Origin: Bifidobacterium catenulatum subsp. kashiwanohense JCM 15439 = DSM 21854
GTDB lineage: Bacteria; Actinomycetota; Actinomycetes; Actinomycetales; Bifidobacteriaceae
DNA length: 64,000 nucleotides
Assembly: GCF_001042615.1 (NCBI RefSeq)
Contig: NZ_AP012327.1
Location: 1,364,001 to 1,428,000, forward strand
Reading direction: 5' to 3'
Both the position numbers and the translations under genes were made by a program. Below, one piece after another: positions 1-64,000 of the stretch (its first letter is position 1; each line of letters starts with the position of its first letter). Under the pieces are notes generated by a model, which was not told the DNA's origin, did not search any database, and worked only from the letters and a program-made list of their open reading frames with translations.

Positions 1-61
1 ACTTATTGTCTGATTACGGTTGGGCGCGCGACATCATCCCATGAATGTTGGAGGTACAAAC

Positions 62-604
62 ATGAACGTCACGGTGTATTTAGGAGCTCACGAAGGCAAC
101 AACCCCGCATACAAGCAGGCCGTGGCGGAGCTGGCCATATGGATTGCCGAGAACGGGCACCGTTTGGTGTATGGCGGTTCCAACGAGGGGCTGATGGCAG
201 TCATCGCCGACACTGTGCTTGAGCATGGCGGCGAGGTGACCGGCATCGAAGCGCAGATGTTCGTGGACAAGGGTGTCGCGCATAAGAATCTGACCCAGCT
301 CACCATCGTGCCGAACATCACCGAACGACGCACGCGCATGATCGAGCTTGGCGACGTGTTCATTGCGTTCCCCGGGGGCACGGGAACGTTGGAGGAGATC
401 AGCGAGGTCGTGTCCAAAGTCTGTCTTGACCAGTTGGCACAGCCTTGCATTTTCTATAATCTCAACGGTTTCTACGATGATATGAAGGCGTTGCTGCAGC
501 GCATGATCGACGATGGCTTCTCCACAGGGGAACGCCAGCATGGTATCTATTTCGCTTCGGATCTTGCCGAGATAGAGCATATTATCGCCATGCACAAGGC
601 ATAG
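62..604 (+). CDS. LOG-family (TIGR00730-type) nucleoside-5'-monophosphate phosphoribohydrolase
   Basis: The 180-residue protein has the Rossmann-like LOG fold signature. An N-terminal strand is followed by GSNEGLM, and PGGTGTLEE sits at about residues 104-112 as the phosphate-binding and catalytic loop. Family members hydrolyse cytokinin riboside 5'-monophosphates or other nucleotide monophosphates in the cytosol; the bacterial substrate is often unknown. I chose the ATG at 62 because GGAGG lies at 50-54 with normal spacing; an upstream in-frame ATG at 41 has no ribosome site. It stands alone next to degraded mobile-element material. Confidence 0.85.
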   Translation: MNVTVYLGAHEGNNPAYKQAVAELAIWIAENGHRLVYGGSNEGLMAVIADTVLEHGGEVTGIEAQMFVDKGVAHKNLTQLTIVPNITERRTRMIELGDVFIAFPGGTGTLEEISEVVSKVCLDQLAQPCIFYNLNGFYDDMKALLQRMIDDGFSTGERQHGIYFASDLAEIEHIIAMHKA

Positions 605-861
605 GCGGCTCAGTAAGGTCGTTTTTATTCGACAGGTTTTTCAAGAAAACGGGGACGCCCAAACGACCCTCATAATCGGCCGGAATATCCTCCAACCGGC
701 CCATCACAACCAACATGCACCCACATGCCCCGCAGCGCATCCGGTCAACTCCGGGATGCTTTGTTTGCCGAACCTGCTGATCGGATGGAACCCGTATCCG
801 TCGGCCACGCGAAGAATGGATTTGCGTTTTTATTGTCTGCATGATTTACAGTTTCGTTACC
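605..861. other. Intergenic debris, no assignable gene
   Basis: No convincing gene. On the minus strand the stretch DIPADYEGRLGVPVF (about 640-700) loosely recalls the IPxDYxGxxGVP segment of EcoRI-type adenine methyltransferases. It has no start and no further similarity, so it could be a decayed methylase scrap. Confidence 0.25.
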
Positions 862-960
862 ATGAACATCCCGTTTGTCCTGCTGTACATTTTCCTCGGC
901 GGCGTGCTCCTGTTCTCCGCCTATTCGCTCTGGAAGAAAGACAAAAACAATCGGAGGTAA
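862..960 (+). CDS. Small single-span membrane peptide, possible permease remnant
   Basis: This 32-residue reading frame starts MNIPFVLLY, has one hydrophobic segment (about residues 3-22) and ends in the basic tail WKKDKNNRR. Its last codons contain the GGAGG that serves the next start at 967. This is the arrangement expected of a translationally coupled ABC-transporter operon. It may be the C-terminal helix of a lost permease or a genuine small protein. No ribosome site is clear before 862, and an in-frame ATG lies at 841. Confidence 0.35.
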   Translation: MNIPFVLLYIFLGGVLLFSAYSLWKKDKNNRR

Positions 961-966
961 TGCAGA

Positions 967-1200
967 ATGGACAGCAAGGCACTTCTTTCCTTGAACCATT
1001 TAAGCGTCTGGTACACCGCAGATCACCCCTTACTTTCTGATTTGCACTGGATTTAGGGGCAGCGGAAGATCAGTCATTTCAGTATTTCACATTCCGGGAA
1101 TATCTAACGTATGTGGCGGCGTCCTATGGTGTCCCGCTGCCAGATGTGTCTGACCTCATAAGGGGATTTCACTTTGAGGACTATGCCAATGTTCTTCTAT
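967..1200 (+). pseudogene. ABC transporter ATPase, decayed remnant (lantibiotic-protection-like)
   Basis: The start at 967 has GGAGG at 953-957. The first 29 residues (MDSKALLSLNHLSVWY onward) look like the start of an ABC ATPase, up to a stop at 1054-1056. From 1050 to about 1200 a different frame reads FTFREYLTYVAASYG and then GFHFEDYANVLLS, typical of the helical subdomain of such ATPases. The Walker A region between the two pieces is missing and everything after the second piece, including the signature motif and Walker B, is lost. It is therefore a deletion derivative. The right end joins a phage HNH fragment of opposite strand at about 1200. Assignment to antibiotic-peptide export is an inference. 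Confidence 0.5.
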
Positions 1201-1376
1201 CGGTCGCGGATCTTCTTCCACTGCCTGCCATAGCGCTTGCCCGCGGAGTAACCGCGCGTGAAATGCCTGTACTGCCGCTCCGCTTCCTTGCGATGCTTCT
1301 CACAGTATTGCTCGCCGTCCTCGCAAAGGTTCGGGCAGCCGGGGTGGCGGCAGGGGCGTCTTGGTTTTCTCGGCAT
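1200..1376 (-). pseudogene. Phage-type HNH endonuclease, N-terminal fragment
   Basis: Reading the minus strand from 1376, the frame begins MPRKPRRPCRHPGCPNLCE and continues with YCEKHRKEAERQYRHFTRGY and YGRQWKKIRDR. This matches the zinc-binding N-terminus of HNH endonucleases encoded beside terminase genes in prophages. A good GGAGG lies upstream of the start. The frame stops just after the KKIRDR motif, before the HNH catalytic core, exactly where the ABC ATPase remnant ends. The fragment marks a recombination junction left by a lost prophage. Confidence 0.6.
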
Positions 1377-1762
1377 GCGTGCCGCCTCCTTTCGGACAAT
1401 AGAAAAGCCCCGAAAGGATTGCTCCTTTAGAGGCTTGAAACAGGTCGTCCGGACCGCGTTCTCCTTCTTTCGGCTTGTTATCTACGATGGGCGCCATGGG
1501 TGCTTATAGAGAGTGGTTCGCGGTAACGCTACGCTTGCAGGACGGTTGAAACCTGAGTATTTATTTAATCCAGTTAGGCGTAGCGCTTTGTGATGCACAT
1601 TGGCAATAAAAAACTTGAAAGACGATAAGCGGCTATGCGGGAATTACTACATGAGGATGATTTCCTACGATATACCCTGCAGAGCAAAGGCAAGGTATAT
1701 TTGTGGGAAACGAGTAATCAATATGCATGAACGGCGCATGTCGCCAAGGAGATGGTTTCGAC
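1377..1762. other. Non-coding or decayed stretch
   Basis: I see no supportable gene between the HNH fragment and the uracil-DNA glycosylase. GC drops in 1540-1740. An ATG at 1727 is in frame with the downstream gene but lacks a ribosome site. Confidence 0.4.
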
Positions 1763-2356
1763 ATGGACAAGGATTTCCTTGCGATTTTTAATGCCATAAA
1801 GGCTGATGGGGCGAATGCAGACTACACCAAGCGCGGCATCGATCCGCTCTACTCCGTCGGGGCTGGCGCTCGCATCGTGGTCATCGGGCAGGCACCAGGC
1901 GCGGTGGCGGAAGAGACGCGCATCCCCTGGAACGACAAGTCAGGAGAGCGTCTGCGCGATTGGCTGGGTGTTTCTCGCGAGACGTTTTATGATCCTGAGC
2001 GGGTGGCGCTTCTCCCCATGGACTTTTATTTTCCGGGACATGGCAGGTCGGGCGATCTACCGCCGCGCAAGGGATTCGCCGAGCAGTGGCATCCTGCACT
2101 CTTGGCGCTCATGCCCAATGTTCGGCTCACTGTGCTTGTGGGCGCATATGCCGTCCGCAGGTACCTGCATCTCAAGAATTCGGACAGCCTTACAACCGTG
2201 GTGCGCGATTATGATGCCTATATCGGCCGGGGATTCTTCCCTTTGGTGCATCCGTCGCCGCGCAACCAGCTATGGATGAGCAGGAATCCTTGGTTCGAGG
2301 CCGAGACCTTGCCTGCACTCAAGGCGCAGGTCAACGCGGCGCTTGAACAGAGGTAA
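1763..2356 (+). CDS. Uracil-DNA glycosylase superfamily protein
   Basis: The 197-residue protein carries motif 1 GQAPG at residues 42-46 and HPSPRN at 163-168, the nucleophile-activating and DNA-intercalating elements of the UDG superfamily. Length and motif spelling fit the COG1573-like group rather than canonical Ung. Family members excise uracil or related bases from DNA. The start at 1763 is favoured by AAGGAGA at 1745-1751. An enzyme-like fragment with a strong ribosome site follows closely at 2412. Confidence 0.8.
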   Translation: MDKDFLAIFNAIKADGANADYTKRGIDPLYSVGAGARIVVIGQAPGAVAEETRIPWNDKSGERLRDWLGVSRETFYDPERVALLPMDFYFPGHGRSGDLPPRKGFAEQWHPALLALMPNVRLTVLVGAYAVRRYLHLKNSDSLTTVVRDYDAYIGRGFFPLVHPSPRNQLWMSRNPWFEAETLPALKAQVNAALEQR

Positions 2357-2411
2357 GTGGTTACGAAATCATCTGTGACGATAACTTCCAGCCATACAAG
2401 GAGGTTCATTC

Positions 2412-3025
2412 ATGCAGAGAAGGACGTTGGGGACTCGTGAGGCGCTTGAAGGCATCCTCGAAGATGCCGCGACGCCAAGGTGGCGAGAGCGTTCGCGAGT
2501 GACTATGGCTATGACCTCGTCAGTCTTCTGCTGACCGGTGATGAATGCTCGTATGTGATGGGCAACCCGCCATTCATCGGCCATCAGCAGCACACGCAGC
2601 AGATCAAGGATGATATGGAACTGGTGTGCGGCAAGGCCGGAGGCTCGCTGGATTATGTGGCTGGATGGTATTTTAAAGCTATTGATTTCCTTGACGGGAA
2701 TCCCTCCGCGCAATTCGCGTTCGTATCCCCGAATAGCATCACACAAAGCCAGCAAGTCGCCCCGCTATTCAAGCATGTGATCGAACGAGGGTGGCGTATC
2801 CGGTTCGCTCACCGTACGTTCTGCTGGGACGCTCAGACTACGGACAATGCGAACGTGCATGTCGTCATTGTCGGATTCGACAGAGGCACAAACGCTCCTG
2901 CGTTGTATGAATACGACGACATTAACGGTGAACCTGTGGAAGCACGTCCGGCTCATATCAACGGTTATTTATTGGATGCGTCTGATGCGTTCATGGAGGC
3001 GAGGAGTCAGAAGACCGGTCCGTAA
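2412..3025 (+). pseudogene. Fragment of MmeI-like class I DNA adenine methyltransferase
   Basis: From 2480 the frame encodes the methyltransferase catalytic block: NPPFIGH (motif IV, N-P-P-F), then FVSPNSI, FAHRTFCW and VHVVIVGF, ending at INGYLLDASDAFMEARS. This order fits large MmeI-type or type IIG N6-adenine methyltransferases of 900 or more residues. Only about 180 residues remain, with no SAM-binding motif I upstream and no target-recognition domain downstream. At 2412 a separate ATG with excellent AAGGAGG opens a different frame (MQRRTLGTREALEGILED) that runs out within the fragment. An internal deletion apparently joined the start of one gene to the middle of another. Confidence 0.6.
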
Positions 3026-3062
3026 GGTCTTTGCCGTCCCGGATGGAAGAAATTCTGTAGGA

Positions 3063-3101
3063 ATAAGGAGAGTCTCCCCAATTTGGGGAGACTCTCCTTA
3101 T
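3063..3101. terminator. Strong hairpin terminator between methylase fragment and glnA
   Basis: Perfect 18-bp inverted repeat (3063-3080 and 3084-3101) with a 3-base loop, built on GGAGAGTCTCCCC. It lies downstream of glnA on the minus strand and of the fragment on the plus strand, so it can serve both. Confidence 0.7.
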
Positions 3102-3175
3102 AACCAATCTGGCTACCTTCTGATTACCCTTGGAGTCCAAAACAGCTTGATTTCAAGGGAAACTGGGTATAGGCC

Positions 3176-4612
3176 TCAGATGTGGAAGTACAGCTCGTAC
3201 TCCAGCGGGGTCGGAGCCAGACGAGCCTGGTCGATTTCGCCACGCTTGATGCCGATCCAGGTTTCGATCAGGTCATCGGTGAAGACGTCGCCTGCGGTGA
3301 GGAAGTCGTGATCTTCCTCAAGGGCGTCCATGGCCTCGGCCAAGGAGCTCGGAACCTGCTTGATGCCTGCGTGCTCTTCCGGCGGCAGCTCGTACAGATC
3401 CTTGTCGACCGGCTCCGGCGGTTCGATGTGGTTCAGGATGCCGTCTAGGCCTGCCATCAGCTGTGCGGAGAAGGCGAGGAACGGGTTGCAGGACGGATCC
3501 GGAGCGCGGAACTCGATGCGCTTTGCAGCCGGGGAGGTGCCGGCCAGCGGAATACGGATGGCCGCGGAACGGTTGCGTGCGGAGTACACCAGGTTGACCG
3601 GCGCTTCGAAGCCCGGAACCAGACGGTGGTAGGAGTTCAGAGACGGGTTAGTGAAAGCAAGCACAGAGGAGGAGTGTTTGATCAAGCCGCCGATGTACCA
3701 GCGGGCGAGGTCGGACAGGCCACCGTAGTTCTTCTCATCGTAGAACAGCGGCTTGCCATCCTTCCACAGGGACTGGTGGCAGTGCATGCCAGTACCGTTG
3801 TCGCCTGCGATCGGCTTCGGCATGAAGGTTGCGGCCTTGCCTGCCAGAGCGGCGGTCTCGTGAACGACGTACTTGTACTTCATCAGGTCATCGCCTGCGT
3901 GCTGCAGGGAGTTGAAGCGGTAGTTGATCTCCTGCTGGCCAGCGCCGGCGACCTCGTGGTGGGAACGCTCGAGGATCAGGCCGACCTTCTGCAGGTTGGC
4001 GACCATGTCGTCGCGCAGATCCTGAGTGTGGTCGATCGGCGGAACCGGGAAGTAGCCGCGCTTGACGCGGTTCTTGAATGCGATGTTCGGGGTGCCGTCG
4101 TCTTCGGTGTCGACGCCGGAGTTCCACGGAGCTTCGATGGAGTCAACCTCGTAGAAGGAGCGCTGCATGCTGTTCTCGAAGCGCACCTTGTCGAAGATGA
4201 AGAACTCGGCTTCCGGAGCGAAGGAAGCGGTGTCGGCGATGCCGGTGGACTTCAGGTAAGCCTCGGCCTTGCCTGCAACCTGACGCGGATCACGGGAGTA
4301 CGGCTCGTCGGTCAGCGGGTCGACGATGGAGAAGGCCACGTCGAGGGTCTTGTGCTTACGGAACGGATCGACGAATGCGGTGGAAACGTCCGGCACCAAC
4401 TTCATATCGGACTCGTTGATGGCCTGGAAGCCTTCCACGGAGGAACCATCGAACGGCATGCCGTCGGTGAAGGCGTCCTTCAGGAATTCGCTTGCCGGCA
4501 CGGTGAAGTGCTGCTGAACACCGATCAGATCAGTGAAGCGAACGGAGACATACTCGATGCCTTCCTTGTTGATAAGGGCCTCAGCATCAGCCTTGGTTTC
4601 AAGTGCAGTCAC
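3176..4612 (-). CDS. glnA: Glutamine synthetase, type I
   Basis: The 478-residue protein makes glutamine from glutamate, ammonia and ATP as a cytosolic dodecamer. Visible signatures include DGSSVEGF near the N-terminus, a glutamate-rich metal region (EAEFFIF), [11 protein letters not shown], and the adenylylation loop DLYELPPEE with Tyr407. Presence of that tyrosine suggests GlnE-type covalent control, as in the GSI-beta group. The start is GTG at 4612, preceded by AAAGGAGCG. It stands alone between terminators. About 320 bases separate it from the next gene upstream and could hold a nitrogen-responsive promoter, but I cannot name a site. Confidence 0.95.
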
Positions 4613-4869
4613 GGGACCGCTCCTTTCGAATAAGTAACTTACAGGCTCTTAGTCTAGGAACGCGCGTTTCGCTCACTCGCCAATTGGGTTACGAGAATGT
4701 TTCGTAATGACATATTCGAAGGATGATTTCGCAGAAAACTGGGATTCAATTGTTACGAACGCTCATATTCGCTTGCGCAAAACCGTTCAATTTGTGGACA
4801 TTCGTGTCGTCGCACCGTCCGCAACGCCAGTTCTTTTCCAAACCTTACGTAGGCTCATGGAACGATGAA
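4613..4869. other. glnA upstream region
   Basis: AT-rich non-coding DNA with no open gene. It must contain the glnA promoter, reading leftward. No operator could be identified with confidence. Confidence 0.4.
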
Positions 4870-4904
4870 ATAAAAAAAACCTCGATTGCATATCAATCGA
4901 GGTT
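4870..4904 (-). terminator. Rho-independent terminator of the DUF4191 gene
   Basis: Stem of 11 bp (4878-4888 with 4894-4904) and a 5-base loop, followed on the minus strand by eight or more T residues. It lies 35 bases beyond the stop of the DUF4191 gene. Confidence 0.85.
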
Positions 4905-4938
4905 CCTGCACGTTATACCGGATTATCAATCCCGGGCA

Positions 4939-5721
4939 TCAGCGGCCACGCATGGCACGACGGCTGACACGCTGCGGATGCATCGGGTCGACACCCTTCG
5001 GAATGCCCATGCCGTTCTTCATCTGCAGAGTGCGCAGACGCTCGTTGAGAACGTTCAACTCGGTTTTGGTGAGTATGAAACGGCTCTTCGGATGGATGGC
5101 GGCCACCAACTTGTTCTTGTGGTGGGTCGGCAGGTAGCTCTTGCATTTGAGCACGGTCTTACGCAGGTTCTTCAGGCTCGTCTGGTTCTTACCCTGGCCG
5201 ACGTAAATACGGTAGACGGGAATATCGGATCCGGCGGTCACGCCCTTGATGTTCTGTTCCTGACGATCCATGGCACGCTTGACACGGCCGTATTCGCCTT
5301 CGCCCAACAGATAAATACCGTTGTAGCCGGTACCGCGCCAGATGGCATCCTTGGTCTTCGGATCAACCCACACCGGTTCCTGCGGGAAGTTGAAGCCAGC
5401 CTTGTTGATGTTGCCGAGAACGCTGATGGCGGCACCCTGACGGCCTTCAAGCTTGGCGTATCCAACCTTGTCGGCACGGTTGGTGAGCATCATGGTGGCG
5501 AATAGCAGGCCAAGCATGACGGCCAGGATCATGGATGTGATCCATCCAATCACCGACCACTTGAATACGATGCCAAGTACCACGAACACGATGATAGGCG
5601 CCACGAACACGCCTCCGCACAGCCACGGAAGAGCCTTGTCTTCGGCATGGGTGTACTTGAAGATCTGAATGATCTGTTTGATGGTGCTCTGCTTCTTCTT
5701 TGGCTCTTCTTTGTCTGCCAT
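4939..5721 (-). CDS. DUF4191 family integral membrane protein
   Basis: This 260-residue protein has a charged N-terminus, two adjacent hydrophobic segments (about residues 34-56 and 59-82), then a basic cytoplasmic-looking domain containing GEGEYGRVKRAM and ending in an arginine-rich tail. The layout matches the actinobacterial DUF4191 family, whose function is unknown. The start at 5721 follows GAGGAAG; an in-frame GTG at 5733 is less likely. In actinobacteria this family often sits near glnA and lipoate genes, which fits the neighbours here (glnA and lpd). Confidence 0.75.
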   Translation of the reverse strand: MADKEEPKKKQSTIKQIIQIFKYTHAEDKALPWLCGGVFVAPIIVFVVLGIVFKWSVIGWITSMILAVMLGLLFATMMLTNRADKVGYAKLEGRQGAAISVLGNINKAGFNFPQEPVWVDPKTKDAIWRGTGYNGIYLLGEGEYGRVKRAMDRQEQNIKGVTAGSDIPVYRIYVGQGKNQTSLKNLRKTVLKCKSYLPTHHKNKLVAAIHPKSRFILTKTELNVLNERLRTLQMKNGMGIPKGVDPMHPQRVSRRAMRGR

Positions 5722-5825
5722 CGACTTCCTCACTTGGTTATGCGGTTACTCACACTGGAACGGTAGTTTATCAGGAACCATGCCATATCGCAGGATTTCC
5801 GCTGTTTCCCCTTTATTGACGAGGA

Positions 5826-7307
5826 TTATCGGGTGTGCAAAGGCCTGCCATCCGCTTTGAGCAGCGCCTCTCCGAACGATTCGCTGAACGTAGGATGCGG
5901 ATGGATGAGCCTTGCCGCGTCGGCAAGCGGCACATGGTTACCGACCAGCTGTTCGGCTTCCGCGATCAGATCGCTGGCTATCGGACTGACGATGTGCACG
6001 CCAAGCACAAGAGGAACGTCGGGAGCGTCAGCCATCGCACCGCTGACGATGGTCATGGATCCACCCTCCCCACTCATGAGCATACGCGAGTTGGACATCA
6101 TCGGATATGCGGTTTCCTGCGGATCGACAATGGTGTCACGTGATTTCGCCTCGCTGAGCGTAAGCCCGACGCTTGCCGCCTCGGGGAAGGAAAACACGAC
6201 TTGTGGCACGGTTTCGTCGACGACAGGTTTGGGATCAAGTCCTGCGATGGTTTCGGCGATGGTGATGCCCTGCTCGAACGCACGGTGCGCCAAGGCATGC
6301 CCCGGCGTGATATCTCCCAAAGCCCATACGCCTTCCACGTTCGCGCGCCCGTACGCATCGGTCAGAACATAGCCACGTTCATCCAATGCGATGCCGTTGG
6401 ATGCGAACCAGTCAGCATCGGTGTTCGGCATGCGGCCAATGGCAGCAAGCACCACTTCGCCATACGCGGTGTGCTCCTCACCGTCATCACCCTGCCTGTA
6501 GTGCACGGTAGCACCCAAGTTTGTTCCAGTGTCCACATGACTTACCGACGTGCGCGTCACCACATTCACGCCACGGCGTTTGAGCTCACGCGTCAACGTC
6601 ATCGAAGCCCGTTTCTCCCAAGACGACAGCACGCGGTCCTTGCGAATGAGCAAGGTCACCTTGCATCCCGACGCATTCCACAATGATGCGAATTCCAACG
6701 CCACCGCGCCAGCGCCGATAATCACCGCGCTGGATGGGAACGTGTCCAATTCCAGAGCCTGCGTCGAATCAATCAACGCTCCGGAAAACGAATCGTCAGG
6801 CAACGGCAGCGGGCGCGAACCGGTCGCGAGAACAATATCGCCGCCTGCGACCGTGAGTTCCGATCCTACAGGTTCCCCTACTCCCGCCTTGATGGAACGC
6901 AGAACCTGCGTCTCTCCCAAGGCCGGCGCAACATGCACCTCATGACCATTTTTTAGCTGTGCCTCGCCACGGAACACGGTGACACCACGGTGCGACAGCA
7001 ATCCCGCCAATCCCTTCGTCATCGTCTCCACCGTGGACATACGGAAGTCACGCAACCTGCCGAAGTCAATGCTCTGCAATGCGACATTGATGCCCATACG
7101 CTCCGCCTGACGTACGTTCTCTACACTATGCGCGGCCGTCAGCAACGCCTTCGATGGAATGCACCCGCGATTGAGACAAGTGCCTCCCAACGTTTCGTCG
7201 CGTTCGACCAATGCCACCGTTTTGCCAAGTTGGGCAGCACGTAGTGCCGTGGAATATCCGCCTGGTCCCGCTCCGATGATGACGATGTCGAAATGCTGTT
7301 CAGTCAT
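5826..7307 (-). CDS. lpd: Dihydrolipoyl dehydrogenase (FAD/NAD disulfide oxidoreductase)
   Basis: The 493-residue protein has the N-terminal FAD motif GAGPGGYSTA, the redox-active disulfide CLNRGC at residues 44-49, the second nucleotide motif GAGAVALEFASLW, an ALGDITPGHALAHRA FAD segment and the C-terminal HPHPTFSE catalytic His-Glu pair. The family reoxidises dihydrolipoamide with NAD+. No E1, E2, lipoate ligase or glycine-cleavage gene lies in this window. Its partner is therefore not visible, and a related flavin disulfide reductase role cannot be excluded. Confidence 0.85.
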   Translation of the reverse strand: MTEQHFDIVIIGAGPGGYSTALRAAQLGKTVALVERDETLGGTCLNRGCIPSKALLTAAHSVENVRQAERMGINVALQSIDFGRLRDFRMSTVETMTKGLAGLLSHRGVTVFRGEAQLKNGHEVHVAPALGETQVLRSIKAGVGEPVGSELTVAGGDIVLATGSRPLPLPDDSFSGALIDSTQALELDTFPSSAVIIGAGAVALEFASLWNASGCKVTLLIRKDRVLSSWEKRASMTLTRELKRRGVNVVTRTSVSHVDTGTNLGATVHYRQGDDGEEHTAYGEVVLAAIGRMPNTDADWFASNGIALDERGYVLTDAYGRANVEGVWALGDITPGHALAHRAFEQGITIAETIAGLDPKPVVDETVPQVVFSFPEAASVGLTLSEAKSRDTIVDPQETAYPMMSNSRMLMSGEGGSMTIVSGAMADAPDVPLVLGVHIVSPIASDLIAEAEQLVGNHVPLADAARLIHPHPTFSESFGEALLKADGRPLHTR

Positions 7308-7353
7308 GCCTGTCCTCGTTGATTCGTGCGTTACAACTGATTACATGGTAATG

Positions 7354-7382
7354 GAAAAGCCGCCGGTTTTCGCCGACGGCTT
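7354..7382 (-). terminator. Terminator of the DUF3043 gene
   Basis: Ten-base-pair stem (7357-7366 with 7373-7382, one G-T pair) and a CGAAAA loop followed by T residues on the minus strand. It sits between the DUF3043 stop and the lpd start. Confidence 0.65.
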
Positions 7383-7418
7383 GAAAAAACGATGGCCGCG
7401 ATTCCCGGCAGGAGCCGA

Positions 7419-8021
7419 TCACTCCGGCCAGTGTCCACGCTTATCGTAACGCGGCTTCGGCAGACGCCAACGGCGCATCTGGATCGCACGGCTCCACGCA
7501 TAGGAACCAGAACGCATGCCCTTGGCCACGGATTGCTCGCCGAACTTCTCAATGAGCTTCTTCTTGAGCTTACGCCACATGATCACCACGTCAATGATCA
7601 CCGCGAACAGGTACACATACATGAGCACCATCAACGGCAATGCCAGCGCAGGCCACTGATATGTTACGAAAATCGAACCGATCAGAATGACGAACGCAAC
7701 CGGAATGAAGAACTCACCGAGGTTAAAACGAGCGTCGACGTAATCACGGATGTAAATGCGCCACGGCAGACGCTCTGCCTTTGGCATGTGGTTGATGTCG
7801 CCCTTCTGCATGGCATCGTACTCGGCGTTCTCACGCTCGCGCATACGCGCCTTGGCGGCCTTACGGCTCGCCTCGCGATCCTTGGGAACCAACGGACGAA
7901 GATTCTGCGCCTGAGCATCCTTGCGCTTCGGCGTCGGACGACCCTTGCCGGAAGTGGTTTCCGCAACCTTGGTCTCGACAGGCTCCTGCGCCGTCTCTTC
8001 CTTCTTGTTAAACAAACTCAT
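7419..8021 (-). CDS. DUF3043 family membrane protein
   Basis: The 200-residue protein has a long charged, lysine- and arginine-rich N-terminal half (residues 1-100). Two hydrophobic segments follow (about 103-121 and 125-148), then a basic tail. This matches the actinobacterial DUF3043 family of unknown function. The ATG at 8021 begins MSLFNKKEE; an extended frame to 8102 would add a basic stretch without a ribosome site. The gene is divergent from the dipeptidase gene and followed by its own terminator. Confidence 0.7.
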   Translation of the reverse strand: MSLFNKKEETAQEPVETKVAETTSGKGRPTPKRKDAQAQNLRPLVPKDREASRKAAKARMRERENAEYDAMQKGDINHMPKAERLPWRIYIRDYVDARFNLGEFFIPVAFVILIGSIFVTYQWPALALPLMVLMYVYLFAVIIDVVIMWRKLKKKLIEKFGEQSVAKGMRSGSYAWSRAIQMRRWRLPKPRYDKRGHWPE

Positions 8022-8171
8022 GCCTATAGAGCGTAAAGTGACGTATCGACGCTTTGGCCCTGCCCTGTCAACAATTGGACGTGCCGATTGAGACCGATAC
8101 AATGGTCATTCGTTACACGCATATGATCACGCTGCGTTGTTGTATGACAGCGCGTCTTTGTAAGGAGCAAT

Positions 8172-9539
8172 ATGGCAGCTTTACCTGTCGAAGAAGTTCG
8201 ATCACGAGTCGAAGCGGATTTTGACCGCATCGTCAACGTGCTTAACAAGAAAATCGCATTACAGTCCATTTCGGCAAAAGGCATCACCGCGGATCATATG
8301 AAACGATCCGCCGAATTTGTGGCCGAAGAGCTCAGCAAGGTTGGCGTAAACGCCCAAGTGGTGCAGTCCCACAATCCTAATGGCACCCCGGGCGCTTGGG
8401 AAGTCATTGGTTCGAAGATTGTCGATGAGGATGCGCCGACCGTGCTTCTGTACGCGCATCACGATGTGCAGCCGGTACCCGACACCAGCGCATGGAACAC
8501 CGACCCGTTCGTCGGCACTGTAATCGACACCCGACTGTACGGGCGCGGCGCGGCCGACGATGGTGGCGGCATCGCCATCCATTCAGGCGCATTGCAGGCC
8601 CTCGGCGACGATCTGAAAGTCAACATCAAAGTCTTCATCGAAGGCGAAGAGGAAATGGGCTCACCAAGCTTCATTCCCTTCATCGAAGAACACAAAGACG
8701 AATTCGACTCCGATGTGATCATCGTCGCCGACTCGGGCAACTGGTCCGCGGAAATCCCCTCCCTCACCACATCACTTCGCGGCAACACCGACATCGACGT
8801 GCATGTCAAGGCATTGCATCACCCAGTGCACTCTGGCCAGTACGGCGGACCGATCCTCGATGCGAACACGCTTGCAGCCATGCTGATCGCTTCCATGTAC
8901 GACGAACACGGCGATCTGGCGGTACCGGGCGTCGCCTCAGAAGATCCAATCGGCGGACTGCAGCGAGACATGGACGAGACAACCGTGCGTACGGACGCCG
9001 GCATCGTCGATTCCTACCGTCTGGCCGGCACCGGTTCTTTGGCTGCACGCCTGTGGACCAAACCAAGCGTGACCGTCATCGGTTTTGACGCGCATCCGGT
9101 GGAAGGATCCTTCAATGTGATCTCCCCTGAAACAACGTTCCGCCTCAGCCTACGCACCGCCCCGAACCAGCGTCCGGAAGAGGCCCAGGAGGCGCTTGCA
9201 GCATTCATGGTCGAACATGCCCCGTTCGGTGCCGAGGTGTGGGTCGACAAGCTTGATAATGGCATGGGCTGGGCCATGGATCCGAATGCCGAAGCCACCA
9301 AGGATGCCATGGAAGCCATGGAAGAGGCTTTTGGCGTGGCTCCTGTCAACAAGGGTGAAGGCGGTTCGATTCCGTTCATTCCAGAATTGCAACGTATTTT
9401 CCCGAAGGCCCAAGTCTTGGTTACCGGACCGGAGGATCCGAAGGCCAACGCGCATAGCCCGAACGAGTCCATCAGTCTGCCCAGTCTGAAGAACAACGTG
9501 ATCACCGAGGCGCTGCTGCTCGACAAACTCGCCAAGTAG
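8172..9539 (+). CDS. M20 family dipeptidase / metallopeptidase
   Basis: The 455-residue protein has the M20 metal-binding signatures: AHHDVQP near residue 100, GRGAADDGGG with the bridging aspartate, and the catalytic GEEEMGS. These are followed by a dimerisation domain insert containing HHPVHSGQYGGP. The family cleaves dipeptides or related amides with two zinc ions in the cytosol. The start has GTAAGGAGC upstream at normal spacing. Monocistronic, with a strong terminator after it. Whether the substrate is a dipeptide or an acylated amino acid cannot be told. Confidence 0.85.
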   Translation: MAALPVEEVRSRVEADFDRIVNVLNKKIALQSISAKGITADHMKRSAEFVAEELSKVGVNAQVVQSHNPNGTPGAWEVIGSKIVDEDAPTVLLYAHHDVQPVPDTSAWNTDPFVGTVIDTRLYGRGAADDGGGIAIHSGALQALGDDLKVNIKVFIEGEEEMGSPSFIPFIEEHKDEFDSDVIIVADSGNWSAEIPSLTTSLRGNTDIDVHVKALHHPVHSGQYGGPILDANTLAAMLIASMYDEHGDLAVPGVASEDPIGGLQRDMDETTVRTDAGIVDSYRLAGTGSLAARLWTKPSVTVIGFDAHPVEGSFNVISPETTFRLSLRTAPNQRPEEAQEALAAFMVEHAPFGAEVWVDKLDNGMGWAMDPNAEATKDAMEAMEEAFGVAPVNKGEGGSIPFIPELQRIFPKAQVLVTGPEDPKANAHSPNESISLPSLKNNVITEALLLDKLAK

Positions 9540-9570
9540 CGGATGCCACGCTTTTTAAGAAAAAACATAC

Positions 9571-9614
9571 AAAAAGGACGTTTCATTCGTTACACGGAAT
9601 GAAACGTCCTTTTT
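9571..9614. terminator. Bidirectional terminator
   Basis: Perfect 18-bp inverted repeat (9571-9588 and 9597-9614) with an 8-base loop, flanked by A and T runs on both sides. It lies between the convergent dipeptidase and ykoC genes. Confidence 0.85.
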
Positions 9615-9663
9615 GCAATCGACGCAAATCCAACAATCTCGAGCTATGAGATCATCTGTTCGA

Positions 9664-10506
9664 TCAATTGCCGGTACCGGTGAAAGCCCAATGCCAGTAG
9701 CCCGTGAAGTAAGCGCAAGACAACGCAATCACTGGCACTGCCACACAAATCGCATAAAACAGCCAGTCGACGGCGTTCAAACGTGATTCCCGGGCCTGAC
9801 TACGTGGAGCATCCGATCCGAAAGCACGCGCCTCCATGGCGGTGGCAAGCTTCGTGCCGCGTCGAATCGACACCACCAATAGGCTGAACGCCTGGGAAAA
9901 TACGCGCTTGATAGCGCTACCGTCGCCCAGTCCACGAGAGCGGCGGGATTGCCCGAGCGCACGCCAATCATCCTGCAGCAACGTGAACATGCGCATGCCA
10001 GCCAAACCGCCATATACGAATCGTGACGGCAAATGCAGAATCTGCACCAAACCATCGGCCAGATCGGTCGGGTCAAGGCCAAGCGCGAGGATCACGCCGG
10101 GAACGGCAATGGCCGCCACACGTAGGAACGTGGCCAACGCCAAATACAACGATCCCTGCGAGATCACAATGACATTACCAAGATTGACCAGCACGGCACC
10201 GGAGGTTTTGCCATACAATGACACGGAAATGAAGCTCCCCGAAGCGGCGACCCATACCGGCCAGGTTTTACGAAGCACCGTCCATGGAGCGACGCCTCCA
10301 ATCCAGAGCAGCAGCATCTCCAACGCGAACGCCACCGATGCGGAAACCACGTCCAACGTCACGAACATGGGAATGCACAATATCAGCGCACCGATGAAAC
10401 GACTGACCGGATTAATCTTCGCTACAAACCATGACGGCGACGCCGGCTTGGCGTCATCATGACGTTCCTTATGCGGCACCACGCTGATGGTTTCCAACTG
10501 TTCCAT
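9664..10506 (-). CDS. ykoC: ECF transporter T component (CbiQ/YkoC family) of HMP/thiamin importer
   Basis: The 280-residue membrane protein has four or more hydrophobic segments. It also has the CbiQ-family coupling helices with ARG-type boxes (GTKLATAMEARAFGS resembles the Ala-Arg-Gly coupling motif). The T subunit transmits ATPase motion to the S subunit. Its start at 10506 lies one base after the stop of ykoD, with GGGGAG upstream, so it is the last gene of the ykoE-ykoD-ykoC operon under the TPP riboswitch at 12760-12842. Confidence 0.85.
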   Translation of the reverse strand: MEQLETISVVPHKERHDDAKPASPSWFVAKINPVSRFIGALILCIPMFVTLDVVSASVAFALEMLLLWIGGVAPWTVLRKTWPVWVAASGSFISVSLYGKTSGAVLVNLGNVIVISQGSLYLALATFLRVAAIAVPGVILALGLDPTDLADGLVQILHLPSRFVYGGLAGMRMFTLLQDDWRALGQSRRSRGLGDGSAIKRVFSQAFSLLVVSIRRGTKLATAMEARAFGSDAPRSQARESRLNAVDWLFYAICVAVPVIALSCAYFTGYWHWAFTGTGN

Positions 10507-10507
10507 C

Positions 10508-11998
10508 TCACTCCCCCTCGCTTACGAGAATGCGACGCGCACCCAGCGCTTCGATCAACGGCTCGTCATGAGTGACCATGATGACGGAACAGCCCGCGTC
10601 GCGCGCGCCCGCTATCAGCCTGACCATTTCCGTCCATGTGGTGAAATCCTGACCGAATGTCGGCTCGTCCATCACCAACACCTTCGGCGCCGCGGCAAGC
10701 ATGGACGCTACGGAAAGGCGACGCTTCTCGCCGCCGGATAACGTGAATGGATTGGCTGGGGCGAACCGTTTGAGGTTTAGCCGTTCTAGCATCATATCGG
10801 CAATGGCGTAGGCCTCGTCATCGGTTTTCCCCATGGATTTAGGACCGACTGCCACTTCGTCGCGCACACTGGACGTGACGAACTGGTGTTCCGGCTCTTG
10901 GAACACCATGCCGATTCGTCCAAGAAGATCCCTGCTTTTCCATGTGAAGACGTTGTTCTCCCTATGTGCGGGAACCATGCTTTCATCCATACTTACCCGA
11001 CCGGAAATCGGCTTGAGCAAGCCAGCCAAAGTCAAAGCGAGTGTGGATTTTCCCACGCCGTTTTTGCCGGTCAGGGCGGTAATCTCGCCGGCATGGAACG
11101 CGAGGTTCGCATGCTCGCCAAGCGAGAATTCACGTCCGAAGCTGAGATCCTCGGTTCGCAGAACAACATTTCCCGACGATTGATTGGATTCGGGAATATG
11201 GCTTTCAACGGTGCGCCCCGGAACCCAGGCACCACCTTTTGTCAATACCGGAGCCATGCTGCCAAATACTTCTTCCGGAGTGCCGTCGGCGATGACTCCG
11301 CTGACATGCGAATCGGATTCCGGCTTGCCAAGCACAATGACACGATCCACCAAATCAAGCCATACGTCGATATGATGCTCCACCACCACCAGGGTTTCAT
11401 GAGTTCGGTCAAGCACATCACGTACCGCATCATGCACTTCCTTGACGCCTTCCGGATCAAGGTTGGCAGTCGGCTCGTCAAGCAACAGCAGCCCGGGATG
11501 CATGGCAAGTACGCCAGCCAAAGCCAGACGTTGACGCTGCCCGCCAGAAAGCCTGCGTGTGGAACGATCGAGCTTCATATAGCCAAGTCCAACAATGTCG
11601 AGTGAGGAACGGACCCTGCTCCAAATCTCATCTTTTGGCAGATTCAGATTTTCACAACCAAAAGCAGTATCGTCTCCTACACGTTCCAGAATCGTCTGCG
11701 CCTCGGGATCCTGCAATACCAATCCTGAACGCCCACGCGAATGGCGGGCATCTGTTCCGTCAATCAGCAGCTCACCCTCGAGTTCGCCTTCATCATCACC
11801 GCCGAGCACGCCGGCAAGACCTGCCATCAACGTCGATTTTCCGGCACCAGAAGCACCCAACAGCAACACGCGCTCCCCTGGCTGTATGGTGAAATCCACA
11901 TGCCTTAACGCAAAATCCTTACGTGAGGCATGTCGCCATCCCCAATCGCGTGCGACCACCCCGGCTGCGGAAAACGATTTTTCTGCATCAGTACCCAT
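10508..11998 (-). CDS. ykoD: ECF transporter double ATPase (A1-A2 fusion) of HMP/thiamin importer
   Basis: About 496 residues containing two full ABC ATPase domains in tandem. The first has Walker A GASGAGKST, signature LSGGQRQR and Walker B LLLLDEPTANLD. The second has Walker A GKNGVGKST, signature LSGGEKRR and LVMDEPTFGQD. It powers uptake by the YkoE S component. The start is uncertain: 11998, 12013, 12031 and 12046 are all in-frame ATGs, and none has a clear ribosome site. Confidence 0.88.
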   Translation of the reverse strand: MGTDAEKSFSAAGVVARDWGWRHASRKDFALRHVDFTIQPGERVLLLGASGAGKSTLMAGLAGVLGGDDEGELEGELLIDGTDARHSRGRSGLVLQDPEAQTILERVGDDTAFGCENLNLPKDEIWSRVRSSLDIVGLGYMKLDRSTRRLSGGQRQRLALAGVLAMHPGLLLLDEPTANLDPEGVKEVHDAVRDVLDRTHETLVVVEHHIDVWLDLVDRVIVLGKPESDSHVSGVIADGTPEEVFGSMAPVLTKGGAWVPGRTVESHIPESNQSSGNVVLRTEDLSFGREFSLGEHANLAFHAGEITALTGKNGVGKSTLALTLAGLLKPISGRVSMDESMVPAHRENNVFTWKSRDLLGRIGMVFQEPEHQFVTSSVRDEVAVGPKSMGKTDDEAYAIADMMLERLNLKRFAPANPFTLSGGEKRRLSVASMLAAAPKVLVMDEPTFGQDFTTWTEMVRLIAGARDAGCSVIMVTHDEPLIEALGARRILVSEGE

Positions 11999-12108
11999 GA
12001 ATCGTTCTTTCATTCCTTTTGCATTTGACATTCGCAAGGCGAACACGCATCAAAGAAGTCCCGTATCCACCCACCGTGAATGCGATACGGGACTTCACAA
12101 ACGAATCG

Positions 12109-12720
12109 TCAGACCAGAGCCTGCGCACGACCGGATTCGAAACGGTCGAGCACACCTGTTTTGGCGATGGCCTGATGCAGCAGATACATCAGAACGCCAG
12201 CCACCAAAGCGCCGGAAACAATGGAAGTGACGCAGCTGACGACAATACGCAAGCCCGCCCAAGCGGGGTTTGCGTTCCAGTTGTAGAGGAAGCATCCCAA
12301 CCCGGCGAGGGTTCCGGCAATGGTGGTCGACAGCAAATCCCAACGCTTGTATGCGAAAATCGCAAAGCCGATTTCGGCAGTGAGACCTTGGCAGACGCCA
12401 ATGATCAGGGAGCCGCCGATGCCCCATGGATTGCCCATAGCGAGCTCTATAGCGGCAGCAAGGGTTTCGGCGAACAGCGCAGCTCCAGGCTTTCGCACAA
12501 TAATGGCGGCCAGCGGACCTGCAAATAGCCAGATGCCGTTCAGCAGGCCTTCGAAGCCAGGCGTCACCGCTTCGAACAGCGTGATTGGAGCCGCACAGAT
12601 AACATCCCAGCCCCAGAAAATCACACCAGACGCAACCGCGATGATGGCGGCCACAACGATATCAACGACTCGCCATTTGTTGTTGTGCTTCTTCACCACG
12701 GAAGATTCATTTACGGTCAT
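12109..12720 (-). CDS. ykoE: ECF transporter substrate-binding S component, HMP/thiamin (YkoE)
   Basis: The 203-residue hydrophobic protein (five or six membrane segments) contains the YkoE-type segments GVIFWGWDVI, FLYNWNANPAW and GNPWGIGGSLIIG. YkoE binds thiamin or its hydroxymethylpyrimidine precursor at the membrane. The start at 12720 is chosen from the AAAGG-like sequence upstream. It is the first gene of the operon with ykoD and ykoC, directly behind a TPP riboswitch, which supports the vitamin assignment. Confidence 0.85.
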   Translation of the reverse strand: MTVNESSVVKKHNNKWRVVDIVVAAIIAVASGVIFWGWDVICAAPITLFEAVTPGFEGLLNGIWLFAGPLAAIIVRKPGAALFAETLAAAIELAMGNPWGIGGSLIIGVCQGLTAEIGFAIFAYKRWDLLSTTIAGTLAGLGCFLYNWNANPAWAGLRIVVSCVTSIVSGALVAGVLMYLLHQAIAKTGVLDRFESGRAQALV

Positions 12721-12759
12721 TAATGTGCCTTTCTCTATGCCAAGGCACGGGAAAGAGAG

Positions 12760-12842
12760 ACGTCCGTGCGCCGGCATTACCCGGTATACGTTCATACGGT
12801 CGAAGCGTTTGCTTCCTCTCAGCCATACGGCCCCCGTGTCCG
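12760..12842 (-). promoter_or_regulatory. TPP riboswitch (THI element) controlling ykoEDC
   Basis: On the minus strand the conserved blocks appear in order: ACACGGGGGCC, then GGCTGAGAGG, then CGACCGTATGAACG, then GGGTAATGCCGGCGCACGG. These match the TPP aptamer (GGGGUGC, CUGAGA, CCUUUGAACCUGA, UAAUGCCAGCG). It ends about 40 bases before the ykoE start, so thiamin pyrophosphate should repress importer expression. Confidence 0.85.
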
Positions 12843-12998
12843 CGATTGATACTACACAAGGCACAAGATTTTCACAAGGGCCGTTTCATTTTCGCTTCGT
12901 TTCCGGCATGGAATACGTTCGGATTTTTTGCAATGGTCTGTCTTCACGGGTTTCCCTCCCATACTGAATGCAGTACGGGAACACGGTTCCATGGAGTT

Positions 12999-14120
12999 TT
13001 ACAGGGGTCTGCGCATCAACGATTCGGCTAGGCTCCTGAATGTCTCACCAATACCGTCGGCGCGTAATGAGCCATCCTCATTCAGCACGGCCGGACGTCC
13101 GGCCTCACCAGTCTCCCTCAATTCCGGTTCCAACGGAAGCTGAGCGAGCAATGGAACGTCATAGCCGAGGCTTTCGGTCAGCTGTTCCGACACGCGCGCG
13201 CCGCCGCCTTCGCCGAAAATCCGCAGACGTTCACCCTTGTGCTCGTAATAGCTCATGTTCTCCACAACACCACGCACTTTCATCGGCACCTGCAGCGCCA
13301 CCAAGCCGGAGCGGACCGCGATGTCGGACGCGGATGGCTGCGGCGTGGTGACCACCACCAGTTCCGCGTTCGGCAAAGCCTGGGCCACGGAAATCGCCAT
13401 ATCGCCGGTGCCTGGAGCCAAGTCAAGCAGAAGCACGTCGGGCTCGCCCCACCACACATCTGAAAGGAACTGTTCGAGCGAACGCTGCAGTCTCGGCCCT
13501 CTCCAAAGGATCGCGCGATCGGCGCCCGCGAACATGCCGATGGAAATCAGTTTCGCTCCCCAAGCGGTGACAGGCATGAGCATGCCATTCAGATTGGTGG
13601 GTTGCGCATGCACGCCGAACAGTCGCGGCAGCGAGAACCCGTAGATGTCGGCATCAATGGCAGCCGTATCATAACCGAGCGCCGCGAAAGTGGCGGCAAG
13701 ATTCGCGGTGACGGACGATTTGCCGACACCGCCCTTGCCGGATGCTATGGCGAAAATACGGGTTCTGATGCCTGGCTTGTTGAAAGGGTTCTGCTTGCGC
13801 TCGGCTTTGAGACCGGCAACGAGTTGGGTGAGCTTGTCTTGGCTCATGGAGCCGACTTCGATGCGCGGCAGCAGCGTTGCATCCGGGTAGGATTCCACCG
13901 CTCCGTTGATCTGGTTGGTGATGGTCTGCGATAATGGGCAGCCTTCTACCGTCAGTTCGACCTCCACACGAACCTCATAGGTGTTCGCCTTACCTTCCAC
14001 CGGTATCGCGTCGATGGCTGCGATCATGCCCAGATCAGTCACGGATCGGCCCAGTTCCGGGTCGATTACTTTGCTGAGTCGCTCATAGATTCGCGCTTCA
14101 ATGGTGCGCTCGTCGGTCAT
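12999..14120 (-). CDS. Mrp/NBP35-type P-loop ATPase, putative Fe-S cluster carrier
   Basis: The 373-residue protein starts with a DUF59/MIP18-like domain (about residues 1-95), followed by a deviant Walker A GKGGVGKSSVTANLA and the Mrp core DADIYGFSLPRLFG and LLLDLAPGTGD. Family members carry or insert Fe-S clusters. The segment NMSYYEHKGERLRIFGEGGG lacks the CxxC pair present in many Mrp proteins at this place, as is common in actinobacterial versions, so cluster binding is uncertain. The start at 14120 has AAAGGAGG upstream. It lies just downstream of ligA on the same strand. Confidence 0.85.
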   Translation of the reverse strand: MTDERTIEARIYERLSKVIDPELGRSVTDLGMIAAIDAIPVEGKANTYEVRVEVELTVEGCPLSQTITNQINGAVESYPDATLLPRIEVGSMSQDKLTQLVAGLKAERKQNPFNKPGIRTRIFAIASGKGGVGKSSVTANLAATFAALGYDTAAIDADIYGFSLPRLFGVHAQPTNLNGMLMPVTAWGAKLISIGMFAGADRAILWRGPRLQRSLEQFLSDVWWGEPDVLLLDLAPGTGDMAISVAQALPNAELVVVTTPQPSASDIAVRSGLVALQVPMKVRGVVENMSYYEHKGERLRIFGEGGGARVSEQLTESLGYDVPLLAQLPLEPELRETGEAGRPAVLNEDGSLRADGIGETFRSLAESLMRRPL

Positions 14121-14213
14121 GGTTCCTCCTTTAGCCGCGTACCAGACTAGCGTCTGGAAGCGCGGCATGCCAGAGCTTTCTTGCGATTACGTTGCCAGTT
14201 TGACGTGCCGGTG

Positions 14214-17018
<2,805 letters not shown>

Positions 17019-20000
17019 TCAGTTGTTCAACGATCTCAGGAACTGCATCTGCACCACGTCGGCCCCGTCTCGTTCCTCGTCATCCATTCTGGATGCGGCC
17101 ACCGAAAGCGTTCTTGCCGGCACGAACATGCCCTCGTCCACGCAGGCTCGCGCGGCCTTGCGCACCAAGGACGCAACCCGCGTGTTGGGCCATACCGGCA
17201 GTCCAGCCTGCGCAAGCACATGCATGGCTTCCGGAACATTGGTAGGCACCGGAATGCACTGCGATTGCGCGCGTCCGATTAATTCCTGAAGCTCACCTTC
17301 CAACATGGCGATACGCCCCGGAGCGATCTCTTCGCTCATGATATATGCGGCGGCCGCAATGTCGAAATGATCGCACATCCATTCCGCGTAGGCGAGCCTA
17401 TAGTAAGCGAACGATGCATTCTCACGGTCGAGTGCGACATGCAACGCGTTGAGGCATGCGGCTTTGGCCGGATCCCAATCCTCGGAGCGTGCCAACTGCA
17501 CCGCCAGTTTGAGGTGAGAGAGCGGATAGGCCGGCGCGTATCGCACCATCGCGTTGAGATGCGGCAGCGCGGCCTTGACTCCTTTGACCTGTGCCAGCAC
17601 GTCAGCTAATTCCATATGCGCATAGAACAGGTTGTCAGGGATAAGCACAGTACGTTCGCCTTCTGTGGCAAACATACGGTTGTAGATGACACGTTCCGCA
17701 TACGAGTTGAAATACCGTGGTACGCCCGGATTCGAAACGAACAACTGATCCATTCGTTCCAGCGCCGATTCGGCCAATTCCACGCTCTGATCGATCTGCC
17801 CGGAGAACAGCAGATCCCTCGCCTTGATGCGTTCCGTATCGAGTTCGTCGGCCATGCGGAATGAGAAATCCGGCGTGTCCTTGCCATCGATAAGAGCGCT
17901 CGTCACCTGCGGAGCCAGGGCCGTTAACTCAGGGTCGGCGATGGCGTTGATGACGTCCATGGCCTGTTTCGCTTTGGCCACCGATTCCAGATGGGGGTCC
18001 TGCGCGATCCTATGGAATTCGCCAACCGCGCGCTGCAGCAGATCCACACGTTGGATGGACAGCCCTGACATGTCGCGGCAGCCAAACAGTTGCGCCGTAT
18101 CATGGTCGAACGTGACGTCGGAAAGCTCGGGCTCCTCCTGGCTTCCCGCCGGAGAGAAACGGCTGTCACGCAGGTTGAGCGCGGCATCCACCGGCTTCAA
18201 CGCACCAAGACCATCCACATCCATTTCCGCGTCGAACATGCGGTACGTGCCTGTCGGATCAGACAGTCCGCACTCACCCAACCGTTCCATGAACTCGCTT
18301 CTGGTAAAGGTGACCGTCACCAGATTGCGCACGGTTGGATTCTTGCGAAGCTGGCTCAACGGATCGTCGCCATCCCCGTCGAAATCGTTATAGCCGATCA
18401 GACCAGCATCAAGACCGTCATGCGTGAAATGCTCGGAATCGCCCTCTTCGCCGGTGGACTCGTTTGCGGCTTCGTCAGGAACCGCAAACGTCATCTCGTC
18501 GAAGTCAATATCTTTCATCAGAGCCTCGAACTGGCTGTTAAGCGAATCGTCCGCATCATCGCCGTCACCGTCATCGGCACCCAAGTCAGCGGTTTTCGGC
18601 GTCACTGGCCGAGACGGATCCCCATGGAAATCGCCGTCCTTCGGATCGGCTTTGGATCCGGAAACGCCCATATCTCCAGTACGGATTCGTTCGAACGCGG
18701 CCAACGCCTCGCTCATCAGCTCGCTGATGGCGGAATCCTGCTCGGCCACGGCCTCTTCCAAACCAATCGAATCAATGTGCATCGATACGCGCTGGATGCC
18801 CGGATCGGCACCGAAACTCAACGCGGCCATCATCAGTCCGACACGCAGATTGTAGTCCGCGCTCATGCGAGCGCGTTCGGCATCCGTCATGTCCGCCCAT
18901 GCATGGCGTGTCGCATCGTATCTGGTGGACGGCATCATGGAAACGCCTGCGGAAGTGAAGCCGATCGCCATATTGCCGTCCTTGAGGCTGCATCGGAAAT
19001 CCACGTCGAAACGGTATGGAAGGCGCATGCTGCGCAGCAGTCGAGACATTGTCTGGCGGTACACCCATTCCGAACCGCCTTCGCTGCCTAAGGCGACGCC
19101 ATCCGTGCCGCCCTTCGTGTTTTCGGCGATGGAACGCCTGGTTTCCGAGGCGATGTCCACCAGACGCATGACGGCCTGCACGCCATCATCCTGTTGGGAG
19201 TCGAGGATCGCGCCGAATTCGTCATCCGGTTTCAATGCGATCAACGCTGGATTTTCCAGCAACGCCATGTCGATCTGCGCCGCTTCGGCTCGTGTCACGG
19301 TGTCTTCCGTGGGGAGTCTGCCGATGCGGGCGTTACGTTCCAACCATGAGCTGACTGCGGCGAAACGGTTGAGATTGCCTTCGATGTTTAGCGCACGCAA
19401 CGATGCCGAGAACGGCAACGTGGAATCCCATGCGAAGAAGTAGCAGCCGGAGTAGCTGGACGTGTACAGATGCAGCGGTTCTGCACCATGCACGGCCTCA
19501 AGGCCTTGGTCTTTGTCGAGCGCGCCGGCCTCGCGCATGAGGTCGGCGAAATAATCCTCGAGTCCGGAGGCGCGCATGCCGTGCGAGCGGGCACTCATCG
19601 TGTCTCTGATGGATCGGCGGATCGCACCCATCGGCGCTTCCCTGTTGAGCCTGCGGAAGATGTTACCCGTGCCGAATCCTACGAGTAGTCCGTTCATTTG
19701 CGGCAGCATGTAGGCCGCGAAGAACGCGATGGCGATGGCGTCACGGTATTCCAGGTCGAATCGCATGGCTTCCGGCAGGTTGGCGCGCATCTGTTCAAGC
19801 GTGTAGCGGTTGCCGACCTTGAGCCAGGATGCAAGCCACATCATGCGCCCTCCGGGCATGCGCCCTACGACACCGCCTTGTGATGCGCGTACCGTTTTTG
19901 GCGTGCCGTTCGCAGCATGACCGAATCGTGGGCCGTCAGGCAGAGTGAGGGTCTCCTCTTTGACGAAGATGAAGCGTGGGTCCAGTTCCTGCACATCCAT

Positions 20001-20339
20001 TTCAGGATCGGTGCCTGCAAAGACGCGTGCTTTGTTGTCGGCGAGCGCGATTTGTGCGAAGTGGTTGGTGTCGGTGAACAGGCCGATGGAGAAGGCTTTG
20101 CCTTGGGTTTGCGGTAATTGTGCCCAGCCGAGTTGGAGTGTGTTTGGTACGCCTTCGAATCCTTTGATGATGCGTCGTTTGATGAGTGGGTTGAGTTTGA
20201 TGGCGTTGCGGGTGAGTTCGCCGATGATGTCGTCTGGCGTGTCGAGGGCTTTGCCGAAGGGGTTGGTATCGGCGGCGTTGTGGGGGTGTTTGTTGTGGTT
20301 GATGAGTTGTCGCACCCCTTGCATGGCGTGGTTGAGCAT
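17019..20339 (-). CDS. Large TPR-containing protein of unknown function
   Basis: The 1106-residue protein is not recognised as a known enzyme. Residues 1-550 form a globular region without a motif I can name. A strongly acidic, low-complexity linker follows (about 560-680, with DDGDGDDADDSLNSQ and DFDGDGDDPLSQ). The C-terminal 300 residues are helical TPR-like repeats, for example HMELADVLAQVKGVKAALPH. No signal peptide or membrane helix is seen, so it is probably a cytosolic scaffold. The start at 20339 is preceded by AAGGACGG. It is divergent from the membrane protein gene at 20418. Confidence 0.7.
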   Translation of the reverse strand: MLNHAMQGVRQLINHNKHPHNAADTNPFGKALDTPDDIIGELTRNAIKLNPLIKRRIIKGFEGVPNTLQLGWAQLPQTQGKAFSIGLFTDTNHFAQIALADNKARVFAGTDPEMDVQELDPRFIFVKEETLTLPDGPRFGHAANGTPKTVRASQGGVVGRMPGGRMMWLASWLKVGNRYTLEQMRANLPEAMRFDLEYRDAIAIAFFAAYMLPQMNGLLVGFGTGNIFRRLNREAPMGAIRRSIRDTMSARSHGMRASGLEDYFADLMREAGALDKDQGLEAVHGAEPLHLYTSSYSGCYFFAWDSTLPFSASLRALNIEGNLNRFAAVSSWLERNARIGRLPTEDTVTRAEAAQIDMALLENPALIALKPDDEFGAILDSQQDDGVQAVMRLVDIASETRRSIAENTKGGTDGVALGSEGGSEWVYRQTMSRLLRSMRLPYRFDVDFRCSLKDGNMAIGFTSAGVSMMPSTRYDATRHAWADMTDAERARMSADYNLRVGLMMAALSFGADPGIQRVSMHIDSIGLEEAVAEQDSAISELMSEALAAFERIRTGDMGVSGSKADPKDGDFHGDPSRPVTPKTADLGADDGDGDDADDSLNSQFEALMKDIDFDEMTFAVPDEAANESTGEEGDSEHFTHDGLDAGLIGYNDFDGDGDDPLSQLRKNPTVRNLVTVTFTRSEFMERLGECGLSDPTGTYRMFDAEMDVDGLGALKPVDAALNLRDSRFSPAGSQEEPELSDVTFDHDTAQLFGCRDMSGLSIQRVDLLQRAVGEFHRIAQDPHLESVAKAKQAMDVINAIADPELTALAPQVTSALIDGKDTPDFSFRMADELDTERIKARDLLFSGQIDQSVELAESALERMDQLFVSNPGVPRYFNSYAERVIYNRMFATEGERTVLIPDNLFYAHMELADVLAQVKGVKAALPHLNAMVRYAPAYPLSHLKLAVQLARSEDWDPAKAACLNALHVALDRENASFAYYRLAYAEWMCDHFDIAAAAYIMSEEIAPGRIAMLEGELQELIGRAQSQCIPVPTNVPEAMHVLAQAGLPVWPNTRVASLVRKAARACVDEGMFVPARTLSVAASRMDDEERDGADVVQMQFLRSLNN

Positions 20340-20417
20340 GGTCCGTCCTTGGTGTGGATGGTGTGCTGATGGCGATGCTGGTGTGAGGTGTGACATGTGG
20401 GCCATTCTTTCAATTCA

Positions 20418-22637
20418 ATGCGACATGCAGCCTTTAGAATAATATTTGTGATTTTTTCGAAACCGCGTTTTCAGTCGCGTCATCGTGTGCGCGCAGCTAT
20501 TGTAGCCGCTTTTGTTGTGGTGGTGTTGGTTGAGTGCGTGTTGTGTAATGTGCCTTTTTTCCGGTCGTTGGCAGCGTCGGGTGATTCGGCGGCTGCCTAT
20601 AACACGTTGGGGCCGGGGCTTGAGCGTCGTGATGATGGGTTGTTGGAGGTTATTGATCCGACGCAGGCGTATTTGCAGGTGGCGGCGGATGGTTCGTCGG
20701 ATTATGTGCGTGTTGTTCCTGTTTCTGATGCGGTGTTGCAGGGGGCTGAGCAGCAGGGTGAGCACGTGGTGCGTACGGTGCGCGTGCGTCCTGATGCTGA
20801 TCGTAGGGCGTGTGAGCTTACTTCGGTGTCGTTGGATTCGTCTCGTTCGTTATATGTGAGGGTTTCGGCTGGCCGTACGGTGCGTGTGCAGGTGGTGGAG
20901 CCGAGGGGGTCTTTGATTCCGTTTGAGGCGGTGCGTGCGAATGTGCGTGTGCCTTTTTCGGTGAGTCCGCTGCGCGTGGCGTTGTTGGTGATGGTGATGG
21001 TGTTGGTGGCGTTGTGGCGCCCTGGTGCGCGTTTGTGGAAGGTACCGTTGGACACGTCGAGTGTGCGTCAACGCGTGGCGTTGGGCGTGTTGCTGGCGGT
21101 TCCGGGGGTGGTGACCGCAGCGGTGGTGGTATGGCAGTTGGTATCTGCCGTGCCGTTGAGCTTTCATACGTATGGCATGTATACGTATGATTACGATCAG
21201 TATGATCATGTGGCTCGGGCGTTGCTTAATGGTCATGCGTGGCTCGATTTGGATGTACCCCAGGGGCTGCGTGATGCGGATAATCCGTATGATGTGGCGA
21301 CCCGGCAACAGTTGCTTGCCGATGGCGTGAGTCCTGTGTATTGGGATTATGCGTTTTTCAATGGGCGTTGGTATTCGTATTTTGGTGTGGTGCCGGCGTT
21401 GCTGTTGTTTGTGCCGTATCGTGCGGTGACGTCGTTGTGGGTTGATGGTGGTCTGATAATGCCGTCGGGTGCCGCGGTGCCGTTGCTGATGTTTGGTTTT
21501 TTGGTGTTCGCATGCCTGTTGACGATTCGTGTGATCAAGCGTGTGCGTCCGCATGTTTCGGTGGCCGCGGCCAGCATGTTGTGCGTGTTTGTGTTGTTGG
21601 CGTCGAATGCTTCGTATTTGTGGTATCGGACGAATTTCTATTCGGTGCCGATCGCAGCGTCTTTGTTGTTGAGCACGTTGGGTTTGTGGCTGTGGTTGGG
21701 GGCCGAACGTCCGTCCGCGGCCAACGCTGGCGAGGATGGCAAGGTGAATGCGGTCGGATCGTTGTCGCTGCCTCGTTTGGCCGCAGGTTCGGTGTGCATT
21801 GCCGCGAATGTGGGTTGCCGTCCGTCGTTTGTGGTGGTGGCGTTCGCCGCGTTTCCGTTGTTCTGGCCGCAGATTCGTGCGATTGCCAAACAGTTGCGTG
21901 ATGGCGTGTTCGCTTCCGGCACGCATGGGCGTGCCTACGCCATGTTGTATGCGTTGCGTGCGCCTTTGGCCGTGCTGGTGCCCGCATTGGTTGTAGTGGT
22001 GCCGTTGTTCGCCTATAACATGGCGCGTTTCTCCTCGCCATTCGATTTCGGTTCGTCGTATCAGCTGACGGTCACGGATATGACGAGCTACCATCAATCG
22101 TGGTCGAATTTCATTTGGACGGTCGCATACTATCTGTTTTTGCCGTTGCGTTGGACGAATATGTTCCCGTTCCTTGCCGTTGATGCCGCCCCGTTGAAAG
22201 ATTGGGGCTTCACGGAGGCGATGCCTGGAGGCCTGTTCGTCATGGCGCCTCTCGCATTGGCTTCGCTGGCATGCCCATTCCTGCGCCGGCATATGCGCGC
22301 TTGTGGTCATGCCGGTATGTGGCGCACGCTGACGACGTTCCTGCTGTTGGGTTTGCTGATTGTGGCGCTTGACGCGCACTTGGGTGGTCTTGGGTGGCGC
22401 TACATCGCCGATTTCGGTTGGCTGTTCGCCTTGGCCTCGTTGCCTCTGCTGCTCCTTGCGCTGGATTGCGATCGTCCGCGGCTGCGCTGGCTGTTGCGCG
22501 TACTGGTGTTGGCGCTGCTGCTGTTCATGTTGGCGGTGACGGTGTTGTCGCTGTTCCTATATGGTCGCGACGACGAGCTGATACGCAATAATTCCGGTTT
22601 GTTCCATGATGTGCAGTCGTGGTTCACCCTGATATGA
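20418..22637 (+). CDS. Polytopic membrane protein, glycosyltransferase-C-like
   Basis: About 739 residues with an N-terminal membrane helix and an extracellular region of about 150 residues. Ten or so hydrophobic segments follow, including PALLLFVPYRAVTSLW and the C-terminal cluster near LLRVLVLALLLFMLAV. The extracytoplasmic motif YGMYTYDYDQYDHVARALL, followed by YWDYAFFNGRWYSYFG, resembles acidic first loops of GT-C or mannosyltransferase-like enzymes that use lipid-linked sugars. The substrate is unknown. The start is uncertain (GTG 20397 or ATG 20418). The first 1.3 kb is extremely G+T-rich on this strand. Confidence 0.65.
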   Translation: MRHAAFRIIFVIFSKPRFQSRHRVRAAIVAAFVVVVLVECVLCNVPFFRSLAASGDSAAAYNTLGPGLERRDDGLLEVIDPTQAYLQVAADGSSDYVRVVPVSDAVLQGAEQQGEHVVRTVRVRPDADRRACELTSVSLDSSRSLYVRVSAGRTVRVQVVEPRGSLIPFEAVRANVRVPFSVSPLRVALLVMVMVLVALWRPGARLWKVPLDTSSVRQRVALGVLLAVPGVVTAAVVVWQLVSAVPLSFHTYGMYTYDYDQYDHVARALLNGHAWLDLDVPQGLRDADNPYDVATRQQLLADGVSPVYWDYAFFNGRWYSYFGVVPALLLFVPYRAVTSLWVDGGLIMPSGAAVPLLMFGFLVFACLLTIRVIKRVRPHVSVAAASMLCVFVLLASNASYLWYRTNFYSVPIAASLLLSTLGLWLWLGAERPSAANAGEDGKVNAVGSLSLPRLAAGSVCIAANVGCRPSFVVVAFAAFPLFWPQIRAIAKQLRDGVFASGTHGRAYAMLYALRAPLAVLVPALVVVVPLFAYNMARFSSPFDFGSSYQLTVTDMTSYHQSWSNFIWTVAYYLFLPLRWTNMFPFLAVDAAPLKDWGFTEAMPGGLFVMAPLALASLACPFLRRHMRACGHAGMWRTLTTFLLLGLLIVALDAHLGGLGWRYIADFGWLFALASLPLLLLALDCDRPRLRWLLRVLVLALLLFMLAVTVLSLFLYGRDDELIRNNSGLFHDVQSWFTLI

Positions 22638-22775
22638 GGCACGGCGTTTTCAGGGTTATTTCAGGGTTTTCTTACGATTTATCCAATAAAATCTCCGGTT
22701 CGTTCCGAGTTTTTCGGATAATAGTGGTGCCGTAACTGTTCGCTATGAGATGAACCCTTGTTGGAGACATCAGTT

Positions 22776-23587
22776 ATGGAATCTCTTCCGCTTCTGTCAA
22801 GCCATCCTCGTATTAGACGCTAGACCGCAGCCGTGGTAGCATCGACCATCGCCTTGAGCGTCTGTCTCGCCAGCTATGACAACGTCAATGCGGCCATCAG
22901 ACAAAACAGGATCGAGAGGAAGTGCAGCTGGAGCAGACCGTCGTAGCCGATTCCGGAGAAGACCTGGGCGATGGCCTGTATGCCATTCTCGGCAACGATT
23001 CCGACGAGCAGGACTTCATGTTCTATTACGATACGCACGGCGTGCTGCGCGGCGAGATTCCCGTGCTCTACTATCGTTCGCATCGTCTGCTGTTCGACGA
23101 TGACGGGCTCATGTGGTTCTCCGCTTCCACGCACCACATGGCGGCGATGAACCGTCTCGGTAAGTTGGAGAAGATCTATGATCCTGGATCCGACTATATT
23201 CTGCACCACGATTACGCGATGGACGCCAATGGAGACATCGTGCTGTTGGCCACCGAAATGGGCCGCGACGACAATGCCGTGCAAGATCAGGTCATCAAGC
23301 TCAGCACTTCCACCGGCAGTGTGACCCGCTTGGCGGATTTCGGCGAACTGTTCGCCGGCTATAAGGCCTCCACCACGCATGCGGGAACCGACGTGCCGTA
23401 TTCGCCGTATGTCAGTTCCGCACAGGAATTGGACAACGGACAGATTCTCATCGATTCGGGCATGAAGGGCCTGTTCGGCCAGTACAACGAGTATGGCGAT
23501 CTGTTGGCGCAGTTCAAGATGACGTTGAACAGCGCGTACATCTATCGCGTGTACAAGTACAATTTCTCGGGATTCTATTTCGACTGA
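22776..23587 (+). pseudogene. Aryl-sulfate sulfotransferase-like gene, inactivated
   Basis: The start at 22776 follows TTGGAGA. The frame reads MESLPLLSSHPRIRR and then TAG at 22821, but continues as a membrane anchor and YDNVNAAIRQNRIERK. At about 22920 one G appears lost and the reading continues in the next frame with VQLEQTVVADSGEDLGDGL. The segments LLFDDDGLMWFSAS, DANGDIVLLATEMG, AQELDNGQILIDSG and YRVYKYNFSGFYFD fit the beta-propeller of arylsulfotransferases. Between TTHAG and TDVPYSP (about 23395) a large central block of the family, with the catalytic histidine region, is absent. Nonsense, frameshift and deletion together mark a pseudogene. Confidence 0.6.
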
Positions 23588-23701
23588 CGCGTAAGCGTTC
23601 GCGAATCTTGACGGGGCTGAAATCTGAACTCCTTTCGGGGGTTTGGGTTTCCGGCCCCGTTTCGCATGCATCGGGTTCGGCGCGCCCGTACAATGGGCAG
23701 C

Positions 23702-24502
23702 ATGGGTTTTTTCGATTCGTTGTTTTCATCCAAGCGTCCCGAAGGGGCGCATGATGTCACGTTCACGCTTGACCAGGCCGGCCACACGTATGAGGATGGC
23801 AATATCGGTTTGAAGCCGACGTCGTTGACGATCACTCCGGAAAGCAAGCGTGTGGCCGTAATCGGGTTGAATGGTTCCGGTAAGACCACGTTATTGCAGT
23901 TGTTGGATGGCGCGTTGGCCGCGACGTCCGGTTCGGTACGCATCGACGCGGATGGCGTTGCATACGATCCGTCGGTGAAGCGTGATCTGAAACGTATCGA
24001 ATCGATGATCGGTCGTGTTCGCCGCGAGGAGATTCCGAACAGTTATTACAAGGCGGATTCCATTCGTGAGGCGATTGATGAGCCGTTGAAGAAGCATAAG
24101 GTGCCGGAAAGCGAACGCCAGGCGATTATCGGCAATCTGTTTGCGCATTTCGATTTGGCTGCGGTCGCACGCGAGTCTGCTTCCGCGTTGGACAGCGAGA
24201 AGCGCCATCTGCTGGCGATTGCTTCCGCATTGAGCTTCTCTCCCGCAGCGATCGTTGCCGACGAGCCGACTAAGGGTTTGGATGAGGTGGCGTCCGCGCA
24301 TGTGGCGAAAGCCTTGTTCAGTTACGACAAGCAAGTGGTGTTCGCCACGCATGACACGGAACTGATCACACGCGCAGAATATGCGATCGACCGCACACTG
24401 GTGGTCGACGACCATCAGGTGGTGTTCGACGGTGGCCCACATGAGGCCGTCGCCTTTTACACAAATCTCATCCGAGCCAAATACGAGGCATCCAAAGCCT
24501 GA
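23702..24502 (+). CDS. ABC ATPase, ECF-type, with degenerate signature motif
   Basis: The 266-residue soluble ATPase has Walker A GLNGSGKTT and Walker B AAIVADEPTKGLD with an H-loop FATHD. The usual signature (LSGGQ) reads ALDSEKRHLLAIASAL, so the Gly-Gly pair is missing. The N-terminal FTLDQAGHTYEDGN resembles EcfA or BioM proteins. No membrane partner is adjacent: a pseudogene lies upstream and an opposing aminotransferase downstream. It may serve a distant S/T pair. The start at 23702 lacks a strong ribosome site. Confidence 0.7.
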   Translation: MGFFDSLFSSKRPEGAHDVTFTLDQAGHTYEDGNIGLKPTSLTITPESKRVAVIGLNGSGKTTLLQLLDGALAATSGSVRIDADGVAYDPSVKRDLKRIESMIGRVRREEIPNSYYKADSIREAIDEPLKKHKVPESERQAIIGNLFAHFDLAAVARESASALDSEKRHLLAIASALSFSPAAIVADEPTKGLDEVASAHVAKALFSYDKQVVFATHDTELITRAEYAIDRTLVVDDHQVVFDGGPHEAVAFYTNLIRAKYEASKA

Positions 24503-24572
24503 TTCATATTCCGATCGATTCGTATTGGCCGCTGTACCGTCATTGGCGTTAATTGCGGCACAGCGACACGAT

Positions 24573-25736
24573 TCAAGCAATCATTGTGTTGACGGTGTCA
24601 AGCACCACTTGCACATTATGCCGAAATTCGTCGGATTCCGGCAGCAACGAAATCGCAAGATAGCCGTTCGAAGTCATATCAAAGAAGTAGCCGGGTTGGC
24701 CTGAAATTCCATGGCGTTCGATCATGGCCAATACCAGCTCGTTCTCGTCGAGTACGCTCGGCACGCGTAACAGCACGTTCCATCCACCCTCGGCACGCAA
24801 TACGCTGACCATACCGTTTTTGTCGGCGTTCAGCATGGCATGCAATGCGGTGAGATTGGCTTGCACGCGGTTTTTTACGCGCGTAGTCTGCGCTGAAGCC
24901 GCCTGCAGCATGAGGGGAATCTGTTTGGCGATGATTTCGCTCATCGGCAGATAGTCGTCGGCGATCACGTCGAGTCTGCGCCTGGCTTCTTCCACCTCTC
25001 CTGCCGGGCCGGATACTTGGATCCAACCGACTTTGGCGTGCGGCGCGGCCAACGTTTTCGAAAACCCGTCCAACGCGAAGGTCAATGCACCCTTCTCTCC
25101 CGCAAGACGCGCGTTGCCGTCAAATGGTTCCAGATCGTAGTCGTAGAACACCTCGTCGGCGATGATGGCCACCTCATGGTCGTGGCAAAGCCGCACGATG
25201 GCTTCACGTTCCGACGGTTTGACATATGAACCAGTCGGATTATTAGGGTTAATGAGCACCAGTGCGCGGATACGTTCACCTTCTTCACTTTCAAGCGCTT
25301 CGCGCAGTTCGGCCACATCGATGTACCAAGACCCGTCGAATCGCTGCTGGTATTCGATCATGTCGACACATTCGAGTCGTGCGATCGATTCGATGAGAGG
25401 ATAGCCGGGTTTCGGCGCGAGCACGGCATCGCCGGCGTCGCACAAGAGTTTGATCAGCCACGAGTACGCTTCGGACGTTGAGCTCAGTATGTACAGGTCT
25501 TCGACGGCAACATCATTGCCTCGCCCTTGAAGGAATGCGGCCAACGCTTCGCGCGCATACCGTTGGCCGCGTGGCTCAGCGCCATATATGTCTGGCAGAA
25601 GTTCCGGCGCAAGCGCATGCTTGGTTGGATTGGAGTCGTTGAGTTTGCCGAGCGTGATGCCGCTTGTTTTGGCTTCCGCTTCCGCTTTGGCGATGGGATT
25701 GGGCTCGCTGATATCGACTCTGGAGGAAAAACGCAT
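24573..25736 (-). CDS. PLP-dependent aminotransferase, class I/II
   Basis: The 387-residue fold-type I enzyme has the substrate segment LINPNNPTGSY, the aspartate region IADEVFYDYD and the PLP-binding lysine in LDGFSKTLAAPHAKVGW. These place it among aspartate/alanine-like aminotransferases; the exact amino acid is not evident. I prefer the start at 25736 (MRFSSRVD) because both GGTGGAG and AAGGAG lie upstream. It is convergent with the ABC ATPase gene and separated from ppgK by a terminator. Confidence 0.85.
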   Translation of the reverse strand: MRFSSRVDISEPNPIAKAEAEAKTSGITLGKLNDSNPTKHALAPELLPDIYGAEPRGQRYAREALAAFLQGRGNDVAVEDLYILSSTSEAYSWLIKLLCDAGDAVLAPKPGYPLIESIARLECVDMIEYQQRFDGSWYIDVAELREALESEEGERIRALVLINPNNPTGSYVKPSEREAIVRLCHDHEVAIIADEVFYDYDLEPFDGNARLAGEKGALTFALDGFSKTLAAPHAKVGWIQVSGPAGEVEEARRRLDVIADDYLPMSEIIAKQIPLMLQAASAQTTRVKNRVQANLTALHAMLNADKNGMVSVLRAEGGWNVLLRVPSVLDENELVLAMIERHGISGQPGYFFDMTSNGYLAISLLPESDEFRHNVQVVLDTVNTMIA

Positions 25737-25818
25737 GGTCTCCACCATACTCCTTGGGTTGCGCAAGTCGTTACGTCAAGCAAGATGGTATGCCTTCGCT
25801 TCACAAATGTTGACGGAA

Positions 25819-25862
25819 TAAGCGAGAGCCATCCGACGATGAAATCGGACGGCTCTCGCTTA
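25819..25862 (-). terminator. Terminator downstream of ppgK
   Basis: Inverted repeat of 18 bp with one mismatch (25819-25836 and 25845-25862), built on TAAGCGAGAGCC, between ppgK and the aminotransferase gene. Confidence 0.65.
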
Positions 25863-25895
25863 TACAAAAGTTGGGAACCTTAATGGTTCACGGCA

Positions 25896-26663
25896 TCACT
25901 TCTGCTTGGTGCTTGCGTAGTACGCGGCACCGATGATGCCAGCCTCATTGTGCAACTTGGCTGCGACGATCGGGGTCTTGATGTCGATGTACGGCAGGAA
26001 CTTCTCAGACACACGAGACACGCCGCCGCCGACGACGAACAGCTGCGGATCCAAGTAGAACTCCATCAGGGAATAGTACTTGGTCAGTCGCTTGGCCCAC
26101 TTCTTGTAGCCCATATCAAGCTTTTCACGGATGGAGGATGCCGCGTACTTTTCGGCGTCGCCCTTGCCCTTGAGCAGTTCCAGGTGGCCAAGCTCGGTGT
26201 TCGGGATGAGTTCGCCGTTGAAAATCAGCGCCGTGCCGATACCGGTACCCAGCGTGGTTGCCACGACCAGACCATCCTGCCCCTTGGCCGCGCCGAACTG
26301 CTGTTCGGCAAGGCCTGCCGCGTCAGCGTCGTTCACCACGGTGACTGGACGTCCGCAGGCTTCGGAGAACACTTCTGTGACGTCCACGCCAACCCAAGAC
26401 TGGTCCAGGTTGGCCATGTAGCCGAGCTTCTCGCCCACGTGGATCGGCGCCGGGAAAGCGATGCCGACCGGAGCGGATTCGGGAACCTCGAAATGCTCGA
26501 GCTGCTGGCGAACGATTTCACCAACGGCCTTCGGAGTGGAAACTTCCGGGGTAAGAATCTTCAAACGCGGTTCGGCAAACTCGCCCTTTTCGAGGTTAAC
26601 CGGGGCTGCCTTAATGCCGGAGCCTCCAATGTCAACGCCAAACGCCTGTGCAGTTTCAATCAT
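25896..26663 (-). CDS. ppgK: Polyphosphate glucokinase
   Basis: The 255-residue ROK-like kinase starts with the phosphate motif FGVDIGGSGIK and contains TLGTGIGTALIFNGELIPNTELGH and FVVGGGVSR. The KYYSLMEFYLDPQL segment is characteristic of actinobacterial polyphosphate glucokinases. It phosphorylates glucose with polyphosphate or ATP in the cytosol, feeding the bifid shunt. The start has TAGGAGAGG upstream. Single gene with its own terminator. Confidence 0.92.
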   Translation of the reverse strand: MIETAQAFGVDIGGSGIKAAPVNLEKGEFAEPRLKILTPEVSTPKAVGEIVRQQLEHFEVPESAPVGIAFPAPIHVGEKLGYMANLDQSWVGVDVTEVFSEACGRPVTVVNDADAAGLAEQQFGAAKGQDGLVVATTLGTGIGTALIFNGELIPNTELGHLELLKGKGDAEKYAASSIREKLDMGYKKWAKRLTKYYSLMEFYLDPQLFVVGGGVSRVSEKFLPYIDIKTPIVAAKLHNEAGIIGAAYYASTKQK

Positions 26664-26825
26664 CTTCGACCTCTCCTATCAAGGTACATAGTGGGTGTTA
26701 TCGAACCGGTAAGCGCCATAGTAACTCGCCCCATGCCCCAAAACGCGCCGAAAAAGCACAGATGGTGAATACGATTGCATAATTTTTCGCAATGAAATGA
26801 TTCATTTCACAACTTTTTTCTGCAA

Positions 26826-26872
26826 ACGATTCGCCCCATGTCAACTCAACGCATCGGCATGGGGCGAATCGT
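26826..26872 (-). terminator. Terminator of the GT2 gene
   Basis: Perfect 15-bp stem (26826-26840 with 26858-26872) and a 17-base loop around GATTCGCCCCATG, placed 35 bases past the GT2 stop on the minus strand. Confidence 0.7.
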
Positions 26873-26906
26873 AAGAAGATGACCGTCTGAAGACGGCGCA
26901 ACCGCA

Positions 26907-27920
26907 TCACTTGAGCGGCGGCATCGGCTTCCAATCCGGATCATGCAGCAGCTTGCGTGAATCCCACCAACCCTTGGCGATCTGCACCAAGCCGGTCTTC
27001 ACATGCTCTCGGTCCACCATCACCAGGCGGATGACTTCCTTGGCGGCGGTCAGCAGCGTACCCAGACCGAACATCAGCGGACGGTAATCGCCGAACGCCA
27101 TGAAATAGCGCGCCATGTAGCCTCGGTTACGCATGATGTGGTAACGATTCATGTCGGAAGTGGAGTTGAGCTGGCGCACGCCGGCGATATCCCAATTGCC
27201 GATTTCACGAGTGCGGCGCAGGATTACGTCGGGCACTACGATCGGGTTGGTGACTTTGCTGGCGCGGTAGCCATACATCGTGTCGTCCCAGTAGATGAAG
27301 AAACGCGGATCCGGCAAGCCGATCTGTTCGACGATGTTGCGGCGGAACAGACCCCCCTCGAAGCACAGGGTGTCCATCACGCGGTAGCCGGGGCGTCCGA
27401 ATGCGGCCGGAGCGATCGGATTGGGGATGCCAAGGGGAATGATGAAATCGTATTGCCAGTAGAACGGGCCGCCGTCATAGTCGTATCGGCTGCCTTGGAT
27501 CACATCATGGCTGCCGGTCCACTTGGCGAGTCGTTCGATGGCTTCGGGCATCACGGCCACATCGTCGTCCATCACCCAGAACCATTCGGATCCCAGTTCA
27601 TACGCCTTCTTCACACCTGCGGAGAATCCGCCTGCGCCGCCGAGGTTGTCGGATTGAGGCGCATACACCACGCGACTTTCGTTGCCCGACTGGTCGGCGA
27701 TGGTATTGCCCCACTGCGCGGTGACCGCTTCACGGAAATCGTCGACCATGCCTTGGGTCGCATCGCTGTGCTCGTTGTCAACGACGACGATACGCCATGG
27801 TGCCACAGTGAGTTTTTCGATGGATGCGAACAGGGTGGCGAGCAGCTGCTGACGCTTGTATGTTACCACGACGATAGCCAGCTTTTCGATGGTGTTCTTC
27901 GCAACTTGCTTTTCAGTCAT
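26907..27920 (-). CDS. Family 2 glycosyltransferase, GlfT1/rhamnosyltransferase-like
   Basis: The 337-residue cytosolic GT-A enzyme begins with AIVVVTYKRQQLLATLF. It has the nucleotide-sugar element DNLGGAGGFSAGVKKAY and the metal-binding WVMDDDVAVMPEAIERL. GGAGGFSAG followed by DDD is typical of galactofuranosyl- and rhamnosyl-transferases that build cell-wall polysaccharide. A frame extension upstream to 28082 overlaps the tenA riboswitch region and is unlikely to be translated. The start at 27920 is the first ATG before the conserved beta strand. Divergent from tenA. Confidence 0.8.
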   Translation of the reverse strand: MTEKQVAKNTIEKLAIVVVTYKRQQLLATLFASIEKLTVAPWRIVVVDNEHSDATQGMVDDFREAVTAQWGNTIADQSGNESRVVYAPQSDNLGGAGGFSAGVKKAYELGSEWFWVMDDDVAVMPEAIERLAKWTGSHDVIQGSRYDYDGGPFYWQYDFIIPLGIPNPIAPAAFGRPGYRVMDTLCFEGGLFRRNIVEQIGLPDPRFFIYWDDTMYGYRASKVTNPIVVPDVILRRTREIGNWDIAGVRQLNSTSDMNRYHIMRNRGYMARYFMAFGDYRPLMFGLGTLLTAAKEVIRLVMVDREHVKTGLVQIAKGWWDSRKLLHDPDWKPMPPLK

Positions 27921-28043
27921 ACGTTCTATTCTTGCACTCGCCCTCAACCGAACATCGCCTGTGTTCGCATCATGCGGCACGATTCCATTCGGCGGACAGG
28001 CTCTTGCACATTTCGGACGGCTTTGCCATAATGTACGGCGTAA

Positions 28044-28131
28044 TGCAGGGGAACCCGTGTTTGTCGGGTTGAGATGGGCCAAGTGAGGCCTGAACCCTTT
28101 GAACCTGATGGTTAATACCAGCGTAGGGAGG
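28044..28131 (+). promoter_or_regulatory. TPP riboswitch controlling tenA
   Basis: Conserved blocks in order: GCAGGGGAACCCG, GGGTTGAGATGGG, TGAACCCTTTGAACCTGATG and GTTAATACCAGCGTAGGGAGG. The terminal P1 strand (TAGGGAGG) is also the ribosome-binding site of tenA, eight bases or so before its ATG at 28140. Ligand binding should therefore hide the site and repress translation. Confidence 0.92.
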
Positions 28132-28139
28132 CATGTCTA

Positions 28140-28907
28140 ATGACTGCTGTGACATCAACAACCAATTTCGATTATGAGTTCGACGCCGCCAAAGGCATCC
28201 AACGCAACAATCTTCCTCCGTTCGCGCAGCGCATGCGCAAGGCTGCTGATCTGGTTTGGGAGGAAGGCTACCAGCAGCCGTTCATCCGCGAGCTTGGCGA
28301 AGGCACACTGCAACGCGAGCGTTTCGCCTTCTATCTGCTGCAGGATTTTCGTTATGTGAACGATTACGCCAGAGTGCACGCTTTGGGATTAGCCAAGGCC
28401 ACCGACCCTGAAATCATGGCGTTCATGCTCAAGGTGCAGAACGGCGCCCTGCAGGTGGAAACCGAAGTACACCGCTCCTACTTGGCCAGCTATGGCATCA
28501 CCGAAGAGCAGATGAACAATGTGCGCCAGTCGGCCTTCGCGCGCGCCTACACGTCGAATATCCTTTCCATCGCCTATGACAAGGATATTCTCGACATTCT
28601 TGTGGCCGTGCTGCCGTGTGCCTGGGTGTATGCGGATTATGGATACCGTCTTGCCGCCGAGTTTGCCGACACGCTTGACGACAATCCGTACAAAAGTTGG
28701 GTCGACATGTATAAGACCGACGAGTTCTGGCAGGATTCCGTGTGGCTGCTCGAACATATCGAGAAACTGGTAGCCGACGCGAGCGAGGAGCGCAAGCGCG
28801 AGCTGATTGACATTTTCGTGACCGGCGTGGAGAACGAGTACATGTTCTGGGCCAGCGCGTACGACATGCAGTACACATGGAAGCCCGAATGGAATCAGGA
28901 GCGTTGA
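28140..28907 (+). CDS. tenA: Aminopyrimidine aminohydrolase / thiaminase II
   Basis: The 255-residue helical protein has the TenA core: FYLLQDFRYVNDYARVHALG, FARAYTSNILSIAYDKD and the active-site cysteine C160 in VLPCAWVYADYG. TenA salvages thiamin breakdown products by hydrolysing aminopyrimidine to HMP. It is somewhat longer than typical (about 225 residues), mostly through an extended N-terminus. Control by the TPP riboswitch immediately upstream matches the role and complements the HMP/thiamin importer encoded at 9664-12720. Confidence 0.92.
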   Translation: MTAVTSTTNFDYEFDAAKGIQRNNLPPFAQRMRKAADLVWEEGYQQPFIRELGEGTLQRERFAFYLLQDFRYVNDYARVHALGLAKATDPEIMAFMLKVQNGALQVETEVHRSYLASYGITEEQMNNVRQSAFARAYTSNILSIAYDKDILDILVAVLPCAWVYADYGYRLAAEFADTLDDNPYKSWVDMYKTDEFWQDSVWLLEHIEKLVADASEERKRELIDIFVTGVENEYMFWASAYDMQYTWKPEWNQER

Positions 28908-28960
28908 CACCGCTCCATCGCATGTTTTCCTGACTTCCGATTGTTTATCTTCATTGCAAT

Positions 28961-29003
28961 AGGGCGGGTGCTTTCTGATTGGTTTTCAGAAAGCACCCGC
29001 CCT
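28961..29003. terminator. Bidirectional terminator between tenA and yhbY
   Basis: Perfect 18-bp inverted repeat (28961-28978 with 28986-29003), GC-rich, with a 7-base loop, between two convergent genes. Confidence 0.85.
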
Positions 29004-29032
29004 GTTATGTTTGGTTGCGTCAGTTTCCAGCT

Positions 29033-29338
29033 TTATTCGCGTACGAGACGAATATGCTCCACGTCATCGCGATGGGAGCGGCGATAGAGCACGAAACGGT
29101 TGCCGATAACCTGTACGAGTTCCGCGTTCAGTTCTTCGGCCAGCCCCTCGCCCGCTTCCTTGGCAGTCAGTCCGGATCCATCGAGCACGGAGCATTTGAT
29201 AAGCTCACGCTTTTCAATGGTCTCGTCCGCCTGCTTGATAGCGGTTTCGCTCAAATCGTTCTTGCCGACCTGGATGAGCGGATTGAGCTTGGTGGCCAGG
29301 CCACGCAGCTGCTTGACCTGCTTCTTGGTTAATGCCAT
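29033..29338 (-). CDS. YhbY-type CRM-domain RNA-binding protein
   Basis: The 101-residue protein begins MALTKKQVKQLRGLATKLNP and carries the CRM RNA-binding loop VGKNDLS, followed by ELIKCSVLDGSG and the C-terminal IGNRFVLYRRS. YhbY proteins associate with pre-50S ribosomal subunits. An alternative in-frame ATG lies at 29350. Convergent with tenA. Confidence 0.88.
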   Translation of the reverse strand: MALTKKQVKQLRGLATKLNPLIQVGKNDLSETAIKQADETIEKRELIKCSVLDGSGLTAKEAGEGLAEELNAELVQVIGNRFVLYRRSHRDDVEHIRLVRE

Positions 29339-29529
29339 AACTTGTTCCATTCCTATCTATGATGCTTGCTCAAGAGTAGCGTGAGGGCAGTAAATCTTGC
29401 ATATCACTCCCCCCGCGCCTTTGATGGCGTTCACACCGTTTTCGATGTTCTTGCGCGTGTTCAGACGTGCTTCTTCGGCGGTTTCGCTTTCCAATGCGAT
29501 CGGTGGAGCGCCATGCCCGTCCGGAATGC

Positions 29530-31914
29530 TCAGCATAGTCCAGCGATCAGGGTTAATGCGGCAATGTACGACACACTCACACCGACTACGGCGATGTCAT
29601 GTTTGGCGATTCGCATGATTCGCCAATGCGTGCGCATGATGCCTTCCTCGTAGCATCGTGCGTCGAGTGCGAGGCTGAGATTATCGGCATGGCGTATCGC
29701 TCCTGCGAATACCGGAATGATAATGGCGGTTATCGCTTTGATCCGCTGTACGAATGTTCCTGTTTCAATGCTGCCGCCTCGGGCTGATTGCGCATCCACA
29801 ATGGCTTTCGCTTCGCTTCCTAACGTGGGCAGGAACCGCAATGCGAGGCTCATCACCAACGCGATCTCCTGCGCATGTATGCCGAATTTTGTGAAAGGTT
29901 TGAGCAACGCTTCGAATGCGTCGGTAATGGCTGTGGGAGTAGTCGTGGCAAGGAATACCGCTCCGACGATAATGACCGCAGCGAATCTGCAGGCGTACAG
30001 TATAGCGATACGCACACCGTCGTCGGTGATTGGAATCGGTCCGATGCTCGTAAGAACATTGCCGGATCGTACGAAGAACACATTGAGCAGTCCGCAGAAC
30101 ACGAACAATGCAAGGAACATGTGAATCGATTTGAACAGTTGTTTCACGCCGATGCCCGATGTCGCAACGATCATGCCGGTCAACAGTGCGGCCACCAGTA
30201 ACTGCCAGAAGGAGCGGATGGCGAATGCGGAGAACATGACCGCCAACGCACCCACCATCTTCACGCGCGGGTCAAGCCGTTCCATAAAACTGCGGTTTTC
30301 ACGGACGTCTCCCTTTGCACGTCCGGAGCCAAGCGTGTGCAGATTCTTCGAACCTACCGTTTCGGAAGTGACATTGGTTCCGATATCTCGAGTAAGGTCA
30401 TTACCGTTTTGTCTGCGATCAAGCGCGATCACCCGATCGGCGAGCACGTCGATTTCCGTTTGCGAATGGGAAATGATGAGTATGGTGATGCCTTGTGCGT
30501 GGAGGGTTTGGATGAGATTGTGCACGCGGGTTGTGGCTGCCTCGTCAAGTCCTGCGGTCGGCTCGTCCATAATAAGGATCTGCGGTTGGCATGCGATGAT
30601 GCCCGCTATGGCGGCAAGTCGTTGTTGTCCGCCGGAAAGGTCGAATGGCGAACGATCGGCAAGATGTTCGATATGCAGCAGCGTCATGGCTTGATTGACA
30701 CGTTCGGATACCTGCGTTTCGTCAAGATGTTGGTTACGTGGCCCGTAAGCGATATCCTCGGCTACGGTTTCGGCGAAAAGCTGACGTTCGGGATGTTGCA
30801 TGACGTAGCCGATGGTGGCGCGCAGTTTCTCGCGGTCCGCACGTTTGAGCAACTGCATATTGCCGTTGGTGCGTTGGCGTGCGACGGGAATGGTATCGAT
30901 GGTGATGTTGCCGGATTGTGGCTGGTCCAGCGCGCAGAGAAGACGCGCGAGGGTGGTTTTGCCTGCACCGTTATGCCCTGTGATGGCCACGGTTTCGCCC
31001 TCATTGATGGTCATGGAAAGCTTATCGAGCGCAGGCTTGTTGCTGTTTGGATATTGGTATATCAGATTACGGATTTCAATGATTGGTACAGCTGATATTG
31101 GCTTCGATGCGCCATTTGCGATATTGGATTTGGCAGTTGGGTTGTCTTCTTGCGCCGTGTCTGATTCGTCCATTTCCGGAATACTTGCAGTGTTACCGCG
31201 AGCGCTTTGCACGATACGCCCGTTATCCAGGCGAATGATGCGGTCGGCATTGGCGAATTCGTCACGATGGTGGGTGACGAGAATGATGGTTGTGCCGTGC
31301 TGCTGCAATTCGTCAAGAATATGCATGATGTCGGCACGGCCTTGCGGATCGAGCATGGCGGTAGGCTCGTCGAGCACGAGGATTTCGGGATTCATGGCAA
31401 GCATGCCGGCGATGGCGACGCGCTGCTGTTGGCCTCCGCTCATTCGCGTGGGATCGGCTTCTCGTTGTCCGTTCATGTCGACTGCATCAAGTGACATGGC
31501 GATGCGCAGGTCGATATCATCATGCGCAATGGCGAGGTTTTCCGGACCGAAGGCAACATCATCCTCGGTAATGGTGGTAACGATCTGATCTTCCGGATGT
31601 TGGAAAACTGCCCCGATACCATGGCGGGCGCTGCGGTAAGCGTCAGCATGCGCGCCGGTTTCATCGAATACGTTGTTTCCCAACAGCGTGGCGTGTCCGG
31701 CATCGGGTGCGGCAAGCCCTGCGATGATGCGTGAAAGTGTGGATTTGCCCGATCCGTTTGGTCCTGCCAAGCATACACGTTCGCCTTGGCGGATGGTCAG
31801 GTTCACGCCGTCGAGCGCCCAAGTCGCGCCGGAGTCATATGTGAAACGAATATCACGTAATTCGACCGCAATGGTATTCATGTCGCTGTCAGGGTTCATG
31901 AAATCGTCTTTCAT
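29530..31914 (-). CDS. ECF transporter A1-A2-T triple fusion
   Basis: The 794-residue protein holds three units. ATPase 1 (about residues 14-250) has GPNGSGKST, MSGGQQQR and ILVLDEPTAMLD. ATPase 2 (about 285-510) has GHNGAGKTT, LSGGQQRL and LIMDEPTAGLD. A C-terminal CbiQ-like membrane T domain (about 560-794) has several helices and the coupling segment LALDARCYEEG. It would energise the riboflavin S component encoded just upstream at 31992, and perhaps other S components. The start could be 31914, 31899 or 31881; a hairpin lies directly before it. Confidence 0.88.
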   Translation of the reverse strand: MKDDFMNPDSDMNTIAVELRDIRFTYDSGATWALDGVNLTIRQGERVCLAGPNGSGKSTLSRIIAGLAAPDAGHATLLGNNVFDETGAHADAYRSARHGIGAVFQHPEDQIVTTITEDDVAFGPENLAIAHDDIDLRIAMSLDAVDMNGQREADPTRMSGGQQQRVAIAGMLAMNPEILVLDEPTAMLDPQGRADIMHILDELQQHGTTIILVTHHRDEFANADRIIRLDNGRIVQSARGNTASIPEMDESDTAQEDNPTAKSNIANGASKPISAVPIIEIRNLIYQYPNSNKPALDKLSMTINEGETVAITGHNGAGKTTLARLLCALDQPQSGNITIDTIPVARQRTNGNMQLLKRADREKLRATIGYVMQHPERQLFAETVAEDIAYGPRNQHLDETQVSERVNQAMTLLHIEHLADRSPFDLSGGQQRLAAIAGIIACQPQILIMDEPTAGLDEAATTRVHNLIQTLHAQGITILIISHSQTEIDVLADRVIALDRRQNGNDLTRDIGTNVTSETVGSKNLHTLGSGRAKGDVRENRSFMERLDPRVKMVGALAVMFSAFAIRSFWQLLVAALLTGMIVATSGIGVKQLFKSIHMFLALFVFCGLLNVFFVRSGNVLTSIGPIPITDDGVRIAILYACRFAAVIIVGAVFLATTTPTAITDAFEALLKPFTKFGIHAQEIALVMSLALRFLPTLGSEAKAIVDAQSARGGSIETGTFVQRIKAITAIIIPVFAGAIRHADNLSLALDARCYEEGIMRTHWRIMRIAKHDIAVVGVSVSYIAALTLIAGLC

Positions 31915-31919
31915 AAAAG

Positions 31920-31952
31920 GAAGGAACCTTCCATACGTCGAAAGGTTCCTTC
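31920..31952 (-). terminator. Hairpin between ribU and the A1-A2-T gene
   Basis: Stem of 11 bp based on AAGGAACCTT / AAGGTTCCTT with an 11-base loop. It ends a few bases before the ATG at 31914, where a purine-rich ribosome site would be expected. It could be a partial terminator or a translational attenuator. Confidence 0.5.
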
Positions 31953-31991
31953 GTATTCATCAATATGCGGAATCGATATGGTGAACGAGGC

Positions 31992-32615
31992 TCAGCGGTT
32001 CAACAGGTTGGAGATCGGCTTGTAGATCAGGAAGGTGACCACGCCATGGATGGTGAATTTCAACGCGTTGAACGGCAGAAGCGCCGGCACGATCAATGCC
32101 ACGACCTGTGCGGTGGTCATGTGCGCGTAGAACGGTGTGACGATCATATTGCCCACAATCGCCACCGCCAAGGCCGCGATCGCACCGACGATGATGCCGA
32201 TGACCGCGCCTTTGCGGGTCTTGTTCCTGCGGTAGATCAGTGCTGCCGGCACGGATAATGCCAAAGCCACGAGCACGGCCATAAGCGTGCCCCATGGGTT
32301 GGTAAACAGGTGCGGCAGGAAACCAAGCACGCTGACGATTACCGCCGCCGCTGGCCCGTAGGCGAAACCTGCCACCAGGCTGACAATGCCGGATGGATCA
32401 TATTTCAGCCATTCCACGCCTGGCACAATGGGAAATTCCACAAAGCTGACGGCCATCGACAGCGCTACGAACAGCGCATACATGGCGATGCGTTTGGTGG
32501 ACCAGCGTCCAGAGTCGGCCACGCCTGTGGAATGCGCGTTGTCGGGGCGCGTCATGCTTTCGCTGGCGATTTCGGCGTCGTTGTTTTGGGTATTGTTTGG
32601 TGAGGATACACTCAT
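31992..32615 (-). CDS. ribU: ECF transporter S component, riboflavin (RibU)
   Basis: The 207-residue membrane protein has a polar N-terminal tail of about 38 residues. Five or six helices follow, with RibU-type segments: SFVEFPIVPGVEWLKYDPSG, FLPHLFTNPWGTLMA and LLPFNALKFTIHGVV. It binds riboflavin for uptake. The start at 32615 is downstream of the FMN riboswitch, whose 3' end contains a spurious in-frame ATG at 32636. It is the first gene of a two-gene operon with the A1-A2-T fusion. Confidence 0.88.
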   Translation of the reverse strand: MSVSSPNNTQNNDAEIASESMTRPDNAHSTGVADSGRWSTKRIAMYALFVALSMAVSFVEFPIVPGVEWLKYDPSGIVSLVAGFAYGPAAAVIVSVLGFLPHLFTNPWGTLMAVLVALALSVPAALIYRRNKTRKGAVIGIIVGAIAALAVAIVGNMIVTPFYAHMTTAQVVALIVPALLPFNALKFTIHGVVTFLIYKPISNLLNR

Positions 32616-32627
32616 GTTGAGCCCCGT

Positions 32628-32769
32628 TTCTTCCATCCGGACTTTGACCGTTGGCTCCGGATTCTCACCGGATCAGCCGCTTTCGCGGGTCGCGGGCTTC
32701 GGCATGGGACCGTTATGAACGTCAGTCGTACCGTTACCGCCAGTAAGGATTTTCACCTTCCCTGAAACT
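32628..32769 (-). promoter_or_regulatory. FMN riboswitch (RFN element) controlling ribU
   Basis: On the minus strand the blocks run: TTCAGGGAAGGTGAAAATCC, CTTACTGGCGGT, GCCGAAGCCCGCGACC, GCTGATCCGGTGAGAATCCG, GAGCCAACGGTCAAAGTCC and GGATGGAAGA. This is the full conserved order of the FMN aptamer. It ends about 13 bases before the ribU start, consistent with translational or early transcriptional repression by FMN. Confidence 0.93.
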
Positions 32770-32863
32770 TGCACGACAATATATACGCCCACCATGCGAT
32801 ATTCGCAACCTGTGTTCCGTTTTTATCTTGCGATTTGGAACGCAGGATTCCTCCGACAGCACG

Positions 32864-35800
32864 TCACGACAACAGGCCGAGCAAGTCGTCTTTGCTGAGT
32901 GTGCCGACGCCTCCGGATGCGGTGCCGTCGGTGAACTGCTGGGCGAGTTCGCTTTTCTTTTCCTGAAGTTTGAGGATGCGTTCCTCGATGGTGTCTTTGG
33001 CTACGATTTGGTACACGTTCACATCCTGCGTCTGGCCGATACGATGCGCACGGTCGGTGGCCTGGTTCTGCGCGGCGGCGTTCCACCATGGGTCGGCGTG
33101 CACCACTACGGATGCGCCCACAAGGTTCAGTCCCGTGTTGCCCGCCTTGAGCGAGATGAGAAATACGGGAACATCGTTGCCGTTGAATTCGTCCACCAGT
33201 TCCACACGGCGTTTCTTCGGTGTCTCGCCGGTGATGGTGTAGAAGTCCACGCCATGTTCAGCCAAACGTGTACCAATCAGGTCAAGAAATGAAGTGAACT
33301 GCGAGAATACAAGCACTTTCTTGCCTTCGTCCATGCACGTGGATACGAGTTCGCAAATGGCGTCAAGTTTGGCGGAAGCGTTTTTCGCATCCGCATAGAC
33401 GAGTCTCGAATCGCAGCAGATTTCGCGTAGCAACGTGAATTCGGCAAGAATACGGATTTTCTTGGTATTGAAATCGGCATCCTCGGTTTTGGTAAGGGTG
33501 GCACGCAACCGTTGCTCATGTGCCGCATAGAGTTTGCGCTGTTCGCCTTCCAATTTGACGGTGAGCACGTTTTCGAACTTGTCAGGCAAATCGGTAAGCA
33601 CGTCTTTTTTCAGACGTCGTTTAATGAACAGTCCAATCAAAGCCTGCAGTTTGTCAGCCATGACGGAATGTTCCGGACCGGGTGCCATGATCGGCTGTTC
33701 GTATTTTTCTCGGAACTTCGTGTAGGTTCCGAGCAATCCGGGCATGAGGAAGTCGAATATGCTCCACAGTTCGCTCAACCGGTTTTCGATGGGCGTTCCG
33801 GTTAACGCGAACCGGTGTTCGGCGGTGATTTGCTTGACGGCTTTGGCTAGTTTGGTGGCATGGTTTTTGATGTATTGAGCTTCGTCAAGTGCCATTAATG
33901 CGAATCGGCAGTCGGCATAATCATCCACATCTCGACGCAGCAAATCATAAGAGGTGATCACCACATCGGTTTGCTGCGTTTCATTGGTTTCAGTCGAATT
34001 GTTCCATTGCTGCGCCACGGTTGCGATGAGTTTGCGCCGTTGTGCCTTCGTGCCTGCTACGACTTCGATGGTAAGATCCTGCGTGAATTTTTCGCATTCG
34101 GCAGCCCAGTTGTATACCAAGGATGCCGGGCAGACAATCAACGCTGGGCCGCCCCCCTTGCGAGCTTCCACCAGTGACAGCAGTTGCACGGATTTACCCA
34201 AACCCATTTCGTCGGCGAGAATGCCACCGAAGCCTTTGTCCCACAAGGTGGAAAGCCATTGGAAGCCTTCCACTTGGTATGGGCGCAGTACGTTTTTGAG
34301 CTTGCTGGGCACTTCGTATCGTTTCGGGTCGATGATTTTCACATCGTTGACATAGTCGACGAACGATTCGCTTTTGCCGTCATCATCAACTTGAGCATCC
34401 AAGAGGAACGCCTGATATCCGGGAATGGTGATTCTTCCGGAATCAATCTGTTTCTCATTAAGGTCAAGATCTGTGGCAATCTGATCAAGTTCATGCAGAT
34501 CGGCTTTCTTCAGATCAACGAATGTACCGTCCCTGAAGCGATGGTAGCGGCGGTTCCTGCGGTAGGAATTCAGCAACGCACCGACCTCGTTCATCGGCAC
34601 TTCGTTGGCTATCGGCGAAATCTCAACCAAATTCGAGTCGATGGACAGTCCGACCTTCACTGTAGGGCTGCTTGGCATCATCATGCCGTCGAACGCGGCT
34701 GTGGAGAACACCTGTCCGACCGAGCGCAAGATATCCACGCCTTCGGTGAGCAAGAGCAGAATCGTCTGTTCGTCTTCCTCGCGAACCCGCGCCACGTCAA
34801 TGGAACTCCATGTCGGGAAAAGCTGGCGAACCACCTGCACCGCGAATGATTCGCGAGCCGTATCTCGTTTGATGAGCGCCGCTTTCGACCGCGAATCCGG
34901 ATTAATCACGCCTCGTAGTGCTTTAGCGGTCGGCACCAACTGGAACACGAAATCGCCGTATCGTGCCACAGCCTCACAGGTGATGCCTTGCAGATCACGG
35001 TCCAAGTAGAATTCGATCTGGCAGTCGACTCCCATCTGTTCGGCGACTTCCTGCGGAATATCGAAACCAATGCCCACTTCGGTAAGTTTTGGCAGTATTG
35101 TTCGTGCGAACATGGGCCAGTCGTTTTCCGCGATGAACACGCCATCGCTAACGTTCGACGCGCACAATGTCATCAACGCGTCCACTGCGGGGAGGATGCT
35201 GTCGGTGCAACGGAAGAGTCCGCTCACTGGCATCATATGGGAATCCGTCGGAGTGCCGTTATGTTCGGCACTCATGAGGTACACGCCCCGCTGCCCAACA
35301 ATCCGATCCGTGATGGTACGGTTCGACGTGATACGCACGCCCGACGAAGCGCCTTCCTTCACATATTCGGCGATGAATCGAAATTGCGGATTGCCATCGA
35401 ATATGGCGATAGTATGCGATCTGGACTCCCTTGGCGTGGCCACTTCGACATAGCCCGGAGCGGTGTCATCCGTATGGGCGAACTCATCCGGAGTGAGCTG
35501 CCGCGCCCTCTCACGCCCCTCATGCTTGGGAGCTTCCAGCGGCCCACGTGCTATCAGCACGTCTTCGATGTAGTCCTGTTGCGGTTCCGCTTCGAACAGG
35601 TTCAGCAGATCGCACAATTCCCCATCGGTAAGCATGATTTCACGTTCGATACGCACGTCTGGCGCGTAATAGTAGTTGTTCTGCAGCTGTGCAGCGACAC
35701 GTGATCCAACAACACCTTGCAGGAATCGGAACAGCTGCAGCGAGAACGGTTCGAGCATGTCCGGAATGTGGGTGAACGAGAGTTTCTGCCCGTATGACAC

Positions 35801-36706
35801 GTATGCCCCGTTGCGCATGTCGGCTATGAATTTGGAAATGTTTTTGATGATATAACTTGCGTCGCCGCAGCCGATTTTCAGCGTCAGGCTCCACAGCTCA
35901 CGGTTCATAATCAGCGTGGGCTTCAGACATACGCTTCCCGGTTTCACCATGATGGAACCGCTCTTGCGTTTTATTTTCGCGGCCCCTTGCGTAATGGCGC
36001 CTCGTTGTTCGTCGGCGAGACGGCTTTTCGCGTCGACGATGCGCTTGAGCACGTCAAGCTGCGCGCTTTGACCGGTATTGTCATTCTTCGCATCCAGCGC
36101 ACGCATGTAGTCGGAGAGGATAGGCGAAGTCACGCCACTTCGCTTGAATCCGCGGAACCGTTCGGGCTGGTCAAGAAACAGCAGCAGCATTGCGGCGACA
36201 TGCTTGCACATGCCCGTATAGCGGCGTCCCCCAGCCGGCTCCGAAGCGAACTCGTCATCGTCCTGCACATGGCCGAACGTCGATCCTGAACCGAAATCAT
36301 CATAATCGTCGACATAATCGTATTCATCGTCATCATCGTCGAAACTGCGATAATTTGGATTGTTGCGGTAGCTGGGCGAATATGCCGACGAATACGTGCC
36401 ATAACCGTGCTGCGAACCGTTGAACGCCGGGCAGGAGCAATACCTGGCCAAGAAAAGCTCATCATGCAAATCAAGCGTGGCCTGCACTTCGTATCGGCTG
36501 GACGGTGAGGTGGTGCCCCGCATATTGGCATGCAGGGTGATGCGATCGGAATCGGAGTCGTTCAGGCAATGCAGATCCGACATTTTCGCACACCACTGGT
36601 TGGCGATTCCACGGGCACGCTGCAATACAGGCTGACTGCATTCGCTGCGTAGTTCGTCGGAAAGCCATGACAAAGTATCCGCCAACTGAACCCCAATCGT
36701 TCGCAC
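32864..36706 (-). CDS. SWIM zinc finger and SNF2-family helicase
   Basis: The 1280-residue protein has a SWIM finger with CSCPAF at about residue 93 and CKHV at about 167. The two halves are separated by an unusual Tyr/Ser/Asp-rich insert of about 70 residues (FDDDDDEYDYVDDYDDFG). A long middle region leads to the SNF2 motor: DEMGLGKS at about 830, DEAQYIKN at about 940 and the C-terminal helicase motifs GNTGLNLVGAS and QATDRAHRIGQ. It is a DNA translocase of the bacterial SNF2/RapA-like group; its partner is unknown. The start is a GTG with a weak upstream site. Lies behind pepC on the same strand, with a hairpin between. Confidence 0.88.
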   Translation of the reverse strand: MRTIGVQLADTLSWLSDELRSECSQPVLQRARGIANQWCAKMSDLHCLNDSDSDRITLHANMRGTTSPSSRYEVQATLDLHDELFLARYCSCPAFNGSQHGYGTYSSAYSPSYRNNPNYRSFDDDDDEYDYVDDYDDFGSGSTFGHVQDDDEFASEPAGGRRYTGMCKHVAAMLLLFLDQPERFRGFKRSGVTSPILSDYMRALDAKNDNTGQSAQLDVLKRIVDAKSRLADEQRGAITQGAAKIKRKSGSIMVKPGSVCLKPTLIMNRELWSLTLKIGCGDASYIIKNISKFIADMRNGAYVSYGQKLSFTHIPDMLEPFSLQLFRFLQGVVGSRVAAQLQNNYYYAPDVRIEREIMLTDGELCDLLNLFEAEPQQDYIEDVLIARGPLEAPKHEGRERARQLTPDEFAHTDDTAPGYVEVATPRESRSHTIAIFDGNPQFRFIAEYVKEGASSGVRITSNRTITDRIVGQRGVYLMSAEHNGTPTDSHMMPVSGLFRCTDSILPAVDALMTLCASNVSDGVFIAENDWPMFARTILPKLTEVGIGFDIPQEVAEQMGVDCQIEFYLDRDLQGITCEAVARYGDFVFQLVPTAKALRGVINPDSRSKAALIKRDTARESFAVQVVRQLFPTWSSIDVARVREEDEQTILLLLTEGVDILRSVGQVFSTAAFDGMMMPSSPTVKVGLSIDSNLVEISPIANEVPMNEVGALLNSYRRNRRYHRFRDGTFVDLKKADLHELDQIATDLDLNEKQIDSGRITIPGYQAFLLDAQVDDDGKSESFVDYVNDVKIIDPKRYEVPSKLKNVLRPYQVEGFQWLSTLWDKGFGGILADEMGLGKSVQLLSLVEARKGGGPALIVCPASLVYNWAAECEKFTQDLTIEVVAGTKAQRRKLIATVAQQWNNSTETNETQQTDVVITSYDLLRRDVDDYADCRFALMALDEAQYIKNHATKLAKAVKQITAEHRFALTGTPIENRLSELWSIFDFLMPGLLGTYTKFREKYEQPIMAPGPEHSVMADKLQALIGLFIKRRLKKDVLTDLPDKFENVLTVKLEGEQRKLYAAHEQRLRATLTKTEDADFNTKKIRILAEFTLLREICCDSRLVYADAKNASAKLDAICELVSTCMDEGKKVLVFSQFTSFLDLIGTRLAEHGVDFYTITGETPKKRRVELVDEFNGNDVPVFLISLKAGNTGLNLVGASVVVHADPWWNAAAQNQATDRAHRIGQTQDVNVYQIVAKDTIEERILKLQEKKSELAQQFTDGTASGGVGTLSKDDLLGLLS

Positions 36707-36746
36707 ATTTGTTCTTATGAAAGAGTATCAGCACAGCGGAACAGGA

Positions 36747-36776
36747 AAGCCGTGGCTGCAATCCCAGCCACGGCTT
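36747..36776 (-). terminator. Terminator of pepC
   Basis: Perfect 12-bp stem (36747-36758 with 36765-36776) and a 6-base loop, 19 bases beyond the pepC stop and upstream of the SNF2 gene. Confidence 0.75.
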
Positions 36777-36794
36777 CGCTCCATACAGGTTATA

Positions 36795-38210
36795 TCAGCG
36801 GCAACGCTTGGTGAGCGGCTGCCATGGATCGAGTTCCACCGGTTCGGATTCCAACAGCGCGCGAGTGGCGTCGTCGAGGTATTCCCTGCGGATGATAATC
36901 TCGGTCACATAGCGGTCGAACCATGCGTCGGAGGCCACGTAGTAGCCGTCCTCGCCGTTGTCCTTGCCCCAGCTGTTCTCCACCTTCCAGCGGTTCGGCT
37001 TGCCTTGTTCATCAAGGTTTACGCCGGTAATGGTCATGGCATGGTTGCTCGGGCTGTCACCGTATTCGAGGCCGTGCGCCTTGTCGAAATCGAAATCGGT
37101 GCCGAACAGCTGGTCCACGCGCACGCTGTCGCAGTCGAAATAGCCGGCCGCGCGTAGCGAGAATTGGGTGCAGTCGCAGGCGAACCAGATCGGATGGCCG
37201 GCGCTGATCTGGTTGACGGCGGCCTTCTTGAACACGTCGAGCGGCACGTTGACGAATTCCATATCCTCCGCTTCGGCGACATTGGCGGTGTAGCGAATGC
37301 GGTAGCGCTTGTTGAACGGGCGGGATTTCATCGGCACGTTGCACAGCGTCACCAGATCATCGACGTCCACCGGCACGTATTTCCTGTAGAATTCCATCGG
37401 CGTGATGCCGGTCTCACGGATCTGCCTGCGCTCGTCCTTGCCGGTCTTTGGATTGTCGGACTTTCCTTCGTCGGCTTTCTTGTCGTTTTTCTTGTCATCG
37501 TCGCTCACGCGAGCCAGGAAGTCGAACCTCTCCGGCGGCTCACCAAGCGAGATGGCGCACATGCGGTACACGGTGGACATGTCGTCTTCCTTGACCGACC
37601 GCAACTCTTCAATCGAAGCTCCAGCGGCATGGCGTCCGCGCAAATCCGCCGCGAACTGACGCAGCCTGCTGTTGAGATACTGTTTGAATGCGTCGGAATC
37701 CTTGGAATTGGCGGATTCCGGATATGCGTTCTTCGGCACAAGACCGTACTTGTCAACAAGGGCGGCGAACATCTGCCACCAACCGCCATCGTCGGCCGGA
37801 CCATAGTTGATCTCCTGGAACAGGCGGCTGTCGGTCGGCTCGTCGAGCGTGGAAAGCACGTTCTCAAGATATGCGTTGGATTTCTCCATCGCATCCCAGA
37901 AGAACAGGTAGGTTTCGGAGAATTCGAAATCGTCAAGTCCCCATTTGTGCATGAGCTCATAACGCAGGGCGTTGAGGGACGCGAACATCCAGCAGCGGCC
38001 CGATCTACGTTGGTTGGTGATGGAGCCCTGCTTCAGTTCTATGGAGAAGTCGCGCGGCAGCGAGCGCTGACCCTTGTAATCAGTGGCAGCTTCGAGCACG
38101 CCCGCAGATACCGCCGCGTTGGCCGCCACGAGATTGGCGCGGTCTGCGTTGAAGTCCTTGGCGTATTGCATGAGACGTTCCGATTTGATTGCCTTGTTAT
38201 TGTTTGTCAT
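36795..38210 (-). CDS. pepC: Aminopeptidase C (bleomycin hydrolase family, C1B)
   Basis: The 471-residue papain-fold peptidase has the catalytic cysteine C73 in SGRCWMFASLNAL, the histidine in SNHAMTITGVN and the asparagine in WKVENSWG. It trims N-terminal residues from peptides in the cytosol as a hexamer. An inserted lysine/aspartate-rich stretch (DDDKKNDKKADEGKSDNPK, about residues 235-255) is unusual for the family. The upstream 360 bases carry a repeat cluster rather than another gene. Confidence 0.92.
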   Translation of the reverse strand: MTNNNKAIKSERLMQYAKDFNADRANLVAANAAVSAGVLEAATDYKGQRSLPRDFSIELKQGSITNQRRSGRCWMFASLNALRYELMHKWGLDDFEFSETYLFFWDAMEKSNAYLENVLSTLDEPTDSRLFQEINYGPADDGGWWQMFAALVDKYGLVPKNAYPESANSKDSDAFKQYLNSRLRQFAADLRGRHAAGASIEELRSVKEDDMSTVYRMCAISLGEPPERFDFLARVSDDDKKNDKKADEGKSDNPKTGKDERRQIRETGITPMEFYRKYVPVDVDDLVTLCNVPMKSRPFNKRYRIRYTANVAEAEDMEFVNVPLDVFKKAAVNQISAGHPIWFACDCTQFSLRAAGYFDCDSVRVDQLFGTDFDFDKAHGLEYGDSPSNHAMTITGVNLDEQGKPNRWKVENSWGKDNGEDGYYVASDAWFDRYVTEIIIRREYLDDATRALLESEPVELDPWQPLTKRCR

Positions 38211-38280
38211 ATCGCCGATATTCGCCGTATGCCTTGACAGAAAGGCACGTTTCAGCCCCCATTTCGTCCTGTCCCAATTC

Positions 38281-38516
38281 CATTTCGCTTATATGTGGCA
38301 GATTCAGCCACTTGCGGAAAACCATTTCGCTTATATGTGGCAGATTCAGCCACTTGCGGAAAACCATTTCGCTTATATGTGGCACTTTCTTCCACGCCAG
38401 CGCCTCCATACCCTCGGGAAAATACCCCCTTGTACGGTTTTCCCCAAAAGCATCTGCCACATATAAGCGAAATGACATCAGGCGGAATGGAGAATCTGCC
38501 ACATATAAGTGATTTG
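38281..38516. repeat. Cluster of five copies of a 20-bp motif, part of a 42-bp tandem repeat
   Basis: CATTTCGCTTATATGTGGCA occurs exactly at 38281-38300, 38323-38342 and 38365-38384, at a 42-bp period; the whole 42-bp unit is tandemly repeated twice plus a partial copy. A perfect inverted copy lies at 38455-38474 and a 17/20 inverted copy at 38497-38516. Within the full units GTGGC and GCCAC can pair over a 7-base loop. A related copy lies at 63852-63871. The cluster fills the gap between divergent pepC and the HNH nuclease gene. Confidence 0.85.
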
Positions 38517-38573
38517 ACTTCGATTTGCGGGTACGCTGATAGCGTGTGAGAGTTTGGAGATGAGGAGCATATC

Positions 38574-39569
38574 ATGCGTCGTCACAATTCGATGATGTCC
38601 GTATTGTCCGGATTGCTGGCCGTGGGGTTGGTTGTCGGCTTATCGGCTGGATCCGCGTTGGCCGTGGAACCGACCGATAATACCGGTGCCGGACAGAGCG
38701 CCACTCAAGCGCTGGATTCGTTGGAGGTCAAAGGCCGCGCCCCGAAGACAGGGTATAAGCGCACGCAATTCGGCAAGGCATGGGCCGATGTGGATCACAA
38801 CGGTTGCGATACGCGTAACGACATCCTCAACCGTGATCTGACTGACGTGAAGCATAAGGTGCGTACGCACGATTGCGTGGTGGAATCCGGCCAACTGCAT
38901 GATCCGTATACCGGCAAGGATATCGCATTCAAGAAGGGATGGAAGACCTCCACAGCGGTACAGATCGACCATGTGGTGGCGTTGAGCGACGCATGGCAGA
39001 AGGGCGCGCAGAAACTCAGCCAGACGAAGCGTACCGAACTGGCGAATGATCCGTATAATCTGCTGGCGGTACAGGGAAAGGCCAACCAGAAGAAGTCGGA
39101 TGGCGATGCGGCCACGTGGTTGCCGTCCAACAAAAGTTTCCGTTGCGAATATGTGGCACGTCAGATTGGTGTGAAGCACAAATATTCGCTGTGGATCACG
39201 CAGGCCGAGAAAGAGGCCATATCCAAGGTATTGTCCTCCTGCCCGACGCAGACCGTGCCCGATTACACGGGAGTCAAGGATTCTACAGTCGAGAAGACCA
39301 CCGAATCCGAGCAGACAGAACAGACGCAGACCGAACAGCAGACCGAACAATCAGCTGAGCAGGCCCAGCAGAATCAGCAAACGACACAGGCACCTGCACC
39401 CGAACCCGCTCCGGCTCCAGCTCCCGCGCCCCAGCCAGCGCCACAGCAGGACGTCTACTACCAGAACTGCACCGCGGCACGAGCCGCTGGCGCCGCACCT
39501 ATCTACCAGGGTCAGCCGGGCTACCGTTCACAACTGGACCGCGATCATGACGGAGTCGCCTGCGAATAA
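38574..39569 (+). CDS. Secreted HNH nuclease with C-terminal Excalibur domain
   Basis: The 331-residue protein has a signal peptide (about residues 1-30, ending GSALAVEP). The HNH/DUF1524-type nuclease domain contains DVDHNGCDTRNDIL, the core QIDHVVALSDAWQKGAQ and NDPYNLLAVQGKANQKKSDG. A Gln/Thr/Glu and Pro/Ala-rich linker leads to an Excalibur calcium-binding module (NCTAARAAG and the D-D-D loop DRDHDGVACE). It probably acts outside the cell on free DNA or RNA. The start is the ATG at 38574, preceded by GATGAGGAG. Confidence 0.88.
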   Translation: MRRHNSMMSVLSGLLAVGLVVGLSAGSALAVEPTDNTGAGQSATQALDSLEVKGRAPKTGYKRTQFGKAWADVDHNGCDTRNDILNRDLTDVKHKVRTHDCVVESGQLHDPYTGKDIAFKKGWKTSTAVQIDHVVALSDAWQKGAQKLSQTKRTELANDPYNLLAVQGKANQKKSDGDAATWLPSNKSFRCEYVARQIGVKHKYSLWITQAEKEAISKVLSSCPTQTVPDYTGVKDSTVEKTTESEQTEQTQTEQQTEQSAEQAQQNQQTTQAPAPEPAPAPAPAPQPAPQQDVYYQNCTAARAAGAAPIYQGQPGYRSQLDRDHDGVACE

Positions 39570-39615
39570 ATCCAATACAGTGTCTCCACCTTTCCGGTTG
39601 CGAGACGTATGGTGG

Positions 39616-39668
39616 TGAGACATAGAAAAAGCGCCAGGTTATTCATCTGGCGCTTTTCCTATGTCTCA
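39616..39668. terminator. Long bidirectional terminator hairpin
   Basis: 22-bp arms with a single mismatch (39616-39637 with 39647-39668) and a 9-base loop, with A and T runs built into the stem, between convergent genes. Confidence 0.85.
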
Positions 39669-39706
39669 GCATTTTCCGTATTTCCGCGGTGCAGGCATGA
39701 GAACCG

Positions 39707-40432
39707 CTATAACCTGCGCAGCTGCGCGATATCATCGCGCAGCTGGTTGACAGTGTCCGTCAGTTCCCGCACATTGTGGCGCAACCGTTCCGTTTCCGAT
39801 TCTGCCTCATCCGCACGCTTGTCGGTCTCGTCACGAACACGGTCGACGATCCATGAAGCCAGCGTCGCAGTGACGATGCCAATCAGGGCAACGCCGGTTA
39901 TCATCAGTCCGATGGCGATGCATCTTCCCTGCCATGTCACCGGGGACAAATCGCCATAGCCGACAGTGGTGACGGTCACGAACGACCACCATATCGCTTC
40001 ACCGAAATCGGTGATGGAAGCGCCTGGAACCCCACGTTCCACATCCAATTCGGCAAGGGCGCCGATATACATCAGTAGTGTCACGCTGCAGCATGTGTAC
40101 AGTGTGATGCGCCCACGCACCGCCATGCCACCGGTACGATTGAGCACGTTGAGCACTGCCACCAGACGCAGCAGTCTCAATGGTCTGAAGACGGGCAATG
40201 CGATGGACACCAGCATCAGCAGATTGTCTTTGAACCAAGTTTTCTTGTCTTTCGCCAGCAGGATCGAAACGACGCAGTCGACGATGAACGCCATCCAGAT
40301 GATGTTGATCACCATTTCACACAACAGGATATGCGTCCTCGCCAGCACTTCCCACGAATACGCGAGCAGGAACACCAATGCCAATGCCGTCATGAACCAT
40401 TCCGTCGCACGACACCATTTGTTCAGTGTCAT
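39707..40432 (-). CDS. Voltage-gated-like potassium channel
   Basis: The 241-residue protein has an S1-S6-like layout. It has helices near residues 15-35 and 45-62, an S4-like arginine run FRPLRLLRLVAVLNVL, and the pore with selectivity filter TVTTVGYGDLSP followed by the last helix. The C-terminus is a coiled coil (ETERLRHNVRELTDTVNQLR) that probably tetramerises it. The start at 40432 has GAAAGGAGAAGG upstream. Confidence 0.88.
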   Translation of the reverse strand: MTLNKWCRATEWFMTALALVFLLAYSWEVLARTHILLCEMVINIIWMAFIVDCVVSILLAKDKKTWFKDNLLMLVSIALPVFRPLRLLRLVAVLNVLNRTGGMAVRGRITLYTCCSVTLLMYIGALAELDVERGVPGASITDFGEAIWWSFVTVTTVGYGDLSPVTWQGRCIAIGLMITGVALIGIVTATLASWIVDRVRDETDKRADEAESETERLRHNVRELTDTVNQLRDDIAQLRRL

Positions 40433-40463
40433 ACCTTCTCCTTTCTCCCCGCACGCGTGGCCG

Positions 40464-41456
40464 TCAGCCTTTGAGGGGCATGCGATTGTCGAGCGACTGC
40501 CCGTTGGCGTAGCAGCGTACATTGCCCAATGCGATGGTGATGATGCGGCGCTCGGTGATCTCAAGATGGTTGCCGCCCGCCACGTGTGGCGTGATGAGGC
40601 ATTTCGGCTCGCGCCACAGCGGCGAGTCGGCCGGCAGCGGCTCCGGTTCGGTCACATCGAGCGCGGCACCACGGATTCGTCCTTCCGCGAGCGCGTCGGC
40701 AAGTGCCTGGCTTTCAATGGCGTTGCCGCGGCCCGCGTTGATGATGATGGAGTCAGGTTTGAGAGATGCGATGCGTTCCGCATTGAGCAGATGGCGCGTT
40801 GCCGGAGTGGATGGTATGCACATGGCGATCACATCGGCGTATTGCAGAACGTCGTCGAGGGAATCGAAACCGACCATATGATCGATGCCCGGCGCTTCGA
40901 CGGCGGGATTACGGCGAATGCCGATGGTTGTCATTCCGACGTTTTTGCAGAGTCGTGCGAAGTGTGATCCGATGTCGCCGGTTCCGATGATAAGCGCCGT
41001 TTTTCCGTTGGGGCTGATGGCGCGGCCCGCGTCCTGCCACATGGCGTTCGGGTTGCTTGCCGCGTAGATGTGCAGGTTCTTCATGATGGTCCACATCATG
41101 GCGAACATGTGTTCGGAGACGCTTTGTCCGTAGGCTCCGGTGGCATTGGTAAGCATGGATCCGGGTTGTAGGATGCCGGGTCGCTGGTATTTGTCGACTC
41201 CGGCACTCCAAGTTTGCAACCATTCGAGTTTGGGGCATTGCGCGCATTCCTCGGGCGCGATGTTGCCGATGACCGCGGTGGCTTTGGCTTTGAGGTTCTC
41301 CGGTACTGCGGCGGTCCAGCTCATGCTTCCCCGTTGGGTCGAATCGCCGACGAATTCCTGTGGTATGTCTTTCGCGGCACGTATGAATTGCGCACGTTCG
41401 GATTCGGTCAACGGCAGGCAGTTGACGATCAGTTTGCGGTCGTTCCATATTCCCAT
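40464..41456 (-). CDS. D-isomer-specific 2-hydroxyacid dehydrogenase family protein
   Basis: The 330-residue enzyme has the NAD-binding GTGDIGSHFARL. The family catalytic elements are the arginine in INAGRGNAIE, a glutamate in DVTEPEPLP and the histidine in LITPHVAGGNH. It reduces or oxidises a 2-hydroxyacid in the cytosol; the substrate is not evident. A second, truncated copy of its first 100 residues lies at 62905-63205. A short cysteine pair (PEECAQCPKLEW) near residue 75 is unusual. It is transcribed in the same direction as dtd and the alpha/beta hydrolase gene. Confidence 0.85.
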   Translation of the reverse strand: MGIWNDRKLIVNCLPLTESERAQFIRAAKDIPQEFVGDSTQRGSMSWTAAVPENLKAKATAVIGNIAPEECAQCPKLEWLQTWSAGVDKYQRPGILQPGSMLTNATGAYGQSVSEHMFAMMWTIMKNLHIYAASNPNAMWQDAGRAISPNGKTALIIGTGDIGSHFARLCKNVGMTTIGIRRNPAVEAPGIDHMVGFDSLDDVLQYADVIAMCIPSTPATRHLLNAERIASLKPDSIIINAGRGNAIESQALADALAEGRIRGAALDVTEPEPLPADSPLWREPKCLITPHVAGGNHLEITERRIITIALGNVRCYANGQSLDNRMPLKG

Positions 41457-41509
41457 GCGTTTTACCCTATGGCAATCGTCGGATATAGGGTTTCACGTTG
41501 GGTTCTGGG

Positions 41510-41989
41510 TCAGACTCCGAGTTCGTCGGTGTCAAGGATGATGGTGACCGGACCGTCGTTGGCGAGCAGCACGCGCATGTGGGAGCCGAATCGTCCTTCT
41601 TTTACTTCGAGTCCTTGTGCGCGCAGGGCGTCGTTGAATCCGTGCCATGCTTGTTCGGCGTGCGCGGGCGCTCCGGCTTTCACGAAGCTTGGGCGGTTGC
41701 CTTTGCGCACGTCCGCGTATAGCGTGAATTGGGAGATGGACAGCACACTGCCGTTCACGTCGTGGATGGAACGGTTCATTTTGCCGTTCTCGTCTTCGAA
41801 GACGCGCAGGTTGGCGATTTTGCGGGCAAGCCAGTCGATTTGTTTCGCTCCATCCGTGTCTTCCACCCCGACGAGCAGCACATAGCCGATGCCTATATGC
41901 TGTGGTTCGAATGTGGTGTCGACTTCTCCGCTTGTCTCGTCGACTACGTCGACGGATCCTTCGCTGACCTTCTGCAATACGATGCGCAT
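41510..41989 (-). CDS. dtd: D-aminoacyl-tRNA deacylase
   Basis: The 159-residue protein starts MRIVLQKVSEGSVDV and has the catalytic SISQFTLYADVRKGNRPSF, with the oxyanion and threonine region. The C-terminal motif NDGPVTIILDTDE corresponds to the family Gly-cisPro-type substrate gate. It removes D-amino acids from tRNA. The start at 41989 has GGACGGA upstream; an upstream in-frame ATG at 42070 overlaps the next gene. Confidence 0.9.
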   Translation of the reverse strand: MRIVLQKVSEGSVDVVDETSGEVDTTFEPQHIGIGYVLLVGVEDTDGAKQIDWLARKIANLRVFEDENGKMNRSIHDVNGSVLSISQFTLYADVRKGNRPSFVKAGAPAHAEQAWHGFNDALRAQGLEVKEGRFGSHMRVLLANDGPVTIILDTDELGV

Positions 41990-42063
41990 ATTCCGTCCCG
42001 TTCTTTTCAGCCGGCGTAGTCGACGATGGCTTGCGTGACCTGTTTCAGGTAGTCGAGCGACGT

Positions 42064-42738
42064 CTACCAATCGTCCGGCACTTCGATGGAATGGTTGGCA
42101 CCAGCGTACGTGCGCACATGGTCGGTGAGCAAATGCGCTTTGGCGTCATCGTAGTATGGGTCGGCGTCACCTGCGCAGATTAGCGGCATCGGGCTGCCGG
42201 CAGTTCCCGGCAGCGGCGCGGGAATGACCGACTTGTGCCTGTCGAATGGCGGCGGGTTGAGCACCGGGGTGAGCAGCACCACGCGCAATCCTAGTTTTGC
42301 GGAATGCGGATATGAGAGTGTGGAGAGCGATTTGGTGACAACCAGCAAATGCGGCTCCTCACCCGATTCGGCAGCATGTTCGAGCGCCGCCTTGCGCCAT
42401 TCGTCGACCACGCGTTCCATGCAGGCGATCATTTCCGGAAACTCGACGCTTTCCGTCAGTTTCAGGTCGAGCCGGTCCACGAACCATCCGTTGGCCGCAA
42501 GCGCTTGCGCTGCCCAGTACAGCAGCGGTCGGTCTACGGTGTATCCAATGCCCGGCATGATGAGCACGTGCTTGCCGGTTTCGGTGTTCTTCACACGGTT
42601 CTTACCCCATGGTGTGACCGCCGGTGTGACGTTTTTCGTTGTTGGTTGCGTGCCGTTCTTGCCCATGCTGTGTTTGATTCGCCTTTTCGTGTGTTCCGTC
42701 CGTCTTGGCCGGTCGTTGTGGCCGGCGTCGTTTCCCAT
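42064..42738 (-). CDS. Alpha/beta hydrolase family protein
   Basis: The 224-residue protein has a basic N-terminal tail followed by an alpha/beta-hydrolase core: LIMPGIGYTVDRPLLYWAA (oxyanion region), LLVVTKSLSTLS as the nucleophile elbow with serine in K-S-L-S, and CAGDADPYYD before a C-terminal histidine GANHSIEV. The substrate is unknown. The start could be 42738 or the ATG at 42666 (MGKNGTQ); neither has a clear ribosome site. Confidence 0.7.
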   Translation of the reverse strand: MGNDAGHNDRPRRTEHTKRRIKHSMGKNGTQPTTKNVTPAVTPWGKNRVKNTETGKHVLIMPGIGYTVDRPLLYWAAQALAANGWFVDRLDLKLTESVEFPEMIACMERVVDEWRKAALEHAAESGEEPHLLVVTKSLSTLSYPHSAKLGLRVVLLTPVLNPPPFDRHKSVIPAPLPGTAGSPMPLICAGDADPYYDDAKAHLLTDHVRTYAGANHSIEVPDDW

Positions 42739-42743
42739 ATTGC

Positions 42744-42875
42744 ATGCTAGGCGGCGCCGGCTACAATCGTTTCCGTCAGTTCACCATGCATTGGTTGCCG
42801 AACTACGGACCGACCTATTACGCCGCTTTCGTGCACGATCCGGAAGGCAACAACATCGAGGCCATGCTCGCCTGA
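42744..42875 (+). pseudogene. VOC/glyoxalase family protein, C-terminal fragment
   Basis: The open stretch ends YYAAFVHDPEGNNIEAMLA followed by a stop. That is the last strand and metal-ligand segment (DPxGNNIE) of bleomycin-resistance/glyoxalase proteins. Only about 43 residues of the usual 120-130 remain and no ribosome site precedes it. It marks the left border of the accessory island. Confidence 0.6.
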
Positions 42876-42942
42876 GTGTCCGACAGCTCAACAGCGACAA
42901 AACCAGATCCCGCCATACGTAATGTTCTCATGGCAGGACCTG

Positions 42943-43113
42943 TCATATTCCCAGAGAATCAAACATCTCAGCAGCCGTGTGGAAACGCGGGCCGTTCTCC
43001 GCTGAATATTCATGGACTTCCCGCAAGGCAGAAAACGTATCAGTAGGAACGGCGCTCTGTTGAGGAAGGTCTAATGAAAGTCGGAACTCGTACGTGTCTG
43101 GATTGGAACACAT
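42943..43113 (-). pseudogene. Possible RelB/DinJ-type antitoxin C-terminal remnant
   Basis: This frame of 56 residues ends STDT-like PTDTFSALREVHEYSAENG then PRFHTAAEMFDSLGI. The ending resembles toxin-wrapping tails of RelB/DinJ antitoxins. The ribbon-helix-helix DNA-binding half expected before it is absent and no toxin gene is adjacent. The first codon is an ATG without a good ribosome site. Confidence 0.35.
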
Positions 43114-43134
43114 GTGATCCCCCCCTAGCCCTGG

Positions 43135-43332
43135 TTACTTGAACAAGTCGAACAGGCTGAACGTGGTCTTCTTGTAGACGGTGTTGTACAGCTTGCGCTT
43201 GGGATGCAGCCATCCCATGCCCTTCTTGCCGTAGCCGGGGATCAACGCTTTCTTGACCGCGCGGGTGGCACGGCCTTTCGTGCGCGCGGACAGGCTCTTC
43301 TTCCAGCTGGGTTTCCTCATCCCGTATTTCAT
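43135..43332 (-). CDS. Small basic protein of phage-associated type
   Basis: The 65-residue, very basic protein (KPSWKKSLSARTKGRATR, then KKALIPGYGKKGMGW, then YNTVYKKTTFSLFDLFK) has the ALIPGYGKKGMG core seen in small proteins scattered through Gram-positive prophages and accessory regions. Function unknown. The start at 43332 follows AAGAGG. No membrane segment is visible. Confidence 0.6.
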   Translation of the reverse strand: MKYGMRKPSWKKSLSARTKGRATRAVKKALIPGYGKKGMGWLHPKRKLYNTVYKKTTFSLFDLFK

Positions 43333-43405
43333 GACGGCCTCTTTTCGGATGACTACGTTCATTGTATGAAGCATTGAACGCACAGCAGTCGAAACGACCA
43401 AAACA

Positions 43406-44125
43406 TCAGCCGAGCAGCTCATACACATTGCGCATGGCGAGCAGCCCGTCCGTCATCCACCGGTAGGCTTCCGTCATGTCACCGGAGAAATCCACATCAC
43501 GGCGCATCCAAAGGCATCGGTTCTTCTTGTCGGCATCCGGTTCGTCCCACATCACCTCGCCCAGATTTGCCAGTATCCGTTCAACGGAATCCCTCATAGT
43601 GTAGAGCTTCGTGTACTGGAACGTGTCGGTGAAGTACAGATCAACCGCAATATAGCCGCCTCGAATATTCAACGCCCCATCCGGGTGACAGAAACCCAAG
43701 CCCACACCGAAACTCGTCCACGTGTCGCTGTTCGTCTTGCGGCCGGACGGATCGCCATACACGTCGACAAAGTCGAGTCGCGTTGCGGCATATTCGTACA
43801 GGCCGTTCCAGAAGCTGCGCCGCAGCGAGATATTGCCGCTGACTTGCCGCAGTTCGTCTAAGGTTCTGCCGTCCGCAACTTTCCACACTATCCAACCGTT
43901 GATCTGCTTATTCTCGCCGGTTTCGAGCATTCTGGCGCGGCGGAATGCGCCGGATGGGCTGTCGAATATCTCGCCATTGGACAGGCGGATGCGGTGGTCT
44001 TCGGTTACGGTTGCCGTGGCGGTTATGCCGGCATACCGGCTTTCCAGTGCGGCTCCAGCTGCAAGAATGCCCCACTTGCATAGATCAGCGACATCAACGG
44101 CATTCTGTTCGCGTTCCCCCCTGGT
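43406..44125 (-). CDS. RAMA-DUF4268 module, frame-separated 3' part of the DUF262 gene
   Basis: The frame is open from 44125 with no usable start before the ATG at 43930. It begins with a RAMA domain (VDVADLCKWGILAAGAALES, then RIRLSNGEIFDSPSGAF and INGWIVWKV). A DUF4268-like region follows (SLRRSFWNGLYEYAATRLDF, GVGLGFCHPDGALNIRGGY). The RAMA start falls in a frame that is reached from the upstream DUF262 gene only by skipping one base of its G6 tract (44116-44121). Restoring the frame would give one protein of about 821 residues. RAMA domains are thought to read modified DNA, so this part probably gives target recognition to the DUF262 nuclease. Confidence 0.65.
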   Translation of the reverse strand, partial: TRGEREQNAVDVADLCKWGILAAGAALESRYAGITATATVTEDHRIRLSNGEIFDSPSGAFRRARMLETGENKQINGWIVWKVADGRTLDELRQVSGNISLRRSFWNGLYEYAATRLDFVDVYGDPSGRKTNSDTWTSFGVGLGFCHPDGALNIRGGYIAVDLYFTDTFQYTKLYTMRDSVERILANLGEVMWDEPDADKKNRCLWMRRDVDFSGDMTEAYRWMTDGLLAMRNVYELLG

Positions 44126-45872
44126 TCACGTTCCGATTGCGCAGAGTCTGCATAACTCCATTCCCCGCTGTGGGGCGTGCCCACACCTGCAATGCGAGAT
44201 CGGCAAGTCGGGTGCCTCGCTGCGCGATTGCCTGTTCGTTCCATTGCGAAGCATCGTGCAGTTCTGCGGAAATGGATAGGTATTCGCTATCGTATCCGCC
44301 GATTGCGCGGTTTTTCTTCTGTTCGAATGTTCCGTCGGAAAGCTCCGAGTTGTATGCGGTCAATGTCAGATTGCCCAAACTGTTCACCAGCAGTGTGAAT
44401 CGGTCGGGGTCGGCGAGCATATTGCGCCATTCGGCATGTGCCATGGCGTTCTGCGGCATGATGTGTTCGATGGTGTATTCGCTGAAGGATCGCGGATCCT
44501 TGGGGTGGTTGTGGTTTTCCAATCCGGCAAGCAGATATTTGCACCGCGGAGCCGGGCGGTACAGATCCTCGCCGAGCAGCGCCTGCCTAAATTGTTCGTC
44601 TGTGGGCATGCGCGTGGCTTTGGCAGTTTCGGTGAGCAGCAGCGCGGCGAAGGTTTCGGCTAAATCATCTTCAGCCGAATCAAGTCTGACGATCAGCGAC
44701 GGAACGAGCTTGTTCAATCCGTTGCTGGATACCGAGCAGACCATTCTGCGGAACAGATACGATTCAAGATCCGCGAGCATACGCAGCAATCCGTCGCGGT
44801 TTGTGCAATGGTGCTTCCACGCCGCGAACATGTACATAACCAACGGGTCCGTAACCGTGCTATCCAGTTTTTGAATCAGGTCGAGATGTTGGTCCACATT
44901 CATGTCGCCACTGCCAGCGGCGACAACGCCTTTGATAGCAGCATAGTACTTGGCGTATTCCAGCATGTTCTCGAGAAGATTTCGCACGCGTTCCATGCGT
45001 AACAAGGAACTGTCGGCCGCAAAACGTTTGAATTCCGCATACATGGCGCGACCTTTGGTTACGGGCTTTTTCAATGTGACGACCATCCAGTCGTGCAGGA
45101 ACGCATCGAATGAGAGGTTGCCGAGAACACGTTCCATGGGCAGCCAGTAGTCGGCGTATAGGGTGTTCTGCTCGGCCATGGGGCACCCCATGAGCATGTA
45201 GTTGCGTACCAGGTCGGAAGTCTCCAGATCAAGCCCGGTGGAATTCATTGATTCGAATACCAGTTGCGGTTCGTCACGCTCTTGATCCAAGGTGACGGAC
45301 ACGACTTCGAGACGCTGCAAACCGTTCCACACCACGTTCGCATCATCGATTGCGGCGACCAGCGAACGGAACAGATCAAGATTGGCTTCCAGCCGGGAAC
45401 CCGTATTGGCATGGTTCGGCCGATCAGGGGCGACCACATGGTCGCACATGCTGTGCAGCACTTCCCTATCGTCGCCGGAAAGCGTCAGCTTGTAGCGGCC
45501 TTCGCCGGTTGCGTACTTGTCGACCAGATAGCCACGGTCGATGAGCATGTCTGCGGAGAATCGCAGTTTCTCAGGGTGTTCGCGGGCGTATTCGGCCAGT
45601 GCGATAAGCAGCAGGGTCACCGAGGTGAGGCGCTGCTGGCCGTCGATGAGCAGACACCGGCTGACGCCGTCCGGGCCGATGCCGCCTTCCTGCATCCATA
45701 CGATCGACCCGGTGAAATGGGTTCTGTCAGGATACCTGCCAGCCGTTACGATGTCGGCCCACAATTGCCGGCACTGCGCCTCGCCCCATGAGTATCTGCG
45801 CTGATACACCGGCACCACGAACCGAAGCGAACCGGTGAATAAGTCCAGCAGAATTTTCTTGCCAGCGTCCAT
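44094..45872 (-). CDS. GmrSD-like restriction protein, DUF262 plus DUF1524 (HNH)
   Basis: The 592-residue protein has the DUF262 NTPase-like motifs VPVYQRRYSW (residues 20-29), LIDGQQRLTS (about 75-84) and FESMNSTG. It then has a DUF1524 HNH nuclease with EHIMPQNA at about 467-474 and SLGNLTLTAYNSELS. This is the architecture of type IV GmrSD-type enzymes that cut modified phage DNA. The natural end of DUF1524 (LADLALQVWARP) is followed by a 20-residue linker. A G6 tract at 44116-44121 then sends the frame to a stop at 44094, away from the RAMA-DUF4268 module. Confidence 0.85.
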   Translation of the reverse strand: MDAGKKILLDLFTGSLRFVVPVYQRRYSWGEAQCRQLWADIVTAGRYPDRTHFTGSIVWMQEGGIGPDGVSRCLLIDGQQRLTSVTLLLIALAEYAREHPEKLRFSADMLIDRGYLVDKYATGEGRYKLTLSGDDREVLHSMCDHVVAPDRPNHANTGSRLEANLDLFRSLVAAIDDANVVWNGLQRLEVVSVTLDQERDEPQLVFESMNSTGLDLETSDLVRNYMLMGCPMAEQNTLYADYWLPMERVLGNLSFDAFLHDWMVVTLKKPVTKGRAMYAEFKRFAADSSLLRMERVRNLLENMLEYAKYYAAIKGVVAAGSGDMNVDQHLDLIQKLDSTVTDPLVMYMFAAWKHHCTNRDGLLRMLADLESYLFRRMVCSVSSNGLNKLVPSLIVRLDSAEDDLAETFAALLLTETAKATRMPTDEQFRQALLGEDLYRPAPRCKYLLAGLENHNHPKDPRSFSEYTIEHIMPQNAMAHAEWRNMLADPDRFTLLVNSLGNLTLTAYNSELSDGTFEQKKNRAIGGYDSEYLSISAELHDASQWNEQAIAQRGTRLADLALQVWARPTAGNGVMQTLRNRNVNQGGTRTECR

Positions 45873-46078
45873 GGTGCTTTCCCCTCTCTTAAATGATTAC
45901 TTGCTCGAAAAGAGTTTTACTGGACTTTTTATTGGCCACAGTTGCCATCACCACACTATAAAGCTTTGGATACTTCAATTAGTTGTATCTGTCCAATTAG
46001 ATGCACTTCTCTCCAAAGCAAGAAGCCTGACTTGATGTCCGTAGAAGCATGCTACAAAGCAGCTTCCGACTCGACACA

Positions 46079-47425
46079 CTACCATGCAATAAACCGACTA
46101 ACTCTCTTACCAATTTCATCAGAAGAGACACGTTCCTTCAACGTATTCCCATCAGCACCTAATTGCAGACCTACCCACATTCGCGCAATGACCAATGACT
46201 CCATAGTCACGTCATACATTGTTTGAAAATCCACACCTTCCGCATCGCCATGCTTATTCCCAACGAATGCCTTTCTCATGTCCCTTTTCCAATCTTCTTT
46301 ATTAGTAAATGGAAAGACACCACCTAATTCCTCTTGTACAGCCTCAAGCATTTGGTAAAAACCGGCAGATTGCATTTCACCGGTTTTGGAATTCCGTTTC
46401 ATACGCTTTATCTGGTTCTTTGTCTTTACGACATACCATCCAATGCAGTCAAGCATGGTCCCCGTCAGCATATTCAACGTTTCAAGGGCAAGATGTTCCT
46501 GTTCCTTCGCCACGTAGGCAAGAAGAGTCATTCCTTGTTGACATCTATCTACTAGTTCAAGCCATTTCCGAATTCCTTCTTCACGGATGTCGGAAAAGCA
46601 AAAGAGATACTGAGACTCAGGATTCTCAAAATGGGAACGGTCGACTCGCGGCATATATGACAAAACAGGATGCCACATCTCTCTCTTTTCCCCATCTAAT
46701 TCGTAGAAATCCTCGTCCCGAAGAACCTCCAAGTCAGCAAACGTTCTTGGAACCCAATCAGAAATAGTAAGCAGGTTCATCAACGAGCGATGATAAAACA
46801 AATGCCATGTCCAATCCCGCAATTCATCTGTCCTAGTTTCGATGAAGACCATTTGTCGAGCAGTAACCTCATCTCTCCTCAAAGAAGTCTTTACAGAGCA
46901 ACCAGGCCGCAGCTTCAATCCCACTGACGCATCGACCACGATCTCATTGCGCGGTTCCGCAATCACTTCAGTTTTCTTTGAAGAACCGTCACCAAGAGAA
47001 AGCGAAAGTGAGGAAATTCCCGACCACGGTGACAAACCTGGAATGCCAGAACGCATCGCATGTATTTTTCCGAAATTCGTTTTACTATTCCCGAAAACTA
47101 CGTATGTCGGAACGACAACTCCCGTCCCAGTTCCCGCAGATACAGAACCACTCACGCGACATCCCACAAGGGTATAAAACCTGCCATTCGATACTGTACG
47201 AATTATGTTCGGCAATTCCACTGGCTCAAGGGGCTTATCGTGGAGAACAACCATTCCACTCGATAAAAACCATTGCTGGTATTTGTCAAAATTGTCTCTG
47301 AATGGAACAGTGAGTTCGAAGCGTTTCCCTGTATCACGCAACATGGCTGCTACTTCTGCACAATTGCTATCAGGTTTTAATAGCCATGCAATAATCGGTT
47401 CCGTCAAATCTAATTTCTTGTCCAT
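46079..47425 (-). CDS. Low-GC protein of unknown function, possibly HEPN/ApeA-like
   Basis: The 448-residue protein is not recognised with certainty. The N-terminal 200 residues are beta-rich (RFYTLVGCRVSGSV, GISSLSLSLGDGS, NEIVVDASVGLKL). The C-terminal 200 are helical with many Trp and Met, ending FVGNKHGDAEG followed by MESLVIARMWVGLQLG. The N-H-G near the end and the beta-then-helical order recall ApeA-type anti-phage proteins with a C-terminal HEPN nuclease, but the RxxxxH motif is not clear. The gene is visibly poorer in GC than its neighbours, pointing to horizontal transfer. It is divergent from the helicase operon. Confidence 0.45.
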   Translation of the reverse strand: MDKKLDLTEPIIAWLLKPDSNCAEVAAMLRDTGKRFELTVPFRDNFDKYQQWFLSSGMVVLHDKPLEPVELPNIIRTVSNGRFYTLVGCRVSGSVSAGTGTGVVVPTYVVFGNSKTNFGKIHAMRSGIPGLSPWSGISSLSLSLGDGSSKKTEVIAEPRNEIVVDASVGLKLRPGCSVKTSLRRDEVTARQMVFIETRTDELRDWTWHLFYHRSLMNLLTISDWVPRTFADLEVLRDEDFYELDGEKREMWHPVLSYMPRVDRSHFENPESQYLFCFSDIREEGIRKWLELVDRCQQGMTLLAYVAKEQEHLALETLNMLTGTMLDCIGWYVVKTKNQIKRMKRNSKTGEMQSAGFYQMLEAVQEELGGVFPFTNKEDWKRDMRKAFVGNKHGDAEGVDFQTMYDVTMESLVIARMWVGLQLGADGNTLKERVSSDEIGKRVSRFIAW

Positions 47426-47553
47426 TTTGGTCTTCCTCTTCGCGCTGATTACTCACTCATGAACAATCGTATATACTCACACGATGCAATACCCTGACAA
47501 ATGTTAAGGCGTCGCTACTGCCCCTTGGCCCCTCCTCCACTAAAATAGGTGCT

Positions 47554-50500
47554 GTGACTCAAGGCTTTATTGACAACAGGACCTCGCTGGTCAAGGACGA
47601 CCTCGTACAGACCATACGCGAAGGTGACCGAATCTCCATCGCGGCGGCTTCGTTCTCGATGTACGCGTACAGGGAGCTGCGCGAACAATTGGAACATGCA
47701 GGCGCGTTCCGTTTCATCTATACGTCAAAGACATTCACCGAGGACGCCACCCCCAAGGAACAACGCGAATTCTACATCCCACGCTTGGAACGCGAACAGA
47801 GCCTGTATGGCACTCCATTGGAGATCCGCCTGCGCAACGAGCTCACGCAGAAGGCCATCGCCACGGAATGCGCCAACTGGATCCGTCGCAAGAAGGCTCG
47901 TTTCATGTCATTCTCTGAAGGGTCAAATATAGCCCAGTTTCTCGGAGTGGAACATGGCGACGAGCACATCGCGTACATGCCGTTCAACGAGTTCACGACC
48001 ACGCAGTTAGGTGTGAGCCGACACGCAGCCTCCTATCAAGGCGTCGCCAAAGTGGACGGCTCTGCAGCCAAAGGCTTCTTGGACCAGTTCAATAGTGCTT
48101 GGGACAGCGGCGACCTGCATGACGTGACCGACAAGGTCATCGACGGCATCGAGCGCATGTACCAAGAAAACCCGCCCGAACTCGTCTACTACATGGCCCT
48201 GTACCGTATCTTCAGCGAGTTCCTTGATGACATCTCCGAGGATGTGCTACCGAAGGAAGGCACCGGTTTCCGTGAAAGCCTGATCTGGAACAAGCTGTAC
48301 GACTTCCAGAAGGACGCGGCCCTCGCAATCATCAACAAGCTCGAAACATACAACGGCTGCATCTTGGCCGATTCGGTCGGTTTGGGCAAGACGTTCACCG
48401 CACTGGCCGTGGTCAAGTACTTCGAGGCCCGCAACCGCAACGTGCTTGTTCTGTGCCCGAAGAAGCTCAAGGACAACTGGGTCACGTACCGGTCGAACGC
48501 AACGAACAATCCAATCGCCGGCGACCATCTGCGTTACGATGTGCTGTTCCATACGGATCTGAGCCGCACGCGGGGCGATACGATTATGAACATCCCGATT
48601 GAACGGATCAACTGGGGCAACTATGATCTCGTCGTCATCGATGAGTCGCACAACTTCCGCAATGGCGCAGACAGCGCCGCCAAGGCCGACGACAAAGAAA
48701 ACCGATACCAGAAGCTCCTCAACAAGGTCATCCATTCCGGCGTGCCTACAAAGGTGCTTATGCTCTCCGCCACCCCGGTGAACAATCGTTTCCGCGATCT
48801 GCAGAACCAGCTCGAATTGGCCTACGGCGACAAAGGCGATGAATGGTCCAGGAAGCTCGGGCTTTCCACCAATATCGATATGGTGTTCCGTAACGCGCAG
48901 AAGGCTTACGGTGTCTGGTCGAAACTCGAACCGGAGGAACGCAACACCAAACGTCTGATGGACATGCTCGACTTCGATTTCTTCCGTATCCTCGATCAGG
49001 TCACCGTTGCGCGCAGCCGCCGCCACATCCGTAACCATTACGATATGGATGCGATCGGCGGCTTCCCTGAACGTCTCCGCCCGCAGACCATCCGCCCGGC
49101 GCTGTCCACGGAAAGCGACTGCGTGTCTTACGACGAGATCTATGACGAGTTGGAAAGGCTCACCCTCGCGTTGTACACCCCGTCCGAGTTCGTGCTCGAA
49201 TCGCGCATGAGCAAGTACTTCGACGATGACAAAATCGAAGGCCTGACCATCCGGGGCCGGGAGACTGGTGTGCGTAAGCTCATGGCCACGAACCTGCTCA
49301 AACGTTTCGAGAGCAGCGTCCACTCGTTCCGCATGACGTTGGATCGTGTGCTCGGCTACATGTCGGATACGGTCGGCACGATCGACTCGTATGAGGAATA
49401 CCGTGCCAAACATTACGACACCGGCGTGCTTGAGCAAATTGATATTGATCGTTTCGACGACGGATTCGACCTAGACCAGGATGATACGGAGAGTATGGAT
49501 CCGGACGAGTTCGCTACCAAAGGCAAGACCAGATTCCTGCTGTCCGACATGGATTGGCGCACCTGGCGCGATTGCATTCTTCGCGACATGGATGTTATCC
49601 ACCGCCTGCTGGACATGGTTGCCGGCATCGACGCAGCGCACGACGCGAAACTGCAGCGTCTGTACCGGACCATCAGCGACAAGCAGAACCAGCCCATCAA
49701 CCCCGGCAATCGCAAGCTCCTCATCTTCACCGCGTTCGCCGACACCGCCGACTACCTGTACGAACACGTCAGCGAGTATGCCGGCATGCTGGGCCTGAAC
49801 ACCGCGGAGGTGACCGGCACGAATCCGGGACGCTGCACGGTCAGGAAGGTCGGCGGACACATGTCCGACATCCTTGCCTGCTTCTCTCCGGTCTCGAAGG
49901 AACGCAACCTGACCGCGCCCCGTCTGAAGGACACGGACATTGACATTCTGATCGCCACAGACTGTATCTCCGAAGGGCAGAATCTGCAGGACTGCGACAT
50001 GATGGTCAACTACGACATTCATTGGAATCCTGTGCGTATCATCCAGCGTTTCGGCCGCATCGACCGTATCGGCTCGACGAACAAACGTATCCAACTGGTC
50101 AACTACTGGCCCGACGTGGATCTCGACAAGTACCTCAGGCTCAAGGACAGGGTCGAGGCACGCATGAAGGTCGCTGTGATGGCTTCCACCGGCGACGATG
50201 ACTACATCAATCTCGACGAGAAGGGAGATTTGGAGTACAGGGAACGTCAGCTCAGGCAGATGCAGGACGAGACACTTGATCTTGAAGATGTGGACGGCGG
50301 CGTCAGCATCACTGATCTTGGTCTCAATGAGTTCCGCATGGATCTAGTCGGCTATCATCGCGACAACCCCGACATAGAACGCACACCTACGGGCATCAAC
50401 GCTGTGGTCGAGGGCAACGAGCCTGGCATCCTGTTCGTGCTGCGCAACACGAACAAGGACGTGAAGGCCGTGGGCCGCAACCCGATCCACCCCTATTATC

Positions 50501-50841
50501 TCGTACATGTCGGCGACGACAGAAGGATCCTGCACGGGCATCTGAATGCCAAGGACTGTCTCGACGTGATGCGCAAGCTGTGCAAAGGCAAGGATACATA
50601 TGATCCGCGCCTATGCCGCGCATACAATCGGTTCACCCATGACGGCAGAGACATGCGCCACGCCTCCGGCCTGCTGCGCGACGCGGTCGGAAGCATCATG
50701 GACCAGGACGACATGGATGCCGCGGACGGGTTCTTCACCGGATCCATGGGGAATTTCCTTGACGAGAATGTGAAGGGGCTCGACGATTTCGAACTAGTTT
50801 GTTTCCTCGTCATCCGTCCTGCAACGGAAGGTAAGTCATGA
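47554..50841 (+). CDS. PLD-like plus SNF2-family helicase of a type III-like defence operon
   Basis: The 1095-residue protein has an N-terminal phospholipase-D-like domain (about residues 20-180, SIAAASFSMYAYRELREQL and FMSFSEGSNIAQFLG). A superfamily 2 motor follows: motif I DSVGLGKT at about 272-279, DESHNFRN at about 362, and motifs V-VI in SEGQNLQDCDMMVNYD and QRFGRIDRIGSTN at about 805-840. Related motors occur in DISARM and other phage-defence clusters. The start is GTG at 47554. Its last codons overlap the DUF4391 start by four bases (ATGA), so the two are translationally coupled. Confidence 0.85.
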   Translation: MTQGFIDNRTSLVKDDLVQTIREGDRISIAAASFSMYAYRELREQLEHAGAFRFIYTSKTFTEDATPKEQREFYIPRLEREQSLYGTPLEIRLRNELTQKAIATECANWIRRKKARFMSFSEGSNIAQFLGVEHGDEHIAYMPFNEFTTTQLGVSRHAASYQGVAKVDGSAAKGFLDQFNSAWDSGDLHDVTDKVIDGIERMYQENPPELVYYMALYRIFSEFLDDISEDVLPKEGTGFRESLIWNKLYDFQKDAALAIINKLETYNGCILADSVGLGKTFTALAVVKYFEARNRNVLVLCPKKLKDNWVTYRSNATNNPIAGDHLRYDVLFHTDLSRTRGDTIMNIPIERINWGNYDLVVIDESHNFRNGADSAAKADDKENRYQKLLNKVIHSGVPTKVLMLSATPVNNRFRDLQNQLELAYGDKGDEWSRKLGLSTNIDMVFRNAQKAYGVWSKLEPEERNTKRLMDMLDFDFFRILDQVTVARSRRHIRNHYDMDAIGGFPERLRPQTIRPALSTESDCVSYDEIYDELERLTLALYTPSEFVLESRMSKYFDDDKIEGLTIRGRETGVRKLMATNLLKRFESSVHSFRMTLDRVLGYMSDTVGTIDSYEEYRAKHYDTGVLEQIDIDRFDDGFDLDQDDTESMDPDEFATKGKTRFLLSDMDWRTWRDCILRDMDVIHRLLDMVAGIDAAHDAKLQRLYRTISDKQNQPINPGNRKLLIFTAFADTADYLYEHVSEYAGMLGLNTAEVTGTNPGRCTVRKVGGHMSDILACFSPVSKERNLTAPRLKDTDIDILIATDCISEGQNLQDCDMMVNYDIHWNPVRIIQRFGRIDRIGSTNKRIQLVNYWPDVDLDKYLRLKDRVEARMKVAVMASTGDDDYINLDEKGDLEYRERQLRQMQDETLDLEDVDGGVSITDLGLNEFRMDLVGYHRDNPDIERTPTGINAVVEGNEPGILFVLRNTNKDVKAVGRNPIHPYYLVHVGDDRRILHGHLNAKDCLDVMRKLCKGKDTYDPRLCRAYNRFTHDGRDMRHASGLLRDAVGSIMDQDDMDAADGFFTGSMGNFLDENVKGLDDFELVCFLVIRPATEGKS

Positions 50842-51554
50842 GCGGCATCGAATCATGCGGACCTGTGACCGCACTCACGTTGGGACTGCCCAGCACCACC
50901 GCGGTCATGCATCCGAGGGGACGGCTCGCCAAAGAACGCTTCTATACGAACACCAAAGTAGGCAAACGCTTACGGCAGCATTTCATCGAGGACATCGACT
51001 CAATCACCATGCTCGCCGTAATCCGCGAGCAGGAGACCGGCATACCGACAGGACCGTTCACCAACGAAATCAACGTGATTGGCCTAGAGCAATCCACAGA
51101 ACATCCGCCGCTGGAGGTCATGGAGCACATCGCCCGCACCCGTGATGAACTGACCCATCACAGGTCGCGTATCCTGTTCGTCTGCGTGAATGGCGGCATG
51201 ACAAGATTCGCGGTGTTTCGCAACGCGAACGTGGCCGAAGGGCTCATGGAGGGCTCGGTTCATATGGGAGAACCGGTGGAATGCGAATCCGCACTCATTC
51301 GTCTGAGTGGAACCAATCTGGACACTGTATGGGAGTCGTTGTGCGCGGAGACCATCCTCAGCTCGTCGGATCCGACGCGCGTCGACCGACGCATCGTGTC
51401 CCGCACGCGCATAATGAGACTTATCAAAGAAATAGACCAGCTGGAACGACGCCACGCCAGGACCGTCCAGATAGGCCAGCGGAACAGGCTATGGGACGAT
51501 CTGCAGGCCAAGCGGCACGAGCTCGAACAGGAACAACAAGGAGAAACACTGTGA
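50838..51554 (+). CDS. DUF4391 domain protein
   Basis: The 238-residue protein matches the DUF4391 layout: MHPRGRLAKERFYTNTKV near the start, a central LFVCVNGGMTRFAVFRNANV and LSGTNLDTVWESL, and a C-terminal charged helix (LERRHARTVQIGQRNRLWDD). The biochemical role is unknown. It overlaps both neighbours (ATGA with the helicase, GTGA with mod), a tight linkage implying it works in the same complex, perhaps as an adaptor between motor and methyltransferase. Confidence 0.75.
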   Translation: MSGIESCGPVTALTLGLPSTTAVMHPRGRLAKERFYTNTKVGKRLRQHFIEDIDSITMLAVIREQETGIPTGPFTNEINVIGLEQSTEHPPLEVMEHIARTRDELTHHRSRILFVCVNGGMTRFAVFRNANVAEGLMEGSVHMGEPVECESALIRLSGTNLDTVWESLCAETILSSSDPTRVDRRIVSRTRIMRLIKEIDQLERRHARTVQIGQRNRLWDDLQAKRHELEQEQQGETL

Positions 51555-53631
51555 GTGACATCGAGAAGATCCACGGCATCACACCGGATTTGACCAGGGA
51601 GAACGTGGACAGACTGCTCGCCCTGTTTCCAGACGTGACCACCGAGATTACCGACCCGAAGACCGGCAGAACCGAACGCACGGTGGACTTCGACGCGCTG
51701 AAAGAGCGACTTGGTGATGTGGCGGAAGGCAACCGAGAACGCTACCAGTTCACTTGGCCCGGCAAACGCGAGGCGAAACGCCTCGCCCTCGAACCCATCG
51801 CCAAGACCCTGCGACCCGTCAAGGAACGCAGCAAGGACTGGGACACCACCAGGAACCTGTACATCGAGGGAGACAACCTCGACGCGTTGAAGCTCCTGCG
51901 CGAGAACTACGCCGGCAAAGTCAAGCTCATCTACATCGACCCGCCCTACAACACCGGCCACGATTTCGTCTACGACGACGACTTCTCCCAAACCCATGAC
52001 GAATTCAATGCCGAAAGCGGAGAATACAACGAGGAAGGAGGCCGCCTGGTCGCCAATCCGGAAAGCAACGGGCGTTTCCATTCCGACTGGTGCTCGATGA
52101 TCTACCACGCCTCCTGCTTGCACGTGATCTGCTCACCCAGGATGGTGCCATTTTCATCAGCATCGACGACAACGAATCAAAGAATCTGCGTGCAATCTGC
52201 GATGAAATATTCGGCGAATCAAATTTCGTGGGTGACGTGATTTGGCAGAAAACATATTCGCCAAGAAACGATTCCAAAGGTATTCCAACTGAGACAGAAC
52301 ATATTTTAATTTATGCAAAGCAAGATGGCTGGACTCCAAAAAGATTAAAACGCACTACAGAAATGGACGATCGCTATGCAAGTTCTGATGGCGATCCAAG
52401 ACCATGGTCTTCAGGAGATGCGGCAGCTCCTGGTGCCGCAACCCATCAGGGCATGGTCTATGCGATTCAGCATCCTATTACTGGAAGCATGCTTTGCCCT
52501 CCGAACGGGCGGCACCGCCCGTTCGGAGGGCAAAGCATGCTGGAAATAATGAATGAATGGGCGGAATATGAGTTCCGTGATATTCATGATGAAGCAAGGC
52601 GTGCTGAAATCTGCGGAGTATCCCCTGAAGATGTGCGCAAAGGAGTTAAAGCACTCGTTCTTAAAAATCCATGCGAGGCTACTTTCAAGGCAGCACAGGA
52701 AAGATATGACAAAGGTCATTGGCCACGGCTGTACTTTACCAACAAAGGTAAAGGCGGAATGCGTCTTAAACGTTACCTTGATTCCATGGATGGGAAAATG
52801 CCAACCAATCTTTGGCCTTATTCTGAAGTGGGCCATACAGATGAGGCGAAAAAACAGCTTAAAACACTTTTTAACGATTCGGCACCTTTTGATTCTCCCA
52901 AACCGACGCGTTTGATGAAACGCATGCTTGACATCGCCTCCGATAAGAACTCTCTTGTTCTGGATTTCTTTTCCGGCTCGGCGACCATGGGCGAAGCCGT
53001 CATCCAGAAAAATGCCGATGATGAGGGACAGCGTAAATTCATCCTTGTTCAGCTGCCTGAAGAGACAACAGGCCAATACTCGACCCTCACGGACATCGGC
53101 GAGGAACGCATCCGCCGTGCCGGCGAGAAAATCAAGTCCGAGATTGAAGCGGAGAATGCGCAACTGACACTCGACGGCACTCCCAAGAAGGTGCCGGACA
53201 TCGGCTTCCGTGTGCTCCGCGTGGATGATTCGAATTACGAGGACAGGCGCAAGCTCGTCGACGAGTATTCCCAGAAGGACATCGACGACGACGTGGACAT
53301 CACGAAAATGGACCGTTCCGATCTGGATCTGCTGTTCGAGGCGCTGCCGAAGTTCCAGTTGCCGTACGGCTCGAAGATCGACGTCCTGTCGGGAGGCGAG
53401 TTCGACGGCCACACCGTGTACAGCGTAAACGACGGCCAGCTGCTCGCATGCTTCGAGGACAGTATCCCCGAATCGCTGGTCCGCGCGATGGCGGCGTTCA
53501 GTCCGCGTCCGTCCTATGTGCTGGTCTCCGAGAACGGTTTTCTGAACAGTGCTGCGCGTACGAACTTCACCGAGATCTTCAAGCAGTCCGCCGACGAGAA
53601 GACCGGCGCCACGCAGATCCGCATCATCTGA
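51551..53631 (+). pseudogene. mod: Type III DNA adenine methyltransferase (Mod), single-base frameshift
   Basis: The start is GTG at 51551, overlapping the DUF4391 stop. The 5' frame encodes the N-terminal domain, DNLDALKLLRENYAGKVKLI and the catalytic DPPYNTGHDF at about residue 130, then FHSDWCSMIY. At about 52104 the frame is lost: TACCACGC appears where TAC-CC(A/G)-CGC would keep the expected Y-P-R-LLLARDLL. One inserted base gives a full 693-residue Mod. The second frame has LLARDLLTQDGAIFISIDDNE, the target-recognition region, and the SAM motif DFFSGSATMGEAV. A 56-bp perfect palindrome lies at 52486-52541. It could be inactive, a sequencing error, or shift-rescued. Confidence 0.85.
52486..52541. 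repeat. Perfect 56-bp palindrome inside mod
   Basis: Arms of 27 bp (52486-52512 and 52515-52541) match perfectly around a 2-base loop (CA); the outer ends read AGCATGCTTTGCCCTCC and its complement. It lies in coding sequence for the target-recognition region (TGSMLCPPNGRHRPFGGQSML) and keeps the frame open. Confidence 0.95.
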
Positions 53632-53641
53632 GGTCACCGAT

Positions 53642-56600
53642 ATGCAATTCAAATTCTCGCAATACCAGTACCAGACCGATGCTGCGGACGCGGTATGCGA
53701 CGTGTTCGACGGCCAGCCGCTGCAGGATGGCGTCTCCTATATCCGCGACACCGGTATCCGTAAGCCCGCATCCCAAGTGCTCAATCCCGCTCAGGACACT
53801 TTCGATATCCCCGAGTTGAGGCCGGCGCAGGAGATGCTCGGCCATTTCGACGCGGATGACGACACGGGCTACCGCAACGCGGACCTGCTGCTGGACGGCG
53901 AAAGGCTGCTCGCCAACATCAAAAACGTGCAATGCCGGCAGAACCTGACGGAATCCCCGAAGCTGTACACGGATCCGGCCGGTGCCGTCGAACTGGACGT
54001 GGAGATGGAAACCGGCACGGGCAAGACTTTCGTATACACGAAGACCATGTTCGAATTGAACCGCAGGTATGGCTGGTCGAAGTTCATCGTCGTGGTCCCG
54101 TCCATCGCCATCCGCGAGGGCGTCGCCAAATCGTTGGACATGACAGGCGACTATTTCTACACGTCCGGCCGCGACGGCAACGAGGGCTATGGGAAGAAAC
54201 TGCACTCCTTCATCTACGACTCGTCGAATCTGAACCGGCTGGACGAATTCGCCCAGTCCTCGGACATCCAGGTGATGGTCATCAACATGCAGGCGTTCAA
54301 CACGTCCATGAAGGAGAACGGGCGTAGCAGGGACGCGAGAATCATCTTCTCGGAACGTGACGATTTCGGCTCGCGCCGCCCGATCGACGTGATCAGTGCG
54401 AGCCATCCGATCATGATCCTGGACGAGCCGCAGAAGATGGGCGGCAAGGCCACGCAGGCGGGCATACGCCTGTTCAAACCATTGTTCACGCTGAACTATT
54501 CCGCCACGCACAAGATAAAGCACGACCTCGTGTATGCACTGGACGCGCTGGACGCGTACAACCAGCGTCTGGTCAAGCGCATCGAGGTCAAGGGCTTCGA
54601 GCTGAACAACATGCGCGGCACCGACGGCTACCTGTATCTGCAGGACGTCATCGTCAGCAAAAACAGGGCGCCGCAGGCCCGTATCGAATACAAGAAGCTG
54701 TCCTCGGCCGGTAAGGTCGTGACCACGTCCGGACTGTTCGACGAGGGCGACGATGTCTACACCGCGTCCGGCGGGCTAGAGGCGTACCGCGACGGCTGGC
54801 GCATCGCTCCGGACGGCATCGTGCCCGACGGCCTGGAGCCGGGCCGGACCGGCTACGTGCGGTTCATGAATGGCGAGACGCTCGGCAAGGGCCGTATCAT
54901 GAACGACGGATCCGAGGCAGACATGCGCCGCGTGCAGATCCGCGAGACCATCCTCTCCCACCTGCACAAGGAGGAGCACCTGTGGGCGCGAGGCATCAAA
55001 TGCCTGAGCCTGTTCTTCATCGACGAGGTCGCGAAATACCGACAGTACGACGATGACGGCGAGCCGTTGAACGGCGAGTACGCGAACATGTTCGAGCAGG
55101 AGTACGACCGTTGCGTGCATGATTTCGTCGAGAACCGTCTCGACGACGGGTCCAGCTATCTCGACTGGCTACGCACCACACACGGCCGTTACGTGCACAA
55201 GGGATATTTCAGCATCGACAAGCACGGTCATTCCATCGACTCGAAAGTCAAACGCGGGTCGGAAGACAGCGACGACATCAGCGCATACGACCTGATTCTG
55301 AAAAACAAGGAACGACTGTTGAGCTTCGACGAGCCCACGAGGTTCATCTTCAGCCATTCCGCGCTGCGCGAGGGATGGGACAACCCGAACGTGTTCCAGA
55401 TCTGCACGTTGAAGCATTCGGACAACGAGGTCGGCAAACGCCAGGAGGTCGGACGCGGCCTACGCCTGTGCGTGAACCGCGAGGGCGTGCGTCAGGATCG
55501 TAACCTGCTCAGCGACGCGGACTTCCTTGACGTGAACCTGTTGACCGTTATCGCGTCGGAAAGCTACGAAAGGTTCGCCGAAAGCCTGCAGAAGGACATC
55601 GAGACCGACCTGCGAGAGCGGCCAATCGTCATCAACGATGCGTTCTTCGCCAAGACATGCGTTCCGGCCGACAAGCTCGGTCCGGAGTATGCGGGCTTGG
55701 GAGACGTGTCGTTCAGCAAGGACGAGGCGCGTGACATCGTGTACGCGCTGACCGTGGACCGGCTCATCGACCGCGACGGCAAGCTGACCGGCAAGTACAA
55801 GGAAGAGCGTTTCGGCAAGGATACGGTGGAACTTCTGCCAGAACCCTTGCGAAAGAAGGTCCCGGCAATCCGTCTCGTGCTGGACAGCGTGGTGGAAGGC
55901 ACCACCAAGGTGCTGATCGGCAACGCATTGAAGCGTAAGGTACATGGCAATCCGCTCAATGCCAACTGGCAGAAGAAGGAGTTCCAGGAGCTCTGGAGGC
56001 GCATCAACCACAAGTATGCGTATACCGTCAGCTTCGACGACGACGAACTCGTCAAAAACGCAGTCAAGGCAATTGACGAGCGTCTGGTCGTATCGAAACT
56101 GTCCTACACGGTCACGCGCGGCATCCAGAAGGAGAACGCTTCACGCAACGAGCTCGCGGACCGCACCCACTTCCACAGGAACGACTCCCATACCGACGAC
56201 TTGGATGTCGACGCATCCAACGGCGTAAAATATGATCTGCTTGGCGAGATCGCGCAGGCTGCGACCATCACGCGTCGTTGTGCGGCACGCATCCTCAAGA
56301 GCATTCGGCCGGACCGGTTCCTCATGTTCAGAGACAATCCAGAGCAGTTCATCGCGAGGGTCGGCCGTCTGATTGTTCAGGAGAAGGCGAACATGGTCGT
56401 TGACCATATCTGCTACGACCGGATCGAAGGCGGATACGATTCGAGCATCTTCACCAAGGGCGGCAACAATCGTGATGAGGCCGAAGGCTATCAGGCGTCT
56501 AAGTGCGTGCAGGACTGGGTGTTCCCCGATGGCAGGATCGAAAGCGATTTCGCCAAGGACCTCGATAACGCGGCGGAAGTCGCGGTGTATGCGAAACTGC

Positions 56601-56866
56601 CGCGTGGATTCCAGATTCCGACCCCGGTCGGCAACTACGCCCCTGACTGGGCCGTGGCCTTCCGCGACGACAGCGGTCTCAAGCACCTGTTCTTCGTCGC
56701 CGAAACCAAGGGCAGCCTGGAATCATTCGACCTGCGTGGAATTGAGAACAGCAAGATAGCCTGCGCGAAACGACTGTTCAACCAACTCGATCTCGCAGAT
56801 GGAACCCGTTACGAGCAGGCCACCACCTATCAGACCCTGCTTGACGAAGTGAAAGCATTGCAATAA
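53642..56866 (+). CDS. res: Type III restriction endonuclease subunit (Res)
   Basis: The 1074-residue protein has the SF2 motor with Walker A METGTGKTF at about 121-129, motif II DEPQKMGG at about 260, SALREGWDNPNVFQICTL and the arginine-finger motif QEVGRGLRLC at about 600. The C-terminal nuclease domain has PDWAV at about 1000 and the ETK of AETKGS at about 1021, a PD-(D/E)xK site. The start at 53642 follows TGAGGT and lies 10 bases after the mod stop. It should cleave unmethylated DNA together with Mod, which is frameshifted here. Confidence 0.9.
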   Translation: MQFKFSQYQYQTDAADAVCDVFDGQPLQDGVSYIRDTGIRKPASQVLNPAQDTFDIPELRPAQEMLGHFDADDDTGYRNADLLLDGERLLANIKNVQCRQNLTESPKLYTDPAGAVELDVEMETGTGKTFVYTKTMFELNRRYGWSKFIVVVPSIAIREGVAKSLDMTGDYFYTSGRDGNEGYGKKLHSFIYDSSNLNRLDEFAQSSDIQVMVINMQAFNTSMKENGRSRDARIIFSERDDFGSRRPIDVISASHPIMILDEPQKMGGKATQAGIRLFKPLFTLNYSATHKIKHDLVYALDALDAYNQRLVKRIEVKGFELNNMRGTDGYLYLQDVIVSKNRAPQARIEYKKLSSAGKVVTTSGLFDEGDDVYTASGGLEAYRDGWRIAPDGIVPDGLEPGRTGYVRFMNGETLGKGRIMNDGSEADMRRVQIRETILSHLHKEEHLWARGIKCLSLFFIDEVAKYRQYDDDGEPLNGEYANMFEQEYDRCVHDFVENRLDDGSSYLDWLRTTHGRYVHKGYFSIDKHGHSIDSKVKRGSEDSDDISAYDLILKNKERLLSFDEPTRFIFSHSALREGWDNPNVFQICTLKHSDNEVGKRQEVGRGLRLCVNREGVRQDRNLLSDADFLDVNLLTVIASESYERFAESLQKDIETDLRERPIVINDAFFAKTCVPADKLGPEYAGLGDVSFSKDEARDIVYALTVDRLIDRDGKLTGKYKEERFGKDTVELLPEPLRKKVPAIRLVLDSVVEGTTKVLIGNALKRKVHGNPLNANWQKKEFQELWRRINHKYAYTVSFDDDELVKNAVKAIDERLVVSKLSYTVTRGIQKENASRNELADRTHFHRNDSHTDDLDVDASNGVKYDLLGEIAQAATITRRCAARILKSIRPDRFLMFRDNPEQFIARVGRLIVQEKANMVVDHICYDRIEGGYDSSIFTKGGNNRDEAEGYQASKCVQDWVFPDGRIESDFAKDLDNAAEVAVYAKLPRGFQIPTPVGNYAPDWAVAFRDDSGLKHLFFVAETKGSLESFDLRGIENSKIACAKRLFNQLDLADGTRYEQATTYQTLLDEVKALQ

Positions 56867-56958
56867 CGAGAAGAATTAGCTGGCAGACCTTCAATTATCA
56901 ATGACTACCAATCAAGTGACGTTTAACGTAGCCAGACGCATCCCAAGGGAATAATGCA

Positions 56959-57465
56959 ATGGACATATGGGGAATAGCGGTACCATCAGTAATCAGTGTT
57001 GTCAACATTTTCGTGACGATTCACGTTGCGCGCATGACAAAACAAACGCAAAAATTACTCTCTTCAAACGAGAAAGAAATCCAACAAATTGATTCGAACC
57101 TTGAGCATTTGCGAGAAGATCTCGTACGATTCTATTCTGCATTTAGCACCAGTCCTAAAGAAACCATGGCAGATGTTCTTGTCGCTTATGAGATTCTGAT
57201 GGCGAATCCCCTAACCACTGATGAACTGAGAAAAGCCGCATATAAAGTACGAGAATTTACCACGGTAGAGGCTATGAGCATGTTCGGGATTCCCATCAAA
57301 AAAGATGCTGCAATTGAACCAGAAGATACCTATCAATCTTCGATAGATGAATTAGGCAAGGCTTACCGCCAAATAGTGGAAGAACAGAATCAGAAAAGGG
57401 CAAACTTGTTAAACGACAAGTCAAGGAGAAAATTATTCAGAAGGATAGCAGACTCTTCGAAATAA
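56959..57465 (+). CDS. Small membrane-anchored coiled-coil protein
   Basis: The 168-residue protein has one N-terminal hydrophobic segment (VPSVISVVNIFVTIHVA). A long helical, coiled-coil-like region follows (QKLLSSNEKEIQQIDSNLEH), and the end is basic (NDKSRRKLFRRIADSSK). It is low in GC and unrecognised. Its position just behind res, with an intergenic gap of about 90 bases, suggests it is a cargo gene of the island rather than part of the operon. Confidence 0.55.
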   Translation: MDIWGIAVPSVISVVNIFVTIHVARMTKQTQKLLSSNEKEIQQIDSNLEHLREDLVRFYSAFSTSPKETMADVLVAYEILMANPLTTDELRKAAYKVREFTTVEAMSMFGIPIKKDAAIEPEDTYQSSIDELGKAYRQIVEEQNQKRANLLNDKSRRKLFRRIADSSK

Positions 57466-57489
57466 TTTTTTATACTTATTTTGCCCCAG

Positions 57490-57585
57490 ATGGATATATA
57501 CACGAATTTCGCGATGGCCGACACCGCCCAGCTCGCAAAAGAAGGCAAACTCGCCGAATTCGTAGACAAGGCGTTCGAAGAATAG
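57490..57585 (+). CDS. 31-residue reading frame, probable gene-end fragment
   Basis: MDIYTNFAMADTAQLAKEG continues with a helical tail and ends KAFEE. GC content is high, unlike the gene before it. It has no clear ribosome site and looks like the C-terminal helix of a lost gene. I cannot name it. Confidence 0.25.
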   Translation: MDIYTNFAMADTAQLAKEGKLAEFVDKAFEE

Positions 57586-57614
57586 CGATCTCTTCAGCCA
57601 GCTACAACGATGAT

Positions 57615-57661
57615 GGGACTGGGTTGCCGGCAGATTATTTATCCGTCAGCAACCCAGTCCC
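57615..57661 (-). terminator. Hairpin downstream of the EcsC-like gene
   Basis: Perfect 13-bp stem (57615-57627 with 57649-57661) built on GGGACTGGGTTGC, with a 21-base loop, eight bases past the EcsC-like stop on the minus strand. Confidence 0.7.
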
Positions 57662-57668
57662 CCGCTTC

Positions 57669-58532
57669 TCAGTTGTCTATCTCAATCGCATGGATCGTGA
57701 CTTCGCCATCTTCCGAAGGTTCGGCTTGTCTGAATTCCGGGCGGAGTTCCATGCCGGCCTGGTCGAACTCACCGTTCAAGTTGCGTACCAGCGTATCGGC
57801 CAATCGGCCACCCATGGGTTTGAACGTCGCATAGGTTATCACCCCGGAAATAGCACCGCCGACAATGGGCACAACCTTGGTAACGGCCTTCCCGACCGAT
57901 TCCTTCACCACCTGTTTGCCGACCAGTGCACCGATTTTCTTGAGCAGTGGATACCAGGTCGTTTTCATCAGAGCCTGCTGAGCGACCTTCTTGCCCATAT
58001 TCTTGCCGACTTCCCTGGCGACTTTTCCTATCAGCATCGCCGCACCCGACGCGCCGAACATTACGCCCAAATAGACGAGAATGCGCACTTTAGCATCTTC
58101 GCTCAGCTCCGACTCGTCGGACAACAGATCATCCTCACCAAAAAGATAGGCGATTTTCTGCGCCAGATTGATCGCGAAACCAAAGTATTGGGCCACATCG
58201 GCACCTCCGGCAGCAACGGCGGCAGGTCCGCCGGGGATTCCTGCCACAAAAGCGGCAAGAGTGGTCTGATTCGTCGACTTCTTGATCACCCCATCCGCCT
58301 TTTTCCGCAACGACTCCACCGTATATACATGTTGCGGGCCATGCTCCAGAATCTCATCGAGATATTCCGAATCGGCGAATTGCTGCCGCAGAAACGCTTC
58401 CCTATCAACCCTAATAACCGGAAGCTTCGCAACGCTTCCGATCATATTTATCGCCACATCGTAAAGCTCTTCGTCGGTTTTCTTGGCCATGTTCTCTTCA
58501 TTCTGATAAGACGCATTGCGCTTAACGCCCAT
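57669..58532 (-). CDS. EcsC-like family protein
   Basis: The 287-residue protein begins MGVKRNASYQNEENMAKK. It contains a glycine- and alanine-rich hydrophobic centre (AAFVAGIPGGPAAVAAGGADVAQYFGFAINLAQKI) and later GASGAAMLIGKVAREVG and VVPIVGGAISGVITYATFKPMG. That is the pattern of EcsC-family proteins, which are peripheral or integral membrane proteins of unclear function. The C-terminal tail (RNLNGEF, MELRPEFRQ, HAIEID) is acidic. The start at 58532 has AAAGGAGCG upstream. A partial second copy of its C-terminus lies at 59112-59327. Confidence 0.65.
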   Translation of the reverse strand: MGVKRNASYQNEENMAKKTDEELYDVAINMIGSVAKLPVIRVDREAFLRQQFADSEYLDEILEHGPQHVYTVESLRKKADGVIKKSTNQTTLAAFVAGIPGGPAAVAAGGADVAQYFGFAINLAQKIAYLFGEDDLLSDESELSEDAKVRILVYLGVMFGASGAAMLIGKVAREVGKNMGKKVAQQALMKTTWYPLLKKIGALVGKQVVKESVGKAVTKVVPIVGGAISGVITYATFKPMGGRLADTLVRNLNGEFDQAGMELRPEFRQAEPSEDGEVTIHAIEIDN

Positions 58533-59111
58533 GGTATTCGCTCCTTTGTTTGCTCGATGGATAACATGCGGACGATCCGCATTCACCATGAGCCATGTTT
58601 TCTTCGCGAGCGCGACGGGGCTCCGGAGATACTGCCTGCACTCAAGTCAGCAAATCAGTCAAGGCATGCTTGCGCATGTGCGCGCGCTCAGTATCTTGAT
58701 TACTACTTCGTCATTCGTGTGGCATGTTCAATCGCCAAGGAAATCAACGATGCTCCTCCTAAAACTCTTTGTCAGTAAAACACACAACAAGGTATGGGAT
58801 CAGGAAATAATCAAACTACAATCGCGTCATCAGAAACCGAATCCCGTCGCAATCCCATCATAAGCAGGTAATGTCCGAAAACCATAACCGTAATGAAAAA
58901 GATTCTTCCAACACCATGAGTCGACAGAATACAGAGCATCGCTTCTTCAACCGGTTTTCAGCAAGCTCGTAAGTTCGCAGGCTGTGAGGAAGATCCAGGA
59001 GACAAGGAAGTTTTCAAATGGAAACGATTGAAAAAACGTTCTATCGTCGTGTGACGTTGAGTTTCATGCTAAATTATTCAGTCAATTGCGATGGAAACCT
59101 TCGGGCGACAC
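58533..59111. other. Gene-poor gap between EcsC-like copies
   Basis: I see no supportable gene here. Base composition varies along the stretch. The 3' half lies just before the terminator at 59114 and looks like the footprint of a deleted gene. Confidence 0.4.
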
Positions 59112-59327
59112 CTAGGAGGAGTCGATGCGTCGACTCCTCCTTTTAATATCTTCCAGCCCATCGGTTTTCCAGTCGTCAATCTCAATCGCGTGAATCGTAA
59201 CGACTCCGCCATCTTCCGAGGACTCGGTTTTTCTGAATTCCGGGCGGAGCTCCATGTCGGTCTCGTCGAATTCACCGTTCAAATTACGTATCAGTGCTGG
59301 TGTATAGTCCTGTGTATCAGCGCCCAC
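59112..59327 (-). pseudogene. C-terminal fragment of a second EcsC-like gene
   Basis: The segment encodes ALIRNLNGEFDETDMELRP then EFRKTESSEDGG and VTIHAIEIDDW. This matches the last 45 residues of the EcsC-like protein at 57669 with only a handful of changes. Everything before the RNLNGEF motif is missing, and the upstream junction reads into unrelated sequence. It is a remnant of a tandem paralogue. Confidence 0.8.
59114..59145 (+). terminator. Terminator hairpin
   Basis: Perfect 12-bp stem (59114-59125 with 59130-59141), loop TGCG, followed by TTTT on the plus strand. It overlaps the end of the EcsC-like fragment. Confidence 0.7.
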
Positions 59328-59441
59328 CCAAGGCTACGTTTACGTCCTGAAATGCGGTGGGCCTCTTTATCTATCTGCTACTACGAGCAGTAACAGCAGC
59401 CTCCAGGCCTCTTAACAATGCTCAATCCGGAGGCTCTTTTT
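59322..59441 (+). terminator. Two stacked hairpins with CTCTTT tails
   Basis: Stem 1 is GCCCACC at 59322-59328 with GGTGGGC at 59356-59362, followed by CTCTTT. Stem 2 is AGCCTCC at 59398-59404 with GGAGGCT at 59429-59435, followed by CTTTTT. Both have loops above 20 bases. They resemble a tandem attenuator or the ends of two short transcripts. Confidence 0.4.
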
Positions 59442-59486
59442 GCTCATCAACCAGTATGCAACAAGGCATGCAGTCATCCCGCACAG

Positions 59487-59714
59487 CTACTGCCCCACCT
59501 CTTCAGCGATCAGCCCAAGTTCGCCAAGCATATCGTTGGGAATGATGCTCGCATCAACGGCATCATCTGGCAGTAACCCGTATTCCTGAGCCTCCGCACG
59601 AAGCAAATCACTACGAACGCCCTGAAACAACTTGTAGTCAGGCTCGTGTGAACACAACCCAGCAAAAACTGGAATGTCATATTCAGAACCTTTCCCCTCA
59701 GATCCGCGGCACAT
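59487..59714 (-). CDS. Short ORF overlapping the hepT end, unrecognised
   Basis: The frame reads GSEYDIPVFAGLCSHEPDYK, LLRAEAQEYGLLPDDAVD and ends LGELGLIAEEVGQ. A purine-rich GAGGGGAAAGG lies just before the SEYD segment but no ATG or GTG follows it in frame. The only start (59714) lies inside hepT. It may be the tail of a lost gene. Confidence 0.3.
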   Translation of the reverse strand: MCRGSEGKGSEYDIPVFAGLCSHEPDYKLFQGVRSDLLRAEAQEYGLLPDDAVDASIIPNDMLGELGLIAEEVGQ

Positions 59715-60090
59715 CAAAAGGGTCCTTCCCCGTAAGCTGTACCTGTGCTTGTTGTTCCACATATGGTTGCAGAACCGCCAATACCTGCGGTATTTCATGA
59801 GTTACGGCATAATATAGGCGGTCAAAATCAAGCCCGTCATAATCATAGGCAATCCAATCGCGCATGCCGCTCACACCACGCCATGGAACACCGGACTCTG
59901 ACTCGCGGAATTCTTTCGAAAGCTTCTTGACATGCTCCCCCGCTCTGGCAATCGCCATAGCCACGGCATTCTGCTTCTCATCATTCTCAGCGAATTCCTC
60001 AGAGCTCAGCTCTCCTAGGAATCGTTGCGCATCATGAAGCGCGCGAACTATCGCGACGATATGCAGGACGTCTTTTTCAGTCGTTTTCAT
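59698..60090 (-). CDS. hepT: HepT-like HEPN toxin with altered active-site motif
   Basis: The 130-residue helical protein is of the DUF86/HepT type. The family RX4HXY motif is written R77-DWIA-Y82-D-Y84, so the catalytic histidine is replaced by tyrosine (codon TAT, one change from CAT). Tyr84, the expected AMPylation target, is kept. HepT is an RNase kept silent by its partner MntA through AMPylation. The start at 60090 follows TGAGGTG immediately after the mntA stop, so the two genes are translationally coupled. Without the histidine, RNase activity is doubtful. Confidence 0.8.
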   Translation of the reverse strand: MKTTEKDVLHIVAIVRALHDAQRFLGELSSEEFAENDEKQNAVAMAIARAGEHVKKLSKEFRESESGVPWRGVSGMRDWIAYDYDGLDFDRLYYAVTHEIPQVLAVLQPYVEQQAQVQLTGKDPFDVPRI

Positions 60091-60099
60091 AAGCACACC

Positions 60100-60597
60100 T
60101 CAGATAATGCGGAACATCGGTTTGGAGGTTATGGAATTGACGAATATCACCCGTTGCATCTCAGCAAACCTATCTTGCAATTCAGTGGTGATGTATCGCT
60201 TTTTCACCAAGTCGATCTCCCGACCAAAAGTCGATGCGAGTTCATCGCGCAAAGCCCACTCATCAATCATTGGATTAGCCGTGTCATCAAACTGGTAGAT
60301 GAAATCGATATCTGAATCCGCACGTCCCTCGCCGCGAGCCATGGAACCGAACAGGTACAATTCATTGACATGATGCCTCAGCGCGATAGGACGAGCAATG
60401 TCCGCTATCTGCTGCGGTGTAGTGGCCCGCGAAATCGCATCAAGCGCATTTTTATAACGCTGAATAAAAGCCTGCGTTGGATTTCCTCTCACCGCACGCG
60501 ACAGAACAGGATCAGTCACGCCCATGGATTCAGCCACACTTTTCTGCGAGAAACCCAATCGCTTGCGTTTTTCATTAAGCTCGTGCATTACTTCCAT
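60100..60597 (-). CDS. mntA: MntA-like antitoxin nucleotidyltransferase with N-terminal XRE helix-turn-helix
   Basis: The 165-residue protein joins an XRE-type DNA-binding domain (residues 1-50, RKRLGFSQKSVAESMGV) to a minimal nucleotidyltransferase. The catalytic GSX10DXD signature is at G84-S85 and D96-x-D98. MntA AMPylates HepT to neutralise it. The fused helix-turn-helix suggests that the antitoxin also represses its own operon. First gene of the mntA-hepT pair. Confidence 0.85.
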   Translation of the reverse strand: MEVMHELNEKRKRLGFSQKSVAESMGVTDPVLSRAVRGNPTQAFIQRYKNALDAISRATTPQQIADIARPIALRHHVNELYLFGSMARGEGRADSDIDFIYQFDDTANPMIDEWALRDELASTFGREIDLVKKRYITTELQDRFAEMQRVIFVNSITSKPMFRII

Positions 60598-60622
60598 ACC
60601 AACATATTAGCTTACAAGCTAA

Positions 60623-60964
60623 TTACAGCGCAAACCTTTTGAACGGAACGTCGAATGCCATATCTAAGAAATTAGTCCGCTCCTTCGCATATCTCCGCAA
60701 GCTTTCGGCTGAAGTCCAGTTTCCCTTGGCATGCGCAGTCTGCAGAATGCGTATGTGTTCTCGACGGGTGGCCTTATCCGTGATATTCAAATCCTCCAGT
60801 TTGCTCACCACGGTATTCATATCAAGTCCCATGCATAGCGGATGATCGAGAACCACGGATCTCAAATCGTCCGTATGCACCACGAATTCGCGGCCGGAAT
60901 GCGTCTTCACCTTGAATTTGGTGCGGTTCGAAAAGCAGTCGATGGAAATGAAGGCCAATACTGC
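60623..60964 (-). CDS. Unrecognised protein, probably 5'-truncated
   Basis: The conserved-looking part reads RTKFKVKTHSGREFVVHTDD, then LDHPLCMGLDMNTVVSKLED, then RREHIRILQTAHAKGNW and ends NFLDMAFDVPFKRFAL. No domain is recognised. An upstream extension to 61333 is antisense to the gene at 61033 and arginine/proline-rich, so it is not real. The only nearby start is a weak TTG near 60964, and the 5' end abuts an unrelated gene fragment. Both neighbours look truncated at the same junction. Confidence 0.4.
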   Translation of the reverse strand, partial: AVLAFISIDCFSNRTKFKVKTHSGREFVVHTDDLRSVVLDHPLCMGLDMNTVVSKLEDLNITDKATRREHIRILQTAHAKGNWTSAESLRRYAKERTNFLDMAFDVPFKRFAL

Positions 60965-61032
60965 GAGACATCCTCGAACGGTATTTCGGACTCGGCAACA
61001 TCGACACCGCGCTGCAATACGAAATCGAACGC

Positions 61033-61860
61033 ATGCACGACGGCCTACCGTGCAATCCCGGCTTGAGCACATACCAGTTCGACATCGACGACCAGGCCCG
61101 GCGCAAACGCGCCGGCAACGACTCGGAAAAGGGAAACGACGTCTTCGGAGACGACGAAAACCTCTCTTTCGGGGAGAGCCGCCCTCCCCGCCGAGCGCAA
61201 CTTCCCGCAGGATGGCTGAATATCCTGGAAGCCGCCTACGAGCATCAGGACGACACGCAGGCTCTGCTACGGCTCGCCATGTACGCGATCCTTTCGGACA
61301 TCCCGCCCGCGGACCGGTACCTTCCCATGGCAAAGGCGCTTGCCGCCGACGACTGGCCGAATGTCCTCACGCGTATCACGGAACTGTTCGGCCAATACGG
61401 TGACAGGCTGTTCTCGCTTGCGCGCAACCGCATGATGGAACGGCTGATCATCCAGGAACAGCTGAGCGAACAGGCATGGCAATACCTGCATGCGCGTACG
61501 GACATCGACAATTCCGATGCGGTGTTCTTCGGCACACGGGAGCCGCAATGGCAATTCATGTTCGACGAATTGGCGCAGGTCGCCATGCGCACGCGCGCGG
61601 CGGACATCACGGCAGAACTCGTGCGACCGCTGCAGGATCCGGATACCGAACCATTGAAAACCGACACCGCCGAAAACCGCATCGTCATCGCGAGCATCAT
61701 CAAACGCTGCATCGATTCCGGTGCGAAGGATCTGGCGGAACGGCAACGAGACAGGCTTCGTCTTATGTACCCGAAACGCCGCATGTTACAGCGGATGCTC
61801 GATGCGGTCATGGCCGATGACTTCAACCAGTACGATCTGCAGTGGCAACACGAAGAGTGA
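61033..61860 (+). pseudogene. C-terminal part of a large helical-repeat protein
   Basis: The frame is already open upstream of the ATG at 61033, with RDILERYFGLGNIDTALQYE, and is closed by a TGA near 60949. The 5' part of the gene is therefore lost. The remaining 300 residues are helical repeats (AAYEHQDDTQALLRLAMYAI, LTRITELFGQYGDRLFSLAR) ending in YPKRRMLQRMLDAVMADDFN. They recall the C-terminal repeat region of SWIM zinc-finger proteins, but this is a guess. No ribosome site precedes 61033. Confidence 0.45.
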
Positions 61861-61979
61861 ATCCCGATGGGCCGTCCCAAACATCGACCGCCGACACGAA
61901 TCCAAAGTGGTACTGGCCATTGCGGGATCTTGAAAACGGCCACTTCGCTTGTTTGAGGCATACGAACGCCGAAACACGA

Positions 61980-62011
61980 AGTATGGGCGTTGGAATTCCA
62001 ACGCCCATACT
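61980..62011. repeat. Perfect 32-bp palindrome
   Basis: AGTATGGGCGTTGGAA is followed directly by its exact reverse complement, with no loop. It lies between the repeat-protein fragment and the phosphoesterase gene. With no T run it is a poor classical terminator. It may be a bidirectional terminator, or a binding or recombination site. Confidence 0.85.
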
Positions 62012-62133
62012 CGCCATAATCGGCAAACGGTGCCACAAACAAGCCAACAAGCATTTTGGGGAGGGCTATTCGTGCGATGTTGCGCTCTATCATTGATAAA
62101 AGCATCCAGCAACCGCATATAGTAAGGAATCGC

Positions 62134-62889
62134 ATGCGTTATTTCACTTCGGACACGCATTTCGGCCATCCACTGGTCACCGCGCTGCGCGGGTTCCTGA
62201 ACAATGGCAGGCTACGTGCTGAGTACCTCGACATCTGGCAGACGCAGACCCGCGCCGCCGCACACGCGTGGATCAAACAATATGTGCACGACAATCAGAC
62301 ATCGTTCAAAGCGATCTGCGACATCGCACGTCATGAGAACACCATCATCGACAATATCAACGAGATCGTCGGACACGACGACGAACTGTGGATTCTCGGC
62401 GATCTCTCCTACCGTTGCACCGTCGAGCACACGCTTGAATGTCTACGCCGAATCAACTGCCAACATCTGCATCTGATCATCGGCAACCATGACCGCAACT
62501 TCCGCCTCCGGTTCAATGACATGCTATACGAAAACGTGTTCGAGACCATCGATGACTACTGCGAAATCGACATGGAACTTCCCGTTCTCGATGAATCCGG
62601 CAAAATAACGGTGGCGACCACGCAGCAAAGCATCGCCATGAGCCACTTCCCCAGACTCTCGGCATTGGCCGAAGAGCACAGCGACTGGCCGAACAACTGG
62701 AACGAGTTCGCCGATATGGCGCCTACCACCGAAGGCTGGCTGCTCTACGGCCATACGCATCAGGACGTTCCCGACGGCACCGATCCGCGAAGTGTGAACG
62801 TGGGGCTCGACGCATGGGATTTCAAGCCCGTCAGCGAACAGCAGATCCTCGCCTGGCTTGCATCCCGGTGCGCCGACCAATCAAAGTGA
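62134..62889 (+). CDS. Calcineurin-like metallophosphoesterase
   Basis: The 251-residue protein has all metal-ligand motifs of the family in order: SDTHFGH near the start, GDLSY, GNHDRNF, MSHFP and the C-terminal GHTHQD. An insertion of about 50 residues between the first two motifs (GFLNNGRLRAEYLDIWQTQT) is seen in some phage and plasmid phosphoesterases. It probably hydrolyses a phosphoester or nucleic acid. The start at 62134 has AGTAAGGA upstream; an extension to 62056 is unlikely. Confidence 0.85.
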   Translation: MRYFTSDTHFGHPLVTALRGFLNNGRLRAEYLDIWQTQTRAAAHAWIKQYVHDNQTSFKAICDIARHENTIIDNINEIVGHDDELWILGDLSYRCTVEHTLECLRRINCQHLHLIIGNHDRNFRLRFNDMLYENVFETIDDYCEIDMELPVLDESGKITVATTQQSIAMSHFPRLSALAEEHSDWPNNWNEFADMAPTTEGWLLYGHTHQDVPDGTDPRSVNVGLDAWDFKPVSEQQILAWLASRCADQSK

Positions 62890-62904
62890 ATTCCACCCTG
62901 AGCA

Positions 62905-63205
62905 TGGATCCAGGCTGTAGAATGCCGGGTCGCTGGTATTTGTCGACTCCGGCACTCCAGGTTTGAAGCCATTCGAGTTTGGGACACTGTCGGCATGTTC
63001 CCGGATCAACATTGCCGATGATGGCGGTGACTCGAGCTTTGAGTTCTTCGAGGATGATGGCCGTCCATGCCATGTTGCCACGCTGCGCCGGATCGCCTAC
63101 GAATTCTTGCGGTACGCTTTTGGCTGCACGCATGAACTGCGCTTGTTCGGATGGCGTCAACGGCAGGCAATTGACGATAAGTTTGCGATTATTCTCGATT
63201 CCCAC
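62905..63205 (-). pseudogene. N-terminal fragment of a 2-hydroxyacid dehydrogenase paralogue
   Basis: The start at 63205 gives MGIENNRKLIVNCLPLTPSE, and the frame keeps close similarity with the protein at 40464-41456 through QCPKLEWLQTWSAGVDKYQR and PGILQPGSML. Similarity stops abruptly at 62905 and the frame runs into unrelated codons. About 100 of 330 residues remain, none of them catalytic. It is a truncated duplicate about 22 kb from the intact gene. Confidence 0.85.
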
Positions 63206-63439
63206 CCGTCCCGCCTTAGGATAGACATGAGATAAGCCTTTCGCATGTGAGTGGCGAATAGATTCAGCCGAGTCTGACTTGGCCCCGGCTGAATCACATG
63301 TATGCGTCCGTCTGTTCAGGCAAGGGACTCGTACGCTTGCGCATCGACCGGTTCAAGCCATTCGTTGCTCATCGCGCCAGGGTCTCCTGCCGGAACCATG
63401 AACGCACGGCATGAGATTCGAATTCCACCCGCAGCACCA
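63206..63439. other. Decayed stretch
   Basis: No intact gene. On the minus strand a gene-like tail (FMVPAGDPGAMSNEW then AYESLA, stop near 63316) may be the C-terminus of a lost protein; I cannot name it. Confidence 0.3.
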
Positions 63440-63785
63440 CTGACGGCATCATGCGCAACAAGTATGATCAGGCGCAAGACCAAGACATGCCCATCGTCGA
63501 ACGTGTGCTTGAAGTAGCCGAACATCACGGAGTGCCCATGGCTCAGGTTGCGCTTGCATGGCACTGGGCCAAGGGCGTGACCGTACCTATCTCGTGGGCT
63601 GTTCGCAGCCAGAACGCGTGGATGATGCCATCGCCGCGCTAGGCGTGCAGCTTACGGAAGATGACATAGCCCACATCGAGGAGCCGTATACCGCGCATGA
63701 GCTAGTCGGTCCGCTTTCTCGCCCAGGAGAGAAGGCCTTGGCCGACACTTTGGCTCCCACGCTCAAGGAAACCACTCGAAACTAG
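63440..63785 (+). pseudogene. Aldo/keto reductase, C-terminal remnant with frameshift
   Basis: The frame reads MPIVERVLEVAEHHGVPMAQ then VALAWHWAKGVTVPI, and resumes in another frame with VGCSQPERVDDAIAALGVQL and EDDIAHIEEPYTAHELVG. This is the last quarter of an aldo/keto reductase, with the NADP-binding VGCSxPER. At about 63590 the sequence ATCTCGTGGGC has two extra bases (a TC duplication) relative to the expected P-I-V-G. The catalytic Asp-Tyr-Lys-His half is missing. Confidence 0.75.
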
Positions 63786-63851
63786 CTTCTCTTGACTCTG
63801 CGGGGTGGTATCCGCCCTTACGTATGGCAGATTTCACCCCGCGTCCCCATG

Positions 63852-63871
63852 CATCTCGCCTATATATGGCA
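63852..63871. repeat. Diverged copy of the 38281 repeat motif
   Basis: CATCTCGCCTATATATGGCA matches 17 of 20 bases of the motif repeated at 38281-38516. Shorter related stretches (TATGTATAAGGCAGAT near 63936 and CTGCCCTATATACATA near 63973) follow. Confidence 0.6.
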
Positions 63872-63884
63872 GGTCTTATAGATA

Positions 63885-63929
63885 AAAAGCGGGTTAGAGG
63901 GTACGAAACATACCCTCTAACTCGCTTTT
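63885..63929. terminator. Terminator hairpin at the window end
   Basis: Arms of 19 bp with one mismatch (63885-63903 with 63911-63929) around a 7-base loop, AT-rich at the base with A and T runs on both sides. Confidence 0.75.
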
Positions 63930-64000
63930 GCTCCTATGTATAAGGCAGATAGCATCGGACAGCCTCGTGAATCTGCCCTATATACATATATAGCTGAGTT

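What the first reader, a model, noticed from the sequence alone, without database searches (positions are those of the whole stretch)
38281..38516. Five-copy directed and inverted 20-bp repeat between pepC and a secreted nuclease
Three direct copies at exact 42-bp spacing and two inverted copies fill the promoter region of two divergent genes; a 17/20 copy recurs at 63852. Spacing of four helical turns suits protein binding on one DNA face. The inverted copies could fold into a large stem. It is neither CRISPR (no unique spacers) nor a terminator.
Basis: seen in the sequence. Interest (0 to 1): 0.55.

Follow-up and report, generated by a model that had tools for sequence, protein, structure and literature searches.

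The report
Bifidobacterium four-site palindromic intergenic repeat
The repeat is one copy of a family of short, non-coding, mirror-like DNA elements scattered between genes in many bifidobacteria, built from four copies of a protein-binding-like site nearly always 42 bases apart; what binds it and whether it still moves is unknown.

Summary
The five repeats between pepC and a GmrSD_C/Excalibur gene form one member of a dispersed Bifidobacterium element family. The commonest form (71 of 99 elements collected) has two ~22-bp units per arm, inverted, around a core. The window copy has a third left unit from an exact 42-bp duplication; relatives carry one or two at the same locus. The "17/20 copy" at 63852 belongs to a second, degraded element; a third lies at 61940-62051.

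Unit spacing is 42 bp in 166 of 170 pairs, of 39-46 bp allowed, while spacers diverge (38% identity in the own genome; shuffled 25%). In one homogeneous set the outer arms show no compensatory change, the inner arms and core do. This fits phased protein-binding sites around a hairpin-prone core better than one RNA stem.

Elements occur in 23 of 112 genus genomes, are enriched between convergent genes and are lost through short repeats. No transposase partner, target duplication or published description was found in the searches made. Best reading: an old MITE-like element bound by a dedicated protein; main rival: a host docking site.

The parts
38280..38302 (+). left arm, outer unit (unit 1)
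   Evidence: exact copy
38322..38344 (+). left arm, duplicated unit (unit 2); 38280-38321 and 38322-38363 are identical 42-mers
   Evidence: G037 and G040 hold two left units here, G019 one
38364..38386 (+). left arm, inner unit (unit 3)
   Evidence: exact 20-mer, unit matrix
38387..38452 (.). core between the inner units, 66 bp, holding TACCCCC, the reverse complement of the GGGGGTA motif seen in many related cores
38453..38475 (-). right arm, inner unit
   Evidence: exact 20-mer, unit matrix
38495..38517 (-). right arm, outer unit, 3 mismatches in the 20-mer
   Evidence: also in G019, G037 and G040
63809..63831 (+). second element, left outer unit (degraded)
   Evidence: unit matrix 11.5; half-element model 46 bits over 63815-63876
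63930..63952 (-). second element, right inner unit (degraded)
   Evidence: unit matrix 13.2
63972..63994 (-). second element, right outer unit (very degraded, weak)
   Evidence: loose pattern hit at 63973 and model hit 63939-63984; the unit matrix did not find it even at score 4
61940..62051 (.). third element, one unit per arm (61940-61962 +, 62029-62051 -) around a palindromic core; units score only 8.9 and 13.9
   Evidence: aligns with an element at the same place in genome G029 (L302)

Best explanation
It is one copy of a Bifidobacterium family of non-coding intergenic elements, mostly 186-197 bp, with four ~22-bp asymmetric units (core TTATATRTGGCAGATT in the outer ones), two direct repeats per arm, the arms inverted around a core. 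Shown: architecture, near-fixed 42-bp phase, unit conservation over diverged spacers, dispersal, presence/absence and unit-number differences between genomes. Inferred: each unit is the site of one dedicated DNA-binding protein; the four sites lie on one face of the DNA and the core bends or extrudes, giving a compact nucleoprotein complex; the family spread as a non-autonomous (MITE-like) element moved in trans, by an enzyme that leaves no recognisable target duplication. In the own species it now looks mainly inherited, with units gained and lost by recombination or slippage between repeats, which explains three left units in the window copy, two in G037 and G040 and one in G019.
For: Unit spacing 42 bp in 84 of 88 left and 82 of 82 right pairs; inner gap mostly 56-57 (25), 65-67 (67) or 76 (3) of 99, about 10-bp steps. 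Between non-orthologous elements of the own genome unit cores are 85-92% identical, spacers 38% against 25% for shuffled spacers. Dispersed copies in 23 of 112 genus genomes. Enriched between convergent genes, 24 of 52 against 68 of 350, P 7e-5, and clustered, as described for pneumococcal mobile repeats (PMC3049150, passages). Different subfamilies occupy the same intergenic region in different species with different junctions in the two pairs compared. One element present in G000 and G037, absent in G019 and G060. Within a homogeneous set the outer arms do not covary.
Against: No binding protein and no mobilising enzyme identified. No target duplication of a fixed length in 55 elements; a weak general flank similarity (z up to 3.3) was seen over many windows. 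No clean recent insertion shown; same-genome copies in G000 are at most 74% identical. Some elements are old and positionally conserved (seven genomes at the amidohydrolase locus; L302), which a host function would also explain. Inner arms and core do covary, and in a heterogeneous set of 23 the outer arms were coupled too, though so were all other unit pairings. The half-element model and the spacing finder were built around 42 bp (39-46 allowed), so elements of another spacing would be missed.
Confidence: 0.55

Rival explanations
1. A host-maintained chromosomal docking site: a Bifidobacterium DNA-binding protein (nucleoid, insulator or segregation type) uses some tens of such sites per genome, and the site sequence co-evolves with the protein.
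For: Fixed phase and unit conservation in old loci; an element kept at the same place in up to seven genomes; species-typical unit sequence (for example AGGTGGCT inner units in G045 and G059); no target duplication.
Against: Most elements are not shared in position between species in the sample; complete loss in close relatives; 89 of 112 genus genomes gave no hit at E<=0.01 with this model.
Confidence: 0.25
2. A transcribed RNA hairpin or bidirectional terminator/processing signal.
For: Strong folding (z -9.8 and -13.9); inner arms and core covary; convergent-gene excess.
Against: Outer arms (491 of 500 shuffles at least as high) and spacers (500 of 500) show no compensatory change; the window copy lies between divergent starts; separate terminator-like hairpins lie beside some elements (seen by eye in L179 and L165); no Rfam match overlapping an element in the four loci searched.
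Confidence: 0.08
3. An attP-like recombination site: arm units bind an integrase and the core is the exchange site, possibly bounding gene cassettes.
For: Layout of paired arm units around a core; neighbouring elements enclose accessory genes in several loci.
Against: The 9 Phage_integrase matches of the own genome are not close to the element clusters (nearest about 8 kb); published MIC repeat letters differ; no cassette exchange shown.
Confidence: 0.05
4. A local operator for pepC and the nuclease gene.
For: Lies 69 and 56 bp from the two gene starts; unit number differs between relatives.
Against: The same element lies in many unrelated intergenic regions; in G027, G029, G051 and G059, which hold both genes, no unit was found between them.
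Confidence: 0.05

Closest known systems
BOX, RUP and SPRITE small interspersed repeats of Streptococcus pneumoniae (PMC3049150, passages read)
   Same: Short (<200 bp typical), intergenic, able to fold, enriched between convergent genes, found in clusters; BOX is modular with variable copy number of one module.
   Different: Unrelated sequence and genus; BOX and RUP make target duplications, none was recognisable here; four phased copies of one unit in nested inverted order are not described there in the passages read.
REPIN/REP elements with RAYT transposase
   Same: Dispersed extragenic inverted repeats.
   Different: The own genome has no Y1_Tnp match; 4 of 23 element-bearing and 3 of 89 other genus genomes have one. 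REPIN features are recalled, plus abstracts in listings.
Mobile integrase cassette of B. longum (PMC2430713, passages) and RIT elements (PMC3414803, passages)
   Same: Bifidobacterium mobile element with inverted repeat and palindrome.
   Different: Its published 20-bp palindrome and 96-bp repeat have other letters, and it carries three integrase genes; none was seen in the elements here.
Phage attP / intasome sites (recalled)
   Same: Paired arm sites on both sides of a core.
   Different: Many dispersed copies, no integrase gene beside them in the loci examined; not tested biochemically.

Membership tests
MITE / non-autonomous mobile repeat | short, non-coding, dispersed, inverted-repeat structure | tested here: met
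   99 distinct elements, mostly 144-197 bp; 23 of 112 genus genomes
MITE / non-autonomous mobile repeat | target site duplication | tested here: not met
   no fixed-length duplication in 55 elements; weak general flank similarity only
MITE / non-autonomous mobile repeat | autonomous partner with the same ends | tested here: inconclusive
MITE / non-autonomous mobile repeat | presence/absence at orthologous sites | tested here: met
   L114 element present in G000 and G037, absent in G019 and G060; L179 element present in G019 and G037, absent in G060; direction of change not settled, the first junction fits deletion
REPIN/RAYT | Y1 (RAYT) transposase in the genome | tested here: not met
   own genome none; 7 of 112 genus genomes
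B. longum mobile integrase cassette | published repeat letters and integrase trio | tested here: not met
   letters in PMC2430713 legend compared by eye
CRISPR | unique spacers between direct repeats | tested here: not met
   the first two 42-bp periods are identical; inverted copies
structured RNA | compensatory change in the helices | tested here: inconclusive
   outer arms no, spacer no, inner arms and core yes; relatedness not corrected
phased protein-binding array | a protein that binds the unit | not testable with these tools
   inferred from phase and conservation only

The most novel reading that the evidence does not exclude
A Bifidobacterium-specific four-site docking element for an unknown DNA-binding protein that organises or insulates the chromosome, or acts as a recombination boundary for accessory genes (element pairs enclose a macro-domain gene, DUF559 and Wadjet genes in some genomes); its unit sequence turns over in a species-typical, concerted way while the 42-bp phase stays fixed.
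Probability: 0.2. Interest if true: 0.75.

Novelty: new variant of a known kind. Interest (0 to 1): 0.5.

Why it matters
In the paper searches made here (open-licence library, listings) no such repeat is described for bifidobacteria. The near-rigid 42-bp phase makes a clear, cheap prediction (one protein reading several sites on one DNA face), and natural unit-number variants at the pepC locus give ready reporters. If the units serve a recombinase, they bear on genome plasticity in a widely used gut genus; if a host protein, they point to an unknown chromosome-organising system.

Tried and rejected
Mobile integrase cassette / RIT: set aside on the published repeat letters (passages); the own genome's 9 Phage_integrase matches lie at least about 8 kb from the element clusters.

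REPIN/RAYT: set aside. Rfam: three sub-threshold hits in the four loci searched, none overlapping an element. Viral contigs (one exact 18-base pattern), plasmids and phages (the 261-bp window copy only): no match.

Autonomous transposon with the element as its ends: the 3-kb pairs in L103-L108 looked like one, but each end is a complete 2+2 element with ordinary genes between. Neighbour function: recurring neighbours were orthologous loci and LacI-type regulators. Window locus in more distant species: longer, different intergenic DNA. L180 locus: uninformative, part of the left flank is multicopy in G027. Two distinct arm classes by spacer: 18 of 29 mixed, P 0.18, not established, though the pairing shuffle points that way.

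Limits. The 99 elements are a convenience sample from top-scoring hits, partly orthologous to one another (33 non-redundant 2+2 elements; 55 flanks). The finder accepted unit spacing of 39-46 bp and inner gaps of 20-110 bp only. A2 holds 29 elements chosen for length exactly 196 from G029, G045 and G059; other lengths there (for example 152, 161, 195) and other subfamilies were left out. and one search used stricter filters and scored a capped number of candidates (44 and 16 per genome), so the 44 matches of G059 are a cap, and its contig C1 repeats itself mirror-wise. Gene calls come from a simple ORF rule. The output was cut in the middle; its list is sorted, so the top same-genome pairs were seen. 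Orthology of solo units (L110, L111) with fuller elements was judged by eye from flanks. The name of the gene beside the third element was not searched in a library.

Full report
OBSERVATION. The 20-mer lies at 38281, 38323, 38365 (+), 38455 (-) and, with three mismatches, 38497 (-); 0.01 matches are expected by chance in the window. The first two copies sit in a perfect 42-bp tandem duplication and the two inverted copies are also 42 bp apart. The array separates pepC (36795-38210, -) from a GmrSD_C + Excalibur gene (38574-39569, +). In the own genome (2.34 Mb) 19 places match at <=3 mismatches, none for the reversed pattern.

ANATOMY. Reading the other places showed that units mostly come as an element: two direct units, a core, two inverted units. 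A sequence model of one half gives 36 hits at E<=1 in the own genome, including solo and half copies. A unit matrix run over the loci fetched by then gave 99 distinct elements: 71 with 2+2 units, 15 with 2+1, 10 with 1+2, 2 with 1+1 and one with 3+2, the window. Among unit pairs 39-46 bp apart, which is what the finder accepted, spacing is exactly 42 in 84 of 88 left and 82 of 82 right cases. The inner gap is 56-57 in 25, 65-67 in 67, 76 in 3, and 22, 31, 72 and 108 once each. The unit is strongest in TATATRTGGCAGATT and freer in its first nine bases.

DNA OR RNA. The array folds strongly as one strand (z -9.8; -13.9 with DNA parameters for L149), which any inverted repeat would. In 29 equal-length elements (A2) the whole mirror structure pairs no better than shuffled (76.4 against 77.4%). 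Taken apart, outer arms (491 of 500 shuffles at least as high) and spacers (500 of 500) show no compensatory change; inner arms (15 cells changed on both sides against 6.9, 0 of 500) and core (51 against 31.9, 0 of 500) do. In a mixed set of 23 non-redundant elements every unit pairing, outer-outer included, is coupled, which I read as subfamily structure. So the outer units look conserved as sites, while inner arms and core behave like a hairpin or are corrected against each other. Between elements of the own genome spacers are 38% identical (33-57% in the other genomes; shuffled 25%) while unit cores are 85-92%, yet spacer length hardly changes. I infer selection on phase, as for a protein reading several sites on one face of the DNA.

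DISTRIBUTION. Hits at E<=0.01 occur in 23 of 112 genus genomes. A strict two-unit pattern in the species collection gave 37 stretches, all Bifidobacterium: erythrocebi, merycicum, pongonis, ruminantium and sp. N4G05 (records of the own genome may be left out there). In 297 genomes of the order 2 matched, both of this genus (stricter filters). No match in viral contigs to one exact pattern, nor of the window copy in plasmids or phages.

DYNAMICS. At the pepC locus the left arm has three units in the window genome, two in G037 and G040, one in G019 (same species). Another element is present in G000 and G037 and absent in G019 and G060, with the same junction at a unit-like direct repeat in both; deletion is the simpler reading. 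Solo units in G000 (10985, 175119) lie where relatives hold fuller elements (L111 against L167 and L174; L110 against L172; by eye). Different subfamilies occupy the same intergenic region in different species: L170/L209 against L117/L181, L171 against L116, the amidohydrolase locus over seven genomes, L172 against L192. For the two pairs compared base by base the junctions differ, so independent insertion and wholesale replacement are both open. Elements are enriched between convergent genes (24 of 52 gene pairs with an element against 68 of 350 without, P 7e-5) and clustered in the own genome (7 of 22 gaps under 4 kb, 0.85 expected, weak hits included; strong hits only, 2 of 12, P 0.026). 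No fixed-length target duplication was seen in 55 elements, only a weak general flank similarity. The closest same-genome pairs reach 88-93% in G045 and G059, one of them in a duplicated segment and two flanking the same genes; in G000 none exceeds 74%. I have therefore shown turnover, not a recent jump.

MECHANISM. Most likely each unit binds one protein, and four sites in phase bring the arms together around a bent or extruded core. That the protein is, or was, a recombinase moving the element in trans rests on the pattern of a mobile repeat and on analogy, not on a found enzyme. A host protein using the sites would explain conservation at old loci equally well. I put 0.55 on the first and 0.25 on the second.

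COMPARISON. The nearest described kind are small interspersed repeats such as pneumococcal BOX, which are also enriched between convergent genes, clustered and modular (PMC3049150, passages); BOX makes target duplications, which I did not find here. B. longum mobile integrase cassettes carry other repeat letters (PMC2430713, passages); RIT elements were compared from passages of PMC3414803. REPIN/RAYT fails for lack of the transposase in the own genome. Paper searches for the letters and for a Bifidobacterium interspersed palindrome gave no description (listings only).

VERDICT. A real, widespread and, as far as these searches go, undescribed element family; the local promoter reading is not the main story. 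New variant of a known kind, interest 0.5.

Noticed in passing
L304:8233-15661 (genome G006) and L291:1-3287 (genome G045): A Wadjet-like system (DUF3375, DUF4194, SMC-like Walker B protein, JetD_C) lies between two elements in G006; in G045 one element sits between the SMC-like gene and the JetD gene and another follows JetD.
   Followed up: partly
L109:1995-5029 (own genome, about 2057.5-2060.5 kb): Four solo unit-like hits within 3 kb around a PemK/MazF-like toxin and a YafQ-like toxin gene; relative G037 has fuller elements there (L175).
   Followed up: partly
L103-L108 and L299: A DUF559 gene and an amidohydrolase-like gene lie between two complete elements in six genomes (L103-L108; order inverted in G037), and a similar pair by eye in G029 (L299); several of the genes end within about 3 bp of the element edge.
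   Followed up: partly
L298:933-2054 (genome G029): A macro-domain gene (157 aa) stands alone between two complete elements.
   Followed up: no
L114:13165-15001 (own genome, about 1896.2-1898.0 kb): A protein with AAA_14, DUF4143 and TIR_2 matches in one reading frame, cut by the end of the stretch.
   Followed up: no
G059 contig C1: Element hits near the two ends are mirror images (such as 8021 and 228354, 19486 and 216890), suggesting a palindromic contig or assembly artefact.
   Followed up: no
L214:6166-6844 / L309 (genome G069): Two complete elements of different subfamilies lie 286 bp apart in one intergenic stretch.
   Followed up: no
A2 core, columns 74-123: Cores of the G045/G059 subfamily are near-perfect palindromes around GGAATTCC, some over 40 bp (for example L146), and the third window element shares this core.
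   Followed up: partly
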